Shown piece by piece: positions 1 to 64,000 of a DNA stretch of 64,000 nt. The stretch comes from Bordetella parapertussis (GTDB taxonomy: Bacteria; Pseudomonadota; Gammaproteobacteria; Burkholderiales; SG8-41): positions 20,227 to 84,226 of the forward strand of contig CAMDLH010000002.1 in the NCBI GenBank assembly GCA_945901405.1, given 5' to 3'. The translations under genes were made by a program, and so were the position numbers. The notes beneath the pieces are model-generated. The model did not search any database. It saw only the letters and a program-made list of their open reading frames with translations, and had not been told where the DNA came from. The first letter of the stretch is position 1, and each line of letters opens with the position of its first letter.

Positions 1-517
1 TTTCGCGCGCCGCGGCGGCTCTCGCGTCGGCGGTCGCTTGCGCCTTCGCCGCATTCGCGGCATCCGCCTCGCGTTCCTTGCGGATCAGATCGAGGTCGCG
101 CCTTGCCGCCTCCTCGCGCTGCTTCGTTGCTTCCGCTTCCTTGGCGCGCCGCGCTTTCTCCGCCTTGTCGTCATCCACCTTCCTCGGCTCGGTCTTTACC
201 GGCTCCGGCTTTTTTTTCTCGACTTCTTTTTTCTTGAAGGCGATGTCGGGCTTTATCACCGGCTTGGGATCAACCTTGGGCGCGGGCTTGGGCGGCTCTG
301 GCACGGGCTGCGGCGGCGTGACCGGAGTAACTTTTGGCGGCGCGATCGGCGGCAGGCTCGACCACAAATCGGCCTGCGCCGGCGGCTCGTATTTTTTTTG
401 CCACGACACGCCGAATATCAGCAGCACGATGAACAACGCGTGCATCGCCAACGCCAGCGCGCCCGCGAGTGTCTTTTCGCCTTGCATCGAGCTGTTCATG
501 GTTGCCGCGCCGCTCAT
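1..517 (-). CDS. tolA: TolA cell-envelope integrity protein (partial, runs off the left edge)
   Basis: Minus-strand reading from ATG at 517 ([33 protein letters not shown]..., then a Pro/Lys-rich and Ala/Lys/Glu-rich coiled region); overlaps the tolR stop by ATGA; next to tolR and tolQ. Confidence 0.85.
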
Positions 518-936
518 TTACCGCGCGGCTTGGCGAGCAAGCCGACCTTCTTAACCTGATTCTGTTGCAGCATGTCGAAGACCTCAAGCACCGCTTCGTA
601 GCGCACGTCCTTGTCGGCGGCGATGACCACCGCCTGCTCGGGGTTCTGCGCCTGCTTTTCGCGGATCGCCTTCAGCAAATCGGCGCGCGACACCTTGATT
701 TCCTCGGCGCCTTTTTCGCGGTCGCGCAGCGTGAGCGAACGGTCGCTGCGTATCGACACTTCCATCGGCTGCATCGGCGGCGCCGAGGTGTTGCCCACCT
801 GCGGCAACTCGACCTGGCCAGGATTCACCAGCGGCGCCGTGATCATGAATATCACCAGCAGCACCAGCATCACGTCGATGTACGGCACGACGTTGATCTG
901 GTTCATCAGCTTGTGACCGTGGCGCTTATCTATCAT
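514..936 (-). CDS. tolR: TolR/ExbD biopolymer transport protein
   Basis: [36 protein letters not shown], the classic ExbD/TolR N-terminus. Confidence 0.93.
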
Positions 937-964
937 TTCTTAAGCCAATGCCGAGAGTTGAATG

Positions 965-1019
965 TTGAGTGTTTAGTTTTTGTCGCCGTGCGAGATGTAA
1001 CTCAACACTAAACACTCAA
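965..1019. repeat. Inverted repeat between tolQ and tolR
   Basis: ttgagtgtttagt (965-977) and its exact reverse complement actaaacactcaa (1007-1019). Confidence 0.8.
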
Positions 1020-1046
1020 AACTAAACACTGCCCTTAACACCGCCG

Positions 1047-1730
1047 TTATCTCACTTGCCGCTGCAAGATGTTCGAGAATTCCTCCATGAACGAATCAAA
1101 ACGCGTGGCGAGCCGGTTCACATCGCCCGCGAAGCGGTTGTAGGCCACCACCGCCGGTATCGCGGCGAAAAGCCCCATCGCGGTGGCCACCAGCGCCTCG
1201 GCGATGCCGGGTGCGACCGCCGCAAGCGTGGCTTGAGCGACGTTGGCCAGCCCGCGAAACGAATTCATGATGCCCCACACCGTGCCGAACAGCCCGACGT
1301 ATGGGCTGACCGAACCCACCGACGCGAGGAACGCCAGATGCGATTCGAGCTGATCCATCTCGCGCTGATAGGTTGCGCGCATGGCGCGGCGCGTGCCGTC
1401 CATCACCACTTGTACATCAAGGCCCGGCTGCTGGCGCAATTTCAGATACTCGCGAAAACCGGCCTCGAAAATGCGCTCCATGCTGCCCGCGCCGGCGCGT
1501 GCGTTCATCGCGCGCTGGTAGAGCTCGTTCATGTCCGCGCCCGCCCAGAACTGCTTCTCGAACTCCTCGGCGAGACTCATCGCCCGGCGCAAGGTGAAGT
1601 GCTTGAGAAATATGTAATACCACGACAGCAGCGACGCCAGCAGCAAAAGCGCCATCACCGCCTGCACCAGCACGCTTGCGCCGGACACCAGACTCCAGAT
1701 CGACATGTCATGACTGACCATCGGTTTCAC
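1047..1730 (-). CDS. tolQ: TolQ/ExbB proton channel family protein
   Basis: LASVGSVSPYVGLFGTVWGIMNSFRGL...APGIAEALVATAMGLFAAIPAVVAYN. Confidence 0.95.
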   Translation of the reverse strand: MKPMVSHDMSIWSLVSGASVLVQAVMALLLLASLLSWYYIFLKHFTLRRAMSLAEEFEKQFWAGADMNELYQRAMNARAGAGSMERIFEAGFREYLKLRQQPGLDVQVVMDGTRRAMRATYQREMDQLESHLAFLASVGSVSPYVGLFGTVWGIMNSFRGLANVAQATLAAVAPGIAEALVATAMGLFAAIPAVVAYNRFAGDVNRLATRFDSFMEEFSNILQRQVR

Positions 1731-2152
1731 GTTTTTATCCTTATTTTTTCGAGCAGCGGCGGGGGCATTCTAATGGGCTTCATCGAGGACATATTCACGC
1801 AGGCCACCTTGACCTCGGCCGTTGCGAGCGCATCCGCCCCGCGCGTCACACGCTGCGTCACGACGATGAGACTCGCGCCCGCGTGCGCAAGTTCCACGGA
1901 TATGCCAAGTTCATCGTTGAACAGCGCCGGTTTGAGGTATTCGATGGCGAGCGAGCGCACCACGAACACGCTTTGATGTTGCGCCGCAAGATCGGTTTGC
2001 TCGAACCCCAGCGCGCGCAGCCACTCAGTGCGGGCGCGCTCCAGGTAGCGCAGATAGTTGGCGTAGTAGACGACGCCAGCGGAATCGGTGTCTTCATAGT
2101 AGACGCGAACGAACCACAAAAAAGGTTGCGTCTGGGCATGTTGCAAAGCCAT
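1727..2152 (-). CDS. ybgC: Tol-Pal associated acyl-CoA thioesterase YbgC
   Basis: VYYEDTDSAGVVYYANYLRYLERARTEWLR hot-dog thioesterase motif; position upstream of tolQ with overlap. Confidence 0.93.
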   Translation of the reverse strand: MALQHAQTQPFLWFVRVYYEDTDSAGVVYYANYLRYLERARTEWLRALGFEQTDLAAQHQSVFVVRSLAIEYLKPALFNDELGISVELAHAGASLIVVTQRVTRGADALATAEVKVACVNMSSMKPIRMPPPLLEKIRIKT

Positions 2153-2295
2153 CGACCGTGCGTGCTTTCCGTAAATCTCCGCTGCAATGCGGTATGGGAA
2201 GTGATGTTATCACTTTGCGCCACGATGTACTACCCAGTGCAATCCCCTGTCTTGTGATTTGTCAGCCTGTAAACGGCGCAACCGGCACGATGGGG

Positions 2296-3348
2296 TTAAG
2301 CCGGGCCGCTGGAATCCCACAAGTCAGGCGTCGCCGCACCTTTGGGTTGCGCGAGGCCAAAATGACGGAACGCGCTGGCGGTGGCCATGCGCCCGCGCGG
2401 CGTGCGTTGCAGGTAGCCCTGCTGAATAAGATAGGGTTCGAGCACATCTTCGATGGTGTCGCGTTCCTCGCCGATGGCCGCCGCGAGATTATCCACTCCG
2501 ACCGGACCGCCGTCGAAACGTTCAATCACCGCCAGCAGCAGCTTGCGGTCCATCACGTCAAGGCCGAGCGAATCCACATCGAGCATCTTCAGCGCCAGGT
2601 CGGCGACAGCGCGCGTGATGTTGCCGTCGGCGCGCACCTCGGCGTAATCGCGCACGCGGCGCAACAGGCGGTTTGAGATACGCGGCGTGCCGCGCGAACG
2701 GCTCGCCACCTCGCGCGCGCCTTCCGGGTCTATCGGCACTTCAAGCAGCTTGGCCGAGCGCGTGACGATGCGCGTCAATTCCTCGACGCTATAGAACTCC
2801 AACCGCGCGACGATGCCGAAGCGGTCACGCAGCGGATTGGTGAGCATGCCCGCGCGGGTGGTCGCGCCCACCAGCGTGAACGGCGGCAGATCGAGCTTGA
2901 CCGAGCGCGCAGCCGGGCCTTCGCCAATCATGATGTCGATCTGAAAATCCTCCAGCGCCGGATACAGAATCTCCTCCACCACCGGCGACAGGCGATGTAT
3001 CTCGTCGATGAACAACACATCGTTCGGCTCAAGATTGGTGAGTATCGCCGCGAGGTCCCCCGCGCGCTCCAGCACCGGGCCAGAGGTATGGCGCAGATTC
3101 ACCCCCATCTCGCGCGCGATGATGTGCGCAAGCGTGGTCTTGCCCAGTCCCGGCGGCCCGAACAGCAACACGTGGTCCAGCGACTCTTTGCGTTTGCGCG
3201 CGGCCTCAATAAAGATCGACAACTGGCCGCGAATTTTTTCCTGGCCTATATATTCATCAAGCTGCTTTGGACGCAGCGCACGCTCGAACGCTTCCTCCTG
3301 TGGAGAGACGGGTGCGGCGGAAATCAGGCGATCGGTTTCTACGGTCAT
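2296..3348 (-). CDS. ruvB: Holliday junction branch migration helicase RuvB
   Basis: [27 protein letters not shown]..., Walker [12 protein letters not shown], Walker [10 protein letters not shown]. Confidence 0.98.
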
Positions 3349-3582
3349 GGGGTTAATGATACTTCACGCCGTGCGCACGCGTTTCGCCGATGCACGCAAC
3401 GTACGGATTCCCCGTGTTCGATTCAAATTAGTTGTTGGCTCATCCGGCATTCGTGAAAATCGAGAGCTACCTTGTCATTCCAGCAGATGTCAAAACCCGG
3501 TTCGTCCACCCTTGCGGCTCCTCTTTAAAAAGAGAGGGCTGTGCAATAGGCAAAAGGCAAGACCAGGAACCTTCCCCGCCGG

Positions 3583-4017
3583 TCAGTCAAGCAAAGGATT
3601 GCGAACCTTGATGCCGCCGAAACGGCTGAAATCACGGTCGGCTGACCATAGTTCGGCAACGCCGTGTTGCATGCACAACGCGGCTATCCGTGCATCGTGA
3701 ACCATCGGGCCGGCGGCACGTCCGGCGGCCAGCATTTCGCGCAGCGTTGTCCAATGCAAGTCGGATTCGCTCAGCAGCACAACACCCGGCGACTCCAGCC
3801 ACGCATCGATCTGATCGAGCGCCTTTTCACCTGGCGTGGGCGGCACGTAAATGCGCGGATGCGTAACAATCGCGAAAAATTCATGAACACATGGCCAGGG
3901 AATCGCCCATGGCGCGCGCGCTTCGGCCAGCGCGCTGACCTTGGCGTTCGCGGCGGCGTGCCATTCGGAATCCGCGCGATGCGCGTAGACCAGGATATTG
4001 GTATCGACAGCGATCAA
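3583..4017 (-). CDS. PIN-domain toxin, VapC family
   Basis: MIAVDTNILVYAHRADSEWH...; antitoxin-like gene immediately upstream with overlap. Confidence 0.88.
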   Translation of the reverse strand: MIAVDTNILVYAHRADSEWHAAANAKVSALAEARAPWAIPWPCVHEFFAIVTHPRIYVPPTPGEKALDQIDAWLESPGVVLLSESDLHWTTLREMLAAGRAAGPMVHDARIAALCMQHGVAELWSADRDFSRFGGIKVRNPLLD

Positions 4018-4262
4018 CCGCCGCGTCCTTCGTAGGCGGCGTCACGTATTCGCCCCCAGTCAGCGCCGCTAACGCCGGGCGCCAAACCTTCGCCCTTGAA
4101 GGTGGCGTCACGTAGCCGAAAGCCGCCACGCCGCGGTTTGTTTTGCGCGAGCACCTGGCGCAGGCCGGTTTCCACCAACGCGCGCACGGTCGTTCGTTCC
4201 CGCGCCGCGAGTTTCTTCGCTTCTTCAAGCAACGAATCCGCGATGTCTATCGTGGTCTTCAT
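4014..4262 (-). CDS. VapB-type antitoxin
   Basis: MKTTIDIADSLLEEAKKLAARERTTVRALVETGLR; overlaps the PIN toxin start. Confidence 0.85.
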   Translation of the reverse strand: MKTTIDIADSLLEEAKKLAARERTTVRALVETGLRQVLAQNKPRRGGFRLRDATFKGEGLAPGVSGADWGRIRDAAYEGRGG

Positions 4263-4374
4263 ATGGTAGTAAATATTATAAAATATGCATACCCATATTT
4301 AACCACACTGAGTGCGACCAGCGCAAACCGTAGCCTCATGCATTCAGAGGAAAAATTATAAATATCTGTTTTTA

Positions 4375-5604
4375 TTACATTTTTTCTATAGTTTGCATTG
4401 CCACTCCAGCATGCGCCCGTCCGCCGCGCCGCAGCCACATCAGCCACCCGGTCGCCGCCAGCGCCAGCAGCAAAAACGGGATCGTGCCGTAGTTCACGGC
4501 ATTCCAGCCGCTCACTTGCAGTAGCATGCCGGAGGACATCGACGAGATCGCCATGGTGACGAAGATCATGAAGTCGTTTGCCGCCTGTGACTTGGCGCGC
4601 TCCGCGGGCGTGTGACATTCGGTGAGCAGCGCCGAGCCGCCGACGTACATGAAATTCCAGCCAACGCCGAGCAGGAACAGCGCCCACCAGAAATTCATCA
4701 CGGCGTTGCCGGCCAGCGCGGCGAGCACCGCGACGAACAAGATCGCAATACCCGTGAGTATCACCGTCAACACGCCGAAACGCTGTATCAGAGAGCCGGC
4801 GAAGAATGACGGGCCGTACATGCCGAGCACGTGCCACTCAAGCACGAACGCGGCTTCGTTAAAGTGGTGGTTGTGCGCGTGCATCGCCAGTGGTGTCGAG
4901 GTCATGAACAGATTCATGATGCCGTATGACAGCGCGCCCGCCAGCGCCGCGACGATGAACACCGGCTGGCGCATGATCTCGCGCAGCGGCCTGCCGGATT
5001 CCTTGCGCTCTTCTTCCGTCAGATTCGGTATCTCAAGCTGGGTGAGCAGCAGCGCCGCGATCGCGCACACCACGATCAGCGACAGATACGACCCCAAAAA
5101 CATATAGTCAGTGAAAAAATCCTTGGTGCGCTTGGCCATCTCGGGCGCGAGAAACCCGCCCACGATGCCACCGGCAAGCGTGAGTGAAATCGCTTTTGCC
5201 TTGAAGCTCGCCTGCGCCACGTCGGCCGCGGCGAAACGGTAGTACTTGCCGAAGGCGGTGTAGCTCCCCATCAGCATCATGCCCGCACACAGTATCCAGA
5301 AGCTCGCCAGCCAGATCGCCAGCGCGCACACGCCCGCGCCCGCCATGCCGATGGCGGTGCCGGTCTGAAACCCGCCGCGCCGGCCGATCTTGTGCATCAA
5401 CAGCGAGGCGGGAATCGTCGATATCGCCGAGCCAAGCACATAACATGTGAGCGGCACCGTGGCCCACACTTTGTCGGTGGCGAGCGCGTAGCCCGCCAGC
5501 CCGGTGACAGCCACCAGCGTGACGCCGCCGGTTTGCAGCGTGGCCTGGCACGCCGAGAGTACGAGTACGTTGCGGTGTTGCTTTTCCATCTTTGATAATT
5601 CCAA
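4375..5604 (-). CDS. MFS transporter
   Basis: 409 aa, about 12 hydrophobic segments, MFS-like loops (MHKIGRRGGFQTGTAIG). Confidence 0.85.
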   Translation of the reverse strand: MELSKMEKQHRNVLVLSACQATLQTGGVTLVAVTGLAGYALATDKVWATVPLTCYVLGSAISTIPASLLMHKIGRRGGFQTGTAIGMAGAGVCALAIWLASFWILCAGMMLMGSYTAFGKYYRFAAADVAQASFKAKAISLTLAGGIVGGFLAPEMAKRTKDFFTDYMFLGSYLSLIVVCAIAALLLTQLEIPNLTEEERKESGRPLREIMRQPVFIVAALAGALSYGIMNLFMTSTPLAMHAHNHHFNEAAFVLEWHVLGMYGPSFFAGSLIQRFGVLTVILTGIAILFVAVLAALAGNAVMNFWWALFLLGVGWNFMYVGGSALLTECHTPAERAKSQAANDFMIFVTMAISSMSSGMLLQVSGWNAVNYGTIPFLLLALAATGWLMWLRRGGRAHAGVAMQTIEKM

Positions 5605-5774
5605 ACCGTAGTAAAAAATCAGTCCGCACTATACCGCAGGCGAAGACGGAACGCGCTTCGCCGGGGCAAAACAAGTCTGGATCGTGAACGGCGCCTGCGA
5701 GTACCGGTGCGCCGTTGCTATACAATAGTTTTCACCGCTGATCAATCCCTTGAAACATCCTTGAAACATCTGAA

Positions 5775-6647
5775 ATGAAACCCGCGCCATTTGCCTATCA
5801 CGATCCGCGCAGCAAGAGCGATGTGCTCGCCCTTCTTGCCGCAAACGAAAATTCACGCGTGCTCGCCGGCGGCCAGTCGCTGGTGCCGATGCTTAACTTT
5901 CGGCTCGCGGCCCCCGACCACCTCATCGATCTGAATCGCGTCGCGGATTTGCGCGGCATCACGCGCGCCGGTGACAAATTCGTGCTGGGCGCAATGACAC
6001 GCCAGAGCGAAATCGAAGCCTCGGATGAACTGCACGCGGCACTGCCGATCCTGCGCGAGGCGGTGTTGAATGTAGGCCACCGCCAAACGCGCAATCGCGG
6101 CACAATTGGCGGCTCGCTGTGTCACCTTGATCCGTCGGCGGAGTTGGTGACCGCGGCGGCGGCACTTGAAGCGACCTTGATCGCCGAGAGCGGCAAAGGC
6201 GCGCGCCGCATCGCCATTGCCGACTGGGGCCAGGGTTATCTCACCAACGCACTGGCCGACGGAGAAATACTCACTGCGGTGGAATTGCCTGTGTGGCCCG
6301 CTGGGCACGGCCATGCGTTTGTGGAATTTGCACGGCGGCATGGTGACTTTGCGATCGTCGCGGTGGCGGCACTACTCACGCTCGACGCCAACGGAAAGAT
6401 AGACCGCGTGGCGATTGCAATCGGCGGTTGCGCGGCAAATCCTTTGCGGCTCACTGAGGTGGAGGCCGCGCTCAAAGGCAACACGCCATCGGCGGAACTT
6501 TTCAAATCAACCGCGCGTCTGGCTTCAAAGATCGACGCGCTTTCCGATCCCTTCGTCAAGGCTGACTATCGAAAACACCTCGCGCGCGTGCTCACCGAGC
6601 GCGCGCTGGTTGCCGCCGCGCAACGCGCGCACGGAGCAAAATCATGA
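5775..6647 (+). CDS. FAD-binding medium subunit of a molybdenum hydroxylase (CoxM-like)
   Basis: SRVLAGGQSLVPMLNFRLAAPDHLIDLNRV...RNRGTIGGSLCHLDPSAELVTAAAAL. Confidence 0.93.
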   Translation: MKPAPFAYHDPRSKSDVLALLAANENSRVLAGGQSLVPMLNFRLAAPDHLIDLNRVADLRGITRAGDKFVLGAMTRQSEIEASDELHAALPILREAVLNVGHRQTRNRGTIGGSLCHLDPSAELVTAAAALEATLIAESGKGARRIAIADWGQGYLTNALADGEILTAVELPVWPAGHGHAFVEFARRHGDFAIVAVAALLTLDANGKIDRVAIAIGGCAANPLRLTEVEAALKGNTPSAELFKSTARLASKIDALSDPFVKADYRKHLARVLTERALVAAAQRAHGAKS

Positions 6648-7135
6648 GCACGACCCGCACCATCAAACTAACGGTCAACGGCATCACGTACGAGCGCACC
6701 GCCGAACCGCGCACGACACTCGCCGACTTTCTGCGCAATGAATTACGGCTCACCGGTACGCACATCGGCTGCGAGCACGGCGTATGCGGCGCATGCACGG
6801 TAATCGTCGACGGAAAATCGGCGCGCTCGTGCCTGATGTTCGCGGTGCAGGCTGATGGCACCGCCGTGCGCACCGTCGAATCCCTCGGCACCATGGTAAA
6901 ACTGAACCCGCTGCAACAGGCGTTCACCGATCACCACGCGTTGCAATGCGGCTTTTGCACGCCGGGCATTTTGATGACGCTGACCGAATACATGGAGCAA
7001 CGCAAACCCGGCTCGCCGCAACCCACCGACGCCGAGATACGTGATGTGTTGTCCGGCAACATCTGCCGCTGTACCGGCTATCAGTTCATTATTGATGCCG
7101 CACTCGCCGCCATCAACGCAGGGGCCGCGAAATGA
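6644..7135 (+). CDS. 2Fe-2S small subunit of a molybdenum hydroxylase (CoxS-like)
   Basis: CEHGVCGACTVIVDGKSARSC and CGFCTPGI...CRCTGYQ cluster ligands; overlapping start and stop with neighbours. Confidence 0.95.
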   Translation: MSTTRTIKLTVNGITYERTAEPRTTLADFLRNELRLTGTHIGCEHGVCGACTVIVDGKSARSCLMFAVQADGTAVRTVESLGTMVKLNPLQQAFTDHHALQCGFCTPGILMTLTEYMEQRKPGSPQPTDAEIRDVLSGNICRCTGYQFIIDAALAAINAGAAK

Positions 7136-9495
7136 GCGATCACGATCAAGCGCAAACGTATTTCGGTGCGTCGGTCGCGCGCAAGGAAGACCCCGCGTTT
7201 CTTACCGGCCAGGGCAAATACCTCGACGACATGCAGCCGCAGGGCCTGCTGCACGCATTGATGGTGCGCAGCCCGCACGCGCACGCGCGCATACGCGGCA
7301 TCGACAAAACCGCGGCACGCGCAGCGCCCGGCGTGCACGCCGTCTACACGCACGAGGATTTGCCGGAAAAGGTGCGCCGCAAACCGCTGCCGCTGCTGGT
7401 GTTAAGCCCCGCGTTCAAGAATGCCTCCACGCAATACGTGCTCGCCAAGGAAGAAACGCGTTACGCCGGAGAGCCGGTGGCCATCGTCGTCGCCGAGTCG
7501 CGCGCGCTGGCGGAAGATGCCGCCGACCTTTTGCAAATCGATTACGAGCCGTTGCCCGCAGTGTCCGACGTGATGGATGGTCTCGCTCCCGATGCGCCGA
7601 GAGTTCACACCGGCTCGCCGTCGAATGTCATCGCCACGGTGCCGTTCGAGCATGGCGACGCCGACGCGGCGTTCACGCGCGCGGCGAAGGTGGTGAAGGC
7701 TTCGTTTCGCACGCATCGCGGCGGCGGCTTCTCCATCGAGACGCGCGGCGCGATGGCGATGCACGACGAGGACATGGGCGTCACCAACCTGTATGCCACC
7801 TCGCAATCGCCACATCGCGTGAAGCGCATCCTGCTCGACATCCTCGAACTGGATGAACACAAAATACGCGTGATCGCGCCCGATGTCGGCGGCGGCTTTG
7901 GCCCCAAGGGCGGTTTTTATCCCGAGTACGTTTCGATCGTGTTCTGCGCGCAGGCGTTAAAGCGCCCGGTCAAATGGATTGAAGACCGGCGCGAAAATTT
8001 CATGGCCACGCATCAGGAGCGAGACCAGTATTGGGATCTCGAACTTGCGGTAGATGCCGATGCGCGCATCCTCGGCATCCGCGGGCGTATGGTGCACGAC
8101 AGTGGCGCGTACGTGGCGCCGCCGTTGGGCCCCGTGCTGCCGTGGATCGCGATGACGCATGTGCAGGGGCCATACGTCATTCCGAATTTCAAGGTTGAAC
8201 TGGTGGTGGCATTCACCAACAAGGTCGCGACTTCGCCCGTGCGCGGCGCGGGCAGGCCGCAAGCCGTGTTCGTGATGGAAAGGTTGATGGATCATCTGGC
8301 CAAGGCCACGGGGCTCGACCGTGCCGAAGTGCGGCGGCGCAATTTCATCAAGCCCGAGCAGATGCCGTTCAATTGTAAATTGCTCGCACGCGACGGGCGC
8401 CCGGTGATTTACGACAGCGGTGATTATCCGGAAACGCAGCGCCGCACATTGGCGAATGCCGACTACACAACGTTCCCCGCGCGTCAGGCGGCAGCACGCA
8501 AGCAGGGTCGCTACGTCGGCATCGGCATCGCGAATTTTGTCGAGGGCACGGGCTTGGGGCCGTACGAAGGCTCGACCGTACGCGTCGCGACCAACGGCAA
8601 GATCACCGTTTACACCGGTGCTGCGCCGCAGGGCCAATCGCACAAGACCACCTTCGCGCAGATTTGCGCCGATCAGCTCGGCGTGCCGCCGGAGCAGATC
8701 GAAATCGTCACCGGCGACACCGGCCTCATCGCGCAAGGCGTGGGCACGTTCGCGGCGCGCAGCGCGGTGAATGCCGGCAATGCCATGCATCTGGCGTCAA
8801 AAGAAGTGCGGCACAAAGCTATCCTGCTCGCCGCGCAAATGATGAAAATCTCGCCCGAGGAAATGGAAGTCGGCGACGGCTGCGTTTACAGCGTGAAAAA
8901 TCCCGATCTGCGCAAGACGCTGCGTGAAATCGCCGGCTACGGCGCGGGCCTGCCCGGCGTGATGCTGCCCGATGGCATCTCGCCTGGCCTCGAACACACG
9001 GCGTATTTCACCCCGGAGCGAAGCACCTACTCGAACGGCTGCCACGTGGTCGAAGCCGAAGTCGATATCGGCACCGGGCACGTGACGCTTAACCGCTATT
9101 GCGTGGTTGACGATTGCGGCCGGCCGATCAACCCGACCGTGGTGCACGGACAAGTGCTCGGCGGCATCGCGCACGGCATCGGCAACGCGCTGCTGGAGCG
9201 CATGCAATACGACGAAAACGCGCAGCCGCTGACCACCAGCTTCGCGGATTACCTGTTGCCGCTCGCCACCGACATGCCGCGCGTAGAGCTCGATCATACG
9301 ATTACGCCCTCGCCTCTCAATCCGCTGGGTGTGAAAGGCGCGGGCGAAGGCGGCACGCTGCCGGCGATTGCCGCGATTGTTTCCGCCATTGAAAACGCGC
9401 TGACTCCGTTTGGCGTGCGCATCGATGAGATGCCGGTGACGCCGATGCGCATTGTTGAGTTGATCCGCGAGGCGTCGCCTGAGGTTTACGATTAA
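7132..9495 (+). CDS. Mo-binding large subunit, xanthine dehydrogenase/CoxL-like family
   Basis: 787 aa; GGGFGPKGGFYPEY, RGAGRP, VKGAGEGGTLPAIAAI. Confidence 0.95.
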   Translation: MSDHDQAQTYFGASVARKEDPAFLTGQGKYLDDMQPQGLLHALMVRSPHAHARIRGIDKTAARAAPGVHAVYTHEDLPEKVRRKPLPLLVLSPAFKNASTQYVLAKEETRYAGEPVAIVVAESRALAEDAADLLQIDYEPLPAVSDVMDGLAPDAPRVHTGSPSNVIATVPFEHGDADAAFTRAAKVVKASFRTHRGGGFSIETRGAMAMHDEDMGVTNLYATSQSPHRVKRILLDILELDEHKIRVIAPDVGGGFGPKGGFYPEYVSIVFCAQALKRPVKWIEDRRENFMATHQERDQYWDLELAVDADARILGIRGRMVHDSGAYVAPPLGPVLPWIAMTHVQGPYVIPNFKVELVVAFTNKVATSPVRGAGRPQAVFVMERLMDHLAKATGLDRAEVRRRNFIKPEQMPFNCKLLARDGRPVIYDSGDYPETQRRTLANADYTTFPARQAAARKQGRYVGIGIANFVEGTGLGPYEGSTVRVATNGKITVYTGAAPQGQSHKTTFAQICADQLGVPPEQIEIVTGDTGLIAQGVGTFAARSAVNAGNAMHLASKEVRHKAILLAAQMMKISPEEMEVGDGCVYSVKNPDLRKTLREIAGYGAGLPGVMLPDGISPGLEHTAYFTPERSTYSNGCHVVEAEVDIGTGHVTLNRYCVVDDCGRPINPTVVHGQVLGGIAHGIGNALLERMQYDENAQPLTTSFADYLLPLATDMPRVELDHTITPSPLNPLGVKGAGEGGTLPAIAAIVSAIENALTPFGVRIDEMPVTPMRIVELIREASPEVYD

Positions 9496-9509
9496 CCCCG
9501 AAAACCTTC

Positions 9510-9580
9510 GACACGGATTTACGCGGATGAACGCAGATTACCCCAGAAAAAATCTGCGCAAATCTGCGTTAATCCGTGTC
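9510..9580. repeat. Hairpin-forming REP-like repeat
   Basis: gacacggatttacgc (9510-9524) pairs with gcgttaatccgtgtc (9566-9580) at 14/15; internal aacgcagatt (9530-9539) pairs exactly with aatctgcgtt (9561-9570). Confidence 0.75.
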
Positions 9581-10552
9581 AAAAAAGCTTTTGACGTTGT
9601 TGTCGGCCTTTCCATCGCGTTGGGCACGTTGGGCGTATTCACTGCCCACGCCCAGCAATACCCCAACCGCCCAATCCGCCTTGTGCTGCCGGTCTCTTCC
9701 GGCGGCGGCGCGGATGTGATCGCGCGTACTGTTGGCAGCCGCATCGGCGCATCGCTCGGCCAGCAAGTCGTGGTTGATAATCGCGGCGGCGCGGGCGGCA
9801 ATATTTCCGCCGAGATCGTCGCCAAGAGCGACCCCGACGGCTACACCTTGGCGATGGTGCTTTCCAGTCACACCATCAATCCGAGTCTTTACAAAAAACT
9901 CAATTACGACGCGATCAGGGATTTCACGCCGATCGTGTTGCTCGCCACTTCACCGTTCGTGCTGGTAGTGCATCCGTCGCTGCCCGCGAAGAACGTGAAG
10001 GAATTTATCGCGCTGTCGAAAACTCGCAAGGGCGGCTTGCCGTATGGCTCATCAGGCTCCGGCCTGCTCGCGCATCTGGCGATGGAGTTGCTGAAAACCA
10101 TGGGCGGCTTCGAGGCCACGCACATCCCCTACAAGGGCACGGGGGCGGCGATGATGGACACCGTCGCGGGCCATATTTCCGCGAATTTTCCGACGATGAT
10201 CTCCGGGTTGAGCACCATACGCTCGGGCCGGCTGCGCGCGCTCGGCGTCACCAGTTTGCAGCGCTCGAAATTGCTGCCCGATGTGCCCACCGTCGCCGAG
10301 CAGGGGTTTGCGGGCTACGAAGTCAATGGCTGGTACGGGCTGCTCGCGCCCGCCGGCACGCCGCGTGAAATCATCGCGCTATTGAACAGCGAATCGATAA
10401 AGGCGCTTATCGCAACCGATGTGCGCGAGCGGCTCACCAATGATGGAGCGGTGCCGGTTGGCAACACGCCCGAGGAATTCGCCGCTTTTCTGCGCGCCGA
10501 GACGGCAAAGTGGGCGAGGGTTGTAAAATATTCCGGCGCGACAGCGGAGTAA
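9527..10552 (+). CDS. Bug/TctC-family periplasmic solute-binding receptor
   Basis: AHAQQYPNRPIRLVLPVSSGGGADVIARTVGSRIGASLGQQVVVDNRGGAGGNISAEIVAKSDPDGYTL. Confidence 0.93.
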   Translation: MNADYPRKNLRKSALIRVKKAFDVVVGLSIALGTLGVFTAHAQQYPNRPIRLVLPVSSGGGADVIARTVGSRIGASLGQQVVVDNRGGAGGNISAEIVAKSDPDGYTLAMVLSSHTINPSLYKKLNYDAIRDFTPIVLLATSPFVLVVHPSLPAKNVKEFIALSKTRKGGLPYGSSGSGLLAHLAMELLKTMGGFEATHIPYKGTGAAMMDTVAGHISANFPTMISGLSTIRSGRLRALGVTSLQRSKLLPDVPTVAEQGFAGYEVNGWYGLLAPAGTPREIIALLNSESIKALIATDVRERLTNDGAVPVGNTPEEFAAFLRAETAKWARVVKYSGATAE

Positions 10553-10611
10553 TCCAACTTGAGTGTTGGAGTGACTATATAACGCAGCAAAAATTACGCA
10601 GGAGAAAACTC

Positions 10612-11529
10612 ATGCTGACCATCACACCAAACGGCAAAACATTGGGCGCTACGGTCACCGGCGTCGATCTATCAAAGCCGCTCTCCAGCGCCGACTTCGC
10701 GCAAACCCTGCGGGCGTTGGGCGAACACGGCGTATTGCGATTCTCCAATCAGCACATCGACGCCGGCGCGCTGCGCGATTTTTCGCAGCGCTTCGGGCCG
10801 ATACAGGTTGGCGTCAGTGAAAAATTTCGCCACCCGGACGTGCGCGAGGTGGGCATACTTTCCAACGTCACTGAGAACGGCCAGCCCATCGGGCTTGCGG
10901 ACGCCGGGCAGGATTGGCACACCGATATGTCGTACCGCGAGACTGTCGGCTTCGTGAACGTGCTGTATGCGGTGAAGGTGCCGGTGCGCAACGGGCAGGT
11001 GCTGGGCGACACGCTGTTCGCCAACATGCATGCGGCGTATGAGGGCCTCGCGCCCGAATGGAAAACGCGTCTCGCCGGAATGACCGCCACGCACGACTTC
11101 AATAAATTCTGGGACAACATGCGCATGAATCACGGCAGCAGCCGCCCGCCGTTGACACCGGAGCAGCGCGCCAAGCGCCCGCCGGTGGTGCATCCGGTTT
11201 TCATGACACACCCGCTCACCGGCCGCACGGTGCTGTATTGCAACCCTGGTTACGCCATCCGTATCAACGAGATGGATGAGGCCGAAAGCGATAAAACGCT
11301 CGACATGCTGTTCAAACATCAGTTGCAGGACAAATACATTTATCGTCACCAATGGCAATTGAACGACTTGCTGATCTGGGAGCACATCGGCACGCTGCAC
11401 AATGCATTGCCCGATTACGGCCCCAATGAACATCGCATGATGCTGCGCTGCCAGGTGATGACCACGCCCAAGGTGTTCGAGCCGGGTTTTCTTACGCGTG
11501 CCATCGAGCACGGCAGCGCGGCTCACTGA
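10612..11529 (+). CDS. TauD/TfdA-family Fe(II)/2-oxoglutarate-type dioxygenase
   Basis: DWHTDMSY (HxD motif), DYGPNEHRMMLRCQV near the C-terminus; ATG at 10612 after aggagaaaactc. Confidence 0.9.
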   Translation: MLTITPNGKTLGATVTGVDLSKPLSSADFAQTLRALGEHGVLRFSNQHIDAGALRDFSQRFGPIQVGVSEKFRHPDVREVGILSNVTENGQPIGLADAGQDWHTDMSYRETVGFVNVLYAVKVPVRNGQVLGDTLFANMHAAYEGLAPEWKTRLAGMTATHDFNKFWDNMRMNHGSSRPPLTPEQRAKRPPVVHPVFMTHPLTGRTVLYCNPGYAIRINEMDEAESDKTLDMLFKHQLQDKYIYRHQWQLNDLLIWEHIGTLHNALPDYGPNEHRMMLRCQVMTTPKVFEPGFLTRAIEHGSAAH

Positions 11530-12529
11530 GCGCAACGCGCGCTTGAGCACGACCTGCCCGTGGTGCTCCGCCCCGCGCGACACGGGGCCAGTGTGCCCGC
11601 GCTGCGGCGCGGACTACGCCAAGGCCGAGGCGATCAAGGCTCACGGGCGCGCCGCCCCCGCCGCTGATCTGCCGGCAATTGCAATCGAGGAAGCCGAACC
11701 GGCTGCATTGGAGCGCGAGGCAACAGCCAACGGCGAGTGGGCGCACGTCGACGACGCCGATCTCGAATGGAAATTTTGCATCGGCGCGATGCCGATTGCC
11801 CTGTGCATCGCGCTGGTGTTTAACGTCTCCGGGCTAGGCGCATCGCTGCAACGCATTTTTCTCACCATGCCGGTACATGAATTGGGACACGCGGTCACGG
11901 CGTGGTTTTGCGGATTCGCGGCGATACCGACGTTGTGGAAAACACTGGTGCCCGAGACGCGCGGCTTTATTGCGCCGCTCGCGCTGCTAGGCGCGCTCGG
12001 CCACATGACGTATCGCGCCCATGCGGGGAATAAACGAATCGCCATGGTTGCCGGCATCGCGCTGATCGTGTTGCAGGCCATCGCCACCCTCGTCATCAAA
12101 CCCGACACCGCGACCATGTTGATCACCTTCGGCGGCGACGGCATGGGCATGATCCTCGCCGTGCTGCTGATGGCGAGCTTTTATTTCGGCAAGAACACGC
12201 AACTCTACAAAGGCTCGCTGCGCTGGGGCTTCGTGCTCATCGGCGCGGCGTCGTTCGTCGATATTTTTGCGACGTGGTGGAAAGCGCGCAGCGATGAAGG
12301 CGCGATACCCTACGGCACCACCGGCGGCATGGCCACGGATTCGATGACGCTGGTGGATGTGTATGGCTGGAGCATGCAGGCGCTGGTAAATCGCTACCTG
12401 TTTCTCGGCATCTGCTGCATGCTGCTATTGGCCGCCGTATACACGTGGGGCTTGCTCGCGGCGAAGGCCGAGATGGACAAACGGCAGCTCGCGCAAAAGC
12501 GCGGGGATTGGGCAATGCGCAAAAGGTAG
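11498..12529 (+). CDS. Zinc-ribbon plus multi-TM protein with an HELGH metalloprotease-like motif
   Basis: N-terminal CPWCSAPRDTGPVCPRCGADY, then TM segments and MPVHELGHAVTAWFCGF; the start may instead be TTG near 11543. Confidence 0.65.
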   Translation: MPSSTAARLTERNARLSTTCPWCSAPRDTGPVCPRCGADYAKAEAIKAHGRAAPAADLPAIAIEEAEPAALEREATANGEWAHVDDADLEWKFCIGAMPIALCIALVFNVSGLGASLQRIFLTMPVHELGHAVTAWFCGFAAIPTLWKTLVPETRGFIAPLALLGALGHMTYRAHAGNKRIAMVAGIALIVLQAIATLVIKPDTATMLITFGGDGMGMILAVLLMASFYFGKNTQLYKGSLRWGFVLIGAASFVDIFATWWKARSDEGAIPYGTTGGMATDSMTLVDVYGWSMQALVNRYLFLGICCMLLLAAVYTWGLLAAKAEMDKRQLAQKRGDWAMRKR

Positions 12530-12553
12530 GCACGTGGCTTCAGGCAGCGACGA

Positions 12554-13924
12554 TCACCCGCGCACGCGATTCAGCCCATTGAGCGCCGCAACGCGGTAGG
12601 CCTCCGCCATCGTCGGGTAGTTGAACGTGGTGTTGATGAAGTACATCAGCGTGTTCGCGCTGCCCGGTTGCGCCATGATCGCCTGACCGATGTGTATGAT
12701 CTCGGAGGCCTCGCTGCCAAAGCAATGGATGCCAAGTATTTGCAGCGTATCGCGGTGAAACAGTATTTTCAGCATGCCGGTGGTGCGCCCGGTGATCTGC
12801 GCGCGCGCGAGATGGCGAAAGAACGCGTGCCCCACTTCATAGGGCACCTTGCGCGCGGTGAGCTCGCGCTCTGTGGCGCCGAGCGAGCTGATTTCCGGCA
12901 CAGTGTAGATGCCCGCCGGGATGTCTTCCACCAGACGTTGCTCGCATGCACCGGTCAGGGCATGCGCCGCCGCAAAGCGGCCCTGGTCGTAAGCGGCGCT
13001 TGCAAGACTGGGATTGCCCACCACGTCGCCGGCGGCATAGATATGAGGCTGCGCGGTTTGATAAAACTCGTTCACAGTGATCGAGCCGCGCTCGTTGCGC
13101 TGGATGCCGAGCGCCTCCAGCCCCATGCCATCCGAATTTCCGGTGCGGCCCTGCGCCCACAACAACACGTCGCTCTGAATCACCTTGTTTGATTTGAGAT
13201 GCACGCGCACGCCGGTATCATCGGCCTCGACGCGCGCGTATTCCTCGCTGTGGCGGATCAACACGCCCTGCTCGCGCAGGTGATAGGCCAGCGCGTCGAT
13301 GATTTCATCATCGAGAAAAGCCAGCAGCTTGTCGCGGTTGTTGATGAGATTCACCTTGATGCGCAGGCCGCGGAATATCGACGCATATTCGCAGCCGATA
13401 ACACCCGCGCCATAAATCGAAATGCTGCGCGGCGTGGTTTTCAGGCGCAGCACGGTGTCGCTGTCGACGATGCGCGGGTGCGAAAAATCCACGTCCGGCG
13501 GACGATACGGGCGCGACCCGGTGGCAAGTATGATCTTGCCGGCGCGGCAACGATGCCGCGCGCCGTTGGCCACGGCAACCTCCAGACAGTGCGCATCCAC
13601 CATCGCCGCCCTGCCGCAAACCACCTCCACGCGGTTGCGCTCGTAGAAGCCGCCGCGCAAACGCACCTGACTGTGGATCACGCCCTCGGCCTTGCGTATC
13701 AGACTGTCGTAATCCGGCTCCGCGCCGGTGTCGTTATTGGCAAGCTGCTGAATCGCATGGCGCAGCGCCTTGCTCGGAATCGTGCCGCGGTGCGTACACG
13801 AGCCGCCAACTTCGGCATCCTGATCGATCACGGCGACATGGCGCCCCGACTTTGCCGCCGTCATGGCGGCGCCTTCGCCGGCAGGGCCGCTGCCGATAAC
13901 GATTACATCGTATTGTTCGCGCAT
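12554..13924 (-). CDS. sthA: Soluble pyridine nucleotide transhydrogenase (Si-specific NAD(P)+ transhydrogenase)
   Basis: [46 protein letters not shown] (no CxxxxC redox pair, typical of SthA). Confidence 0.92.
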
Positions 13925-14155
13925 GGTGATTGTGAAGCTGGGAGCAGCCTTGACAATAAGCGGCGTATTTTACGCCGCCCGCTTGCACGGACGCCGCAAT
14001 GAGCGGAATTATATAACTAATTGATTTTATTGGATATTATTTCAATGTGCATTGCGTGAATAAACAGCCGCAATGATGGCATCCGCGATGTTGCCGATCA
14101 TTGACCCGATGAGGACACGCGGCTACATTGGCCTTGGAATAAAGCCGGAAGAAAA

Positions 14156-15151
14156 ATGATGACCAACACTCAAGCCCAAATGCTTAAACGCCGCCCGTTG
14201 ATGCGGCACGCCCTGCTGGGCTGCACGCTCCTTCTTGCGGCGACAAGCGCATGCGCGCAAGCATGGCCGGCAAAACCCATACGCATGATTGTTCCGTTCC
14301 CACCCGGCGGCGGCACCGATCTTGTCGGGCGCGCCGTGGCCAACCGATTGTCCGAAGGCACTGGCCAGCCGGTGGTGGTCGACAACCGCGGCGGCGCGGG
14401 CGGCGTCATTGGCAGCGACATCGTGGCGAAATCCGCGCCCGACGGCTATACGCTTGGCATAGCAACTTCGAGCACGCACCCGGTCGCGGGGCTGGTGCAA
14501 AAGGTGCCGTACGATGCACTCAAGAGCTTCGCGCCGGTGACGCTCGCCGGCGTGACACCGTACATACTCGTGGCCGCACCCGCGCTGCCGGCCGCCAGCA
14601 TCGCCGAATTCATCGCTCACATGAAAAACAACCCCGGCAAGGTCAACGTCGCGCATGTGGGCACGGGCACGCTGGGCTATCTGTTGACCGAGGCCTTCAA
14701 GAGCGCCACCGGTACCGACATGGTGGCGGTGCCCTACAAAGGCTCGGCGCTGGTGTATCCCGATCTGGTGTCGAACCGCGTGCAGGTATTTTTCGACAAC
14801 CCGGTTGCCTCCGCGCCGCAAGTCAAGGCCGGCCGCTTGAAGGCGCTGGCCGTGTCGCTGCCGACGGCGCTGCTGCCCAGCGTGCCCACGCTCGCGCAGG
14901 CAGGCGTCAAGGGCTTTGACGTAGGGTTCTGGTATGGCGTGGTCGCACCCGCGGGCACGCCCCGCGCCATCGTCGAGCGCGCACAACGCGTGATCGCGCA
15001 AGGCCTGAATTCGACAAGCGGCAAGGCCGAACTCGCGCAACTTGCGGTAGACCCCGTGGCATCAACGCCAGATCAGTTCACGGCCACGATACGCAGCGAC
15101 ATCGAACGCTGGGGCGCGGTGGCGCGCAGGCTCGGGTTGAAGCCGGAATGA
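14156..15151 (+). CDS. Bug/TctC-family receptor
   Basis: ACAQAWPAKPIRMIVPFPPGGGTDLVGRAVANRLSEGTGQPVVVDNRGGAGGVIGSDIVAKSAPDGYTL. Confidence 0.95.
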   Translation: MMTNTQAQMLKRRPLMRHALLGCTLLLAATSACAQAWPAKPIRMIVPFPPGGGTDLVGRAVANRLSEGTGQPVVVDNRGGAGGVIGSDIVAKSAPDGYTLGIATSSTHPVAGLVQKVPYDALKSFAPVTLAGVTPYILVAAPALPAASIAEFIAHMKNNPGKVNVAHVGTGTLGYLLTEAFKSATGTDMVAVPYKGSALVYPDLVSNRVQVFFDNPVASAPQVKAGRLKALAVSLPTALLPSVPTLAQAGVKGFDVGFWYGVVAPAGTPRAIVERAQRVIAQGLNSTSGKAELAQLAVDPVASTPDQFTATIRSDIERWGAVARRLGLKPE

Positions 15152-15204
15152 CCATTACTGGCAAGCCCAAAGCCGCTCCGGTGTAGGTCTGACAGAGCGC
15201 TTTG

Positions 15205-16158
15205 TTAGTCTATCCGCGCATTGGATGCTTTAACTACCGTCGCCCATTTCTGCACGTCGGAAATCAACAGTTTCTGAAACTCCTCAGGCGTGGTGATCAG
15301 CGCTTCGGCACCCTGCGCCTTGAAGAAATCCTGCATCTCGCGCGTGCGCTGCACATCAGTCACGTCGCTGTTCACCTTGCGCACGATGCGTAAATCGGTG
15401 GCGGCGGGCGCGAGGATGCCCCACCACGGATTCACGTCAAAGCCGGCGAGGCCCGACTCGGCGATTGTCGGCACCGTGGGCGCTATCGCCACACGGCGCG
15501 CGCTGGTCACCGCAAGCGCGCGCACGCGGCCGCTCGATACATGCTGTATCACCGAAGGCACACTGGTAAACGCGGAATCGACCTGTCCGGCGATCACATC
15601 GGTGATCGATGGCGCAACGCCCTTGTAGGGGATGTGCAGCATATTGATACGTGCATCGATCTTGAGCATCTCGCCGAGCAGGTGATTGACCGAGCCATTG
15701 CCGGATGACGCATATGCCATCACACCTGGCCGGCCGCGCGCGAGTGCGATGAATTCCTTCAGCGATTTAGCGGGCAGGGTGTTATTGACGATGAGCAGAA
15801 AAGGCGTGACTGCCAGCGTCGCAACCGTCTGAAAATCCTTCACCGAATCATACGAGAGCTTCGGATAGAGGCTTTGGTTGATGGCCTGCGATCCGGCATA
15901 AGTGACAAGCAAGGTGTAGCCATCCGGCGGCGATTTCGCGACGACATCGGTACCGAGCGTGCCGCCCGCGCCGCCGCGGTTTTCCACTACGACGGTGCGC
16001 CCCCAGCGCTCGCCGAGCTTTTGCCCGACCGCGCGCGCGAACACATCCGTGGCGCCGCCGGGCACCTGCGGCACGATAAAGCGCACGTTGCGCACAGGGA
16101 ATTCCTGTGCGCTTACGTGAAGCGAACTTGCGGCAAGCAGCACCGCCAACAAGCGCAT
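15205..16158 (-). CDS. Bug/TctC-family receptor
   Basis: MRLLAVLLAASSLHVSAQEFPVRNVRFIVPQVPGGATDVFARAVGQKLGERWGRTVVVENRGGAGG; the ORF extends to 16185 through TTG. Confidence 0.93.
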   Translation of the reverse strand: MRLLAVLLAASSLHVSAQEFPVRNVRFIVPQVPGGATDVFARAVGQKLGERWGRTVVVENRGGAGGTLGTDVVAKSPPDGYTLLVTYAGSQAINQSLYPKLSYDSVKDFQTVATLAVTPFLLIVNNTLPAKSLKEFIALARGRPGVMAYASSGNGSVNHLLGEMLKIDARINMLHIPYKGVAPSITDVIAGQVDSAFTSVPSVIQHVSSGRVRALAVTSARRVAIAPTVPTIAESGLAGFDVNPWWGILAPAATDLRIVRKVNSDVTDVQRTREMQDFFKAQGAEALITTPEEFQKLLISDVQKWATVVKASNARID

Positions 16159-16194
16159 AACACAACTATTTGTTTTTATTGACAATTTTATGGT

Positions 16195-18477
16195 CTACTT
16201 CGCCACTTGTATCGCCCGCCAGATCCGCGCCGGTGTCAGCGGCATATCCAGGTGCTTCACGCCCACCGTGCCCAACGCATCCAGCGTGGCGCTCACCAGC
16301 GACGGGATCGACGCCGTGCAGCCCGACTCGCCCACGCCCTTCACACCGAGCGGACTGACCTTGCTGGTGGTGGCGTGTTCTTCGCCGCGAAACTCAGGCA
16401 CAAGGCCGGCGCGCGGCATGATGTAATCCATGAAGCTTGCGGAGAGCGGCTGGCCGGATTTCAGGTCGTAAACAATCTGCTCACCGAACACTTGCCCCGC
16501 GCCCTGCACCACGCCGCCGTGCATCTGGCCTTCGACGATGGCGTGGTTGATGACTACGCCGCAATCATCGACGGCACAATACGACACAATTTGCGGTGCG
16601 CCGGTGTCGGGGTCGATTTCGACTTCGGTGATGTGGCACCCGTTGGGGAAAGTTGAGCCGAATTTGCCGTCGGCCATGATGCTGATGGTTTTGGATTTGG
16701 CGAGTTCGCCGAGTTTGATGGTGCGCTTGGATTCGCTGGATTTGAATTCGCCGTTCGCGTAATGCACTTGCGACGGTTCGAGTTTCAGTTCGAGTGCGGC
16801 GAGCGCCTTGCCTTCCTCGATCAGCTTCAGCGCCGCGATGTGGCTCACGCTGCCAACGCCCACCGTGGTGCGAGAGCCGCCGGTGTGGTTGCCGTCGAGC
16901 TTGCTGCCCGGCGCGCATTGCACCACTTTCACTCTTGCCAGCGGGATGCCCAGCGCATTGGCGACGATCGTGCCCAGCGTGGTCTCGTGACCGTGGCCCT
17001 GCGACTTGGATACGGTGTAGAGCGTCACCGTACCGCTGGCGTCGAGTTGCATTTCGACTTCGTCCTTGGGCGCATTGCCCGCGCCGGAGCCTTCGATCAC
17101 GGTGGAAATACCGAGGCCGCGCAGCTTGCCGGCCTTCGCCGACAGCGCGCGGCGCGCGGCAAAGCCGGCCCAGTCGGCGAGCACCAGCGCCTTTGACAAC
17201 ACGCCCGGCAGATCGCCATTTTCATAAACAGAACCGGTGGCTGTTTTATACGGGAACGCATTCGTCGGTATGAAATTACGCCGCCGCAGATCGGCTTTAT
17301 CCATGCCGATGTCTATCGCGGCCTGATCGACAAAACGCTCGATTACATAGGCAATATCCGGCCGCCCCGCACCGCGATACGAGCCCATCGGCGTGGTGTT
17401 GGTGAGCGGCACGCGAAACATCACGTACGCTGCGGGGATGTGATACACGCCCGTCAAACAGGTGGTGGTGTTGCGGATATGCCCCGCCGAGCCGGGCGAG
17501 AGATACGCGCCCATGTCGGCGATCCAGTTCAAACGAAACGCGACGAAGCGCCCATCCTTGTCCAGCGCCAGTTCGCCCTCGGCAATGTTGCCGCGGCCGT
17601 GGTTGTCAGTGAGGAACGATTCGACACGGGTTGAAATCCATTTGACCGGCGCACCCAGCGCATTGGCCGCGATCATCAGCGCGATGTATTCCGGATACGC
17701 CGGCGTGCGCTGGCCAAAGCCGCCGCCGACATCGTGCGCCTCGAAAATCAATTTGTCTTCGGGCACCTTGGTCCACGACGCCATCATCTTGCGCAGCGTG
17801 GTGATGCCCTGTGTGCAAAGGTTAAAGCGATACTCGCCGCTGTCCGCGTTGTAGGCCACCAGACACGCGCGCGGCTCCATCGGGCAAGGCGTCACGCGTG
17901 TGGAATCGACACGCAGCCGCGTTACATGCGCGGCATTCTTGATGGCTTCGGCAACGGCGGCCTCGTTGCCCGCTTCGGATTCGTACACCAGATTGCCGGG
18001 CACGGCCTCATCCAACAGCGGCGCGCCGGGTGCGAGCGCCTGCTCCGGGTCAACAATCGGCTGCAACTCGCGGTATTCAACCTCCACCAACTCTACGGCA
18101 TCCGCTGCTGCACCCGCACTATCCGCCACCACCAACGCCACCGCCTCGCCGACAAAGCGCACCTTGCCATGCGCCAGCACCGGCCGATCCAGCGCGCGCG
18201 CCTTCATGCCGCCCTTGCCCGGCGCGGCCAACACATGCGCCGCACGCACATAGCCTTCACGCACCGCGTCCCCTCCGGTGTACACGGCCTTCACACCCGG
18301 ATGCGCAAGCGCCTTCGCGGTGTTAACCGAAACGATCTCCGCATGCGCATGATCCGAACGCACGAAGTGCCCGTACAGTTGCCCCGGCACATTCCAGTCG
18401 GCGGCATATTTGCCGGTGCCGGTGATGAGGCGTTGGTCTTCGACGCGTTTACCGTCGTGGGGTGCGTGCATGTCCAT
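16195..18477 (-). CDS. Xanthine dehydrogenase/aldehyde oxidase-family Mo-binding large subunit, without adjacent small or medium subunits
   Basis: MDMHAPHDGKRVEDQRLITGTGKYAADW...GGGFGQRTPAYPEY...SYRGAGRPD...VKGVGESG; the ATG at 18477 fits better than the ORF-maximal start. Confidence 0.93.
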   Translation of the reverse strand: MDMHAPHDGKRVEDQRLITGTGKYAADWNVPGQLYGHFVRSDHAHAEIVSVNTAKALAHPGVKAVYTGGDAVREGYVRAAHVLAAPGKGGMKARALDRPVLAHGKVRFVGEAVALVVADSAGAAADAVELVEVEYRELQPIVDPEQALAPGAPLLDEAVPGNLVYESEAGNEAAVAEAIKNAAHVTRLRVDSTRVTPCPMEPRACLVAYNADSGEYRFNLCTQGITTLRKMMASWTKVPEDKLIFEAHDVGGGFGQRTPAYPEYIALMIAANALGAPVKWISTRVESFLTDNHGRGNIAEGELALDKDGRFVAFRLNWIADMGAYLSPGSAGHIRNTTTCLTGVYHIPAAYVMFRVPLTNTTPMGSYRGAGRPDIAYVIERFVDQAAIDIGMDKADLRRRNFIPTNAFPYKTATGSVYENGDLPGVLSKALVLADWAGFAARRALSAKAGKLRGLGISTVIEGSGAGNAPKDEVEMQLDASGTVTLYTVSKSQGHGHETTLGTIVANALGIPLARVKVVQCAPGSKLDGNHTGGSRTTVGVGSVSHIAALKLIEEGKALAALELKLEPSQVHYANGEFKSSESKRTIKLGELAKSKTISIMADGKFGSTFPNGCHITEVEIDPDTGAPQIVSYCAVDDCGVVINHAIVEGQMHGGVVQGAGQVFGEQIVYDLKSGQPLSASFMDYIMPRAGLVPEFRGEEHATTSKVSPLGVKGVGESGCTASIPSLVSATLDALGTVGVKHLDMPLTPARIWRAIQVAK

Positions 18478-18609
18478 ATTGAGTTTATTCCTTGAAGCGG
18501 ATGGGAGCGAATGGAGATACTTAAAAGCGGATGTTAAACCTGGCGGGCGATGGTTGCCAGCGCGCCATGTCAGTTGCTGAGAATTATCAATTGTGACACA
18601 CTGTGACAC

Positions 18610-18861
18610 ATGAAAACCATCTCCATTCGAGAACTGCACGAAAAGACCGGCGATTGGGTCAGGCGCAGCGTAACGCTCGGCCCCATTACCGTGACCGATC
18701 ACGGCAAAGTCGTCGCGCAAATCGTGCCCGTGCAGGCAATGCCGACGGTTAACCCCTTCGCCACGCGCAAGCTGCGCAAGGGTTATGCGCGACTGCGCGG
18801 CAAACTCAAAGGCGGCACGGACAGCACACTATTGGTTTCCGAAGACCGGGGCCGTGCGTGA
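18610..18861 (+). CDS. Phd/YefM-type antitoxin
   Basis: MKTISIRELHEKTGDWVRRSVTLGPITVTDHGKVVAQIVP. Confidence 0.85.
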   Translation: MKTISIRELHEKTGDWVRRSVTLGPITVTDHGKVVAQIVPVQAMPTVNPFATRKLRKGYARLRGKLKGGTDSTLLVSEDRGRA

Positions 18862-19294
18862 AGCCGTGAGTTATTTCGACTCCGCATACATCGCCAAGTT
18901 CTACGTGGACGAGCCGGAAAGCGATGCCGTCAGGCGATTGGCAGAGGCCCTCGGGCGCGTGCATTGCAGCGCACTGGGCCGCGTCGAAGTCACGAGCGTG
19001 TTTCATCGCAAGTGGCGTGAGGGCGCTTTCACGGAAAGCCAATTTCGCGAAGTCTCCGCGCAATTCACCGACGATTGCGCAGCAGGGTTGTGGACATGGA
19101 TATCGATCACCGACAAGCTGATCGCCGATACTGCAGAATCCATTCGCACGCTAGGAAAAACCACGACAATCCGTTCCGCAGATGCGTTGCACTTGGTGTG
19201 CGCCAGAGCGCACGGGCTACGGCGTGTCTATACCAACGACCGGCACATGTTGTTGGCGGCGGCAATGTTTGGGGTTGAGGCAGTGGCGGCTTGA
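18854..19294 (+). CDS. PIN-domain toxin (VapC-like)
   Basis: SYFDSAYIAKFYVDEPESDAVRRL...TIRSADALHLVCARAHGLRRVYTNDRHM; GTG start at 18854 overlaps the antitoxin end. Confidence 0.85.
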   Translation: MREAVSYFDSAYIAKFYVDEPESDAVRRLAEALGRVHCSALGRVEVTSVFHRKWREGAFTESQFREVSAQFTDDCAAGLWTWISITDKLIADTAESIRTLGKTTTIRSADALHLVCARAHGLRRVYTNDRHMLLAAAMFGVEAVAA

Positions 19295-19350
19295 GGCGAC
19301 TGGCGCAATGAACAGAAAACCAAATTGAGCGACTTGTTGAACGTACGATA

Positions 19351-19458
19351 ATGAAAGACTTGACCCCTCGCCCACTGCTCACGGGCAACGTCAAGCACTT
19401 TGCCCCGATCAAAGGTTTGGTCATCGAACGATTCGATTTAACGCAAGACGCAAGCTAG
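19351..19458 (+). pseudogene. C-terminal remnant of a VapC-type PIN toxin
   Basis: MKDLTPRP-LLTGNVKHFAPIKGLVIERFDLTQDAS*; the LxTGNxKHFAPIKGL tail is characteristic of VapC C-termini; the N-terminus is missing. Confidence 0.6.
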
Positions 19459-19546
19459 AACGGCTGCACCAGATTTGGGCGAACCAGCGATGATCAAACC
19501 CATCAAAACCAAAGTCGGCTATCCGGTCCATTACAGACCGACGTTC

Positions 19547-19576
19547 GCTTTTTATGGAAAGTCAAATGTTATGGAA
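19547..19576 (+). repeat. Left terminal inverted repeat (30 bp)
   Basis: gctttttatggaaagtcaaatgttatggaa, exact reverse complement of 21343-21372. Confidence 0.95.
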
Positions 19577-19629
19577 TGCTAAGCGGGTCGAACCCAGGGA
19601 AAGTAGCGTTCTGATCCTCTGATTGCTTT

Positions 19630-20625
19630 TCATAATACTTTGCCATGTAACGATGCGATCAATTTGTCCGGGACGGTGAACCGTCCCGGCCGAAGGGACG
19701 GCGGTACTGTGCCCTCAATGGTTTCAATTTTTTCCACAGGGTCGGCGTGAAGATACATTTCTGTCGTTTGCATAAAAGCGTGACCAAGCCATAACGAAAC
19801 CTTTCGCAAATCGCCGGTCGCCTGGTAAATCATCATGCCGCAGGTGTGTCGAAGCACATGAGGGGAAACATTCTTTCGCTCCAGCGTCGGACAGATCGGC
19901 GTAGCGACCCGCACATATTTGTCGAGTAAATATGCAAATCCGACCCGAGTCATGGACTCGCCCCTTGCATTGACGAAGAGTTCGGGCGTCGAGACGTTGC
20001 CCCGCACTGCCAGCCACGCTCGAATATCACTCGCGGTTTGTTTCCACAATGGCAGCGAGCGCTGCTTCCGTCCCTTGCCCATGACTGAGATCGTTGGTGT
20101 TGGCTGCAATGTCACCGCGTTGAGCCATAAACCAAGCAGTTCGGATACCCGAAGTCCGGTAGCAAAGCCAAGGTGCAGCATTGCCCGGTCGCGAATTCCT
20201 GAGCGAGTCCGGACGTCCGGTGCATTCAGGATCGCTTCCATCTCGGTTTTGGTGAGGTAGCTGATCAACGGGATGTCTGTTTTTTTTGATGGAATCGCAA
20301 GAATGCGCAGGCTTTGGTTAAGCACAGATGGCACGCGGTGCTCGACAAAGCGCATAAAAGATTTGATCGCAGCCAACCGGATATTGCGGGTGCGCGGGCT
20401 GTTACCTCTTTGCGATTCGATATACGCAAGAAAGTCCATAACCAGTGACGCATCCAGCTGCTCCAGGCACAGTTTGGAGGGCGTCGCCTTGAAGCGCTGG
20501 CTGGCGAACTCGAAGAACAACTGATAGGTATAGGCATAGCTTTCACAGGTATGGGGACTCGCTCCGAGCTGTACGGGCAGTCGTTCGCGCAAGAAAGCGG
20601 TGATATGAGGCGCAATCGGGGTCAT
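19630..20625 (-). CDS. Tyrosine recombinase/integrase (RitC-like)
   Basis: MTPIAPHITAFLRERLPVQLGASPHTCESYAYTY...RDRAMLHLGFATGLRVSELLGLWL...VSPHVLRHTCGMMIYQATGDLRKVSLWLGHAFMQTTEMYLH: catalytic R...HxxR...H...Y pattern present. Confidence 0.88.
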   Translation of the reverse strand: MTPIAPHITAFLRERLPVQLGASPHTCESYAYTYQLFFEFASQRFKATPSKLCLEQLDASLVMDFLAYIESQRGNSPRTRNIRLAAIKSFMRFVEHRVPSVLNQSLRILAIPSKKTDIPLISYLTKTEMEAILNAPDVRTRSGIRDRAMLHLGFATGLRVSELLGLWLNAVTLQPTPTISVMGKGRKQRSLPLWKQTASDIRAWLAVRGNVSTPELFVNARGESMTRVGFAYLLDKYVRVATPICPTLERKNVSPHVLRHTCGMMIYQATGDLRKVSLWLGHAFMQTTEMYLHADPVEKIETIEGTVPPSLRPGRFTVPDKLIASLHGKVL

Positions 20626-21220
20626 GGCTGATCTCCTGTTATGAAGGATTCGCACCTGTCGGCGATGTCTGTCATGAGTAGTGGGGTGCTCTCAAGGTAC
20701 CAGTAGGTACTCTTCGGGTGAGCGTGCCCCATGTAGGTGCCGAGCGCGAGCATATGGCGTGCGATGCGGTCCCGAGTATCGGGACATGACTAAGCGTACT
20801 ATCCCGGACGCCGCGCTGTGTCCGCATCCATTCCATAAATTCCAACAACAGGACCGGGGATTCAGCCAAACAAGGGGACGCGCAAGAAATTACAGCCCCG
20901 GTCGCTTCAAGGAAATCCACAAAAACACGGGAACCATGGTAGGCAGAGCTATGGTCGCCATTCGGCTTCCGAAGCACCCCTCGCTTCGCGAGGGCGTTCT
21001 GATATCGATGCAGCGTGTCTTGATCTAAATCACACACTGTTAGTCCATCCGCTTGTGCCCAGGCTGCGCAACGATGGGCCTCACGGGCATGACTGCGGAT
21101 GCATGCGCGGCGATATCCGCGGATTTCCAGCCACTTGATGAACTGAGCTAAATGACCACCAGCCGGTCCAGACTGAAATGCCGCGAGCGTACGGGGATCT
21201 TTGAAATAAGTTGCCAGCAT
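20622..21220 (-). pseudogene. Tyrosine recombinase with deleted catalytic core (N-terminal and C-terminal fragments only)
   Basis: N-terminal SAM-like part MLATYFKDPRTLAAFQSGPAGGHLAQFIKWLEIRGYRR...; in another frame at about 20622-20760 a C-terminal tail HMLALGTYMGHAHPKSTYWYLESTPLLMTDIADRCESFITGDQP* ending in ATGA overlap with the next recombinase. Confidence 0.75.
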
Positions 21221-21342
21221 GTTGCTCTCCTTCAAGGGTCACGCCCTGAAAGACAGCAGCATTATGGAAAGAAGATCAGGGCTTTCTCGATCAAAAAGGC
21301 CTCAGCAACGAGCCTATTGCCACCGCCTACCAACAGCTTACC

Positions 21343-21372
21343 TTCCATAACATTTGACTTTCCATAAAAAGC
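21343..21372 (-). repeat. Right terminal inverted repeat (30 bp)
   Basis: ttccataacatttgactttccataaaaagc. Confidence 0.95.
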
Positions 21373-21401
21373 GTCATGGAAAGCTTTCCATGACGCTTTT
21401 T
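21366..21401. repeat. 36-bp perfect palindrome
   Basis: aaaaagcgtcatggaaag|ctttccatgacgcttttt, self-complementary with no mismatch and no spacer. Confidence 0.97.
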
Positions 21402-22105
21402 CCACGTTCCTCAGCCCACACTTCCATCAGCCTTCCTTGCGGTCGGCTTGCCCTCATCGGGCGAAAATACGGGTTTACCCTGTTTCGCTTGAGTAACATG
21501 AGTGGGTTAGACCCTGCCTATTCACCGGTGGCGTACATGTCCGCGTACTCCCATCCTATAAAGGAATAACCTGCCACGTGCCGTTTTGGCCCGAGCCTGT
21601 CAGCAGCTTTGGCTCGACTTGATTTACGATGTTTATCAGCAGTTCACTTACATTGGTCATACCATCCAGCCTAGCTTCTATCCGCATTGCTGCTCGCAGA
21701 TCGCGTCCCTTCCTCACGGCCGGAGCGCTGCCTTTCGGCGGGCTACATTGTCCCGATCGCTTCACACACAGCCGTTGCCAGTCGTGCATGGATCGGTAGG
21801 CTACTGGTGACGGAACACCAGGTTTCTCTATGTCAAAGTCCATTGAAACAATTACTCCAGCAACTTCAGGTCGCACATAGGAATTTCAAACCACCTTTGT
21901 GCATAGGTTGCACTGTATGCCCGGCTCGACTGCCGGTCAACCACGCTGCCATTGCCTCGAACCCTGTCGATTGCAAGCATAATCCGGCCATTTCCCCGCA
22001 AAACCAGCACCGCGCATCCTGTAAAGCCCGCTGTTTTCCCTCTGTCCGCGCGCAACCTCCGAGCCGCCCCCTCGGTCCGTGTAAAACCCAGCCGATACAT
22101 TAAAT

Positions 22106-22340
22106 TCACTCCAGCAAATCCACCCGCCGCCGCGCCGGTGCAATCGCAGGTGGCCGCGGATCAAGCCCGATGTGCGCAAGTATCTTTCCGATCACCGCTG
22201 GTTCTTCAATTACAGCAACGCGCTTCAACTTTCCCCCGCACGCACAGCGCTCAATGTCGATGTCGAACACACGCTTGAGCAATCGCGCCCATGTCATGCG
22301 CACAGGCTTGCCGGGCAAGGGGTCAAGTCTTGCATTATCG
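22106..22340 (-). pseudogene. IS91-family transposase C-terminal remnant
   Basis: VRMTWARLLKRVFDIDIERCACGGKLKRVAVIEEPAVIGKILAHIGLDPRPPAIAPARRRVDLLE resembles the conserved IS91-family transposase tail; 5' truncated. Confidence 0.7.
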
Positions 22341-22392
22341 CAAGCAGGCGCGCAAGTTGCCATGACAGCGATTCATCAAGCAACAGGCGCAT
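22313..22392 (-). pseudogene. DUF5615-like toxin N-terminal remnant
   Basis: Minus-strand MRLLLDESLSWQLARLLAI, then interrupted; overlaps the end of a DUF433-like frame. Confidence 0.5.
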
Positions 22393-22590
22393 GCTCGGAT
22401 GCGGCCTCTCGTACAAGCTTCAGATCCGTCACGGCTTGTTCGCGTGTCACGGATGGATAATCCGCCAGAAATTGATCAAGGCTCTCGCCCGCTTCAAGGC
22501 AATCGAAAAGATTAGTGGCACGCGTGTCCCGACAAATACAGGAACACCACCCTGGATGTCGGGATCACGGTGTATGACGAGCTGGTTCAT
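22376..22590 (-). pseudogene. DUF433-like antitoxin with a frameshift
   Basis: MNQLVIHRDPDIQGGVPVFVGTRVPLI / FDCLEAGESLDQFLADYPSVTREQAVTDLKLVREAASEHAPVA*; 215 nt from ATG to stop, not a multiple of 3; ggaggtg Shine-Dalgarno upstream. Confidence 0.6.
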
Positions 22591-22656
22591 GAATTCACCT
22601 CCGATGCGGCACATCATAACGCGCTTAGTTTGCCGCGAATAGCATCACGGGTACGT

Positions 22657-22854
22657 TCATGGTGCAAGGCGTTCGTCCTCGACAGGATCAGGCGAGCTGA
22701 ACGGGCAATGCTTGCTCTCGTAGGCCTCGATCTGCGTCACAAGCGCTTCCATTTCCTCGGCCTCCGGCGTGCCTGCGGGCGCCTGAAAAATCACATCGAG
22801 ACGCTTGAATGCCGCACGCAAATCTTGTTCGTTACGGATTGGCTTGATTGTCAT
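22657..22854 (-). pseudogene. Truncated HigA-type antitoxin (HTH domain missing)
   Basis: MTIKPIRNEQDLRAAFKRLDVIFQAPAGTPEAEEMEALVTQIEAYESKHCPFSSPDPVE* matches the HigA-like N-terminal pattern only. Confidence 0.6.
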
Positions 22855-22993
22855 TGGCAACTCGAACGTTGGGGTTCGCTGCACTCACCGCCAACCTACA
22901 ATTTCATCGCGTCTTGCGAGTAGCTCTCGTTTCACTTGCTGTAAAGAAGGGGTTTAAGTGCTGCAATAATAAAACTGTTAGTCCGCGCAACCG

Positions 22994-24211
22994 CTATTCC
23001 CGAAAAGCCCTACCCGCCCGGTATAACACCAGCCGCTCTTGCGCGCTGGCATCCTTGGCGAGTTTTGCGTCTTGCAGCGCCTTCTCCTGCCACTGCACGG
23101 CTTCCTTGAAATTACCTGCCTCGGCATGCGCGGCGGCCAGCGTGTCCATGTTATAGAGATCCTCCCACGCCGTCAGTTCACACGCGCGGCGCGCCAATGC
23201 CACGGCACGTTTACGATCACGCAAGGCATCGAGCTTGCTGGTGGCAAGCAACCACGCCAAATGGTTGAGCCGTACGCTGTTGTCGGGGTCGAGTTTCAAC
23301 GCCTGATTGAAATCAGCCAGCGCACGGGCGGCATTATTTTTTGCCAGCCAGGCCTCGGCGCGGTTTTGGAATGCCCGCACATAACGCGGATCGAGCCGGA
23401 TCGCCTCGTCGAAATCGGCAATCGCGCGGTCGAAATCGCGCTTGGCGCTCCACGCATGGCCGCGATTGTTATAAGCCGTGGCATGCTTGGGCGCACGGCG
23501 TGTGGCTTGGCTGTAATCCGCGATGGCGCGATCAAAATCGCGCTTGCTCAACCACGCGGTTCCCCTGCTGCGGTACGCCTGCGCGTCCTCGGGCTCAAGA
23601 CGTATCGCCTCGTTGTAATCGGCGATGGCTTTGTCGTGATCGCCCTTGCTCTGCCAGGCATCGCCGCGATTGCGCCAGGTTGAGCCTTCCCTAGGGTTCA
23701 CCCGCAAAGCCTCGCCATAGTCGGCGATGGCGCGATCATGGTTGCCTTTCTCGCTCCACGCGTTGCCGCGGTTGTTGTAGGCCACTTCATCACGCGGGTT
23801 CAGCCGCAGGCCCTCGTCGTAATCCGCTATCGCGCGATCATGGTTACCGAGCTCGCCATGCGCGTTGCCGCGCTGCACATAGGCTTGCGCGTATTGCGGA
23901 TGCAGACGTATGGCCTCGTTCAGATCGGCGAGCGCTCGTTTGTGATCGCGCTTGTCGCTCCAATGTTCGGCGCGGTTGCGATAGGCGCGCGCTTGGTCTA
24001 TCGCGGGCAGCTTCCCCGGCGCGAGCGCGCGCGTACAGGCGGCGATGCGTTCATCCACCGTTCCGGCGGGGCCGACGCAGTAGTCCAGATCGGCGGCGGT
24101 TTGGGCAGACGCGCTGATTGCGCACGATAGTGCTGCCACCAGAATGGCCCGTGAAATCAAACCACGGGAAAATGTGTAACCAATTGTTTTTAACGCATTA
24201 TTAACCTCCAC
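22994..24211 (-). CDS. Periplasmic/secreted TPR-repeat protein
   Basis: About 7-8 tandem TPRs (AYNNRGNAWSEKGNHDRAIADYGEALRVNP...); hydrophobic N-terminus. Confidence 0.9.
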   Translation of the reverse strand: MEVNNALKTIGYTFSRGLISRAILVAALSCAISASAQTAADLDYCVGPAGTVDERIAACTRALAPGKLPAIDQARAYRNRAEHWSDKRDHKRALADLNEAIRLHPQYAQAYVQRGNAHGELGNHDRAIADYDEGLRLNPRDEVAYNNRGNAWSEKGNHDRAIADYGEALRVNPREGSTWRNRGDAWQSKGDHDKAIADYNEAIRLEPEDAQAYRSRGTAWLSKRDFDRAIADYSQATRRAPKHATAYNNRGHAWSAKRDFDRAIADFDEAIRLDPRYVRAFQNRAEAWLAKNNAARALADFNQALKLDPDNSVRLNHLAWLLATSKLDALRDRKRAVALARRACELTAWEDLYNMDTLAAAHAEAGNFKEAVQWQEKALQDAKLAKDASAQERLVLYRAGRAFRE

Positions 24212-24229
24212 TGATTACAGCGCCCGCCA

Positions 24230-25192
24230 TCAATCGGCGGTAATGTTGTTATCCCTCACCACCCTGGCCCAGCGCGCGTAGTCCTCGCGCACCACCTTGC
24301 CCATCAACTCCGGCGTACCGCCGGCAACATCGGCACCCTGCGCGGCGAAGCTCTTCTTGAACTCGCGGTCGTCGAGTATCCGGTTCATCGCGGCATTCAG
24401 CGTGCCGATAATGGCGCGTGGCGTGCCGCGCGGCGCAAAAATGCCGTACCACGTATACACCACGTACCCCGGCACGGTGTCCTGCACCGGGGGCGCGTCG
24501 GGCAACTCCGGCAAGCGTGTGTTGCCCGTGACCGCCACCGCGCGCAGGCGGCCCGTCTGATAGTGCGCCATCATGGATGCAGCCGGATTGACGATGACCG
24601 GCGTGCGGCCCGCGAGAATGTCGGGCATCGCGGCACCCGCGCCCTTGTACGGCACGTGGGTCATGCGCACCTTCGCCATGTTGAGCAGCAGTTCGGTTGC
24701 CAGATGCGTGAGGCCGCCAATGCCGGTGCTGGCGTAGCCGAGCGCGCCGGGTTTGGCGCGCGCAAGATCGAGCAGCGCCGGCATCGCCGCCGGCAGCGAC
24801 GGATGCACCGACACCACATACGGCGCGGCCGCCACCTGACTTACCGGCGCAAGACTGCTCAACAATGCGTAGGAAGATTTGCGTAACGCCATCGCCGCCG
24901 CGTAACTCGCCGACGAAAACAGTATGGTGTAGCCATCGGGCGCGGCAGTCGCGGTGAGCTCCATGCCGATCAGCCCGCCACCGCCGCCGCGATTGTCGAT
25001 CACGAATTGCTGCCCGATACGTTCCGACAGCTTGGCGGCGCTCTGGCGCGCGAAAATGTCGGCGCCGCCGCCGGCGACGAAGGGGACGATCACGCGGACC
25101 GGGCGCACAGGGTACGCTGGCAACTGGGCGCGCGTCTCACCCGCGAATCCGCATCCCGCGAGTGCCGCGCCGGCGAGCAAGTGCCGCAGCAT
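24230..25192 (-). CDS. Bug/TctC-family receptor
   Basis: MLRHLLAGAALAGCGFAGETRAQLPAYPVRPVRVIVPFVAGGGADIFARQSAAKLSERIGQQFVIDNRGGGGG; TGATG overlap with the upstream receptor. Confidence 0.93.
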   Translation of the reverse strand: MLRHLLAGAALAGCGFAGETRAQLPAYPVRPVRVIVPFVAGGGADIFARQSAAKLSERIGQQFVIDNRGGGGGLIGMELTATAAPDGYTILFSSASYAAAMALRKSSYALLSSLAPVSQVAAAPYVVSVHPSLPAAMPALLDLARAKPGALGYASTGIGGLTHLATELLLNMAKVRMTHVPYKGAGAAMPDILAGRTPVIVNPAASMMAHYQTGRLRAVAVTGNTRLPELPDAPPVQDTVPGYVVYTWYGIFAPRGTPRAIIGTLNAAMNRILDDREFKKSFAAQGADVAGGTPELMGKVVREDYARWARVVRDNNITAD

Positions 25193-26172
25193 CAGTCGAT
25201 CTTGATCCCCGCCGCGCGAACGACCTCGAGCCACTTCCTGCTTTCGCTGGCGATAAACCTCGTCACGTCCTCGGGGGCGCCGCCCATGACGGTCACGCCC
25301 ATGTCCGTCACGCGCTTGCGGAAGACCGGGTCTGCGAGTGTCTGATTGATCTGCCTGTTGAGCTTGGCGATAACTGGCTTGGGGGTTCCGGCAGGTCCCA
25401 TGACCGTGTACCAAGTACCCGCTTCGAGTCCGGGCAGACCTGCCTCGGTAGTGGTCGGCACCTCAGGCAGCACGGCGGTTCTGACGGACGACAGCACCGC
25501 CAGCGCACGCAGGTTGCCCGCCAACGCCTGCTGCGCGACCGCCGGCAGCAGGTGAAAAATAAGCTGGGTGCGGTTGGCCATCGTATCCTGCGTGGCAAGC
25601 CCCGGCGACACATAAGGTATGTGGCGCATTTTTGTGCCGGTCATCTTCTGGAACAGCTCCGAGGCCATGTGCATGCTGCTGCCGTTACCGGCGGAGGCGT
25701 AATTGAGTTCGTCGGGGCGACCCCTGGCATACTGGGTGAATTCCGCCAGCGTGCGCGCTGGTATCGACGGATGCACCACCAGCACGTTTGGCACGGCGCC
25801 AAACTTGATGACCGGCGCGAAGTCCTTTTGCGGGTCGAAGCCCAGCGATTTGTAGACGTGCGGGTTGATGGTGAAGGTCGTTCCCGATGCGAACAACAAT
25901 ACGTAGCCATCCGCGCTGGATTTCGCCGCGAGCGCCGTGCCGATATTGCCGTTGCCGCCGCCGCGGTTGTCGACGACGAATTGTTGTCCCAGCGCCTTGG
26001 TCAGCGCATCGGCGAGCAGGCGGCACGACGGATCACTGCTGCCGCCCGGCGGGAACGGATTGATCATGCGCACCGGGCGCAGCGGATAACTCCTCGCCTC
26101 GTCCGCAGCCTGCACAACAACGGAAAAGAGCGCGATTCCGAGCGATAATACGATTCGTACGATTCGTTTCAT
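25192..26172 (-). CDS. Bug/TctC-family receptor
   Basis: YPLRPVRMINPFPPGGSSDPSCRLLADALTKALGQQFVVDNRGGGNGNIGTALAAKSSADGYVL. Confidence 0.93.
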   Translation of the reverse strand: MKRIVRIVLSLGIALFSVVVQAADEARSYPLRPVRMINPFPPGGSSDPSCRLLADALTKALGQQFVVDNRGGGNGNIGTALAAKSSADGYVLLFASGTTFTINPHVYKSLGFDPQKDFAPVIKFGAVPNVLVVHPSIPARTLAEFTQYARGRPDELNYASAGNGSSMHMASELFQKMTGTKMRHIPYVSPGLATQDTMANRTQLIFHLLPAVAQQALAGNLRALAVLSSVRTAVLPEVPTTTEAGLPGLEAGTWYTVMGPAGTPKPVIAKLNRQINQTLADPVFRKRVTDMGVTVMGGAPEDVTRFIASESRKWLEVVRAAGIKID

Positions 26173-26270
26173 GACGATCCTCGCAGCGTGGGCGGCGGCT
26201 CAAATTATGCACCAATCGCAGGTAGCCGATGCTGGTGAGGACCAATCTTCAGTTTCGGAGGCAAGCGCGC

Positions 26271-27575
26271 ATGGCCAGAAGCAAGCAAACCACGGTCAGG
26301 GTCATCAACCCTGTCACCATAAACCAAGGCAACATCCGCTACGCACCAGGCATACGCGCGGGACGCTGGGTGTTTGCCACCGGGCATAAGGGCACGGCGG
26401 ATTACACGGACGGGATGTCAGCAGCAGTCATGCGCGAAGCCGCGCCGCATTGGGACAAACCCAAGCTGCGGCGCGAAGCCGAACAGATCTTTCGCAATGT
26501 CGGCGGCGTACTGAAAGCTGGCGGCAGCAATCTGCAAAGCATCGTGCGCGTCGACCAGAACTACACCTCCGGCCGCGCCGTCGAGTCCTACCATGACGCC
26601 CGCCGCGCCATACTCAAGGACCATATCCCGCCGAGCACCTCGACACTGACGCAGGGTTTTCTGCTGCCGGGGCAGGAAATCGAGGTGCACATGATCTGCA
26701 TCGTGCCACAGGGCGAATTTCGTCCGCGGCACATACGGCCGGCGGACCAGTCGGTGCACCACACCTCCGGCTACAGCCTTGCGCTCGCCGCCGGCGATTA
26801 CGTGTTCGTTGCCGGGCGCATGGCGGATTCGTTCACGTTCGGCGAGGGGCTCGCGCAGGAGGCACGCATGCCCGAAGGCCATTTGTGGAAAGGCCTGCCG
26901 ATCAAGCTGCAAGCCGAATTCATCATCCGTGAAAAACTGATTCCTACACTAAAAGCCGCCGGCTCTTCGCTGAAGAACGTGGTGAAGTGCCAGGTCTATA
27001 TGCGCGACATCGAGGATTTCGCCGCGTTCAACGAAGTGTGGGATGCGTTTTTCCCGACCGCGAAGCCCGCGACTACGCTGATACCCGCCGCGACGCCGGG
27101 CTTTTTCCTGTCCGATGCGCGCATCGAAATCAACACCATCGCGTTGCGCGACGAAGGCAAGACGAGAAAGCAGATCATCGACGCAGGCGTGAGCACCGCA
27201 TTTGCGGGCTATACGCAAGCGGTGCGCGCCGGCGACCTGCTGTTCATCTCAGGCATGCTGGCCGCGGACCGCAATGGGTTGATCGAGGGCGCGCGCATAG
27301 CTCCGGCGCAACCGTATCTTGGCTCCAGCGTGCAGGCGCAGATGGATTACCTGCTCACCAGCGCGCAGAAGCTCTGCAAGGCAGCGGGCGCCTCGCTCGC
27401 CAACGTCGTGCGCATCCAGCAGTTTCATACCGACCTGAAGGATTTTTATCCGGCGTATCAAACATGGCAGCAACACCTGCCGGGGCAGCACCTGCCGTTC
27501 TCCGCCGTGGAGGTGCCGTTTCTACCGGTGCCCGGCTGCACGGTGCAGCTCGATCTGTGGGTGTACGCGCCGTAG
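26271..27575 (+). CDS. Protein with three RidA/YjgF/YER057c/UK114-like domains
   Basis: Three repeats of the RidA pattern (RAGRWVFATGHKG...; LAAGDYVFVAGRMAD...; RAGDLLFISGMLAADRNG...), each followed by AAG(S/A)SLxNVV-like segments. Confidence 0.85.
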   Translation: MARSKQTTVRVINPVTINQGNIRYAPGIRAGRWVFATGHKGTADYTDGMSAAVMREAAPHWDKPKLRREAEQIFRNVGGVLKAGGSNLQSIVRVDQNYTSGRAVESYHDARRAILKDHIPPSTSTLTQGFLLPGQEIEVHMICIVPQGEFRPRHIRPADQSVHHTSGYSLALAAGDYVFVAGRMADSFTFGEGLAQEARMPEGHLWKGLPIKLQAEFIIREKLIPTLKAAGSSLKNVVKCQVYMRDIEDFAAFNEVWDAFFPTAKPATTLIPAATPGFFLSDARIEINTIALRDEGKTRKQIIDAGVSTAFAGYTQAVRAGDLLFISGMLAADRNGLIEGARIAPAQPYLGSSVQAQMDYLLTSAQKLCKAAGASLANVVRIQQFHTDLKDFYPAYQTWQQHLPGQHLPFSAVEVPFLPVPGCTVQLDLWVYAP

Positions 27576-27713
27576 ATGCCTTAATGGTGGCCAAATATTT
27601 TGGCCACAACAATCACCCGGTTGTCCGGGATAGAATAGATTTTGGGCTCGTGAAAAATGGTGTTTGAAATTCTGTTTGAAATTTCCTACCCCGCCTGTTT
27701 GAGGAGAACCGCG

Positions 27714-28697
27714 ATGAAGACTGCGCCTGTCGTATTCGTGCTCACCGCTACCGCCGCTACGTTTAGCCTTGCAGCCACTGCATTCGCACAGAACTATCCG
27801 GCCCGGCCGGTCAGCATCGTCGTGCCGTTTCCCGCCGGCGGCCCCACTGACACCATCGCGCGCATCATGGCCGAGCGCATGACGCGCGCGCTTGGCCAGT
27901 CGGTGCTGGTCGAGAACCCCACCGGCGCTGGAGGCACCATCGGCGCCGGCAAGGTGGCGCGCTCACCGCCAGACGGTTACACCGTCGCCATAGGACACAT
28001 CGGCACCCATGTGATCAACGGCGCGATTTACCAACTGCCGTACGACGTGTTCAAGGATTTCCAGCCGATTGCGATGATCGCGAGCAATCCCCAAGTACTA
28101 GTGTCGAAGAATGCGGTCTCGGCGAAGGACCTGAAGGAACTGATCATTTGGGTGCAGGCGAACCAGAACAAGGCAACTATTGCAACCGGCGGCCCCGGCA
28201 CGCCCTCGCACGTGAGCGGGGTGTACTTCCAAAAGGTCACCGGCACGCAGCCGCAGATCGTGCATTACAGGGGCGGGGCGCCGGCAATGCAGGACGTGCT
28301 GGGCGGCCAGATCGACCTCTTTTTCGACCAGGCCGCAACCGCCCTGCCGCAGGTGCGCGGCGGCAAGGTGAGGGCTTACGCCGTAACCGCGAAATCGCGT
28401 CTCGCCGCCGCCCCAGAAATTCCGTCGATGGATGAAGCGGGGCTGCCCGGCTTCTACATGGCCGTCTGGCACGGCATGTGGTTACCCAACGGTGCCGCGC
28501 CCGCTGTCGCGGCACGACTGAACACCGCGATTATGGAAGCTCTGGCGGACTCTACGGTGCGGCAGCGGCTTGCCGACCTCGGTCAGGAAATTCCGCCGCG
28601 CGAACAGCAGTCGCCCGATGCACTACGCGCTCACCACAAGGCCGAAATCGAAAAGTGGTGGCCTGTGATCAAGGCCGCCGGGATCAAGGTGGAGTGA
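27714..28697 (+). CDS. Bug/TctC-family receptor
   Basis: AFAQNYPARPVSIVVPFPAGGPTDTIARIMAERMTRALGQSVLVENPTGAGGTIGAGKVARSPPDGYT. Confidence 0.94.
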   Translation: MKTAPVVFVLTATAATFSLAATAFAQNYPARPVSIVVPFPAGGPTDTIARIMAERMTRALGQSVLVENPTGAGGTIGAGKVARSPPDGYTVAIGHIGTHVINGAIYQLPYDVFKDFQPIAMIASNPQVLVSKNAVSAKDLKELIIWVQANQNKATIATGGPGTPSHVSGVYFQKVTGTQPQIVHYRGGAPAMQDVLGGQIDLFFDQAATALPQVRGGKVRAYAVTAKSRLAAAPEIPSMDEAGLPGFYMAVWHGMWLPNGAAPAVAARLNTAIMEALADSTVRQRLADLGQEIPPREQQSPDALRAHHKAEIEKWWPVIKAAGIKVE

Positions 28698-28974
28698 ACA
28701 AAACGTCCGCGCTTTTCTCGGTTTAAACGCGTGTCCGGCGCGCGCTTGCGCGGGCACGGGGTATTGCACTATCGTTCGGCAACGAGAGCAATGATCTTGC
28801 TGTGATGATTTCAATTATCCGAGCAACACCTCGGTCGCATTTGGATTCGAAGCGACGATCTTAAGTACGCGTCGGGGTCAATGCTTGACATTGCACGTAA
28901 ACGCCATTCAAGCTCATAGAAAGTTAGTTGCCACATCGGGGCGCAACGCCATATTCACACTCACCGGAGCAACA

Positions 28975-29523
28975 ATGCCGCGAAAAAAGCTCGTCGCCTA
29001 TGTGTTTACTTTTCTGGCCGCGTTGGGGCTGGGCATGTACCTGCTGCTGCCAGCGGAATCCGAGTTGCGTTTTTTGGGGCTGATCGTTGTGATTTTCTGG
29101 CTGCCCATGGCGCTGCGCTACTTGAACAGAGTGTTCAAGGAACGCGCCACCGCGATGCTGCAGCCCAAGACAAGCCCGCCGACCGCGTTCCACCCGCGCG
29201 AGGTGAATGCGACGCTTGAAGCGACGTTTTCCGTGACGGTCGGAACGGACTTGATGCGCGTGGACGTGGATGGCGGCATTCTGGATTTGCGCTGCCTGCT
29301 GGCACTGGGCGCCGACGGGTTCAGCGCAAGACTATGGCGCGCGGACAAAATCACGGGGCCCTGGCCCTGCGATGAAAAGCTGATCCTGAACGCGGAATTC
29401 CTGGTTCCAGAACGCGCGTTGCCGCGTTTCCCCACCGATACGATTGCACAGGTACTGTTGCGCAACACCGTTATCGGCACGGTCAGGGTATTGAGCGTAA
29501 ACGCGCCGGCGAGTGCGGCGTGA
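28975..29523 (+). CDS. Hypothetical membrane-anchored protein
   Basis: MPRKKLVAYVFTFLAALGLGMYLLLPAESELRFLGLIVVIFWLPMALRYL; intact ORF. Confidence 0.6.
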   Translation: MPRKKLVAYVFTFLAALGLGMYLLLPAESELRFLGLIVVIFWLPMALRYLNRVFKERATAMLQPKTSPPTAFHPREVNATLEATFSVTVGTDLMRVDVDGGILDLRCLLALGADGFSARLWRADKITGPWPCDEKLILNAEFLVPERALPRFPTDTIAQVLLRNTVIGTVRVLSVNAPASAA

Positions 29524-29524
29524 A

Positions 29525-30505
29525 TTATCCCGCCGTCACCTTGACCAGCTTTTGCAAACAGCGAATCCGCGCCGGCTTCGGAATATCCGGAAACGACCGC
29601 GAGAACGACACATAGGCGACTTCACCCACGTAAAGATCGCCGTGTGAATCCACCGTCATGCCGTGCGGTGAAATGAATTGCCCCGGCCCGGTGCCGCGCG
29701 CGGGGTCTGCCTGCACGGTGGCGAGCAGCTTGCCTTTGTTGTCCATCACGCTGATGCGCGGGCCTATGTTCGGGTGGTTGCGGTTCACCGACAGATGCGG
29801 CCCGAGTTCGGAGATATAACACAGCGGACACTTACCACTGGTGCCACTGGTCATAAAAAGGCCGCTGGGGCGATGCAGGTTGTTCCATTGCGTTTCATAG
29901 CGGCCATTGCCGTCGAACACCTGCACGCGATGATTTTCGCGGTCCGCCACATACACCCAGCCATCCGCGTCACAGGTGATGTTGTGCGCGATGTTGAATT
30001 CGCCCGGCCGCGTACCGGGGCCGCCCCAGGAAAACAGCAATTTCCCATCGGGCGAGTATTTATGTACGCGGGCGTTACCGTAGCCATCCGAGATGTAGAT
30101 GTCGCCTTGCGGCGACAGCGCCGTGTGCGTGCAACGATTAAACGGCTCGCCGCTCATATACGCCGATGATTTGCCGGGAATGCCGATGGTCAGCAGCACC
30201 TTGCCGCCGAGCGTGCATTGGCGCATGGTGTGATCGCCATCGTCGGTGAGGTAGATGGTGTCGTCGGCGCCCATGTGTACGCCGTGTGCGTTTTTGAAAA
30301 TGCCTTCGCCCCAGGAGCGCAGAAAATTGCCTTCGCGGTCGAACACCACCATCGGGTGCGGGCCACGATTGAAGGCATAAACATTGTCGTGGCGGTCAAC
30401 GCCCACCGCGGCGACATCGCCGCTATCCCAGCCCTCGGGCCACTTCGCCCAACCGTCCTGCGCGCGGTAGGCGAAATCGCCGCTGCCCATGATGCTGCTG
30501 CTCAT
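29525..30505 (-). CDS. NHL-repeat beta-propeller protein (6-bladed propeller family)
   Basis: VAAVGVDRHDNVYAFNRGPHPMVVFDREGNFLRSWGEG...VYVADRENHRVQVFDGNG. Confidence 0.88.
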   Translation of the reverse strand: MSSSIMGSGDFAYRAQDGWAKWPEGWDSGDVAAVGVDRHDNVYAFNRGPHPMVVFDREGNFLRSWGEGIFKNAHGVHMGADDTIYLTDDGDHTMRQCTLGGKVLLTIGIPGKSSAYMSGEPFNRCTHTALSPQGDIYISDGYGNARVHKYSPDGKLLFSWGGPGTRPGEFNIAHNITCDADGWVYVADRENHRVQVFDGNGRYETQWNNLHRPSGLFMTSGTSGKCPLCYISELGPHLSVNRNHPNIGPRISVMDNKGKLLATVQADPARGTGPGQFISPHGMTVDSHGDLYVGEVAYVSFSRSFPDIPKPARIRCLQKLVKVTAG

Positions 30506-30646
30506 GTTTGATTCCTTTTGGGGGTGTTGATTGTTGTACCGTTATTTTCAAATGGCCGCGGGTTGGGCGAGGGCAATCGCAATTGCCCGATATTTTTACA
30601 GTGGATCGACGCAATGCCTGCGGCGATTGCGCCCTACCCTATGCCC

Positions 30647-30675
30647 ATTGAAGCGGCCTATTTCACCGCTTCAAT
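30647..30675. repeat. Perfect 10-bp stem inverted repeat
   Basis: attgaagcgg-cctatttca-ccgcttcaat. Confidence 0.85.
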
Positions 30676-30731
30676 AATTGCTATTTCACGCTTGAGCAAC
30701 TAATTGTTTTTAAACGATTTTTTAGTGTCGT

Positions 30732-33038
30732 CTACTTCACGTCCCGCATCGCCCGCCAAAGCTTGGAAGCCGTCAGCGGCATATCCAGTTGCTTCACCCC
30801 CACCGGGCGCAGTGCATCAATCACCGCATCCACCAGCGAAGGAATCGACGCCGTGCACCCCGACTCGCCCATGCCCTTCACACCGAGCGGGCTGACCTTG
30901 CTGGTGGTCGGGTGTTCTTCGCCGCGCAACTCGCGCAGCAAGCCCGCGCGCGGCATGTAGTAATCCATGAAGCTCGCGGTCAGCGATTGGCCTGATGTCT
31001 GGTCGTAGACGATGTGTTCACCGAAAACTTGCCCCGCGCCCTGCACCACGCCGCCGTGCAACTGGCCTTCGACGATGGCGTGGTTGATGACTACGCCGCA
31101 ATCATCCACCGCGTGGTACGACACAATTTCCGGCGCGCCGGTTTCTTTATCCACTTCGACTTCGGTGATGTGGCAACCATTCGGGAAAGTCGAGCCGAAT
31201 TTGCCGTCGGCTTTCAGAGTCAGCGTTTTTGTTTTTGCGAGATCCGCGAGCTTGACGACACGCGCGGATTCGTTCGTGCGGAATTCACCCTTGGCATATT
31301 GCACCTGTGACGGCTCGACCTTGAGATCGAGTGCGGCGAGCGACTTGCCTTCCTCGATCAGCTTTTGCGCGGCAAGGTAACACACGCTACCCGCGCCCAC
31401 CATGGTGCGCGAGCCGCCGGTGCCGTTTCCTTGCAACTTGGTGCCCGGCTCGCATTGCACCACCTTGACGTTTTCCATGCCAATGCCGAGCGCATCGGAC
31501 ACGATCATCGCCATGGTCGTCTCGTGGCCGTGGCCCTGCGTCTTGGCCACGGTGTAAACAGTGATCGTGCCGCTCGCCTCAAGCGTCAATTCGATTTCGT
31601 CAATAAAGTTGCCCGCACCGGTGGGCTCGATCACCACCGCGATGCCTCTGCCGCGCAGTTTTCCTGCCGCCACCGATTGCGCGCGGCGCGCTTCAAAGCC
31701 CTGCCAGTCGGCAAACTTCAGCGCCTGCGCGAGCAGCCCCGGCAAATCGGCGTTTTCATACACGGAGCCGGTCGGCGTTTTGTACGGGTAGGCGTCGTTG
31801 GGGATGAAGTTGCGGCGCCGCAGCTCGGCCGCGTCGATGCCCATTTCGACGGCGGCCTGACTCACGATGCGCTCGACCGCATAGGCGACATCCGGGCGCC
31901 CCGCGCCGCGATACGCGCCCACCGGCGTGGTGTTGGTGAGCGGCACGCGGTAGCTCGCGTACAACGCGGGGATGCGATACACACCCGTCATGCAGGTTGC
32001 GGTATTACGGATGTGGCCTTGCGGCCCCGGCGCGAGATACGCACCAAAGTCGCTGATCCAGTCAAAGCGCAGCGCGAGAAATTTACCGTCGCGATCCATC
32101 GCAAGCTGGCCATCGATGATGGTGTTGCGCCCGTGGTTGTCGGTGAGAAACGCTTCCACGCGGCTCGATATCCATTTCACCGGCCTGCCCGTGGTCTTGG
32201 CCGCGATCATCAGCGCCACATATTCGGGATACGCCGGCGAGCGCTGGCCAAAGCCGCCGCCGACATCGCGCACTTCGAGTATCAGTTTGTCCTCCGGCAC
32301 CTTGGAATAAACCGACAGCGCCTTGCGTATGGTGGTCACACCCTGCATCGGCACGTTAAAGCGATACACACCGCTCGCCGCGTCGTATTGCACAAGCGCC
32401 GCGCGCGGCTCCATCGGGCTGGGCGACACGCGGGTGGACACCACCTTGAGCCGCGTGATGTGCGCGGCATTCTTCATCGCGGCGGCGACGGATTGCTCGT
32501 CGCCAGTTTCGGATTCAAACACCAGATTGCCCGGTACCGCCTCATCCAGTTGCGGCGCGCCGGGCGCGAGCGCTTCTTCCGCGTTGACGATGGGTTTCAA
32601 TTCGCGGTATTCGACTTCCACCAGCTCGGCGGCGTCCGCTGCGGCAACCGCACTTTCCGCCACCACCAGTGCCACCGCCTCGCCGGCGAAGCGCACTTTG
32701 CCGTGCGCCAACGCCGGACGATTCAACACGCGCGGCTTCATGCCATTGCGTCCGGGGAAGGCCGACAACGAATCCTGCCCCTTCAGATAACCCTCGCGCA
32801 CCGCGTCCTCGCCAGTGAACACATGCGTGACGCCGGGGTGCGCGAGCGCGCGTTTGGTGTTAACCGACAGTATCTCCGCATGTGCGTGATCCGAGCGCAC
32901 GAAGTGTCCGTGGAGTTGATTCGGCGCATTCCAGTCGGCGGCGAATTTGCCGGCGCCGGTGATGAGGCGGAAATCTTCCACGCGTTTGCCGTCGTGGTGG
33001 TGATCGTTGTGGATATCGTGCTGCGCGTGCGTGTTCAT
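30732..33038 (-). CDS. Xanthine dehydrogenase/aldehyde oxidase-family Mo-binding large subunit, without adjacent small or medium subunits; close paralogue of 16195-18477
   Basis: HDGKRVEDFRLITGAGKFAADW...GGGFGQRSPAYPEY...AYRGAGRPD...VKGMGESG. Confidence 0.94.
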   Translation of the reverse strand: MNTHAQHDIHNDHHHDGKRVEDFRLITGAGKFAADWNAPNQLHGHFVRSDHAHAEILSVNTKRALAHPGVTHVFTGEDAVREGYLKGQDSLSAFPGRNGMKPRVLNRPALAHGKVRFAGEAVALVVAESAVAAADAAELVEVEYRELKPIVNAEEALAPGAPQLDEAVPGNLVFESETGDEQSVAAAMKNAAHITRLKVVSTRVSPSPMEPRAALVQYDAASGVYRFNVPMQGVTTIRKALSVYSKVPEDKLILEVRDVGGGFGQRSPAYPEYVALMIAAKTTGRPVKWISSRVEAFLTDNHGRNTIIDGQLAMDRDGKFLALRFDWISDFGAYLAPGPQGHIRNTATCMTGVYRIPALYASYRVPLTNTTPVGAYRGAGRPDVAYAVERIVSQAAVEMGIDAAELRRRNFIPNDAYPYKTPTGSVYENADLPGLLAQALKFADWQGFEARRAQSVAAGKLRGRGIAVVIEPTGAGNFIDEIELTLEASGTITVYTVAKTQGHGHETTMAMIVSDALGIGMENVKVVQCEPGTKLQGNGTGGSRTMVGAGSVCYLAAQKLIEEGKSLAALDLKVEPSQVQYAKGEFRTNESARVVKLADLAKTKTLTLKADGKFGSTFPNGCHITEVEVDKETGAPEIVSYHAVDDCGVVINHAIVEGQLHGGVVQGAGQVFGEHIVYDQTSGQSLTASFMDYYMPRAGLLRELRGEEHPTTSKVSPLGVKGMGESGCTASIPSLVDAVIDALRPVGVKQLDMPLTASKLWRAMRDVK

Positions 33039-33153
33039 GGTGTGGGTTTTCCTTGAATCAGACGGGGATGGCGAATGGTAAACCGCGCGCGCGCGGGCCG
33101 CCAGTGCGCCTCTGGTTTAACGGCGGGTATGTTCGACGAAACTTGCGCGCCTG

Positions 33154-34140
33154 TCACTCGACGCGGATGCCCGCACGCTTGACTATCTCGCGGATTTTCT
33201 CGATTTCGGTGCGGACGAAGCGAGTGAACTCCTCCGGCGTGCTGGTTTTGCCCTCCTCGCCCTGACTGTGGAACTGCTTCTTGATGTCCGGGAGTTCCAC
33301 GATGCGCGCTATCTCCCTGCTGATCTGGTTGAGCACCGGCCGCGGCGTACCGGTCGGAGCGAACACTCCAAACCATGCCTGAAATTCGTAACCGGGCAAT
33401 GCAGCCTCAGCCATCGTCGGCACCTCGGGCAATATTGCCACGCGGCGCGCGGTGGTCACCGCCAGCGGCAGCAACCGCCCGTCCCGCATGAACGGCATCG
33501 CCGGCACCAGCGGCGAGAGCAGATAATGTATGCGCCCGGTCACGGTGTCGACGAGCTGCTCGGGCACGCCCTTGTACGGCACGTGCACGACATCAAGACC
33601 AGCGGCAAAACGGAACTGCTCCGAATTCAGATGCATGCCGCTGCCGACGCCGGACGTACTGAAGTTCAACTCCCCCGGTTTTTGCTTTGCCAGCGCGATG
33701 AGTTCCTTGACCGATTTCACGCCGAGCGATGGCGCTACCAACAGTAGACTGGTCGTGACCGTAATCTGGCTCACGCCCGTGAGGTCCTTCAGCGGATCGA
33801 AAGGCAGCTTCGAGTACAGCGCCGCATTCATCGCATAGGCGATGGAATGCACTAATAGCGTGTAGCCGTCGGGATTGGCCTTGGCGACAATGTTCGACGC
33901 TACCGATCCGCCCGCGCCGCCGCGATTGTCCACCACCACCTGTTGGTTCCATTGGTCAGTCATCTTGAACGAAAGCCGGCGCGCGATCAGGTCGGTCGCA
34001 CTGCCGGCGGTGAACGGCACGATCATGCGTATCGGCTTACTCGGAAATTTCTCTGCTGTCCGCGCGGGTGCCGGCACTGCAAGTAGTGCCAGACCGATCA
34101 CAACAAGATGAGCGAATGAAGCTCTTTGCACAGTACGCAT
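33154..34140 (-). CDS. TctC/Bug-family receptor associated with the TctAB transporter
   Basis: KFPSKPIRMIVPFTAGSATDLIARRLSFKMTDQWNQQVVVDNRGGAGGSVASNIVAKANPDGYTL; downstream of tctB-tctA. Confidence 0.93.
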   Translation of the reverse strand: MRTVQRASFAHLVVIGLALLAVPAPARTAEKFPSKPIRMIVPFTAGSATDLIARRLSFKMTDQWNQQVVVDNRGGAGGSVASNIVAKANPDGYTLLVHSIAYAMNAALYSKLPFDPLKDLTGVSQITVTTSLLLVAPSLGVKSVKELIALAKQKPGELNFSTSGVGSGMHLNSEQFRFAAGLDVVHVPYKGVPEQLVDTVTGRIHYLLSPLVPAMPFMRDGRLLPLAVTTARRVAILPEVPTMAEAALPGYEFQAWFGVFAPTGTPRPVLNQISREIARIVELPDIKKQFHSQGEEGKTSTPEEFTRFVRTEIEKIREIVKRAGIRVE

Positions 34141-34175
34141 GGTGCCTCCCATTGCGTGTCAATTTGCGGCCGGAC

Positions 34176-35675
34176 TCAGCCCGCGCCTGCCTGCGGTTTG
34201 ATGCGGCGCACCGCGGGCGCGAGCATGACGATCAATATCAGCACGGTGGCAATCATGAACACGAGGCTCAGCGGGCGTGTGAAGAACACCGACGGGTCGC
34301 CGCGCGATATCAGCAAGGCGCGCCGCAGATATTCCTCCATCAGCGGGCCGAGCACATAGCCGAGCAGCAGCGGCGCCGGTTCGCACTCGAGCTTCATGAG
34401 TACGTAGCCCAGCACACCAACGAAGGCGCACAGATAAAGATCGACCGGATTGTTGCTGACGCTGTAGTTGCCGATGCAGCAGAACATGATGATCGACGGG
34501 AACAGCCAGCGGTACGGCACGCGCAGCATGCGCACCCAGATGCCGACCAGCGGCAGGTTGAGAATGACCAGCATCAAATTGCCGATCCACATGCTCGCGA
34601 TGAGGCCCCAGAACAACTCCGGCTTGGACATCATCACGTGCGGCCCGGGTTCGATGCCCTGCATGGTCATCGCCCCCAGCATCAGCGCCATCGTCGCGCT
34701 GGTGGGGATGCCGAGTGTGAGCATGGGTATGAACGAGGTTTGCGCTGCAGCGTTGTTGGCCGCTTCCGGCGCAGCCACGCCCTCGATCGCGCCCTTGCCG
34801 AAGCGCGATGGATCCTTCGCCAGTTTCTTTTCGAGCATGTAAGCCGCGAACGTGGACAACGCAGGGCCTGTGCCCGGCAGCACGCCAAAGATCGCGCCCA
34901 CAATCGTGCCGCGCACGGTGGGCCAACTTGCATCCTTGATGTCCTGCTTGACCGGCATGAGATTCTCGATGCGGCCGGTGAATACTTCGCGCGCCTCCTT
35001 TTTCTCCAGATTGGTGACGATCTCCGCCACCGCGAACAGTCCCACTGCGATTACCGTGAAGCCGATGCCGTCGGACAGTTGCGGGATGCCAAAGGAGTAG
35101 CGTGACATTCCCGAATTGACATCGGTGCCCACCAGCCCCAGCACCAGCCCGAGTACCACCATCGCCAGCCCCTTGACCACGTCGCCCTGAGTCATCACCG
35201 CGGACGCCACCAGGCCCATCAGCATCAGCGAGCAGTATTCGGCGGAGCCGAACGCGAGCGCCCATTCGCCCATCGGCGGCCCGGCTACCGCGATCAGCAA
35301 GGTGCCGGCGCAGCCGGCGAAGAATGATGCAAGCGCCGCCGTCGCGAGCGCCGGCCCGGCGCGCCCCTGCCGCGCCATCTGGTAGCCGTCGATGCAGGTC
35401 ACCGCGGAAGCAGTTTCGCCCGGCAGGTTGACGAGGATCGAGGTGGTGGAGCCGCCGTACTGCGCGCCGTAAAAAATGCCCGCGAGCATGATCAACGCCG
35501 GCAGCGGAGGCAAATTGAATGTGATCGGAAACAGCATCGCTATCGTGACCAGCGGACCGACGCCCGGCAGCACGCCGATCAACGTGCCGAGCAGCACGCC
35601 GATGAAACAGTACGCCAGACTCTGCAGCGAAAACGCCACGCTGAAACCGAGCATGAGGTTGTTCAGGATGTCCAT
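34176..35675 (-). CDS. tctA: Tripartite tricarboxylate transporter, large membrane subunit TctA
   Basis: 499 aa; LIGVLPGVGPLVTIAMLFPITFNLPPLPALIMLAGIFYGAQYGGSTTSILVNLPGE. Confidence 0.96.
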   Translation of the reverse strand: MDILNNLMLGFSVAFSLQSLAYCFIGVLLGTLIGVLPGVGPLVTIAMLFPITFNLPPLPALIMLAGIFYGAQYGGSTTSILVNLPGETASAVTCIDGYQMARQGRAGPALATAALASFFAGCAGTLLIAVAGPPMGEWALAFGSAEYCSLMLMGLVASAVMTQGDVVKGLAMVVLGLVLGLVGTDVNSGMSRYSFGIPQLSDGIGFTVIAVGLFAVAEIVTNLEKKEAREVFTGRIENLMPVKQDIKDASWPTVRGTIVGAIFGVLPGTGPALSTFAAYMLEKKLAKDPSRFGKGAIEGVAAPEAANNAAAQTSFIPMLTLGIPTSATMALMLGAMTMQGIEPGPHVMMSKPELFWGLIASMWIGNLMLVILNLPLVGIWVRMLRVPYRWLFPSIIMFCCIGNYSVSNNPVDLYLCAFVGVLGYVLMKLECEPAPLLLGYVLGPLMEEYLRRALLISRGDPSVFFTRPLSLVFMIATVLILIVMLAPAVRRIKPQAGAG

Positions 35676-35676
35676 A

Positions 35677-36129
35677 TCAATAGCTCCCGAACAACGGATA
35701 GGGCAGCTTCAAGCCGTAGACGAAAACCGCAGCGGCAAACGCGCTCATCAGAATGGCGAGCAGCAGCACTTCCCTGAGGCGGAACTCACGGCCGGCGAGC
35801 GCCGCGATGACTAACAACAACATGAGCGCCGGCACCAACCCCAGCTTCTCCATGGTGAGGCCGAATGTCACGATCGACAGCGTGATCAGCGCCAGAGGCC
35901 GCCAGCCCCACGTGCCGCGCACCGGCTCGCCGGTGCGGATGCCGCGTATCATTATGTACACGCCGAACAGGCAGAGTATGCCGCCCAGCACTGTTGGAAA
36001 ATAGCCCGGCCCCATGCGCGCCGCCAGACCCATCGGATAATCGCGCGCGAAGAAAACGGTAAGCACGCCAAGCGCAAGAAACAGCAGCCCGGCAAGGAAA
36101 TCCTTGTTGTTGCGCAGTTCCGGCTTCAT
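35677..36129 (-). CDS. tctB: Tripartite tricarboxylate transporter, small membrane subunit TctB
   Basis: 150 aa, 4 TM segments, GPGYFPTVLGGILCLFGVYIM; directly upstream of tctA. Confidence 0.92.
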   Translation of the reverse strand: MKPELRNNKDFLAGLLFLALGVLTVFFARDYPMGLAARMGPGYFPTVLGGILCLFGVYIMIRGIRTGEPVRGTWGWRPLALITLSIVTFGLTMEKLGLVPALMLLLVIAALAGREFRLREVLLLAILMSAFAAAVFVYGLKLPYPLFGSY

Positions 36130-36236
36130 GTGTGGAACAGGAATTTTGCGTACTCCTCTTCACATAATGGAACTGTATTCCCGGACAGGCGGGCGGTCAA
36201 TCGCGCAAAATATTGCGCAAAATATTGGGTAGCGCG

Positions 36237-36676
36237 CCTCCGGAGGGGCGGCTTGCACCACTGCCTACGGCCATTTCCACGAGATGGTCGATATCGTGCG
36301 TTACGCGCGGCCCAAGGATCATACCGACAAAATCGTCATCATCATGGTCGAGACGCCCGCCGCGATCGAAAAGATCGATGAGATCACCGACGTGGAAGGC
36401 GTCGATGTGATCAACATCGGCGTAAATGATGTGGCTCTGGCGCTGGGCTATCCGGGCCAGCCGGAGCACCCTGGGGTCACCGCGCTGCTCGAAAAAGCCA
36501 TTGCGCGCGTTGTCAAAGGCGGCAAGACTCCGGGGTTGAATGTGCTCGTCAACTGGGAGCAACGCATGCCATGGCTGCTGTCACAAGGCGTGCGATGGTT
36601 GAACGCGCGCACCAACAATATTATTGCGCGTGGGGCGCGGCAGTACACTGATTTGCTGAAACAGCACCGTCCCTGA
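36237..36676 (+). pseudogene. 5'-truncated HpcH/HpaI-family aldolase/citrate lyase
   Basis: After an in-frame TAG: RASGGAACTTAYGHFHEMVDIVRYARPKDHTDKIVIIMVETPAAIEKIDEITDVEGVDVINIGVNDVALALG...; the N-terminal half of the barrel is missing. Confidence 0.75.
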
Positions 36677-36850
36677 ACACGACTATTTCGCCAACCCCTA
36701 TTACGCCCGGTGGTTAACGCATTACCGCGATGCTTGCCAGTTCGCACCCGTTATCAGACGCGACATTATTGGCTGGGCGGCACGCAGGAAAGAAACCGCG
36801 AATCCATTCTGCTATCATTCGCGTGCCAACCGTTTGAATGGAGCCGAAAA

Positions 36851-37840
36851 ATGACGACGCGGGTTCGCGCGAGCTGCATCATCAACGCGGTCGCAGTGAT
36901 TGCGTTCGGCGCCAGTTGCGGCACGATATGTGCGGCGGAAACCCAATATCCACCCCGTCCGGTACGCATGGTGGTGCCGTTCGCGCCGGGCGGTGGCCTG
37001 GATATTTTGGCACGAACCCTGTCACCGGCCCTGACTGCCGCGACGGGGCAGACGTGGGTCGTGGATAATCGCAGCGGCGCCGCCGGCAACCTGGGGGCGG
37101 AGATCGCCGCCCGGGCAAATCCGGACGGCCAGACGGTCCTGATGGCTCTGAATACGCAGCTCACCGCGAACCCGTCGCTTTACAAGCTTTCGTTCAGCGC
37201 GGAAAAAGATTTCCAGCCGCTCACGATGCTCGGTACGACGGAGCACGTTATTACGCTCCATCCAGGTGTGCAGGCCAAGACGCTGAAGGAGTTTCTCGCG
37301 CTTGCGAAACAGAAGCCAGGCGCCCTCAATTACGCATCTGCTGGCGTGGGCAGTGCAATCCACATGGCCGCCGAGCTGCTCAAGCAACGCGCCGCCATCG
37401 ACCTGGTGCATATCGCGTACAAGGGAGGCGGGCCGGCCGTCGCCGCGGTGCTCGCGGGTGAAAGCCAGGTAATTCTTGCCACGTCCGCGTCAGCCATACA
37501 GTTTATAACGGCCGGACGGCTGCGTGCGCTCGCGACGACCGGGCCAACGCGTTCCAAGGTGCTGCCAGAGTTGGCGACCGTGGCTGAATCCGGTTATGCC
37601 GGATTCGACACGAGCCAGTGGTATGGCGCGCTCGTGCCGGTTGCCACGCCGAAATGGATTGCGGAACGTATTCGCGATGAGCTACTGAAAGCAATGCAGC
37701 ACGCCGACGTGCGGGCAGCCCTGGCAAGCCAGGGCGTGGAGCCCAAGACCACTACGCCCCTCGAGCTTGCGGCCCGCATTAAGAGCGAAACCGCCATGTG
37801 GGCTTCGGTAATCAAAACCGCAGGCATTCGTGCCGAATAG
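36851..37840 (+). CDS. Bug/TctC-family receptor
   Basis: QYPPRPVRMVVPFAPGGGLDILARTLSPALTAATGQTWVVDNRSGAAGNLGAEIAARANPDGQT. Confidence 0.94.
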   Translation: MTTRVRASCIINAVAVIAFGASCGTICAAETQYPPRPVRMVVPFAPGGGLDILARTLSPALTAATGQTWVVDNRSGAAGNLGAEIAARANPDGQTVLMALNTQLTANPSLYKLSFSAEKDFQPLTMLGTTEHVITLHPGVQAKTLKEFLALAKQKPGALNYASAGVGSAIHMAAELLKQRAAIDLVHIAYKGGGPAVAAVLAGESQVILATSASAIQFITAGRLRALATTGPTRSKVLPELATVAESGYAGFDTSQWYGALVPVATPKWIAERIRDELLKAMQHADVRAALASQGVEPKTTTPLELAARIKSETAMWASVIKTAGIRAE

Positions 37841-37877
37841 ACATCGAGCGCGCGGTGAGTTACGCAGTACGGCCGCT

Positions 37878-38363
37878 CTACCGCGGCAGAAAGGGCTTTA
37901 CCGCATCCGCTTCGTACTGCCACAACTGGATGTGCGTGCGCTTTTGGATTCGCCATTGTTCGGAATCCGTCCGTACGAACTCGTCAATGTACTTGAGTCC
38001 GCGAATGCGCACGCGATTCCCCTCGACCACATGCGCGATGGCAAACGTGTTGACCGTGGCCGTTTTGCCGGTCAGCTCGATAACCGAATTACAAGCCGTA
38101 TGGTTGCTCGCCGTAAACTTGCGCATCAAGGTGCAAAAGTAGTGTGCGATCGCCGCGCCGCCGGTCAACGTGAACTCCGTATCGCTGCCGCTGTGGTGAG
38201 TCGCTACCGCGTCTTCGGTGAAGCAGGCGGCGAGGCGGCCTTCCTCTCTTCCATCCAGGCCATGGCAGTAGTTGTCGAGGACCTCGCGCACCTTGGATTT
38301 GTCGACAAATTCCCGCAACGTTGCCGTGTCAATGGGGGTCGGGCGCACGTTAGATATCCTCAT
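37878..38363 (-). CDS. SnoaL-like/NTF2-fold family protein
   Basis: VREVLDNYCHGLDGREEGRLAACFTEDAVATHHSGSDTEFTLTGGAAIAHYF. Confidence 0.75.
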   Translation of the reverse strand: MRISNVRPTPIDTATLREFVDKSKVREVLDNYCHGLDGREEGRLAACFTEDAVATHHSGSDTEFTLTGGAAIAHYFCTLMRKFTASNHTACNSVIELTGKTATVNTFAIAHVVEGNRVRIRGLKYIDEFVRTDSEQWRIQKRTHIQLWQYEADAVKPFLPR

Positions 38364-38587
38364 TTCAGCAAATTCGAGACAGCGCGCGGCTGCTCGACAT
38401 TGGTTGCTCCGCCAGCGGTACTCACGAACTGTCCGATCGACTGACTTTACTGGCGTCACGAGCATACCATAGTGCTCCACCAGGAAAAACGAGCGGGAAT
38501 GCTTGCGGCGGCACATCCGATCCAGGCTGGGGCTCGGTATAAAACAGTTCCATCATCGCGGCAAAGGGCATCGTGGAGGAGAACAAA

Positions 38588-39370
38588 ATGAAGACCGTAC
38601 GAATCAACAAAACAAAGCGCCTGCTGGCGTCAGGCCAACTGGCTGTTGGCGCCGTACTCACATCGCCGGCGCCCGATCTCGTCGAAGTCGCGGCAGTCGC
38701 GGGTTTCGATTTCGTGACGATCGACGCGGAACATGAGCCGATCGACGACGCGCAACTCGTTCACCTCATTCGTGCGGCCGAGGCGTTCGATATCACGCCG
38801 ATCGTTCGCGTCGCCAAGGACCCCGACCGGCTGTTGCGCTTGCTGGACGCGGGAGCGCAGGGTATCCACGTGCCTCGTTGCAATACGGCCAGCGACATGC
38901 GGCAGGTCGTCGAATGGACGCGTTTCCATCCGCATGGGCAGCGGACGTTTTACCGATTGGGCCGTGGCGGAAACTTCAGCCGTGACATGACTGATGATGA
39001 ATGGGCGAAGGAAGCCGATGCGCAACTGCTGGTTATCGCCATGATCGAGGAAGCATCCGCTCTCGCCCATCTTGACTCGATGCTGGCCGTCCCGGGGATC
39101 GATGCAATACACATCGGCCCGAAAGACCTGTGGCAATCGCTGGGTATGCCATCTGACGCGGAAGTCGACCGCGCAATAGACCAGATCGCGACAGCGGTGC
39201 GCGCGAGCGGCAAGCAGCTGAGCATGCAGGTTCGGGCCGTCGACGATCTGCCGCCCCAAATCGCGCGTCACCAAGCCAGAGGCGTCACCATGATAAGCAT
39301 CCCGCTCCTGGGTTTACTGCTGCGCAACAGCGCCGATCTGGTGCGGACGATCCGTGGAGGGAAGGCGTAA
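38588..39370 (+). CDS. HpcH/HpaI-family aldolase
   Basis: LVEVAAVAGFDFVTIDAEHEPIDDAQLVHLIRAAEAFDITPIVRVAKDPDRLLRLLDAGAQGIHVPRCNTA. Confidence 0.93.
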   Translation: MKTVRINKTKRLLASGQLAVGAVLTSPAPDLVEVAAVAGFDFVTIDAEHEPIDDAQLVHLIRAAEAFDITPIVRVAKDPDRLLRLLDAGAQGIHVPRCNTASDMRQVVEWTRFHPHGQRTFYRLGRGGNFSRDMTDDEWAKEADAQLLVIAMIEEASALAHLDSMLAVPGIDAIHIGPKDLWQSLGMPSDAEVDRAIDQIATAVRASGKQLSMQVRAVDDLPPQIARHQARGVTMISIPLLGLLLRNSADLVRTIRGGKA

Positions 39371-39460
39371 CGCGTACTGCGAGATTCTCATCTCATGTCA
39401 TCCTTGCGTGGCCGCTCGATTACATCGAAATCAAGGCAATACACCCGCAAACGCGATTTT

Positions 39461-40324
39461 TCATTGGCGTGAGGATGATAGCGACCGCACTCGTTTTTCG
39501 ATGCGCGCGACGTAGCGTTCGAGCGGCTGCAAGCTGACTTCGGTGTGCCCCCGGCCGAAATCGAAGGGGTTGTCGATGTCGCGTATCAGGCGATAGAGAT
39601 ACCAGTAAGTGAGGCTCAAGAAACCCGTTACCACCGCCGCCACCGCCGGCGTGCGAAAGCTGCATGCAAGCAAAAGCAGAAATACGAATACGATGAAAAA
39701 CTCGAACAGCGCATAGGCCGAACCCATGAACTCGGTGCGCGTGATGGTGTAGGCGCGCGTGAGGGCGCGGCGCAACTGGTTAATGTCGCCCAGCATGCGC
39801 ACGGTGATCTTGTCCAGCCCGGCGTGTTCCATGCGCTTGATCTGCTCGTCGAGGCGTTTTACCGCGGGGAAAATATCCTCGGAGCGCTTGGCCGAACCCT
39901 GGAACCACGCGAGCGTTTCGCGCGCGGTGTCGAGCACCACGCCAAGCAGTTCGCTGTGCGTGGGCGCATCGGCCGGATAGTCCTTGGTGCGCGAGGCCAT
40001 CACCGACGCCTCGACGAACCAGTCTTCCATGATTTCGAGCTGGCAGGCGATTTCGCCCGGCAGCCGCTCGGCTTCCTTGAAATCGGTGATGGTGCCGGCA
40101 AGGATAAACCCCATGATGAAGACCAGCGCGGTAAAAATCACGTTGAGATCGGAATTAAATTCGATGAACCCCTTGAAACCCATCAATTCGTCCAGCACGA
40201 GCTTCAGCGCGGTGAGCGCGGCCGCGACCGGTACGCTGGTCCAAAAAAGCCGCCAGCGGGTTAACGGGACGTGCGGCGCCGGGGCGGACGAAGGGGTATG
40301 GGTAGGGGACGAATGCTTGCTCAT
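39461..40324 (-). CDS. Multi-TM protein of unknown function (bestrophin/DUF4239-like topology)
   Basis: Two N-terminal TMs, a long soluble central region, and paired C-terminal TMs. Confidence 0.5.
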   Translation of the reverse strand: MSKHSSPTHTPSSAPAPHVPLTRWRLFWTSVPVAAALTALKLVLDELMGFKGFIEFNSDLNVIFTALVFIMGFILAGTITDFKEAERLPGEIACQLEIMEDWFVEASVMASRTKDYPADAPTHSELLGVVLDTARETLAWFQGSAKRSEDIFPAVKRLDEQIKRMEHAGLDKITVRMLGDINQLRRALTRAYTITRTEFMGSAYALFEFFIVFVFLLLLACSFRTPAVAAVVTGFLSLTYWYLYRLIRDIDNPFDFGRGHTEVSLQPLERYVARIEKRVRSLSSSRQ

Positions 40325-40600
40325 GTGATGATTCCTTTTCCGTTTTTGGGATGTTCCCGCGCTTGCGGCTTAAGCAGAACGGCGGGCTTGATTCTGATTC
40401 ACGCGATAACCGGTTGAATCACAATCACGATTGCGCCGCGCACCATCACCCGTGCCGCGTACCGTGCGTTGAGGCATATCCGCATACGGCGAATTTTTCA
40501 TCCCGGTATCCTCCCAAGTCAGTGTAAACCGAATTGTATTGCCGCTGCGTTCTTGCGGCGTAGAATGGCGCATCTTCCATATCGGTATTGGACTAACGCC

Positions 40601-41569
40601 ATGTTCAAATACACTCTCCCGCGCTGGCTGCCGGCCACGTTCACTCTGTTGCTGTCGATGGCAAGCGCCGGCGCCGCCGACTACCCCACGCGCCCGGTGC
40701 GCGTGATCGTGCCGTTCGTGGCGGGCGGCGGCACGGATCTGCTGGGGCGCTTTGTGTCTCAACGGCTCACCGACATACTGGGCCAGCAGTTCATCGTGGA
40801 TAACCGCGGCGGCGCCGGCAGCATACTCGGCACGCAGATACTCGCGAAATCAACACCTGATGGTTATACGCTGGGCGTGCTGGATACCGCGTTCGCCATC
40901 AATCATTCGTTCGCCGACAAGCTGCCGTATGACAGCGAGCGTGATTTCGTGTTTGTCGCGATCATCGCCACCTCGCCCTCGCTGATCGTGACGCATCCGG
41001 GGCTGAAAGTGCGTACGGTGCCGGAACTCATCGCGGCGGCGAAACGCCAGCCGGGCAAAATCTCCTTCGGCTCGGCGGGCGTGGGGTCATCCAGCCACCT
41101 CACGCTGCAAATGTTCCTCACCGCCGCGAAGATCGACATCCTGCACGTCCCGTTCAAGGGCGCGGGCGCGGCAATCGTTGACGTACTGGGCGGGCACACC
41201 GATCTCACGTCCGTGGTGCCGGGCACGGTGATGCAGCACATTAAATCCGGAGCAATGATTCCGCTGGTGATCACCGGCAAGGCGGCCTATCACATGCTGC
41301 CATCGGTACCCACGTTCGCGGGCGCGGGATTCCCAACCGTGGATCCGGGCGCGTTTCGTTTTCTGGCGGCGCCGGCGGGTTTGCCCGCGGCAATTCAGAA
41401 AAGACTAGGCGCCGCGATGCGCACCGCCTTGGAACCGCAGGATTTCCGCACGCGCCTGATCGACAATGGCTTTGACCCTGAATTGCTGCTGGAAGCCGGT
41501 GCGCGCAAGTATATCGATCAGGAGTTGATCAAGTGGCGCCAGGCGGTGAAGGACGCGAAGGCGAAGTAA
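40601..41569 (+). CDS. Bug/TctC-family receptor
   Basis: AADYPTRPVRVIVPFVAGGGTDLLGRFVSQRLTDILGQQFIVDNRGGAGSILGTQILAKSTPDGYTL. Confidence 0.95.
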   Translation: MFKYTLPRWLPATFTLLLSMASAGAADYPTRPVRVIVPFVAGGGTDLLGRFVSQRLTDILGQQFIVDNRGGAGSILGTQILAKSTPDGYTLGVLDTAFAINHSFADKLPYDSERDFVFVAIIATSPSLIVTHPGLKVRTVPELIAAAKRQPGKISFGSAGVGSSSHLTLQMFLTAAKIDILHVPFKGAGAAIVDVLGGHTDLTSVVPGTVMQHIKSGAMIPLVITGKAAYHMLPSVPTFAGAGFPTVDPGAFRFLAAPAGLPAAIQKRLGAAMRTALEPQDFRTRLIDNGFDPELLLEAGARKYIDQELIKWRQAVKDAKAK

Positions 41570-41574
41570 CCTTT

Positions 41575-42552
41575 CTATTGCGCCACCATGCCAAGCTCAG
41601 CCAGCGTTTTGCGCAAGCGCGCGTATTCGCGGTCGAGCTGGCCGGGCAGTTCTTTCGATCCAACCAGATCGATGCTCCAGTTGTTGGCCTCGGCGAATTT
41701 TTTTGCGTCCGCGTGGCGCATGGCCTTGCCGATCACCTCTTCCCAGTATGCCGCCTGCGCGGCCGTGATGCCCTTGGGGCCGAAGAGGGTGAACCACGTC
41801 GAGGCCACCACATCGTAGCCCTGCTCGCGCAACGTCGGCAAGTCCGGCAACAGCGGCAAGCGCTGATTCGAGATCGTGCCGATCAGCCGCAACTTGCCCG
41901 TGCCCGACATCGCGCTCGCGCTGCCCGAACTCGAAATACCCACGCCGACATGACCGCCCGCGACTTGAGTCGCTGTGATGCTGCCCGAGGCGTTGACCAC
42001 CAGCCGCAACTTGCGTGCATCGTATCCCGCGATGCGCGCGAGTTCGGCGAGCGCAATGTGCGACGCGTTTCCAGCCGAGGTGGAAAACGCGAAGCTTAAC
42101 GGGGCCGCGCCTTTCACCAGCGTATCGGCCACGTCCTTCATCGAGCGCATCGGCGAACCGGCCGCCACATACATCACCAGATCAGTATCGAACAGCTTGA
42201 TGATCGGTGTCAGATCACGGTGCGTGAGCGTGCTGCCAGTGGTGATCGCCGTGGTCACCCAGCTTGATCCCAAAATCAGCAGGTAATGCGCGTCCGCCGC
42301 ATGCGCGTTCACATAGGCGATGGCCAGCGTCTGCCCCTGGCCGGGTTTGTTCATCACGGTAAGCGGCGCCGGCGCCGCCGCGCTATCGGTCAATATCTTT
42401 TGCAGCATGCGCCCGACGCGGTCGTTCGCTCCCGCGGGTTGCGCGCCGACCACCACCTCTACCACCTTGCGCGGCTTCCACGCCGTGTCGGCCGCGCGGG
42501 CAGGGAGCGCACCCGACCCAATCGCAATCACAATCAACAAACAACGGAGCAT
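41575..42552 (-). CDS. Divergent TctC-family receptor
   Basis: MLRCLLIVIAIGSGALPARAADTAWKPRKVVEVVVGAQPAGANDRVGRMLQKIL...VMNKPGQGQTLAIAYV. Confidence 0.82.
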   Translation of the reverse strand: MLRCLLIVIAIGSGALPARAADTAWKPRKVVEVVVGAQPAGANDRVGRMLQKILTDSAAAPAPLTVMNKPGQGQTLAIAYVNAHAADAHYLLILGSSWVTTAITTGSTLTHRDLTPIIKLFDTDLVMYVAAGSPMRSMKDVADTLVKGAAPLSFAFSTSAGNASHIALAELARIAGYDARKLRLVVNASGSITATQVAGGHVGVGISSSGSASAMSGTGKLRLIGTISNQRLPLLPDLPTLREQGYDVVASTWFTLFGPKGITAAQAAYWEEVIGKAMRHADAKKFAEANNWSIDLVGSKELPGQLDREYARLRKTLAELGMVAQ

Positions 42553-42576
42553 AATTCGCCTATTCAGAATCGTGGA

Positions 42577-42598
42577 GTCAACAATTGAAGCAGTTGAC
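42577..42598. promoter_or_regulatory. Candidate operator dyad GTCAAC-N10-GTTGAC
   Basis: gtcaacaattgaagcagttgac in the divergent intergenic region between the receptor (-) and the LeuC-like gene (+). Confidence 0.35.
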
Positions 42599-42638
42599 TT
42601 AGTCTTCGAAGTCTGCGACAACCCGCTCGATACTGTCA

Positions 42639-42662
42639 ATTTTGCGTTGCATTTTACGTTGC
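42639..42662 (+). repeat. Adjacent 12-bp direct repeats upstream of the LeuC-like gene
   Basis: attttgcgttgc attttacgttgc (11/12 identical). Confidence 0.7.
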
Positions 42663-42719
42663 AGTTTTCTTGTCCATTATGCGCTTGCGATTTTTCAGGA
42701 GGCGAACCGCGTGACATCC

Positions 42720-44144
42720 ATGACATCCTCGATTACCGCACCACGAACACTGGTCAATAAAATCTGGGATAGACACGTCATCAAGGAGTTGAGCGACGGC
42801 CGCACGCTGCTGCACATCGACCGGCATTTTTTGCACGACGGCACCAGCCGCCAGGCGTTCGACGGCATGCGCCGCATCAAGCGCCCGGTGCGCAATCGCA
42901 ATCTCACTTTCGCGGTGGTCGACCACATACTCTCGACCCTGCCTGGGCGCACCGGCGAATCTCACCCGCCCGGCATTGAGCGTATCCACGCGCTACGCGA
43001 CAACTGCCGCGAATTCGCGGTCGAACTCTACGACGTGGATAGTCCGCTGCAAGGCATCGCGCATGTGATCGCGCCCGAACTCGGTATCACGCTGCCGGGC
43101 GCGACACTGGTGTGCGGCGACAGCCACACCGCCACCAACGGCGGGCTAGGCGCGCTGGCGTGGGGCATCGGCACCACCGAGGTGATGCACGTGATCGCCA
43201 CGCAGGCGCTGCTGCAACGCAAACCCAAACAAATGCGCATCACGTTTAACGGCAGCATCGGCCCCGGCGTTTATGCGAAGGATCTGATTCTTTATTTCAT
43301 GTCGCGGCACGGCGTCGCTTCGGGCACGGGTTGCGCGGTCGAGTATGCCGGCCCCGCGATGCGCGCGCTGCCCATCGAGGCGCGCATGACCATCTGTAAT
43401 ATGTCGATCGAATTCGGCGCACGCATGGGCATCGTCGCACCGGACGACAAGACGATCAGCTATGTCGCCGATCGCCCGTTCGCTCCGAAAGGCGCGCAGT
43501 GGGATCGCGCCGTTGCCGAATGGCGCTCGCTTGCATCGGACGCGGATGCGGTGCTCGACAACGATGTCGAAATCGACTGCAACCAGATCGGACCACAAGT
43601 CACCTGGGGCAATTCGCCGATGGACGCCGCCGCCATTGATGAAGCGCTGCCCGATCCGTCAACATTCACCGACGCCGCCCGGCGTCAGGCATTGGAGCGG
43701 GCGTATACGTACATGAACCTCGCGCCGGGCCGCACGCTTGAAGGCGTGCCAATCGACTATGCGTTCATAGGCTCGTGCACCAATAGCCGTCTCTCGGACC
43801 TCGAGGCAGCAGCGCAGGTCGTACGCGGACGTAAAGTGCGCGCAAGTGTTACGGCGCTGGTGGTGCCAGGCTCAATGGCGGTCAAAGCGGCGGCGGAAGC
43901 CGCGGGGCTCGATAAAGTGTTTATAGAAGCGGGCTTCGAGTGGCGCAACGCGGGTTGCTCGATGTGTGTGGGCAGCAACGGCGACCTGGTGCCGCCCGGC
44001 AAACGTTCGATCTCGACCACCAATCGCAATTTCGAGCATCGGCAAGGGCCGCACAGCCGCACGCACTTGGCAGGCCCAGCGATGGTCGCTGCGGCGGCGG
44101 TAAGCGGGTGCATTACCGACGTGCGCAAACTGCTCAATACATAA
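42720..44144 (+). CDS. LeuC-like aconitase-superfamily dehydratase large subunit
   Basis: [22 protein letters not shown]...[32 protein letters not shown]...[17 protein letters not shown]...GCSMCVG. Confidence 0.93.
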
Positions 44145-44157
44145 TTGGAGCGCAATC

Positions 44158-44775
44158 ATGGAACCTTTCACCGTAGTCACCGGCATCGCCGCTCCAATGA
44201 TGATGTCCAATATCAACACCGACGCCATCACGCCGATGGCGGCCGGGCGCTCGACCTCCGCGGACCTCGGCAAGCTGATGTTCGCCAACTGGCGCTACAG
44301 CCTTGATGGCAGCGAGATTCCAGAATTCATTTTGAATCGGCCGCCATTCCGGCACAGCAAAATCATCGTCGCGGGCGCGAATTTTGGTTGCGGCAGCTCA
44401 CGCGAACGCGCTGTATGGGCGCTGATGAAATTCGGCATCCGTGCCGTCATCGCGCCGAGCTTCGCCGATATTTTCAGGGACAATTCGTTTCAGAATGGAT
44501 TGCTGCCGGTCGCCATCGGCGCTGATGATTGCGCGGCACTGGGCGCCGCGCTGGAGCACGCGAGTGATCCGCAAATCACCGTTGATCTCGAACGTTGCGT
44601 GGTGCGCACACTCGATGGACGCGAGATTTCGTTCAGCGTGCCTGCCGAGAGGCGCACGGCGCTGCTCGCGGGGCTGGATGAAATCGACGTGATTCTGAGC
44701 ATGGCACCGGACATCGAAAATTTCCAGCGCGCGGATCGCGCCGAGCGGCCATGGATTTATCTCGACCGCACGTAA
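44158..44775 (+). CDS. LeuD-like dehydratase small subunit
   Basis: [50 protein letters not shown]. Confidence 0.95.
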
Positions 44776-44817
44776 GCCGTTGACTCACGCCCGATATTCG
44801 CTCGAGGAGAGAAGCTC

Positions 44818-45789
44818 ATGAGACTGCCAATGATTACTTCCACTGGTTTCACAATGGCGCTACTGGCTTTTGTAGTTACGCCGGCATGCGCGCAGTATCC
44901 GGACCGCGCGGTCCGCATGATCATTCCGTTCGCCGCTGGCAGCGCCACAGACATTTCGGCCAGACTCTATGCGGTGGAACTGTCGCGGCAGATGGGTCAA
45001 CAGTTTGTTCCAGACAATCGCGCCGGGGCGGGAGGAGCAATTGGCATGCAAGCGCTTGTTAAAGCCGTGCCGGATGGCTATACCATCGCTTACGCCGGCT
45101 CCGGCCCGCTTACCATCAATCGCAGCATCACGCCCAACCTGCCATATGATGTTGAAAAGGAAGTTCAGGCGATCTCCCAAGCGGTCAGCGCGCCGTTGTT
45201 TCTCGCAATTTCTCCGACATTGCCAGTCAGGACCGTGAAGCAACTGATTGCGCTGGCGAAAACCAAGCCCGGACAACTGGCAAACGGCTCGTCAGGAACT
45301 GGAACGGTCGGCCACCTTGCGGGAGAGTACTTCAAGATGCTGAGCGAAACCCAGATCCTTCATGTGCCTTACAAAGGCGGCGCACAGGCCGCAACCGACG
45401 TGATGTCCGGTTTCGTTCAACTCCTGTTTGATCCCGCAACCAGCGTCGCGCCGTACATCCGCTCGGGCAGGCTGCGTGGGCTTGCGGTAACGGGGGCAAG
45501 GCGAACCAAGGCCTTTCCCGATTTAGCGACTATTGCAGAGGCCGGGGTGCCGGGTTACGAGGTGACTACGTGGGGCGGCATCATCGCGCCTGTTGGCGTC
45601 CCTAGGGCAATTGTCAGCAGGCTAAGCGAGGAAGTGCAAAAAGCCGCAAAATCCGCCGTCGTGACCGAACGCTACGAGGCAGTAGGCGCCGATCCTGTAT
45701 CGAGTACGCCCGAGGAATTCACGGCCTATATTCGTCAGGAATTCATTAAGTGGGCGAAAATCGTGAAACGCGCGGGGATAAAACTTTGA
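44818..45789 (+). CDS. Bug/TctC-family receptor
   Basis: ACAQYPDRAVRMIIPFAAGSATDISARLYAVELSRQMGQQFVPDNRAGAGGAIG. Confidence 0.94.
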   Translation: MRLPMITSTGFTMALLAFVVTPACAQYPDRAVRMIIPFAAGSATDISARLYAVELSRQMGQQFVPDNRAGAGGAIGMQALVKAVPDGYTIAYAGSGPLTINRSITPNLPYDVEKEVQAISQAVSAPLFLAISPTLPVRTVKQLIALAKTKPGQLANGSSGTGTVGHLAGEYFKMLSETQILHVPYKGGAQAATDVMSGFVQLLFDPATSVAPYIRSGRLRGLAVTGARRTKAFPDLATIAEAGVPGYEVTTWGGIIAPVGVPRAIVSRLSEEVQKAAKSAVVTERYEAVGADPVSSTPEEFTAYIRQEFIKWAKIVKRAGIKL

Positions 45790-45884
45790 CGCGCATTTAG
45801 TAAACGACGCATTGAATGCCTGTATCGGCCGCGGCATTCATGAGCACGGCTTTCTACGACAGGCCTTGGATTACCGGGCAAACA

Positions 45885-46862
45885 TCACGGCTTCTTCGTC
45901 GCCCCAATGGACTGCAAAAATTCCTGCATCGTCAGCCGCCGTTGCGTGAGGTAGCGGCTGAACTCCGCGCTGCCCATCCACAGATTTTCGTATTGACTGC
46001 CTTGCGCGTGTGCCTTCCATGCCGCGCTGTTGTAAACGCGCTCGATGATCGCTTCCCACGCATCCACCGCGGCCTTGGGCACGCCGCCCGGCAGCGCCAC
46101 GCCGCGCGCCGTGCCCACGCTTATGTTGTAGCCGAGTTCGCGCAACGTGGGCACGTCGGGCAATGCGGGCATGCGCTGGCCCGACGACACCGCCAGCACG
46201 CGCAGCCTTTTCGCCTCAACCGCTGCGATGCTTTCGGAAACATTCTCGGTTGAAAAATGTGCGTGTCCGCCCATCACCGCCGTGAGCGCTTCCGATCCGC
46301 TCTTGAAACTCACGAACCTGAATTTGACGCCGGCTTCGCGCTCGACCATCCAGCCCAGCATGCGCCCGGAACTGGTGGGCGAGGTGATGCTGGCGGAAAA
46401 TCCGCCTGGCTCGCGCTTCGCGGCGTCGATGAATTCCTTGAACGTGCGGTACGGCGACTCAGCGCCGACGATGATCGCCTGCGGATCCTGCGCCAGCAGC
46501 GCGACGGGCGTGAAGTCGTCCATGCCGATGCCCATCTCGGGCCGCAGCGTTGCCGACAGCAGCGCGCTGCCCGCGCTGGTGAGCAGGGTGTGCGGATCGC
46601 CGCGTTTGCTCTTCATGTAGCTGTAGGCCACGCCGCCCGCGCCGCCCGGTTTGTTGAGCACCGTAATCGGCACGGACACCAGTTTCTCGCGCGTCAAAAT
46701 CTCCGCCAGCGTGCGCGCCACTCGATCAGGGCCGCCGCCCGGTGAAGTGTGCACCACGAGCTCCAGCGGGCGCGTCAACACGCCCTGCGCAAAACTGGCG
46801 CTGGCATTCGCGGCGGCAATGGCAAACACCACGCAGCATACGGTAATACGAATCAGGTTCAT
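45885..46862 (-). CDS. Divergent TctC-family receptor
   Basis: QGVLTRPLELVVHTSPGGGPDRVARTLAEILTREKLVSVPITVLNKPGGAGGVAYSYM. Confidence 0.85.
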   Translation of the reverse strand: MNLIRITVCCVVFAIAAANASASFAQGVLTRPLELVVHTSPGGGPDRVARTLAEILTREKLVSVPITVLNKPGGAGGVAYSYMKSKRGDPHTLLTSAGSALLSATLRPEMGIGMDDFTPVALLAQDPQAIIVGAESPYRTFKEFIDAAKREPGGFSASITSPTSSGRMLGWMVEREAGVKFRFVSFKSGSEALTAVMGGHAHFSTENVSESIAAVEAKRLRVLAVSSGQRMPALPDVPTLRELGYNISVGTARGVALPGGVPKAAVDAWEAIIERVYNSAAWKAHAQGSQYENLWMGSAEFSRYLTQRRLTMQEFLQSIGATKKP

Positions 46863-46890
46863 ACCGTCTCTTTCTCCAATGTGGCTGCGA

Positions 46891-47859
46891 TTATTCCGGC
46901 TGTATGCCGGCATCGCGCGTCACCTTCAGCCACTTTGCGATTTCAGTTTTGATCATCGCGGCTTGTTCTTCCGGCGTGCTGCCGACTTTCTCCGCGCCCT
47001 GGCTGGCAAGCCGGCTGTTAACCGCGGGATCGGCGAGTGCATCGAGCAATGCGCCACGCACGCGCTCGATCACCGGGCGTGGCGTGCCCGCCGGCGCGAG
47101 CAAGCCGAAGTTGCTGGTCATGATAAAACCCGGCAGTCCCGATTCGATGAACGTCGGCACATTGGGCACTGATGCCGAGCGCGTCTTGCCGCCCTGCGCG
47201 AGCATGCGCAGTTTTCCGTCACGCACGAACTGCACCACGCCCGGCATCGCGGCGATCAGCGAATGCACGTGGCCCGCCATCAAATCCACCAGCGCGGGCG
47301 CGGCGCCCTTGTACGGCACGTGCACCATTTTCACCCCCGCCACTGAACCAAACCACTCGGCGGCCAGATGGCCGACCGTGCCGCGTCCGGGGCTGGAATA
47401 GTTGAGTTCGCCCGGGCGCGCCTTTGCGAGCGCGATGAATTCCTTCACGTTCTTCACCGGCAGACTCGGGTTCACCACCAGCACCGAGGGAATCTCGGCA
47501 ATGATCGATATCGGCGCGAAGTCCTTGATGGAGTCGTACGGCAATTTCTTTACCATGGCCGGGTTGATGACGAAGCTGCCGGACACCAGCGCCAGCGTGT
47601 AACCATCCGGCGGCGCAACCGCCACCGCCTCGGTACCTATGGTGCTGCCGCCGCCACCGCGGTTATCGACGATGATCTGCTGCTTGAGCACATCACTCAT
47701 CTTCGGCGCGATGCCGCGCGCAACAATATCGACCGGGCCGCCCGCCGCAAAAGGCACCACCAGCCGTATCGGTTTGGACGGGTAGCCCTGTGCATGCGCG
47801 GCGAGGTGCAACGCGGCAAACGCAGGCGCCGCGCACCACCGGAACAATATAAACCTCAT
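46891..47859 (-). CDS. Bug/TctC-family receptor
   Basis: AHAQGYPSKPIRLVVPFAAGGPVDIVARGIAPKMSDVLKQQIIVDNRGGGGSTIGTEAVAVAPPDGYTL. Confidence 0.95.
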   Translation of the reverse strand: MRFILFRWCAAPAFAALHLAAHAQGYPSKPIRLVVPFAAGGPVDIVARGIAPKMSDVLKQQIIVDNRGGGGSTIGTEAVAVAPPDGYTLALVSGSFVINPAMVKKLPYDSIKDFAPISIIAEIPSVLVVNPSLPVKNVKEFIALAKARPGELNYSSPGRGTVGHLAAEWFGSVAGVKMVHVPYKGAAPALVDLMAGHVHSLIAAMPGVVQFVRDGKLRMLAQGGKTRSASVPNVPTFIESGLPGFIMTSNFGLLAPAGTPRPVIERVRGALLDALADPAVNSRLASQGAEKVGSTPEEQAAMIKTEIAKWLKVTRDAGIQPE

Positions 47860-47984
47860 GGCGCTCCCCCCGAACAAGATTGACTCCGCGCAAGGATAAA
47901 TCAATTCGAGTGTGTTCACTGCTTGACGAATGAAATTGCATGCCTCTATTCTTCGGCTTCTCCCACTCGCACGAGGCAAAAATC

Positions 47985-49253
47985 ATGGCCACCGCCACCG
48001 ACCGTTACGGCAATCCTGTAGACCCCATCGTGCGTTACGCGCGCGGCTCGATTCTCAAAAGCACGGATGAAGAAGTCAGACGTATGCTGCTCGCGCGCAA
48101 GATCGCGGGTGATCGTGTGCGCACGCAGGGCAAGGAAAGTGTTTACGACTTGTCAGGCATGAATCGCGGCTGTGGTCTCACCGCCGATGAAGTGGCCGAT
48201 CTCACCAGCCATGTGCCGTTTTTTAATCGCTTCGAGGGCAAGACCGAGCCGTTCGCGTTGAAACACATGGCGGGTGATCCCGCCAAACACGCCGCGCTGA
48301 TTCTCAATCGTGTGTCGGCTGCAAACTTCATTGCGCTGACCACGGTGCTCAAAGCGGGGGATCGCGTGTTTTGTCTCGCGCCGCTCGGCGGCATCACGCA
48401 TCCGTCGGCGGTGCGTCCGATGTCGATGGCGGGGGCGAATTTCACCGAATACTTTTCGTTCGCCGATCTGGAGCACGCTTGGAACACCGAAGGCGCGCCG
48501 CGCCTGCTGCTGATCACGCCGATCACCGCTTCGAAGAAGCATCTGGATTATTCCGAGTTCAAGCGCGCGCTGGCGCTGCCGCGCGCGGCGCACACCTTGG
48601 TGTTCGTCGACGATGCGCACATGGCCTCGCGTATCGGCTTCTTCGACGAGCCGCCGACGTTTGCAGTGGGTGACATCGACTTCGCCGTGTGCTCGGCGGA
48701 TAAACACGTGGCGGGGCCGCGCGCCGGCGTGTTCGTCGGGCGCAAGGATCTGGTCACCGCCATCGGCTCGCGCGCCTACGAACTCGGCCTTGAAGCGCAG
48801 GCCGGGCAATACGTCGGTGTCGCCAACGCGCTGCGTGATTTCGATCCGAAGGTGATCAAGCGCGCGGGCGAACTCGCCAAGCAGGTCGTCGGCGTGCTGC
48901 AAGGACAATATGGCGAAACGCGCGCGTACCTCGGCGGGCCGGGCGTGTCGATTTCAGGCGATGACATACTCGATATCGCGCGAGAGCAAAGCGGCAAGTC
49001 GGGCAAGCCGGCACTGGTCGCGGTGGAAGCCGCGGGCATTGTCGCGATGGAGATGCTGGAGAAAGACGGCGTGCTCACCATCGGCGCGGTGTCGATGCCC
49101 GGCAGTTCGCCGGCCGTGCGGCTGATGATGTATCCGGACGGCAGCAAGCTCGGCGTCGAGCGCATCGCGGCCTCGCTCGAAGGCGGCATCTCGCGCTTGG
49201 CGAAGATCATGGACGACAAAGATGAAGCGCGCGCGCAGTTGCTGGGCGAGTAA
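47985..49253 (+). CDS. SelA-like PLP-dependent enzyme (aminotransferase class V / L-seryl-tRNA(Sec) selenium transferase family)
   Basis: VFVDDAHMASRIGFFDEPPTFAVGDIDFAVCSADKHVAGPRAGVFVGRKDLV (PLP-lysine region). Confidence 0.75.
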   Translation: MATATDRYGNPVDPIVRYARGSILKSTDEEVRRMLLARKIAGDRVRTQGKESVYDLSGMNRGCGLTADEVADLTSHVPFFNRFEGKTEPFALKHMAGDPAKHAALILNRVSAANFIALTTVLKAGDRVFCLAPLGGITHPSAVRPMSMAGANFTEYFSFADLEHAWNTEGAPRLLLITPITASKKHLDYSEFKRALALPRAAHTLVFVDDAHMASRIGFFDEPPTFAVGDIDFAVCSADKHVAGPRAGVFVGRKDLVTAIGSRAYELGLEAQAGQYVGVANALRDFDPKVIKRAGELAKQVVGVLQGQYGETRAYLGGPGVSISGDDILDIAREQSGKSGKPALVAVEAAGIVAMEMLEKDGVLTIGAVSMPGSSPAVRLMMYPDGSKLGVERIAASLEGGISRLAKIMDDKDEARAQLLGE

Positions 49254-49257
49254 ATCG

Positions 49258-50220
49258 ATGTACACGCGGCTGCTGTGCGCGCTCGCCGCCGCCGTATGTG
49301 CAACGGGCGTGCACGCACAAACGTGGCCAGTAAAGCCGCTGCGCCTCATCGTGCCGTTTCCGGCGGGCGGCGGCTCCGACATCGTGGGCCGCATCCTCGC
49401 GCAACGCTTGGGTGAACAACTCAAGCAACAAGTGGTGGTGGACAACCGCGCGGGCGCGGGCGGCTCCATCGGCACCGAGGCCGCGGTGCGTGCCGCGCCG
49501 GATGGCTATACGCTGGTGCTTGCATCCACTTCCGAGATCGCGGTGAATCCGGCACTGTATTCGCGGCTGGGCTACGACACGGTGCGCGACCTCACGCCGT
49601 TGACGATGGTGGCCGCGACACCGATAGTCGTGGTCGTGCATCCGGCGTTGCCGGTGAAAACCGTGCGCGAGCTTGCGGCACTCGCCCGCGCCAAACCCGG
49701 TGACATCAATCTTGCATCGGCGGGCAACGGCACCTTCACCCATCTCGCGGGCGAGTTGTTTCGCTCAGTGATGGGGATCAAGTGGACGCACGTGCCGTAC
49801 AAAGGCGCACCGCCCGCGCTGACCGATCTTGCCAGCGGTCAGGTGCAGGTGATGTTCTCCACCTTGCCGGCGGCGATGGGCTTGATCACCGCGCAGCGGT
49901 TAAAACCAATCGCAGTGTCCGCGCCCGCGCGCGTCGCAACGCTGCCCAACGTGCCGACCGCAAAAGAATCCGGCGCGCCCGATTACGAAGTTGAATACTG
50001 GTATGGCGCGTTCACCGCGGCTGCGGTTTCAAAAGACATCGTCGCGCAACTGTCGAACGAAATCTCGCAGGCCGTACGCTCACCCGACGTGATTGCCAAT
50101 CTGGCGAAACAGGGTGCAACGCCCGGTACGCTCACGCAAGCGCGCTTCGCCGAACTGGTGAAATCCGAGGTTGGCAAATGGGGCAAGGTCGTGGCAAGCG
50201 CCGGCGTCAAAATCGATTGA
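49258..50220 (+). CDS. Bug/TctC-family receptor
   Basis: VHAQTWPVKPLRLIVPFPAGGGSDIVGRILAQRLGEQLKQQVVVDNRAGAGGSIGTEAAVRAAPDGYTL. Confidence 0.95.
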   Translation: MYTRLLCALAAAVCATGVHAQTWPVKPLRLIVPFPAGGGSDIVGRILAQRLGEQLKQQVVVDNRAGAGGSIGTEAAVRAAPDGYTLVLASTSEIAVNPALYSRLGYDTVRDLTPLTMVAATPIVVVVHPALPVKTVRELAALARAKPGDINLASAGNGTFTHLAGELFRSVMGIKWTHVPYKGAPPALTDLASGQVQVMFSTLPAAMGLITAQRLKPIAVSAPARVATLPNVPTAKESGAPDYEVEYWYGAFTAAAVSKDIVAQLSNEISQAVRSPDVIANLAKQGATPGTLTQARFAELVKSEVGKWGKVVASAGVKID

Positions 50221-50267
50221 CTCCGCCTGCGGTGATAATACGTAAGTAATTGTTTTTATTGATTTTT

Positions 50268-51347
50268 TTACTTTGCGTTATTGAGCGCATCGATGCGCTC
50301 ACGCGTCGCCGGATGTGACGCAAGATAATCGCTGACTCCGCCGCGCCTGGATGATTGCTCTACATCCGTCTCGTTCTGTTTATCCTTCGGCTTGCCCGGC
50401 TTCGCGCGGTGCGACGCTTCGAGCTTGGCGAGCATGTCCGCAAGCCTGCGCGGCGACATGCCGTTGGCCTTCAACATAGCCGCGCCGAATTCATCGGCCT
50501 CGCGTTCGTGGTTGCGCGAATACTTTGCTTGCAACACCAGCGTGGGCAAACCCGCCGCGACGCTGCTGACATCGCCGATGTACCACGACACCACGAACGC
50601 CACGATGGAGCCTTGAATCAGCATGCGCAGCCCATGGCGGCGGTTGATGTGCCCCAGCTCGTGCGTGAGCACCGCAAGAATTTCCTCGTCGTGCGCGGCG
50701 AGCGCGATCAACTGATCGGTCACCACCATGGTGCCATCGGGCAGCGCCATCGCGTTGGCGCCCGCGCCGCCGCCGTCGCGAAACAGCAGGGTGTATTTGG
50801 GCTTGCTTCCATCCGGCGGCGCCAACCGGTCAAACGCGCTGGTCAGCGCCTTTTGCCGCTCCTCCGGCAATTTTGATGGCTTGAAAATCGCCTTGTCCAG
50901 CACGCGCATGGTGCCGCCGCCCAGTTGCGCGAGTATGGTGTCGGGCACCTGATAGGCGACCCACTCCGAGGCGGCGGGCAAACCCCAGTGGTAGCCCGCG
51001 AACACCGCCGCCACGGCAACCACGATGGAAGCAACCGCCCAGCGCCAACGATGTTGCAGGCGCACCACCAGGCTGTCCTCGAAGTGGCTCGCGGCGAGCA
51101 TGGCGTTCATGCCCGCGTGATCGCGCACTTCGCAATGCGCGCCATCCGGATACGAGATCAGGCGCGGCGCGGCGCCCATCGGCTCCGACACGCGCAGCGT
51201 GGTGATCGGCTCATCGCGTTGCAGCGTCTCGCCGCGCACCGACAGCACGCCATCGACAAGCGTAATGGTTACCGGATGCGCCCTGGCGCTAACGCCGTCG
51301 AAATACTGCGCGCCGACTGACAATGGCTCAGAACGAGATGTCGACAT
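50268..51347 (-). CDS. M48-family metallopeptidase
   Basis: VLTHELGHINRRHGLRML (HExxH) and NHEREADEFGAAML. Confidence 0.92.
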   Translation of the reverse strand: MSTSRSEPLSVGAQYFDGVSARAHPVTITLVDGVLSVRGETLQRDEPITTLRVSEPMGAAPRLISYPDGAHCEVRDHAGMNAMLAASHFEDSLVVRLQHRWRWAVASIVVAVAAVFAGYHWGLPAASEWVAYQVPDTILAQLGGGTMRVLDKAIFKPSKLPEERQKALTSAFDRLAPPDGSKPKYTLLFRDGGGAGANAMALPDGTMVVTDQLIALAAHDEEILAVLTHELGHINRRHGLRMLIQGSIVAFVVSWYIGDVSSVAAGLPTLVLQAKYSRNHEREADEFGAAMLKANGMSPRRLADMLAKLEASHRAKPGKPKDKQNETDVEQSSRRGGVSDYLASHPATRERIDALNNAK

Positions 51348-52413
51348 CGAATACGTTGGCGGTCTCCTGGCCCATTGCATTGACCGTCTGTTGCTCCTGC
51401 GCGAAGAACTCATCCAGGCTGCCTTGTAGGTTCAAGCCCATGTGCGTGAGCCGATACCTGGCAAGCCGGATATCGGCGAACGGCTTGAACAAGCCCAGCG
51501 TGAGTATGATGGCGATGAAATTCGTCAGGTAAATCACGAAAAGGCCGCGCGCGCGCACGTTGCTCGTGAACGCATGCGGCCCCAGCGCCGTGTGGTTCCA
51601 CACGAGGTTCTGTATGCGCGCCGCGAACCACGGGCCGAAGAACATGAACAACAACAAATAAAAAATAATGAAAACGATCATCATTTGGGTTACGAACTTG
51701 TTGATCTGCGCCGGGTCTTTCATGTCACCCATGCCCGAAAACACGCCCGTAAACATGCCCGACATCGCGGCGAGCATGACAGCCACAATCACCGCCAGGA
51801 TGGTTGCGCCAAACAGCTTCAGGTAGATAATATAAAACGGACTGGGCAGGGCACCGAAGGTAAATGACGAAGTGCCATACACGCTGTTGTTGTGCTGATA
51901 AGCCTTGATGCGTTGATGCGCCAACGGCATCAAAAACCCCATCGAGAAATAGCCGGCGATGGGCCACGCCAGAAACGCCTGATACGCGCCGCCCATGGAG
52001 CCGTTGAAGCGAAAGCGCAGCCCGCGATAACTGCTGTTGAGGAGCTTGAAGCAGATCGAGCGTTGCAGGAGCCACGGCAGCGCCACGATCAGCGCCAGAA
52101 ATACCAGCAAACCGAGAACTATGTTGAAGCTGAGCGTCACCTGATAAACCGCCAGCAGCAGCACGCCGATGATGCGGCCCTTCAGGATCGCAATGGGGTT
52201 GCCGTGATAATCGAAGCCGTTCCCCAGAAGCGATGTGTTGCGATAAAAATATTGCATCCGCCGCACCTTGGCCCACGCGGAGTAGATGCCGAGCGTGAGG
52301 ATGGTCAGCGCAAGATTGACGATCCAGATACGGAAGTATTCGCCGCCCTTGCCGGTGAATTCAATCGGGCTGTTTGTGGAGGGATTGCCGGCGCCATTGA
52401 TTTCTGAATCCAT
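51328..52413 (-). CDS. DUF898/YjgN-family inner membrane protein
   Basis: FTGKGGEYFRIWIVNLALTILTLGIYSAWAKVRRMQYFYRNTSLLGNGFDYHGNPIAILKGRI. Confidence 0.92.
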   Translation of the reverse strand: MDSEINGAGNPSTNSPIEFTGKGGEYFRIWIVNLALTILTLGIYSAWAKVRRMQYFYRNTSLLGNGFDYHGNPIAILKGRIIGVLLLAVYQVTLSFNIVLGLLVFLALIVALPWLLQRSICFKLLNSSYRGLRFRFNGSMGGAYQAFLAWPIAGYFSMGFLMPLAHQRIKAYQHNNSVYGTSSFTFGALPSPFYIIYLKLFGATILAVIVAVMLAAMSGMFTGVFSGMGDMKDPAQINKFVTQMMIVFIIFYLLLFMFFGPWFAARIQNLVWNHTALGPHAFTSNVRARGLFVIYLTNFIAIILTLGLFKPFADIRLARYRLTHMGLNLQGSLDEFFAQEQQTVNAMGQETANVFDVDISF

Positions 52414-52698
52414 GTGATCTCCCTTGCAATAGACATTGTTTTTTTGACACAGCGTGCAATTCTGATGGCAGAAACCAGACACCAGCGGGAACTCTATCGC
52501 CCCGCGCCGCCGCGGTCAATTACCCGTCATTTCTATGGCGATGCGCCCGGCCGCCCGATACACTCGCCAGGCGCGCATTCGCCATCCGGCGCGAGCGTCC
52601 GATAAACACCTCAAGCTGGCATAAAAATGGTCAAGCGGGCCACTAAACCCCGGCAAACGCTCACCGCGGAGACGCCCTTCTTCTTTTGAGAGCACCAC

Positions 52699-53790
52699 AT
52701 GACCATACGCTCCATCACACCAATTAACCTCGATCTACCTTTCGAGGTCGGCGGCCCCAAATCACAATTCGCCGGACGCCCGCGCCAGATGGCGATGCTG
52801 CTGGTACGCGTCGAGACCGACGACGGCATCGTCGGCTGGGGCGACGCGTTCGGCTACGCGGTGTGGCCGGTGACACGTGTCGCCATCGACAAACTCGTCG
52901 CACCCATGGCCATCGGCCGCGAGGAAACCGACATCGTGGGCCTGATGGACGATCTGCAACGCAAGCTGCACATCGTCGGACGCACCGGGCCGGTGGTGTA
53001 TGCGTTGTCGGGGCTGGACATTGCTCTATGGGATATCGCCGGCAAACGGGCCGGCAAGCCCGTGTGCGAACTGCTCGGCGGCGCACGCCGTGACAGCGTG
53101 CCCGCCTATGCGAGCCTCGTGCGTTATGGCGACGCGGCGCTGGTTGCGCGCAACGCGAGTGCGGCAGTAGCGCGCGGCTTCAAGGCGATCAAGCTACATG
53201 AAATCACTGCCACCGAGGTGAAAGCCGCGCGCGAAGCGGTTGGCCCCGACATCAAGATCATGATGGACACCAACTGCCCGTGGACGGTGGATGAAGCCAT
53301 CGCCGCCGCCAAAACCGTGAAGCCCTACGATCTACTCTGGCTCGAAGAACCGGTTTATCCGCCGGAAGATTTCGCGGGCCTTGCGCGCGTGCGGCGCGAA
53401 TGCGGCATTCCGCTTTCGGCGGGCGAGAATGCAATGAGCCCGATGGATTTTCGCGCGATGTTTACCGCCGGTGCGGTGGACGTGGCGCAACCGAGTGTCA
53501 CCAAAATCGGCGGCATCAGCGAGATGATGCGTACCGCGAAGCTGGCTGATGAGCACGACATTCAGCTCGTGCCGCACTCGCCGTACTTCGGCCCGGGGCT
53601 GCTCGCCAGCATCCACATGGCCGCCACGTTCGCGCGCGAAACCATGGTCGAATATTCATTCGTCGAACTCGGCGCAAACCCGCTGGGTGACGCAATTGTA
53701 GTCATCGATGGACGGCTCAAAGTGCCCGCTGGGCCGGGTCTGGGACGCGATCCTGATGCACGGATTATTGCGCGGCATAGAGCGGAATAA
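52699..53790 (+). CDS. Mandelate racemase/muconate lactonizing enzyme family (enolase superfamily)
   Basis: ALWDIAGKRAGKPVCELLGGARRDSVPAYASL...FKAIKLHE...IMMDTNCPWTVDEA...WLEEPVYP...LSAGENAM. Confidence 0.94.
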   Translation: MTIRSITPINLDLPFEVGGPKSQFAGRPRQMAMLLVRVETDDGIVGWGDAFGYAVWPVTRVAIDKLVAPMAIGREETDIVGLMDDLQRKLHIVGRTGPVVYALSGLDIALWDIAGKRAGKPVCELLGGARRDSVPAYASLVRYGDAALVARNASAAVARGFKAIKLHEITATEVKAAREAVGPDIKIMMDTNCPWTVDEAIAAAKTVKPYDLLWLEEPVYPPEDFAGLARVRRECGIPLSAGENAMSPMDFRAMFTAGAVDVAQPSVTKIGGISEMMRTAKLADEHDIQLVPHSPYFGPGLLASIHMAATFARETMVEYSFVELGANPLGDAIVVIDGRLKVPAGPGLGRDPDARIIARHRAE

Positions 53791-53875
53791 GGTGGATTAA
53801 CTTTTCGGTGCGAGAGCTTGCTTCCCCGATAGTTTTGGCCGTGCTGTGTGGAAGGAAGTTATTCTGCAACACACG

Positions 53876-54090
53876 AAGGCGCGGGCGACGAGACCCCATG
53901 TGAGCCGCCGGGCAGCGCAGCCGCGCCGGGGGAAGTCGGCGAGGACTGTCTGAGTCCTCGCGGGGGTATCGCGAGGGCGAGTTCCGCAGCCGCCGGGCTG
54001 CCCCCGGCGAACTTGAAGCGCCGAATATCGATTGCTGCGTTGATTGCCCCCTCACCCCAACCCTCTCCCCGCAAGCGGGGCGAGGGAGCC
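53876..54090. repeat. GC-rich structured intergenic repeat cluster
   Basis: Several hairpins, e.g. gaggactgtctgagtcctc and ccctctccccgc-aa-gcggggcgaggg (54061-54086). Confidence 0.6.
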
Positions 54091-54172
54091 GTGTCGTGGA
54101 ATGCGAAGATATCAAAGCATTGACGAATTAGTATCCAAAGCAACACAACTACTACTTCCCAACACTCCACAA

Positions 54173-55150
54173 CTACTCAGGCCGTATCCCAGCCGCCTTC
54201 ACCACCAGCGCCCATTTTGCGATCTCTGATTTCAGAAACGCTTCAAACACCCGAGGCGTGCTGCCGACTGTTTCAAGCCCCTGCGCGATGAGTTTTTCCT
54301 GCACTGCTGGCAGCGCCATGATGCGCACGATCTCGGTGTGCAAACGCGTCACCGCAACTGGCGGCGTGCCCGCCGGCGCCACCACGCCGTACCAGTTATC
54401 CACTTCAAACCCCGGCAGCGTTTCGCTTGCAGTGGGCACTTCGGGCAACAGCGCGATGCGTTTTTTGGTGGTGGTGGCAATCGCTTTCAGGCGCCCGGTC
54501 TTCACGTGCTGCAAGCCGCTCACCACCGCGCTCACCGCGTATTGCACCTCGCCGCTCAATAGCGCGGTGAACGCCGGCGCCGTGCCTTTGTAGGGCACAT
54601 GCACGGTTTTTATTTTTGCCGCGACGTTGAGCAGTTCGCCCGCGAGGTGCGGGATGCCGCCGCTGCCGCTGGACGAAAAATGAATCTTGCCGGGATTGGC
54701 GTTCACATGCGCGATGAATTCACCCAACGTTTTCACCGGCATCGACGGGTGCACGTAGATCAGCGAAGAAGTCGATACCAGATGGCTCACCGGCGCAAAA
54801 TCGCGCGTGATGTTGAACGGCAGTTTGGGATACAGCGATGGATTCACCGCGAGATTGCCGGTGGTGCCGAGAAACAGCGTGTTGCCGTCGGGCGCGGCCT
54901 TGGCCACGATGTCGGTGGCGATGATGCCGTTCGCACCCGCGCGATTGTCGACGATCGCGTTCTGCCCCAGGCCATCGGCGAAATGCGGCGCGAGCAAACG
55001 CGCGGCGGTGTCGATGGGGCCGCCGGGCGGAAAGCCGACCACCAGACGTATAGGTTTGGCTTGCTGCATCTGCGCGTGCGCCAAACACGGCATCAGCACA
55101 AGCCACAACGCGCCTGCCAAGTAGTTACTTAACTTATTGTTTTTAAACAC
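54173..55150 (-). CDS. Bug/TctC-family receptor
   Basis: AHAQMQQAKPIRLVVGFPPGGPIDTAARLLAPHFADGLGQNAIVDNRAGANGIIATDIVAKAAPDGNTL. Confidence 0.94.
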   Translation of the reverse strand: MFKNNKLSNYLAGALWLVLMPCLAHAQMQQAKPIRLVVGFPPGGPIDTAARLLAPHFADGLGQNAIVDNRAGANGIIATDIVAKAAPDGNTLFLGTTGNLAVNPSLYPKLPFNITRDFAPVSHLVSTSSLIYVHPSMPVKTLGEFIAHVNANPGKIHFSSSGSGGIPHLAGELLNVAAKIKTVHVPYKGTAPAFTALLSGEVQYAVSAVVSGLQHVKTGRLKAIATTTKKRIALLPEVPTASETLPGFEVDNWYGVVAPAGTPPVAVTRLHTEIVRIMALPAVQEKLIAQGLETVGSTPRVFEAFLKSEIAKWALVVKAAGIRPE

Positions 55151-55177
55151 TATTTTACATCGCTGAGACGGGCTAAT

Positions 55178-56155
55178 TTATTGCGTGCGTATGTTCGCCA
55201 CCTTCGCGACATTCGCCCACTTCGCCATTTCCACCGGCAGAAACTTGCGCACTTCATCGGGCGTGCGGAAATCCGCATCCACGCCTTCCGCCTCGAAGCG
55301 TTTGATGGTCTCGGGCAATTTAAGGTAACGCGCGATTTCCGTGTTGAGCTTGCTGACAATGCCGGGCGCGGCGCCCGCGGGCGCGCCTATGGCCCACCAG
55401 TTGTTCGCCTCGTAGCCCGGTATGCCCGACTCCGCGATGGTCGGCAAATCAGGCGTGGGCAACGCGCGTTTGGCGCCACTCGTCGCAAGCGCGCGGATCT
55501 TGCCGCCCTTCAGATGCGGAATGGTTTGTATCAGCGCACCCAGATTGATGTGCCCCTGCCCCGCCATCACATCGACCAGCGCCGGAAAGCCGCCTTTGTA
55601 AATCACCACGATCAATTTCATGCCCGACATGTGATGAAACAACTCGGTGCTGAAGTGCGCATAGCCGCCGGACGAGGCCATCACCAGCTTGCCGGGGTTG
55701 GCCTTGCCGTGCGCGATCAACTCCTTCACGCTGGTCGCCGGCAGCGACGCGTGCACAGACAGCACGCTCGGCCCCAGCCCCAGCGTGCCCGCCCACGCGA
55801 AAGAATTGATCGGATCATACGGCAGCTTGCGCGTGCCGCCGTTGACCGCGTGCGCGGCGGATGCCACCAGCAGCGTGTACCCATCGGGCGCGGCGCGCGC
55901 GACGATCTCGGTGCCGATGATGCCGTCCGCACCCGGACGATTGTCGAGCACCACCTGCTGCCCGAAACGTTGCGTTAGGTACTGCGCCAGATAGCGCCCC
56001 ATGATGTCGTTGCTGCCGCCGGGTGCGAAAGGCACGATCATGCGGATCGGCCGCGCGGGGTAGCCGGGCGCGGAGTCGGCGCCGCCCTGTGCCGCGGCGG
56101 CGTTGACCACAATGCCCAGCAACGCAGCCACGCCCATCGTGAAGCGTATCGGCAT
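55178..56155 (-). CDS. Bug/TctC-family receptor
   Basis: APGYPARPIRMIVPFAPGGSNDIMGRYLAQYLTQRFGQQVVLDNRPGADGIIGTEIVARAAPDGYTL. Confidence 0.95.
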   Translation of the reverse strand: MPIRFTMGVAALLGIVVNAAAAQGGADSAPGYPARPIRMIVPFAPGGSNDIMGRYLAQYLTQRFGQQVVLDNRPGADGIIGTEIVARAAPDGYTLLVASAAHAVNGGTRKLPYDPINSFAWAGTLGLGPSVLSVHASLPATSVKELIAHGKANPGKLVMASSGGYAHFSTELFHHMSGMKLIVVIYKGGFPALVDVMAGQGHINLGALIQTIPHLKGGKIRALATSGAKRALPTPDLPTIAESGIPGYEANNWWAIGAPAGAAPGIVSKLNTEIARYLKLPETIKRFEAEGVDADFRTPDEVRKFLPVEMAKWANVAKVANIRTQ

Positions 56156-56183
56156 GAAATTCTCCCGTATTTCGTGAAATGAG

Positions 56184-56432
56184 TTGAAGCGGATTGTCGC
56201 GTGCTGTCGTTCGCTTGTCGAGCAAGCCAGCGCGCAGGCGTGCGCGCAAGCACTGGTAAAACACTGCGGGCCGGAGCGATTGTTATGGGGCAGCGACTGG
56301 CCATTCGCCGCGTTTGAAGACAAAGTGACCTACGGCGACTGCCTTGAAGCATTCAAGCGCTGGGTGCCGGACTAGACCGCCCGGCGCATCATCGGCGGCG
56401 AGACGGCGTTGAAGCTCTACTTCACTTCGTGA
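56184..56432 (+). pseudogene. Amidohydrolase (2-pyrone-4,6-dicarboxylate lactonase-like) C-terminal remnant with internal stop
   Basis: GPERLLWGSDWPFAAFEDKVTYGDCLEAFKRWVPD*TARRIIGGETALKLYFTS*; in-frame TAG and no N-terminal domain. Confidence 0.75.
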
Positions 56433-56528
56433 CTGTGTTGCCGCGCGAGCGCGGTGAGCGTGGGGTTAGGCCCGCCGGTATTTTCTGATAACCTTGGGTT
56501 TTACCTACAGAAACGAGACGAGGCTACC

Positions 56529-56942
56529 ATGGCGCTACGCCCCCCCGAAGAACGCGGCAACGACGCGAGGATGGACGCGGACAATCTTTACCGCGAGGAA
56601 ATTATCACCGACCGCAAGGTAGGCACGCTGCGCATGATGTCGCCGCTCAAAAGCGACGGCACGCCCGACGCATCACGCCCGGTGCTCTACATCGGCGAAG
56701 CGCAGATCATGACCCAAGCCGGCCCGCTACCGATCAACTTTGAAGTCGAGGCCAAAAATCTCGGCGACGCCGTGGCGCAATTCGGCGACGCGGCGAAAGA
56801 GGCCGTCGAACGCACGGTGCGCGAACTGCAAGAGCTGCGCCGCCAGCAGCAATCTTCCATCGTCGTGCCCGGCGCGGGCGGCATGGGTGGGATGGGTGGC
56901 ATGGGTGGCATGGGTGGCGGCGGCAAGCTGCAACTGCCTTAA
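56529..56942 (+). CDS. Hypothetical protein with Gly-Gly-Met C-terminal repeats
   Basis: MALRPPEERGNDARMDADNLYREEIITDRKVGTLRMMSPL...GGMGGMGGMGGMGGGGKLQLP. Confidence 0.7.
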   Translation: MALRPPEERGNDARMDADNLYREEIITDRKVGTLRMMSPLKSDGTPDASRPVLYIGEAQIMTQAGPLPINFEVEAKNLGDAVAQFGDAAKEAVERTVRELQELRRQQQSSIVVPGAGGMGGMGGMGGMGGGGKLQLP

Positions 56943-56972
56943 GCTCGGCGACAGGTAACCGTTGAGAAGAGT

Positions 56973-57620
56973 ATGGGCTTGAAGCGGTTCTCGCTAATTC
57001 TTGCTCTACTGGCTTTTGCCGGCTTTGCGCCCGCGCAGGATCACCACCAGCATCGTTTCAAGGATGCCGAGAAGTGGTCTCGGATATTCGACGATCCGGC
57101 GCGCGATGCATGGCAAAAGCCCGCCGAGGTCGTCGCCGCGTTGAAGCTCGCGCCCGATGCGGTGATCGCCGATATCGGCGCGGGCACGGGTTACTTTGCG
57201 GTGCGTCTCGCGCGCGCCGTGCCCAGGGGCCGCGTGCTTGCGATCGACAACGAACCGGACATGGTGAAATATCTCGCGCAACGTGCAACGCGCGAGAAAC
57301 TCGACAACCTCACCGCGTTGCAAGCCGGCGACAACGACGCGAAACTCGCCTCCCCGGTGGATATCGCGATACTGGTCGACGTCTATCACCACGTGCCGCA
57401 ACGCGAAAAATATTTCGCCCGGCTGCGCGAATCGTTAAAACCCGGCGGCCAGCTTGTGATCATCGACTTCACGCTCGATTCGCCCGTCGGCCCGCCCAAG
57501 CACGCGCGCATCCCCGCCGAGCGGGTGAAGCAGGAACTCAGCCGCGCCGGTTACACGCTGACTGTCGAGCATGGGTTTTTACCGAACCAGTATTTCCTCG
57601 TTTTCCGTCCAGCCCCGTAA
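56973..57620 (+). CDS. Class I SAM-dependent methyltransferase
   Basis: VIADIGAGTGYFAVRLARAVPRGRVLAIDNEPDMVKYLAQRA. Confidence 0.92.
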   Translation: MGLKRFSLILALLAFAGFAPAQDHHQHRFKDAEKWSRIFDDPARDAWQKPAEVVAALKLAPDAVIADIGAGTGYFAVRLARAVPRGRVLAIDNEPDMVKYLAQRATREKLDNLTALQAGDNDAKLASPVDIAILVDVYHHVPQREKYFARLRESLKPGGQLVIIDFTLDSPVGPPKHARIPAERVKQELSRAGYTLTVEHGFLPNQYFLVFRPAP

Positions 57621-57630
57621 AGGAAGAAAA

Positions 57631-58629
57631 ATGAATGCTGCCTTCGCGCGCACCCTGTGTACCCTTGGCGCAAGCGTGTTGATCGCCGCCGCGCCTTTCG
57701 CGTCTTCGGCGCTTGCTCAGAAAGCCGCCGACTATCCGAATCGACCGATACGCGTCATCGTGCCTTTTGTCGCCGGCGGGCCGATGGATGTGATCGGCCG
57801 CCTGGTCGGGCAGAAAATCACCGGTGTATGGAACCAGAACTTCATCATCGACAACCGCGCGGGCGCGGGCGGCATCATCGGCACCGAGGCCGTGGCGAAA
57901 GCGCCGCCCGACGGCTACACCGTGCTGCACACCTCAAGCGCGCATGCGCAACTGCCCGCGTTCAACAAGCTGCCTTACGACCCGGTGCGCGACTTCGCGC
58001 CCGTCACCACTGCAACGCGCACCATCGGCTACGTGCTCGCGGTGCATCCCTCGATACCGGTTCATTCCGTGAAGGAATTGATCGCGATGGCAAAGAAAAG
58101 CCCCGACAAGCTCAACTACGGCAACACCGGCATCGGCGGCGTGTTGTATGTCGGCACGGAGATGTTCAACGCCGCGGCCGGAGGCCTTAAGATGCAGACC
58201 GTGCAATACAAAGGCATCGGGCAGATGGTCACCGATCTTGCCGGCGGGCACATCGATCTGTCGTTTCTCACCACATCGAGCGCGGTGGGCATGGTGAGAA
58301 CCGGCAAGGTCAGGGCCATCGGCATCAGTGGCGCCAAGCGCTGGAAGCAACTGCCCGATGTGCCGACCATCGACGAGTCGGGCGTGAAGGGCTTCGAGTA
58401 CTACGCGTGGTTCGGCTTCTGGTATCCGGCGAATACGCCCGCGGAGATCGTCAATAAATTCCATGGCGAGTTGTCGAAGGCGGTGGCCGCGCCCGACGTG
58501 CTCCAGCGCTTCGATGAACTTGGGTTCGAGCCGCACATCCTCAAGCCGGAAGAATTCGGCAAGCTGGTGCAGACGGATATGGAAGTCACGCGCAAGATCG
58601 CCGCCAAGCTCGGCATGAAGCCGCAATAA
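57631..58629 (+). CDS. Bug/TctC-family receptor
   Basis: DYPNRPIRVIVPFVAGGPMDVIGRLVGQKITGVWNQNFIIDNRAGAGGIIGTEAVAKAPPDGYTV. Confidence 0.95.
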   Translation: MNAAFARTLCTLGASVLIAAAPFASSALAQKAADYPNRPIRVIVPFVAGGPMDVIGRLVGQKITGVWNQNFIIDNRAGAGGIIGTEAVAKAPPDGYTVLHTSSAHAQLPAFNKLPYDPVRDFAPVTTATRTIGYVLAVHPSIPVHSVKELIAMAKKSPDKLNYGNTGIGGVLYVGTEMFNAAAGGLKMQTVQYKGIGQMVTDLAGGHIDLSFLTTSSAVGMVRTGKVRAIGISGAKRWKQLPDVPTIDESGVKGFEYYAWFGFWYPANTPAEIVNKFHGELSKAVAAPDVLQRFDELGFEPHILKPEEFGKLVQTDMEVTRKIAAKLGMKPQ

Positions 58630-58640
58630 CAAACACCAGC

Positions 58641-59849
58641 ATGGACAACAACAACACCATACGCAGAAGTTTCGCCGACGTAGATTACGCCGAGGCGCTG
58701 CGCCGCGCCGAATCGCTGATTCCGCTGTTAAAGGCCGAAGCCGATGCTTCGGAGAAGCTCACCCACATCACGCCGGCCGTGCTCAACGCCTTTCACGAGA
58801 CGGGCCTGCTGCGTTACATGCAGCCCAAGCGCTGGGGCGGCATGGAGCTCGATTTCGCCGCGGTGTTTGATATCCCCGAGATGCTGGGGCGTGGCGATGC
58901 GTCGGCGTCGTGGACGTTCACCAATCTGTCCGCGCATCACCGCCTGCTGGCGCTTTGGGACAACAAGGCGCAGGAAGAAATCTGGGGGGAGAACCCCGAT
59001 GCGTGCATCGCATCGGGCATTGCTTATCCGCAAGGGCGCGGTCGCAAGGTTGATGGCGGCTACGTAATCAGCGGCAAGTGGGGGTTTTCGTCCGGCGTCG
59101 ATGTCTCCACCTGGAACATGCTGGCGTGCATGGTGTACGAAGGCGACAAGCCCGTCGATTGGCGCATGTGTCTCGTGCCGCTGCCGGATTTTGAAGTGAT
59201 CGACGATTGGCAAACGCTCGGCATGCGCGGCACCGGCAGCCGCAGCGTGCAATGCAAGGATGTGTTCGTGCCCGAACACCGCGCGCTGTGCATGCACACC
59301 GCCAAGCCCGGCTTCGAGTATGCAGGGTGGAAAGTCAACACCGCACCGCAGTACCGCATCCCCCTGTCGGGCTTCGGCGGCACCGGAATCGGCGGCAGCA
59401 TGACCGGCAACGCGCGCGCCATGTTGAATGAAGTCATCGCCATGGTGAAGTCGCGCAGCACCGCCTACACGGGTGCGAAGATGCGCGACTTTCAGGCGGT
59501 GCAACTGCGCATCGGCATGGCCGGCGCAAAAATCGACGCGGCAAGCACGCTGATGCGCAACGACTGCATCGAGGCGCAACGCGCCATCGAGGCCGGCGGC
59601 GCCGTCAGCATCGAGGCGCGGCTGCGCTACAAGCGCAACAGCTCGGCCTGCATCAAGCTCGTCACCGAGGCGGTGGACAGCCTCTTTGAGATGTGCGGCG
59701 CGCACGGCATCTACGACGCCGGCCCCATGCAACGCCTGTTTCGCGACGCGCACGCCGGCGGCGCACACATCAACTTCAACGTGGATGTGAATCTTTCGCC
59801 GTGGGCGCTGGTCGCGCTCGGCGGCGAGTTCAAGAGCCCGACGTTATAG
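58641..59849 (+). CDS. Acyl-CoA dehydrogenase-fold flavoprotein (HsaA/DszC-like monooxygenase group possible)
   Basis: LRYMQPKRWGGMELDFAAVFDIPEMLGRGDASASWTFTNLSAHHRLLALW...WQTLGMRGTGSRSVQCKDVFVPEHRAL. Confidence 0.85.
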   Translation: MDNNNTIRRSFADVDYAEALRRAESLIPLLKAEADASEKLTHITPAVLNAFHETGLLRYMQPKRWGGMELDFAAVFDIPEMLGRGDASASWTFTNLSAHHRLLALWDNKAQEEIWGENPDACIASGIAYPQGRGRKVDGGYVISGKWGFSSGVDVSTWNMLACMVYEGDKPVDWRMCLVPLPDFEVIDDWQTLGMRGTGSRSVQCKDVFVPEHRALCMHTAKPGFEYAGWKVNTAPQYRIPLSGFGGTGIGGSMTGNARAMLNEVIAMVKSRSTAYTGAKMRDFQAVQLRIGMAGAKIDAASTLMRNDCIEAQRAIEAGGAVSIEARLRYKRNSSACIKLVTEAVDSLFEMCGAHGIYDAGPMQRLFRDAHAGGAHINFNVDVNLSPWALVALGGEFKSPTL

Positions 59850-59868
59850 CAGCTTCATTCAATAGCGC

Positions 59869-60762
59869 GTGTTCAGAATCGGCATTGATCTCGGCGGCAC
59901 CAAGACCGAAATCGCTGCGTTCGATGCCAGTGGCGCGCAACTGCTGCGCTGGCGCGAAGCCACGCCATCTGGCAATTACGCTGCAACACTTGCGCTGATC
60001 GCTCGGCTGGTCGGCGACGCCGAGAAATCACTCGATGCAAAAGCCACGATAGGCATAGGCACGCCCGGCGCGCTCTCGCCCGCCACGGGCCGCATGCGCA
60101 ACTCGAATTCAACGTGTCTTAACAACCAGCTTCTGCACGAGGATTTGCAGCGCGTGCTGGCGCGCGAGGTGCGTCTGGCCAATGACGCCAATTGTTTTGC
60201 GCTGTCCGAGGCACGTGACGGCGCGGCGGCAAGTGCAAAGTCGGTATTCGGCGTGATCATCGGCACCGGCGTCGGCGGCGGCATCGTCATCAACGGCCGC
60301 GTGCTCGACGGCCCTAATGCCATCGCCGGCGAGTGGGGCCACAATCCGCTGCCGTGGCCGAACGACAATGAGCGCCCCGGCACGTTGTGTTATTGCGGCA
60401 AGCATGGCTGTATCGAAACGTTTCTCTCGGGGCCGGGGCTGGCGCGCGATCACGCTGTAGCGGGCATGAGCGCCGAACAGATCGTCGCACGCGCCGCATA
60501 CGACGCTCGCGCAAGTGAAACGCTGGCGCGCTACGAGGAGCGCCTCGCCCGCGCGCTTGCCAGCGTAATCAACCTGCTCGACCCCGAAGTCATCGTGCTG
60601 GGCGGCGGCTTGTCGAATATCGCGCGGCTCTACGAAAACGTGCCCGCGCTGTGGGGAAAGTGGGTATTCTCCGATGTGGTGCGCACGCGGCTCGCTCCAA
60701 ACAAGCATGGCGACTCCAGCGGCGTGCGGGGTGCTGCGTGGTTGTGGGAACAGGAGCATTAA
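59869..60762 (+). CDS. ROK-family sugar kinase
   Basis: FRIGIDLGGTKTEIAAFD...GTGVGGGIVINGRVLDGPNAIAGEWGHNPL...CYCGKHGCIETFLSGPGL. Confidence 0.94.
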   Translation: MFRIGIDLGGTKTEIAAFDASGAQLLRWREATPSGNYAATLALIARLVGDAEKSLDAKATIGIGTPGALSPATGRMRNSNSTCLNNQLLHEDLQRVLAREVRLANDANCFALSEARDGAAASAKSVFGVIIGTGVGGGIVINGRVLDGPNAIAGEWGHNPLPWPNDNERPGTLCYCGKHGCIETFLSGPGLARDHAVAGMSAEQIVARAAYDARASETLARYEERLARALASVINLLDPEVIVLGGGLSNIARLYENVPALWGKWVFSDVVRTRLAPNKHGDSSGVRGAAWLWEQEH

Positions 60763-60781
60763 TTTGTATCAAGGCATTCCA

Positions 60782-61216
60782 ATGAACTTCGATAAACCCT
60801 CGGAAATCATCAAGATTTTTTCCTGCGGTGTGATCCCCGTGCGCTACGACGGCGGTTGGAAGCTGCTGGTGCTGCGCGCCCAGAACGTGTGGGATTTCCC
60901 CAAGGGCATCGTCCACGCCAACGAAGACCCGCAGGAGGCGGCCACGCGCGAGACCGAAGAAGCCACCGGCATCACCGATCTTGATTTCGTGTTCGGCGAG
61001 GATTACAAAGAAACCGCGCCGTACGAGGGCAACAAGGTCGCGCGCTACTATGCCGCCGAGACACGCACGGATGAAATCATCCTGCGCGTCGCGAAAGAAA
61101 TCGGCCGCCCCGAACACAACGAATGGCGCTGGATCACCTGCGAGGAAGCGGAAGACTTTCTGCCGCCGCGGCTGGCCAATGTGCTCGAATGGGTGTGCCG
61201 GAAAATCAACGAATGA
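60782..61216 (+). CDS. NUDIX hydrolase
   Basis: GIVHANEDPQEAATRETEEATGI matches the Nudix box. Confidence 0.92.
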   Translation: MNFDKPSEIIKIFSCGVIPVRYDGGWKLLVLRAQNVWDFPKGIVHANEDPQEAATRETEEATGITDLDFVFGEDYKETAPYEGNKVARYYAAETRTDEIILRVAKEIGRPEHNEWRWITCEEAEDFLPPRLANVLEWVCRKINE

Positions 61217-61376
61217 TGGCTTGATTAAATGGGCACCAGGGATCTCATGCCAGTCGTGATGCGCTATTCATCCCCAACGGCGAAGAACATGCGCACTACG
61301 CTACGCCGTTGACCGAGACCGTCACGGCACTTTTTGTGGGAAATGCGTAACCGCAACGAATCCGCATCCACATCCG

Positions 61377-62354
61377 TTACTCCGCTTTAACCCCGGACGC
61401 CTTGATCACGCGCGCCCAGCGTTCGTGATCCTTCTTCAGAAATTTCAGATACTCCCCCGGCGTGTCGCCGACGGTGATGGCGCCCAGCCCTTTCATGCGC
61501 GCGACGGTTTCGGGCCGCGCCAGTGATTTGCGCATGTCTTCGGACAGGCGATTGACGATGGCCGCGTGCGTGCCGGCGGGTGCGAGCAGGCCCACCCACG
61601 GCGCGGTTTCCTCGAAGCCGGGAAAGCCCGCTTCGCCCATGGTCGGCACGTCGGGAAAATCGCCATGGCGTTTGGCCGTGCCCACCGCGAGCGCACGCAG
61701 GCGTTTGCTGGCGACATGTTCGGCGATGCCAAGTATGGGATAGAACATGAACGTCACCTGCCCCGACATCACATCGGTCAACGCGGGCGCGTTGCCGCGA
61801 AACGGTATGGTGGTCATTTTCGTGCCACTCAGGTTTTCGAGTAGCGCGCCGGCAAGATGCCCGGAGCCGCCATGCCCCGGCGCGCCGTACGTCACCGCGC
61901 CCGGCCTGGCTTTCGCGGCAGCCAGTAATTCCTGCAAACTGTTTATTTTTGTTGGCGCGCCCGCGACCACCACCATCGGCAGCACCGCGACGTTGCTGAT
62001 GGGCGCGAAATCCTTGAACGGATCGTAGCGCGCCTTGTCCTGCAACAATATCGAATTGACCAGCAGCGACAACGACGAGAACAGCAGCGTGTGCCCGTCG
62101 GGCGTGGCGCGCGCCACCAGCTCGGTGGCGATCTGCGCGTTCGCACCCGCGCGATTTTCGACCACCACGGTTTGCCCCAGCGTCGCGCTCATGTCCTGCG
62201 CCGTGATGCGCGCGATCACGTCGGTGGGGCCGCCGGCGGCGAAGCCCACGACGAAACGGATGGGGCGAGCCGGATAGTTTGCGTTTGACTGCGCCTGCGC
62301 AAAGCTCGCGGCCAGCGCGGTGAGCGCACTGAACACGTAAAGGGCGTATTTCAT
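61377..62354 (-). CDS. Bug/TctC-family receptor
   Basis: NANYPARPIRFVVGFAAGGPTDVIARITAQDMSATLGQTVVVENRAGANAQIATELVARATPDGHTL. Confidence 0.95.
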   Translation of the reverse strand: MKYALYVFSALTALAASFAQAQSNANYPARPIRFVVGFAAGGPTDVIARITAQDMSATLGQTVVVENRAGANAQIATELVARATPDGHTLLFSSLSLLVNSILLQDKARYDPFKDFAPISNVAVLPMVVVAGAPTKINSLQELLAAAKARPGAVTYGAPGHGGSGHLAGALLENLSGTKMTTIPFRGNAPALTDVMSGQVTFMFYPILGIAEHVASKRLRALAVGTAKRHGDFPDVPTMGEAGFPGFEETAPWVGLLAPAGTHAAIVNRLSEDMRKSLARPETVARMKGLGAITVGDTPGEYLKFLKKDHERWARVIKASGVKAE

Positions 62355-62420
62355 AAGTATTTGTTATTAAACGATATTTTTGGATGAATAAACTGCGGTT
62401 AGGCAACACAACAACCCCGG

Positions 62421-62533
62421 CGTCATTCCGGGCTTGGCCCGGAATCCAGGTCGTTCACGCATGCGCGGCATCAATATTTGGCGCCTTCGGCGCGGCGTTA
62501 CGCACTGGATTCCGGGTCAAGCCCGGAATGACG
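62421..62533. repeat. Long inverted repeat (BIME/REP-like), 29-bp arms
   Basis: cgtcattccgggcttggcccggaatccag (62421-62449) and ctggattccgggtcaagcccggaatgacg (62505-62533), 28/29 complementary. Confidence 0.9.
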
Positions 62534-62564
62534 GATGTAGTTTGTTCGGTTCCGTTCAAAAGAA

Positions 62565-63446
62565 TCACTGCGCGAAATCTTCACCGAAATCCGACGCCAT
62601 CACCTGACAACGCTTGATATAACGATGTTCATCGGGGCCGTAGTCGGCAACCGCGTTGTGGATGGTGCCGATGTCTTCCCACAGCATCAGGTCGCCCTCT
62701 TCCCACACATGCGCGTAGCGGTATTCGGGCTTGGTTTGATGCTCGAACAGAAACGCGAGTATCTCGTCGCTTTCCCGTTCCGGCAGTTCGTTGATGCGCA
62801 TCGAGTAGCCGGGGTTCGCGTACAACACGCGGCGGCCGGTGAGCGGGTGCGTCAAAAAAATCGGATGCGACACCGGCGGCTTCGCGCGGCGCTGCGCTTC
62901 GGTCAGCGGCGGACGCTTGCTGCCTTTTTCGCGCCGCATCATCTCCCAGAATTTATTGAAGTCGTGCAGCACGGTTTTGCCTTCGAGTTTTGTTTTCAAC
63001 TCATCGGGTAAGCCCTCGTACGCCGCATGCATGTTACAGAATTCGGTGTTGCCCAGCGTCTTGTCGTTGCGCCGCGGAATCTTGATGCCGTAGAGCACGT
63101 TGGCGAACGCAATGGTCTTGCTGTACGACATATCGGTATGCCAGCTTTGCCCGGCATCGGACATGCCGACCGGCTTGCCGTTCTCGACGACGTTCGACAG
63201 GATCATCACCTCCGGCAGGCCCGGTTCCTGATACGCATTGGCGATATTGATTTCAAGCTTGCCAAAGCGCGCGCTGAAATCAACCAGTTGGCGCGCGGTA
63301 AGTTGCTGTTTGGGAAACCGCAGCACGCTGTAGTCGCCCAACGCGCGTTGCACCAGATCAAACTCCGCTTTCGACAACGGCTTTGCGAGATCGAGACCCT
63401 CCACCGTGGCACCCAGTGTCTTGCCGCTGGGAATTACATTCAACAT
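62565..63446 (-). CDS. TauD/TfdA-family dioxygenase, paralogue of 10612-11529
   Basis: MLNVIPSGKTLGATVEGLDLAKPLSKAEFDLVQRALGDYSVLRF...SWHTDMSY...DYGPDEHRYIKRCQV. Confidence 0.9.
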   Translation of the reverse strand: MLNVIPSGKTLGATVEGLDLAKPLSKAEFDLVQRALGDYSVLRFPKQQLTARQLVDFSARFGKLEINIANAYQEPGLPEVMILSNVVENGKPVGMSDAGQSWHTDMSYSKTIAFANVLYGIKIPRRNDKTLGNTEFCNMHAAYEGLPDELKTKLEGKTVLHDFNKFWEMMRREKGSKRPPLTEAQRRAKPPVSHPIFLTHPLTGRRVLYANPGYSMRINELPERESDEILAFLFEHQTKPEYRYAHVWEEGDLMLWEDIGTIHNAVADYGPDEHRYIKRCQVMASDFGEDFAQ

Positions 63447-63470
63447 TTTGTTTCCTTCACGTCACAACCT

Positions 63471-64000
63471 TCAGATCAAGGGCCAGAAGCGTTGCGCGAT
63501 ATACGCCGAGCCCGGCGCGTGCGTAAGCTCATTCACGATCTTGTCGCCCCATGCCACCATTTCGGGATGGCCGTCTTCGTGCCTGGTGAAATGCTCGTTG
63601 CGCGCGGCGAGCGAGGTGAACTCATAGAGTATCGAATGTTTCGCCCAGCCCGCCACCGAGGCGAGCTTGCGGGTGCGTATACAGCCAGGCAGGCGCGCAA
63701 GTGCCGGCATGCGCCACTGCGCGTACCACGCCATCATTTCTTCCTCGTACTCTGGCGTGCAATTGAATTGGCCGATCTGGATGCACGGCGCTAGCTGCGC
63801 GCCCTCGCGATACGCCGGCAGTTCGGGGCCTTCGACTCGCGCAGCTTCGGTCATGATGTTCACGCGTTCACCTGTGCGCAGCGCCAGCATCTTTCGATCC
63901 GCCTCTGGCAACGACGCGTTGATCGTCGAGGGCGCGCATGCGCCGAACACCGCGGTATCGGCCGCGCCGAAAAACAGCAGGTAGTCCTGACCGGCTGGCA
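63471..64000 (-). CDS. NIPSNAP-family protein (partial, runs off the right edge)
   Basis: PELPAYREGAQLAPCIQIGQFNCTPEYEEEMMAWYAQWRMPALARLPGCIRTRKLASVAGWAKHSILYEFTSLAAR; frame continues upstream of 63950. Confidence 0.6.
   Translation of the reverse strand, partial: PAGQDYLLFFGAADTAVFGACAPSTINASLPEADRKMLALRTGERVNIMTEAARVEGPELPAYREGAQLAPCIQIGQFNCTPEYEEEMMAWYAQWRMPALARLPGCIRTRKLASVAGWAKHSILYEFTSLAARNEHFTRHEDGHPEMVAWGDKIVNELTHAPGSAYIAQRFWPLI

Follow-up and report, generated by a model that had tools for sequence, protein, structure and literature searches.

The element in the window and its genes

The 64,000-nucleotide stretch of DNA analysed here (the window) carries a compact element that is present once in its own assembly and measures 1,848 bp from core to core. 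It holds one intact tyrosine recombinase gene together with the remnants of two others, and it interrupts a group II intron. The features at the locus are the following:

19519-19545, minus strand: intron remnant beyond the insertion core, 27 bp, matching uninterrupted introns directly beside their core
19546-19551, plus strand: 6-bp core CGCTTT at the plain (ritC-side) edge, a direct repeat of 21394-21399, single in empty introns
19546-19576, plus strand: ritC-end terminal repeat, core plus two boxes, a 31-bp perfect inverted match to 21343-21373
19626-19635, minus strand: third box CTTTTCATAA, pointing opposite to the first two boxes, as read from the sequence
19630-20655, minus strand: ritC, intact tyrosine recombinase, 341 aa from GTG, with a likely ATG start at 20625
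20622-20790, minus strand: ritB 3' remnant, the last ~55 codons, 84% identical to residues 254-308 of RitB of the relative L006
20791-21220, minus strand: ritA 5' remnant, ~145 codons, out of frame into the ritB remnant
21262-21271, plus strand: ritA-end third box TTATGGAAAG, pointing opposite to the terminal boxes, as read from the sequence
21343-21373, minus strand: ritA-end terminal repeat, whose outermost AAAGCG (21368-21373) is the second, inverted core
21366-21401: 36-bp perfect palindrome AAAAAGCGTCATGGAAAG/CTTTCCATGACGCTTTTT, overlapping the ritA end
21394-21399, plus strand: 6-bp core CGCTTT at the outer (palindrome-side) edge, the true right end of the element
21394-21876, minus strand: 5' part of a group II intron, the insertion target, starting GTGCGACC at about 21876

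An earlier, sequence-only reading had described perfect inverted repeats of 30 bp as exact inverted copies, and this 30-mer does occur in exactly two inverted copies (19547-19576 on the plus strand and 21343-21372 on the minus strand; chance expectation none), which grow outward by one base into a perfect inverted repeat of 31 bp (19546-19576 / 21343-21373). The two direct half-sites noticed at each terminus were borne out as TTATGGAA boxes lying 17 bp apart (19552-19559 and 19569-19576, and in mirror image at the opposite end), a spacing of 17-18 bp also being found in other RITs, as are inverted boxes near the genes comparable to the one at 19626-19635. The right end had been misplaced at 21372: the element continues through the overlapping palindrome, made of two 18-nt arms that are 100% complementary and leave no loop, up to the core copy at 21394-21399. 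The palindrome, the true right edge and the intron host were all three absent from that reading. Altogether, the 31-bp repeat and the 36-bp palindrome fit the description of RIT ends as an inverted repeat of ~28-34 bp with an overlapping palindrome (PMC3414803, PMC10214605).

Recombinase-In-Trio (RIT) elements have been described as elements of ~3.5 kb with genes of the RitA, RitB and RitC families and short gene overlaps, for which the need for three recombinases is hard to explain (PMC3414803); RitA has two sequential DNA-binding domains (PMC8138268). Among the three adjacent overlapping genes ritA-ritB-ritC, only ritC is whole in the window. Its product, with domain matches to PF00589 (2.4e-26) and PF02899, is ~90% identical to RitC of L006, a RIT in a Methylococcaceae genome, and ~57-64% identical to RitC of many full plasmid trios. 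The ORF at 20672-21235 (minus strand) has no family match and corresponds to a RitA N-terminus running out of frame into a RitB C-terminus, the ritA part matching RitA N-termini encoded by plasmid trios (tblastn, residues 1-148). Since the N-terminus of ritA is fused to the C-terminus of ritB, an internal deletion took out most of both genes; judged from the length of full trios (~3.1-3.2 kb), its size would be about 1.5 kb.

RitC and both remnants belong to the RitA, RitB and RitC families, and the element is a RIT by descent while not being a working trio. The proposal of a shortened Recombinase-In-Trio element is thus supported, as the remnants and ritC match homologues in full trios and these trios have the same end layout. 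The ATGA overlap in the gene order, likewise proposed, is present and lies between the ritB remnant and ritC (20622-20625). As to the statement that the ends enclose only tyrosine recombinase genes, it holds for the intact ritC, the second ORF being a ritA/ritB fusion remnant.

Between the window and L006, ritC has a dN of 0.05 and a dS of 0.44, which indicates that RitC was under purifying selection for most of that time. RitC of the window is probably still functional. The suggestion of recent activity or selection was therefore right as regards purifying selection on ritC and went too far as regards a copy that is non-autonomous and has no second intact copy or helper in the assembly. Without a working RitA and RitB, the window copy could move only with a helper RIT acting in trans, and no intact helper was found in its own assembly (327 contigs, which may be incomplete). 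A RIT-like fragment of the same genome (L075, on contig C109 of G000), in which a RitA-like C-terminal part (46%) is followed by a RitB-like fragment (35%) at 215-1245, is incomplete as assembled and was ruled out as the helper.

A group II intron as target, and a relative in the opposite orientation

The host of the element was recognized from its right flank, where the intron part contains a match to Rfam RF02012 (21674-21822, 120.4 bits). Homologues of the stretch 21394-21876 are closely followed by genes annotated as reverse transcriptases of group II introns, and such homologues are found on plasmids of E. coli, Klebsiella and Sphingomonas. In uninterrupted introns, the left and right flanks of the element are joined directly and share a single core. 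Ten empty introns were read at this site, six with CGCTTTTT, three with CGCTTTCT and one with CGCTTCTT, and the 6-bp core CGCTTT therefore fits nine of the ten. Empty sites, which the sequence-only reading had asked to be compared, thus exist as intact group II introns with a single core. The insertion site falls within a stretch conserved in the intron alignment, GGAAAAAGCGAA, which may belong to domain III or to the beginning of domain IV. It is ~480 nt from the 5' end of the intron; in pO157, the maturase start as annotated follows ~130 nt downstream of it. The rest of the window intron, including the maturase gene and domains V-VI, is missing at the locus. RITs have previously been found within IS66-family tnpA, a Tn6049-type transposase gene and radC (PMC2864759, PMC3414803); judged from the joined flanks, the window adds group II introns to these targets.

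Only two intron insertions are known, the window and L006. The latter is a RIT ~90% identical to the window element, at the same intron site and in the opposite orientation. Its palindrome, AAAAAGCGTAATGGAAAGCTTTCCATTACGCTTTTT, is at the ritC end, not at the ritA end, and borders the shared intron site on the same side as in the window; in both the window and L006, the palindrome faces the intron 5' side. Their terminal repeats agree at 28 of 31 bases, so that another element does share these ends, a point on which the sequence-only reading had made itself dependent. L006 keeps ritB and ritC; its ritA was cut off by a transposon and the ritA side is missing. Next to ritB of L006 (1067-4910) lies a transposon-like insertion with inverted ends of 68 nt (79%), a 1002-aa ORF and a resolvase-like ORF.

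Beyond L006, no other copy of the window lineage was returned by a DNA search with the whole element in its own genome, 74 genomes of the family and 399 of the order. A search for the intron-RIT junction pattern in 369 genomes of the class gave the window only, and a RitC protein search in order and class genomes gave few RITs and no new copy of the window lineage. There was no match in the phage records and viral contigs searched, nor in the plasmids searched with the 82-bp palindrome predicted below.

Several other features surround the element. Just to its left (18610-19294), a Phd/YefM-type antitoxin is followed by a PIN-domain toxin. An GACTTGACCCC-type motif is found inverted on both sides of the intron and element taken together (19342-19373 and 22313-22340); similar copies, often paired, occur in several genomes of the same family, and the motif is perhaps a dispersed repeat. 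The weak inverted repeat 19346-19373 / 22313-22340 was set aside, because the motif recurs in several relatives. Upstream of the intron 5' end, an ORF at 22106-22363 (minus strand) has no Pfam match, and we take it to resemble the C-terminus of an IS91-family transposase.

End layout and target side across RITs

Eighteen other RITs have such a palindrome at one end, one of them imperfect (L047). From the outside inward, the plain end of a RIT reads flank, 6-bp core, box and a second box 17-18 bp on, and the palindrome end reads flank, inverted core, box, inverted box, core, box and second box. When the flanks are joined at the core, they restore the zinc domain of an IS91 transposase (PF14319), IS66 TnpB (PF05717), IstB (PF01695) or a transposase OrfA (PF01527). 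The target recurs for 15 elements (7 in IS91, 6 in IS66 tnpB and 2 in introns), arranged as follows:

IS91 target: palindrome at the ritA end in L037, L061 and L062; at the ritC end in L038, L051, L052 and L082
IS66 tnpB target: palindrome at the ritA end in L057, L086 and L087; at the ritC end in L083, L084 and L085
Intron target: palindrome at the ritA end in the window; at the ritC end in L006

In 15 out of 15 cases, the side of the target on which the palindrome is found is constant, namely the 3' coding side for IS91 and tnpB and the 5' side for the intron, while the element occurs in either orientation (palindrome at the ritA end in 7, at the ritC end in 8). If the side were independent of target polarity, the probability of such concordance in all three classes would be 2^-12, a figure to be taken as a guide only, the elements being related. 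The palindrome is at opposite ends in L051 and L062, which share a plasmid and whose RitC proteins are identical, and likewise in the near-identical L057 and L085. In the RitC tree, the intron, IS91 and IS66 lineages stand apart, each with full support, and orientation is not sorted by the tree; RitC lineages are target-specific. In six elements (L047, L052, L061, L083, L086, and L087), the cores differ between the edges or within the palindrome, and core identity is therefore not strictly required.

The palindrome counts leave out the alphaproteobacterial trios beside DUF736 genes (L039, L040, L055, L063, and L064), which are without compact ends. These DUF736-flanked trios form their own RitC clade. 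On rhizobial and Agrobacterium plasmids, such trios lie between inverted flanks with a DUF736 gene on each (L040, 2039-2786 / 6045-6792; L055; L063), and on the Ti plasmid pTiS4 the DUF736-bearing flanks of the RIT trio are a perfect 748-bp inverted repeat.

A proposed palindromic circle and its alternatives

We consider it likely that the window holds an integrated, internally deleted RIT that entered the group II intron by site-specific recombination of the tyrosine-recombinase type at the core CGCTTT, through a palindromic circle able to insert either way. In the excised circle, the two ends would join as a perfect palindrome, of 82 bp for the window, that contains two inverted core sites; the predicted 82-bp junction is, by computation, exactly self-complementary. 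Each core in this junction would be flanked by inverted boxes (CTTTCCATGA-CGCTTT-TTATGGAAAG). Either core could then recombine with the asymmetric core of the target, giving either orientation, and the unused core would be left behind as the palindrome on the side fixed by target polarity. The recombinases presumably bind the end boxes, and any assignment of one recombinase to one box would be conjectural. We infer the mobility of RITs from the empty sites, the several targets and the two orientations, the circle and the movement being deduced rather than directly observed here.

A strand-biased copy-out as proposed for SEs (strand-biased circularizing integrative elements), in place of a reciprocal cut-and-paste, would make the palindrome a by-product of single-strand exchange and replication, and this seems to us possible though unlikely. 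The 6-bp core, the site-specific target, the several tyrosine recombinases and the unequal edge cores all recall the SE fingerprint/footprint (PMC10214605). Against this, no fourth SE-type gene (Srap/GinD type) lies between the ends in the window or in the annotated full trios L061, L083, L084, and L087, and intact empty sites occur in other genomes, although these would be equally expected from excision or from sites in which nothing had ever been inserted.

Integration in one orientation only, with later flipping in place through recombination of the plain-edge core with the inner inverted core, would leave the side of the palindrome unchanged. Both cores are inverted and flank the whole body of the element, so that this scheme predicts every layout seen. 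Nevertheless, it needs the same palindromic two-core end and alters only the timing; moreover, the nearly identical pairs L051/L062 and L057/L085, the members of each being at separate loci, show opposite orientations, for which insertion either way requires no second step. We regard flipping as the general explanation as improbable; inversion and either-way insertion are compatible, and both may occur.

That the palindrome belongs to the target, for instance as an intron hairpin beside which the element inserted, is hardly credible: the same intron flank does adjoin it in the window and in L006, yet ten of ten uninterrupted introns are without it, and equivalent palindromes carrying the element's own boxes adjoin IS91, IS66, IS21 and other targets. 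We give next to no credence to a chance or non-RIT arrangement of repeats and ORFs, such as an IS or integron-like remnant, which the family match of just one of the two ORFs might suggest, given that L006 has the same ends, gene order and core, that many full trios have the same end layout, and that the element contains no DDE transposase.

The palindromic circle with either-way insertion builds on what is already known for RITs, namely the family, the inverted repeat, the palindrome and the residence in mobile elements. The main paper on RIT organization is reportedly that of Ricker et al. 2013. The core, the target-side rule, the freedom of orientation and the intron target are not described in PMC3414803 or PMC2864759; Ricker et al. 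2013 may already cover part of them. The window element resembles described RITs (PMC3414803, PMC2864759) in Rit homology, gene order, ATGA overlap, inverted repeat with palindrome and mobile-element targets, and differs from them in being without most of ritA and ritB and in sitting in a group II intron. The ends of RITs had been described as a "28-9 bp inverted repeat and overlapping palindromic sequence," unlike the usual core and arm sites (PMC3414803). The RIT derivative in the window is real and non-autonomous. Lodged in a group II intron, it is an ordinary member of the family, and of more interest is what its ends and those of its relatives tell about integration.

Other elements with several tyrosine recombinases share part of this scheme. 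To our knowledge, the Tn554 family has no palindrome of the RIT type. This family (TnpA, TnpB, TnpC) is alike in being site-specific, with more than one tyrosine recombinase and a 6-bp footprint (PMC10214605), and unlike in having two recombinases plus TnpC. SEs are likewise site-specific and use tyrosine recombinases; where the circle closes, their inverted end motifs are separated by a 6-bp spacer, and the target is restored at the core. In contrast to RITs, which have three recombinases and no further gene, SEs have intA-tfp-intB-srap and imperfect repeats of 13-19 bp, and a two-core palindrome is not described for them (PMC10214605). In GInts, three adjacent genes of the tyrosine-recombinase type act together in integration, but GInts are cargo-bearing islands and possess ginD as a fourth gene (PMC5385486), whereas the RIT here has neither. 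The 6-bp spacer of SEs and GInts is found in the predicted junction, and 6-bp cores occur in other RITs too; the window RIT works like these elements at the spacer without being a member of either group.

We lean toward the broader view that the att architecture of RITs is unlike that of other tyrosine-recombinase elements and that each lineage is specialized for a nearly invariant motif in one particular type of mobile element. We know of no other tyrosine-recombinase element whose attachment site consists of two inverted cores in a palindrome. If this view is true, the circle would offer two equivalent sites for insertion either way, the motifs would be those of the IS91 zinc finger, IS66 TnpB, IstB and the group II intron, and RITs would be dedicated parasites of mobile elements. 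The cores, empty sites, target classes and predicted junction make the scheme of RIT movement testable by simple PCR, and the window copy, as a natural deletion derivative, could serve as a minimal substrate. On plasmid PPGU19_p2 (L051, 1-6200), two tandem RITs lie within one IS91 copy; they are linked by a palindrome like the predicted circle junction, with one extra T.
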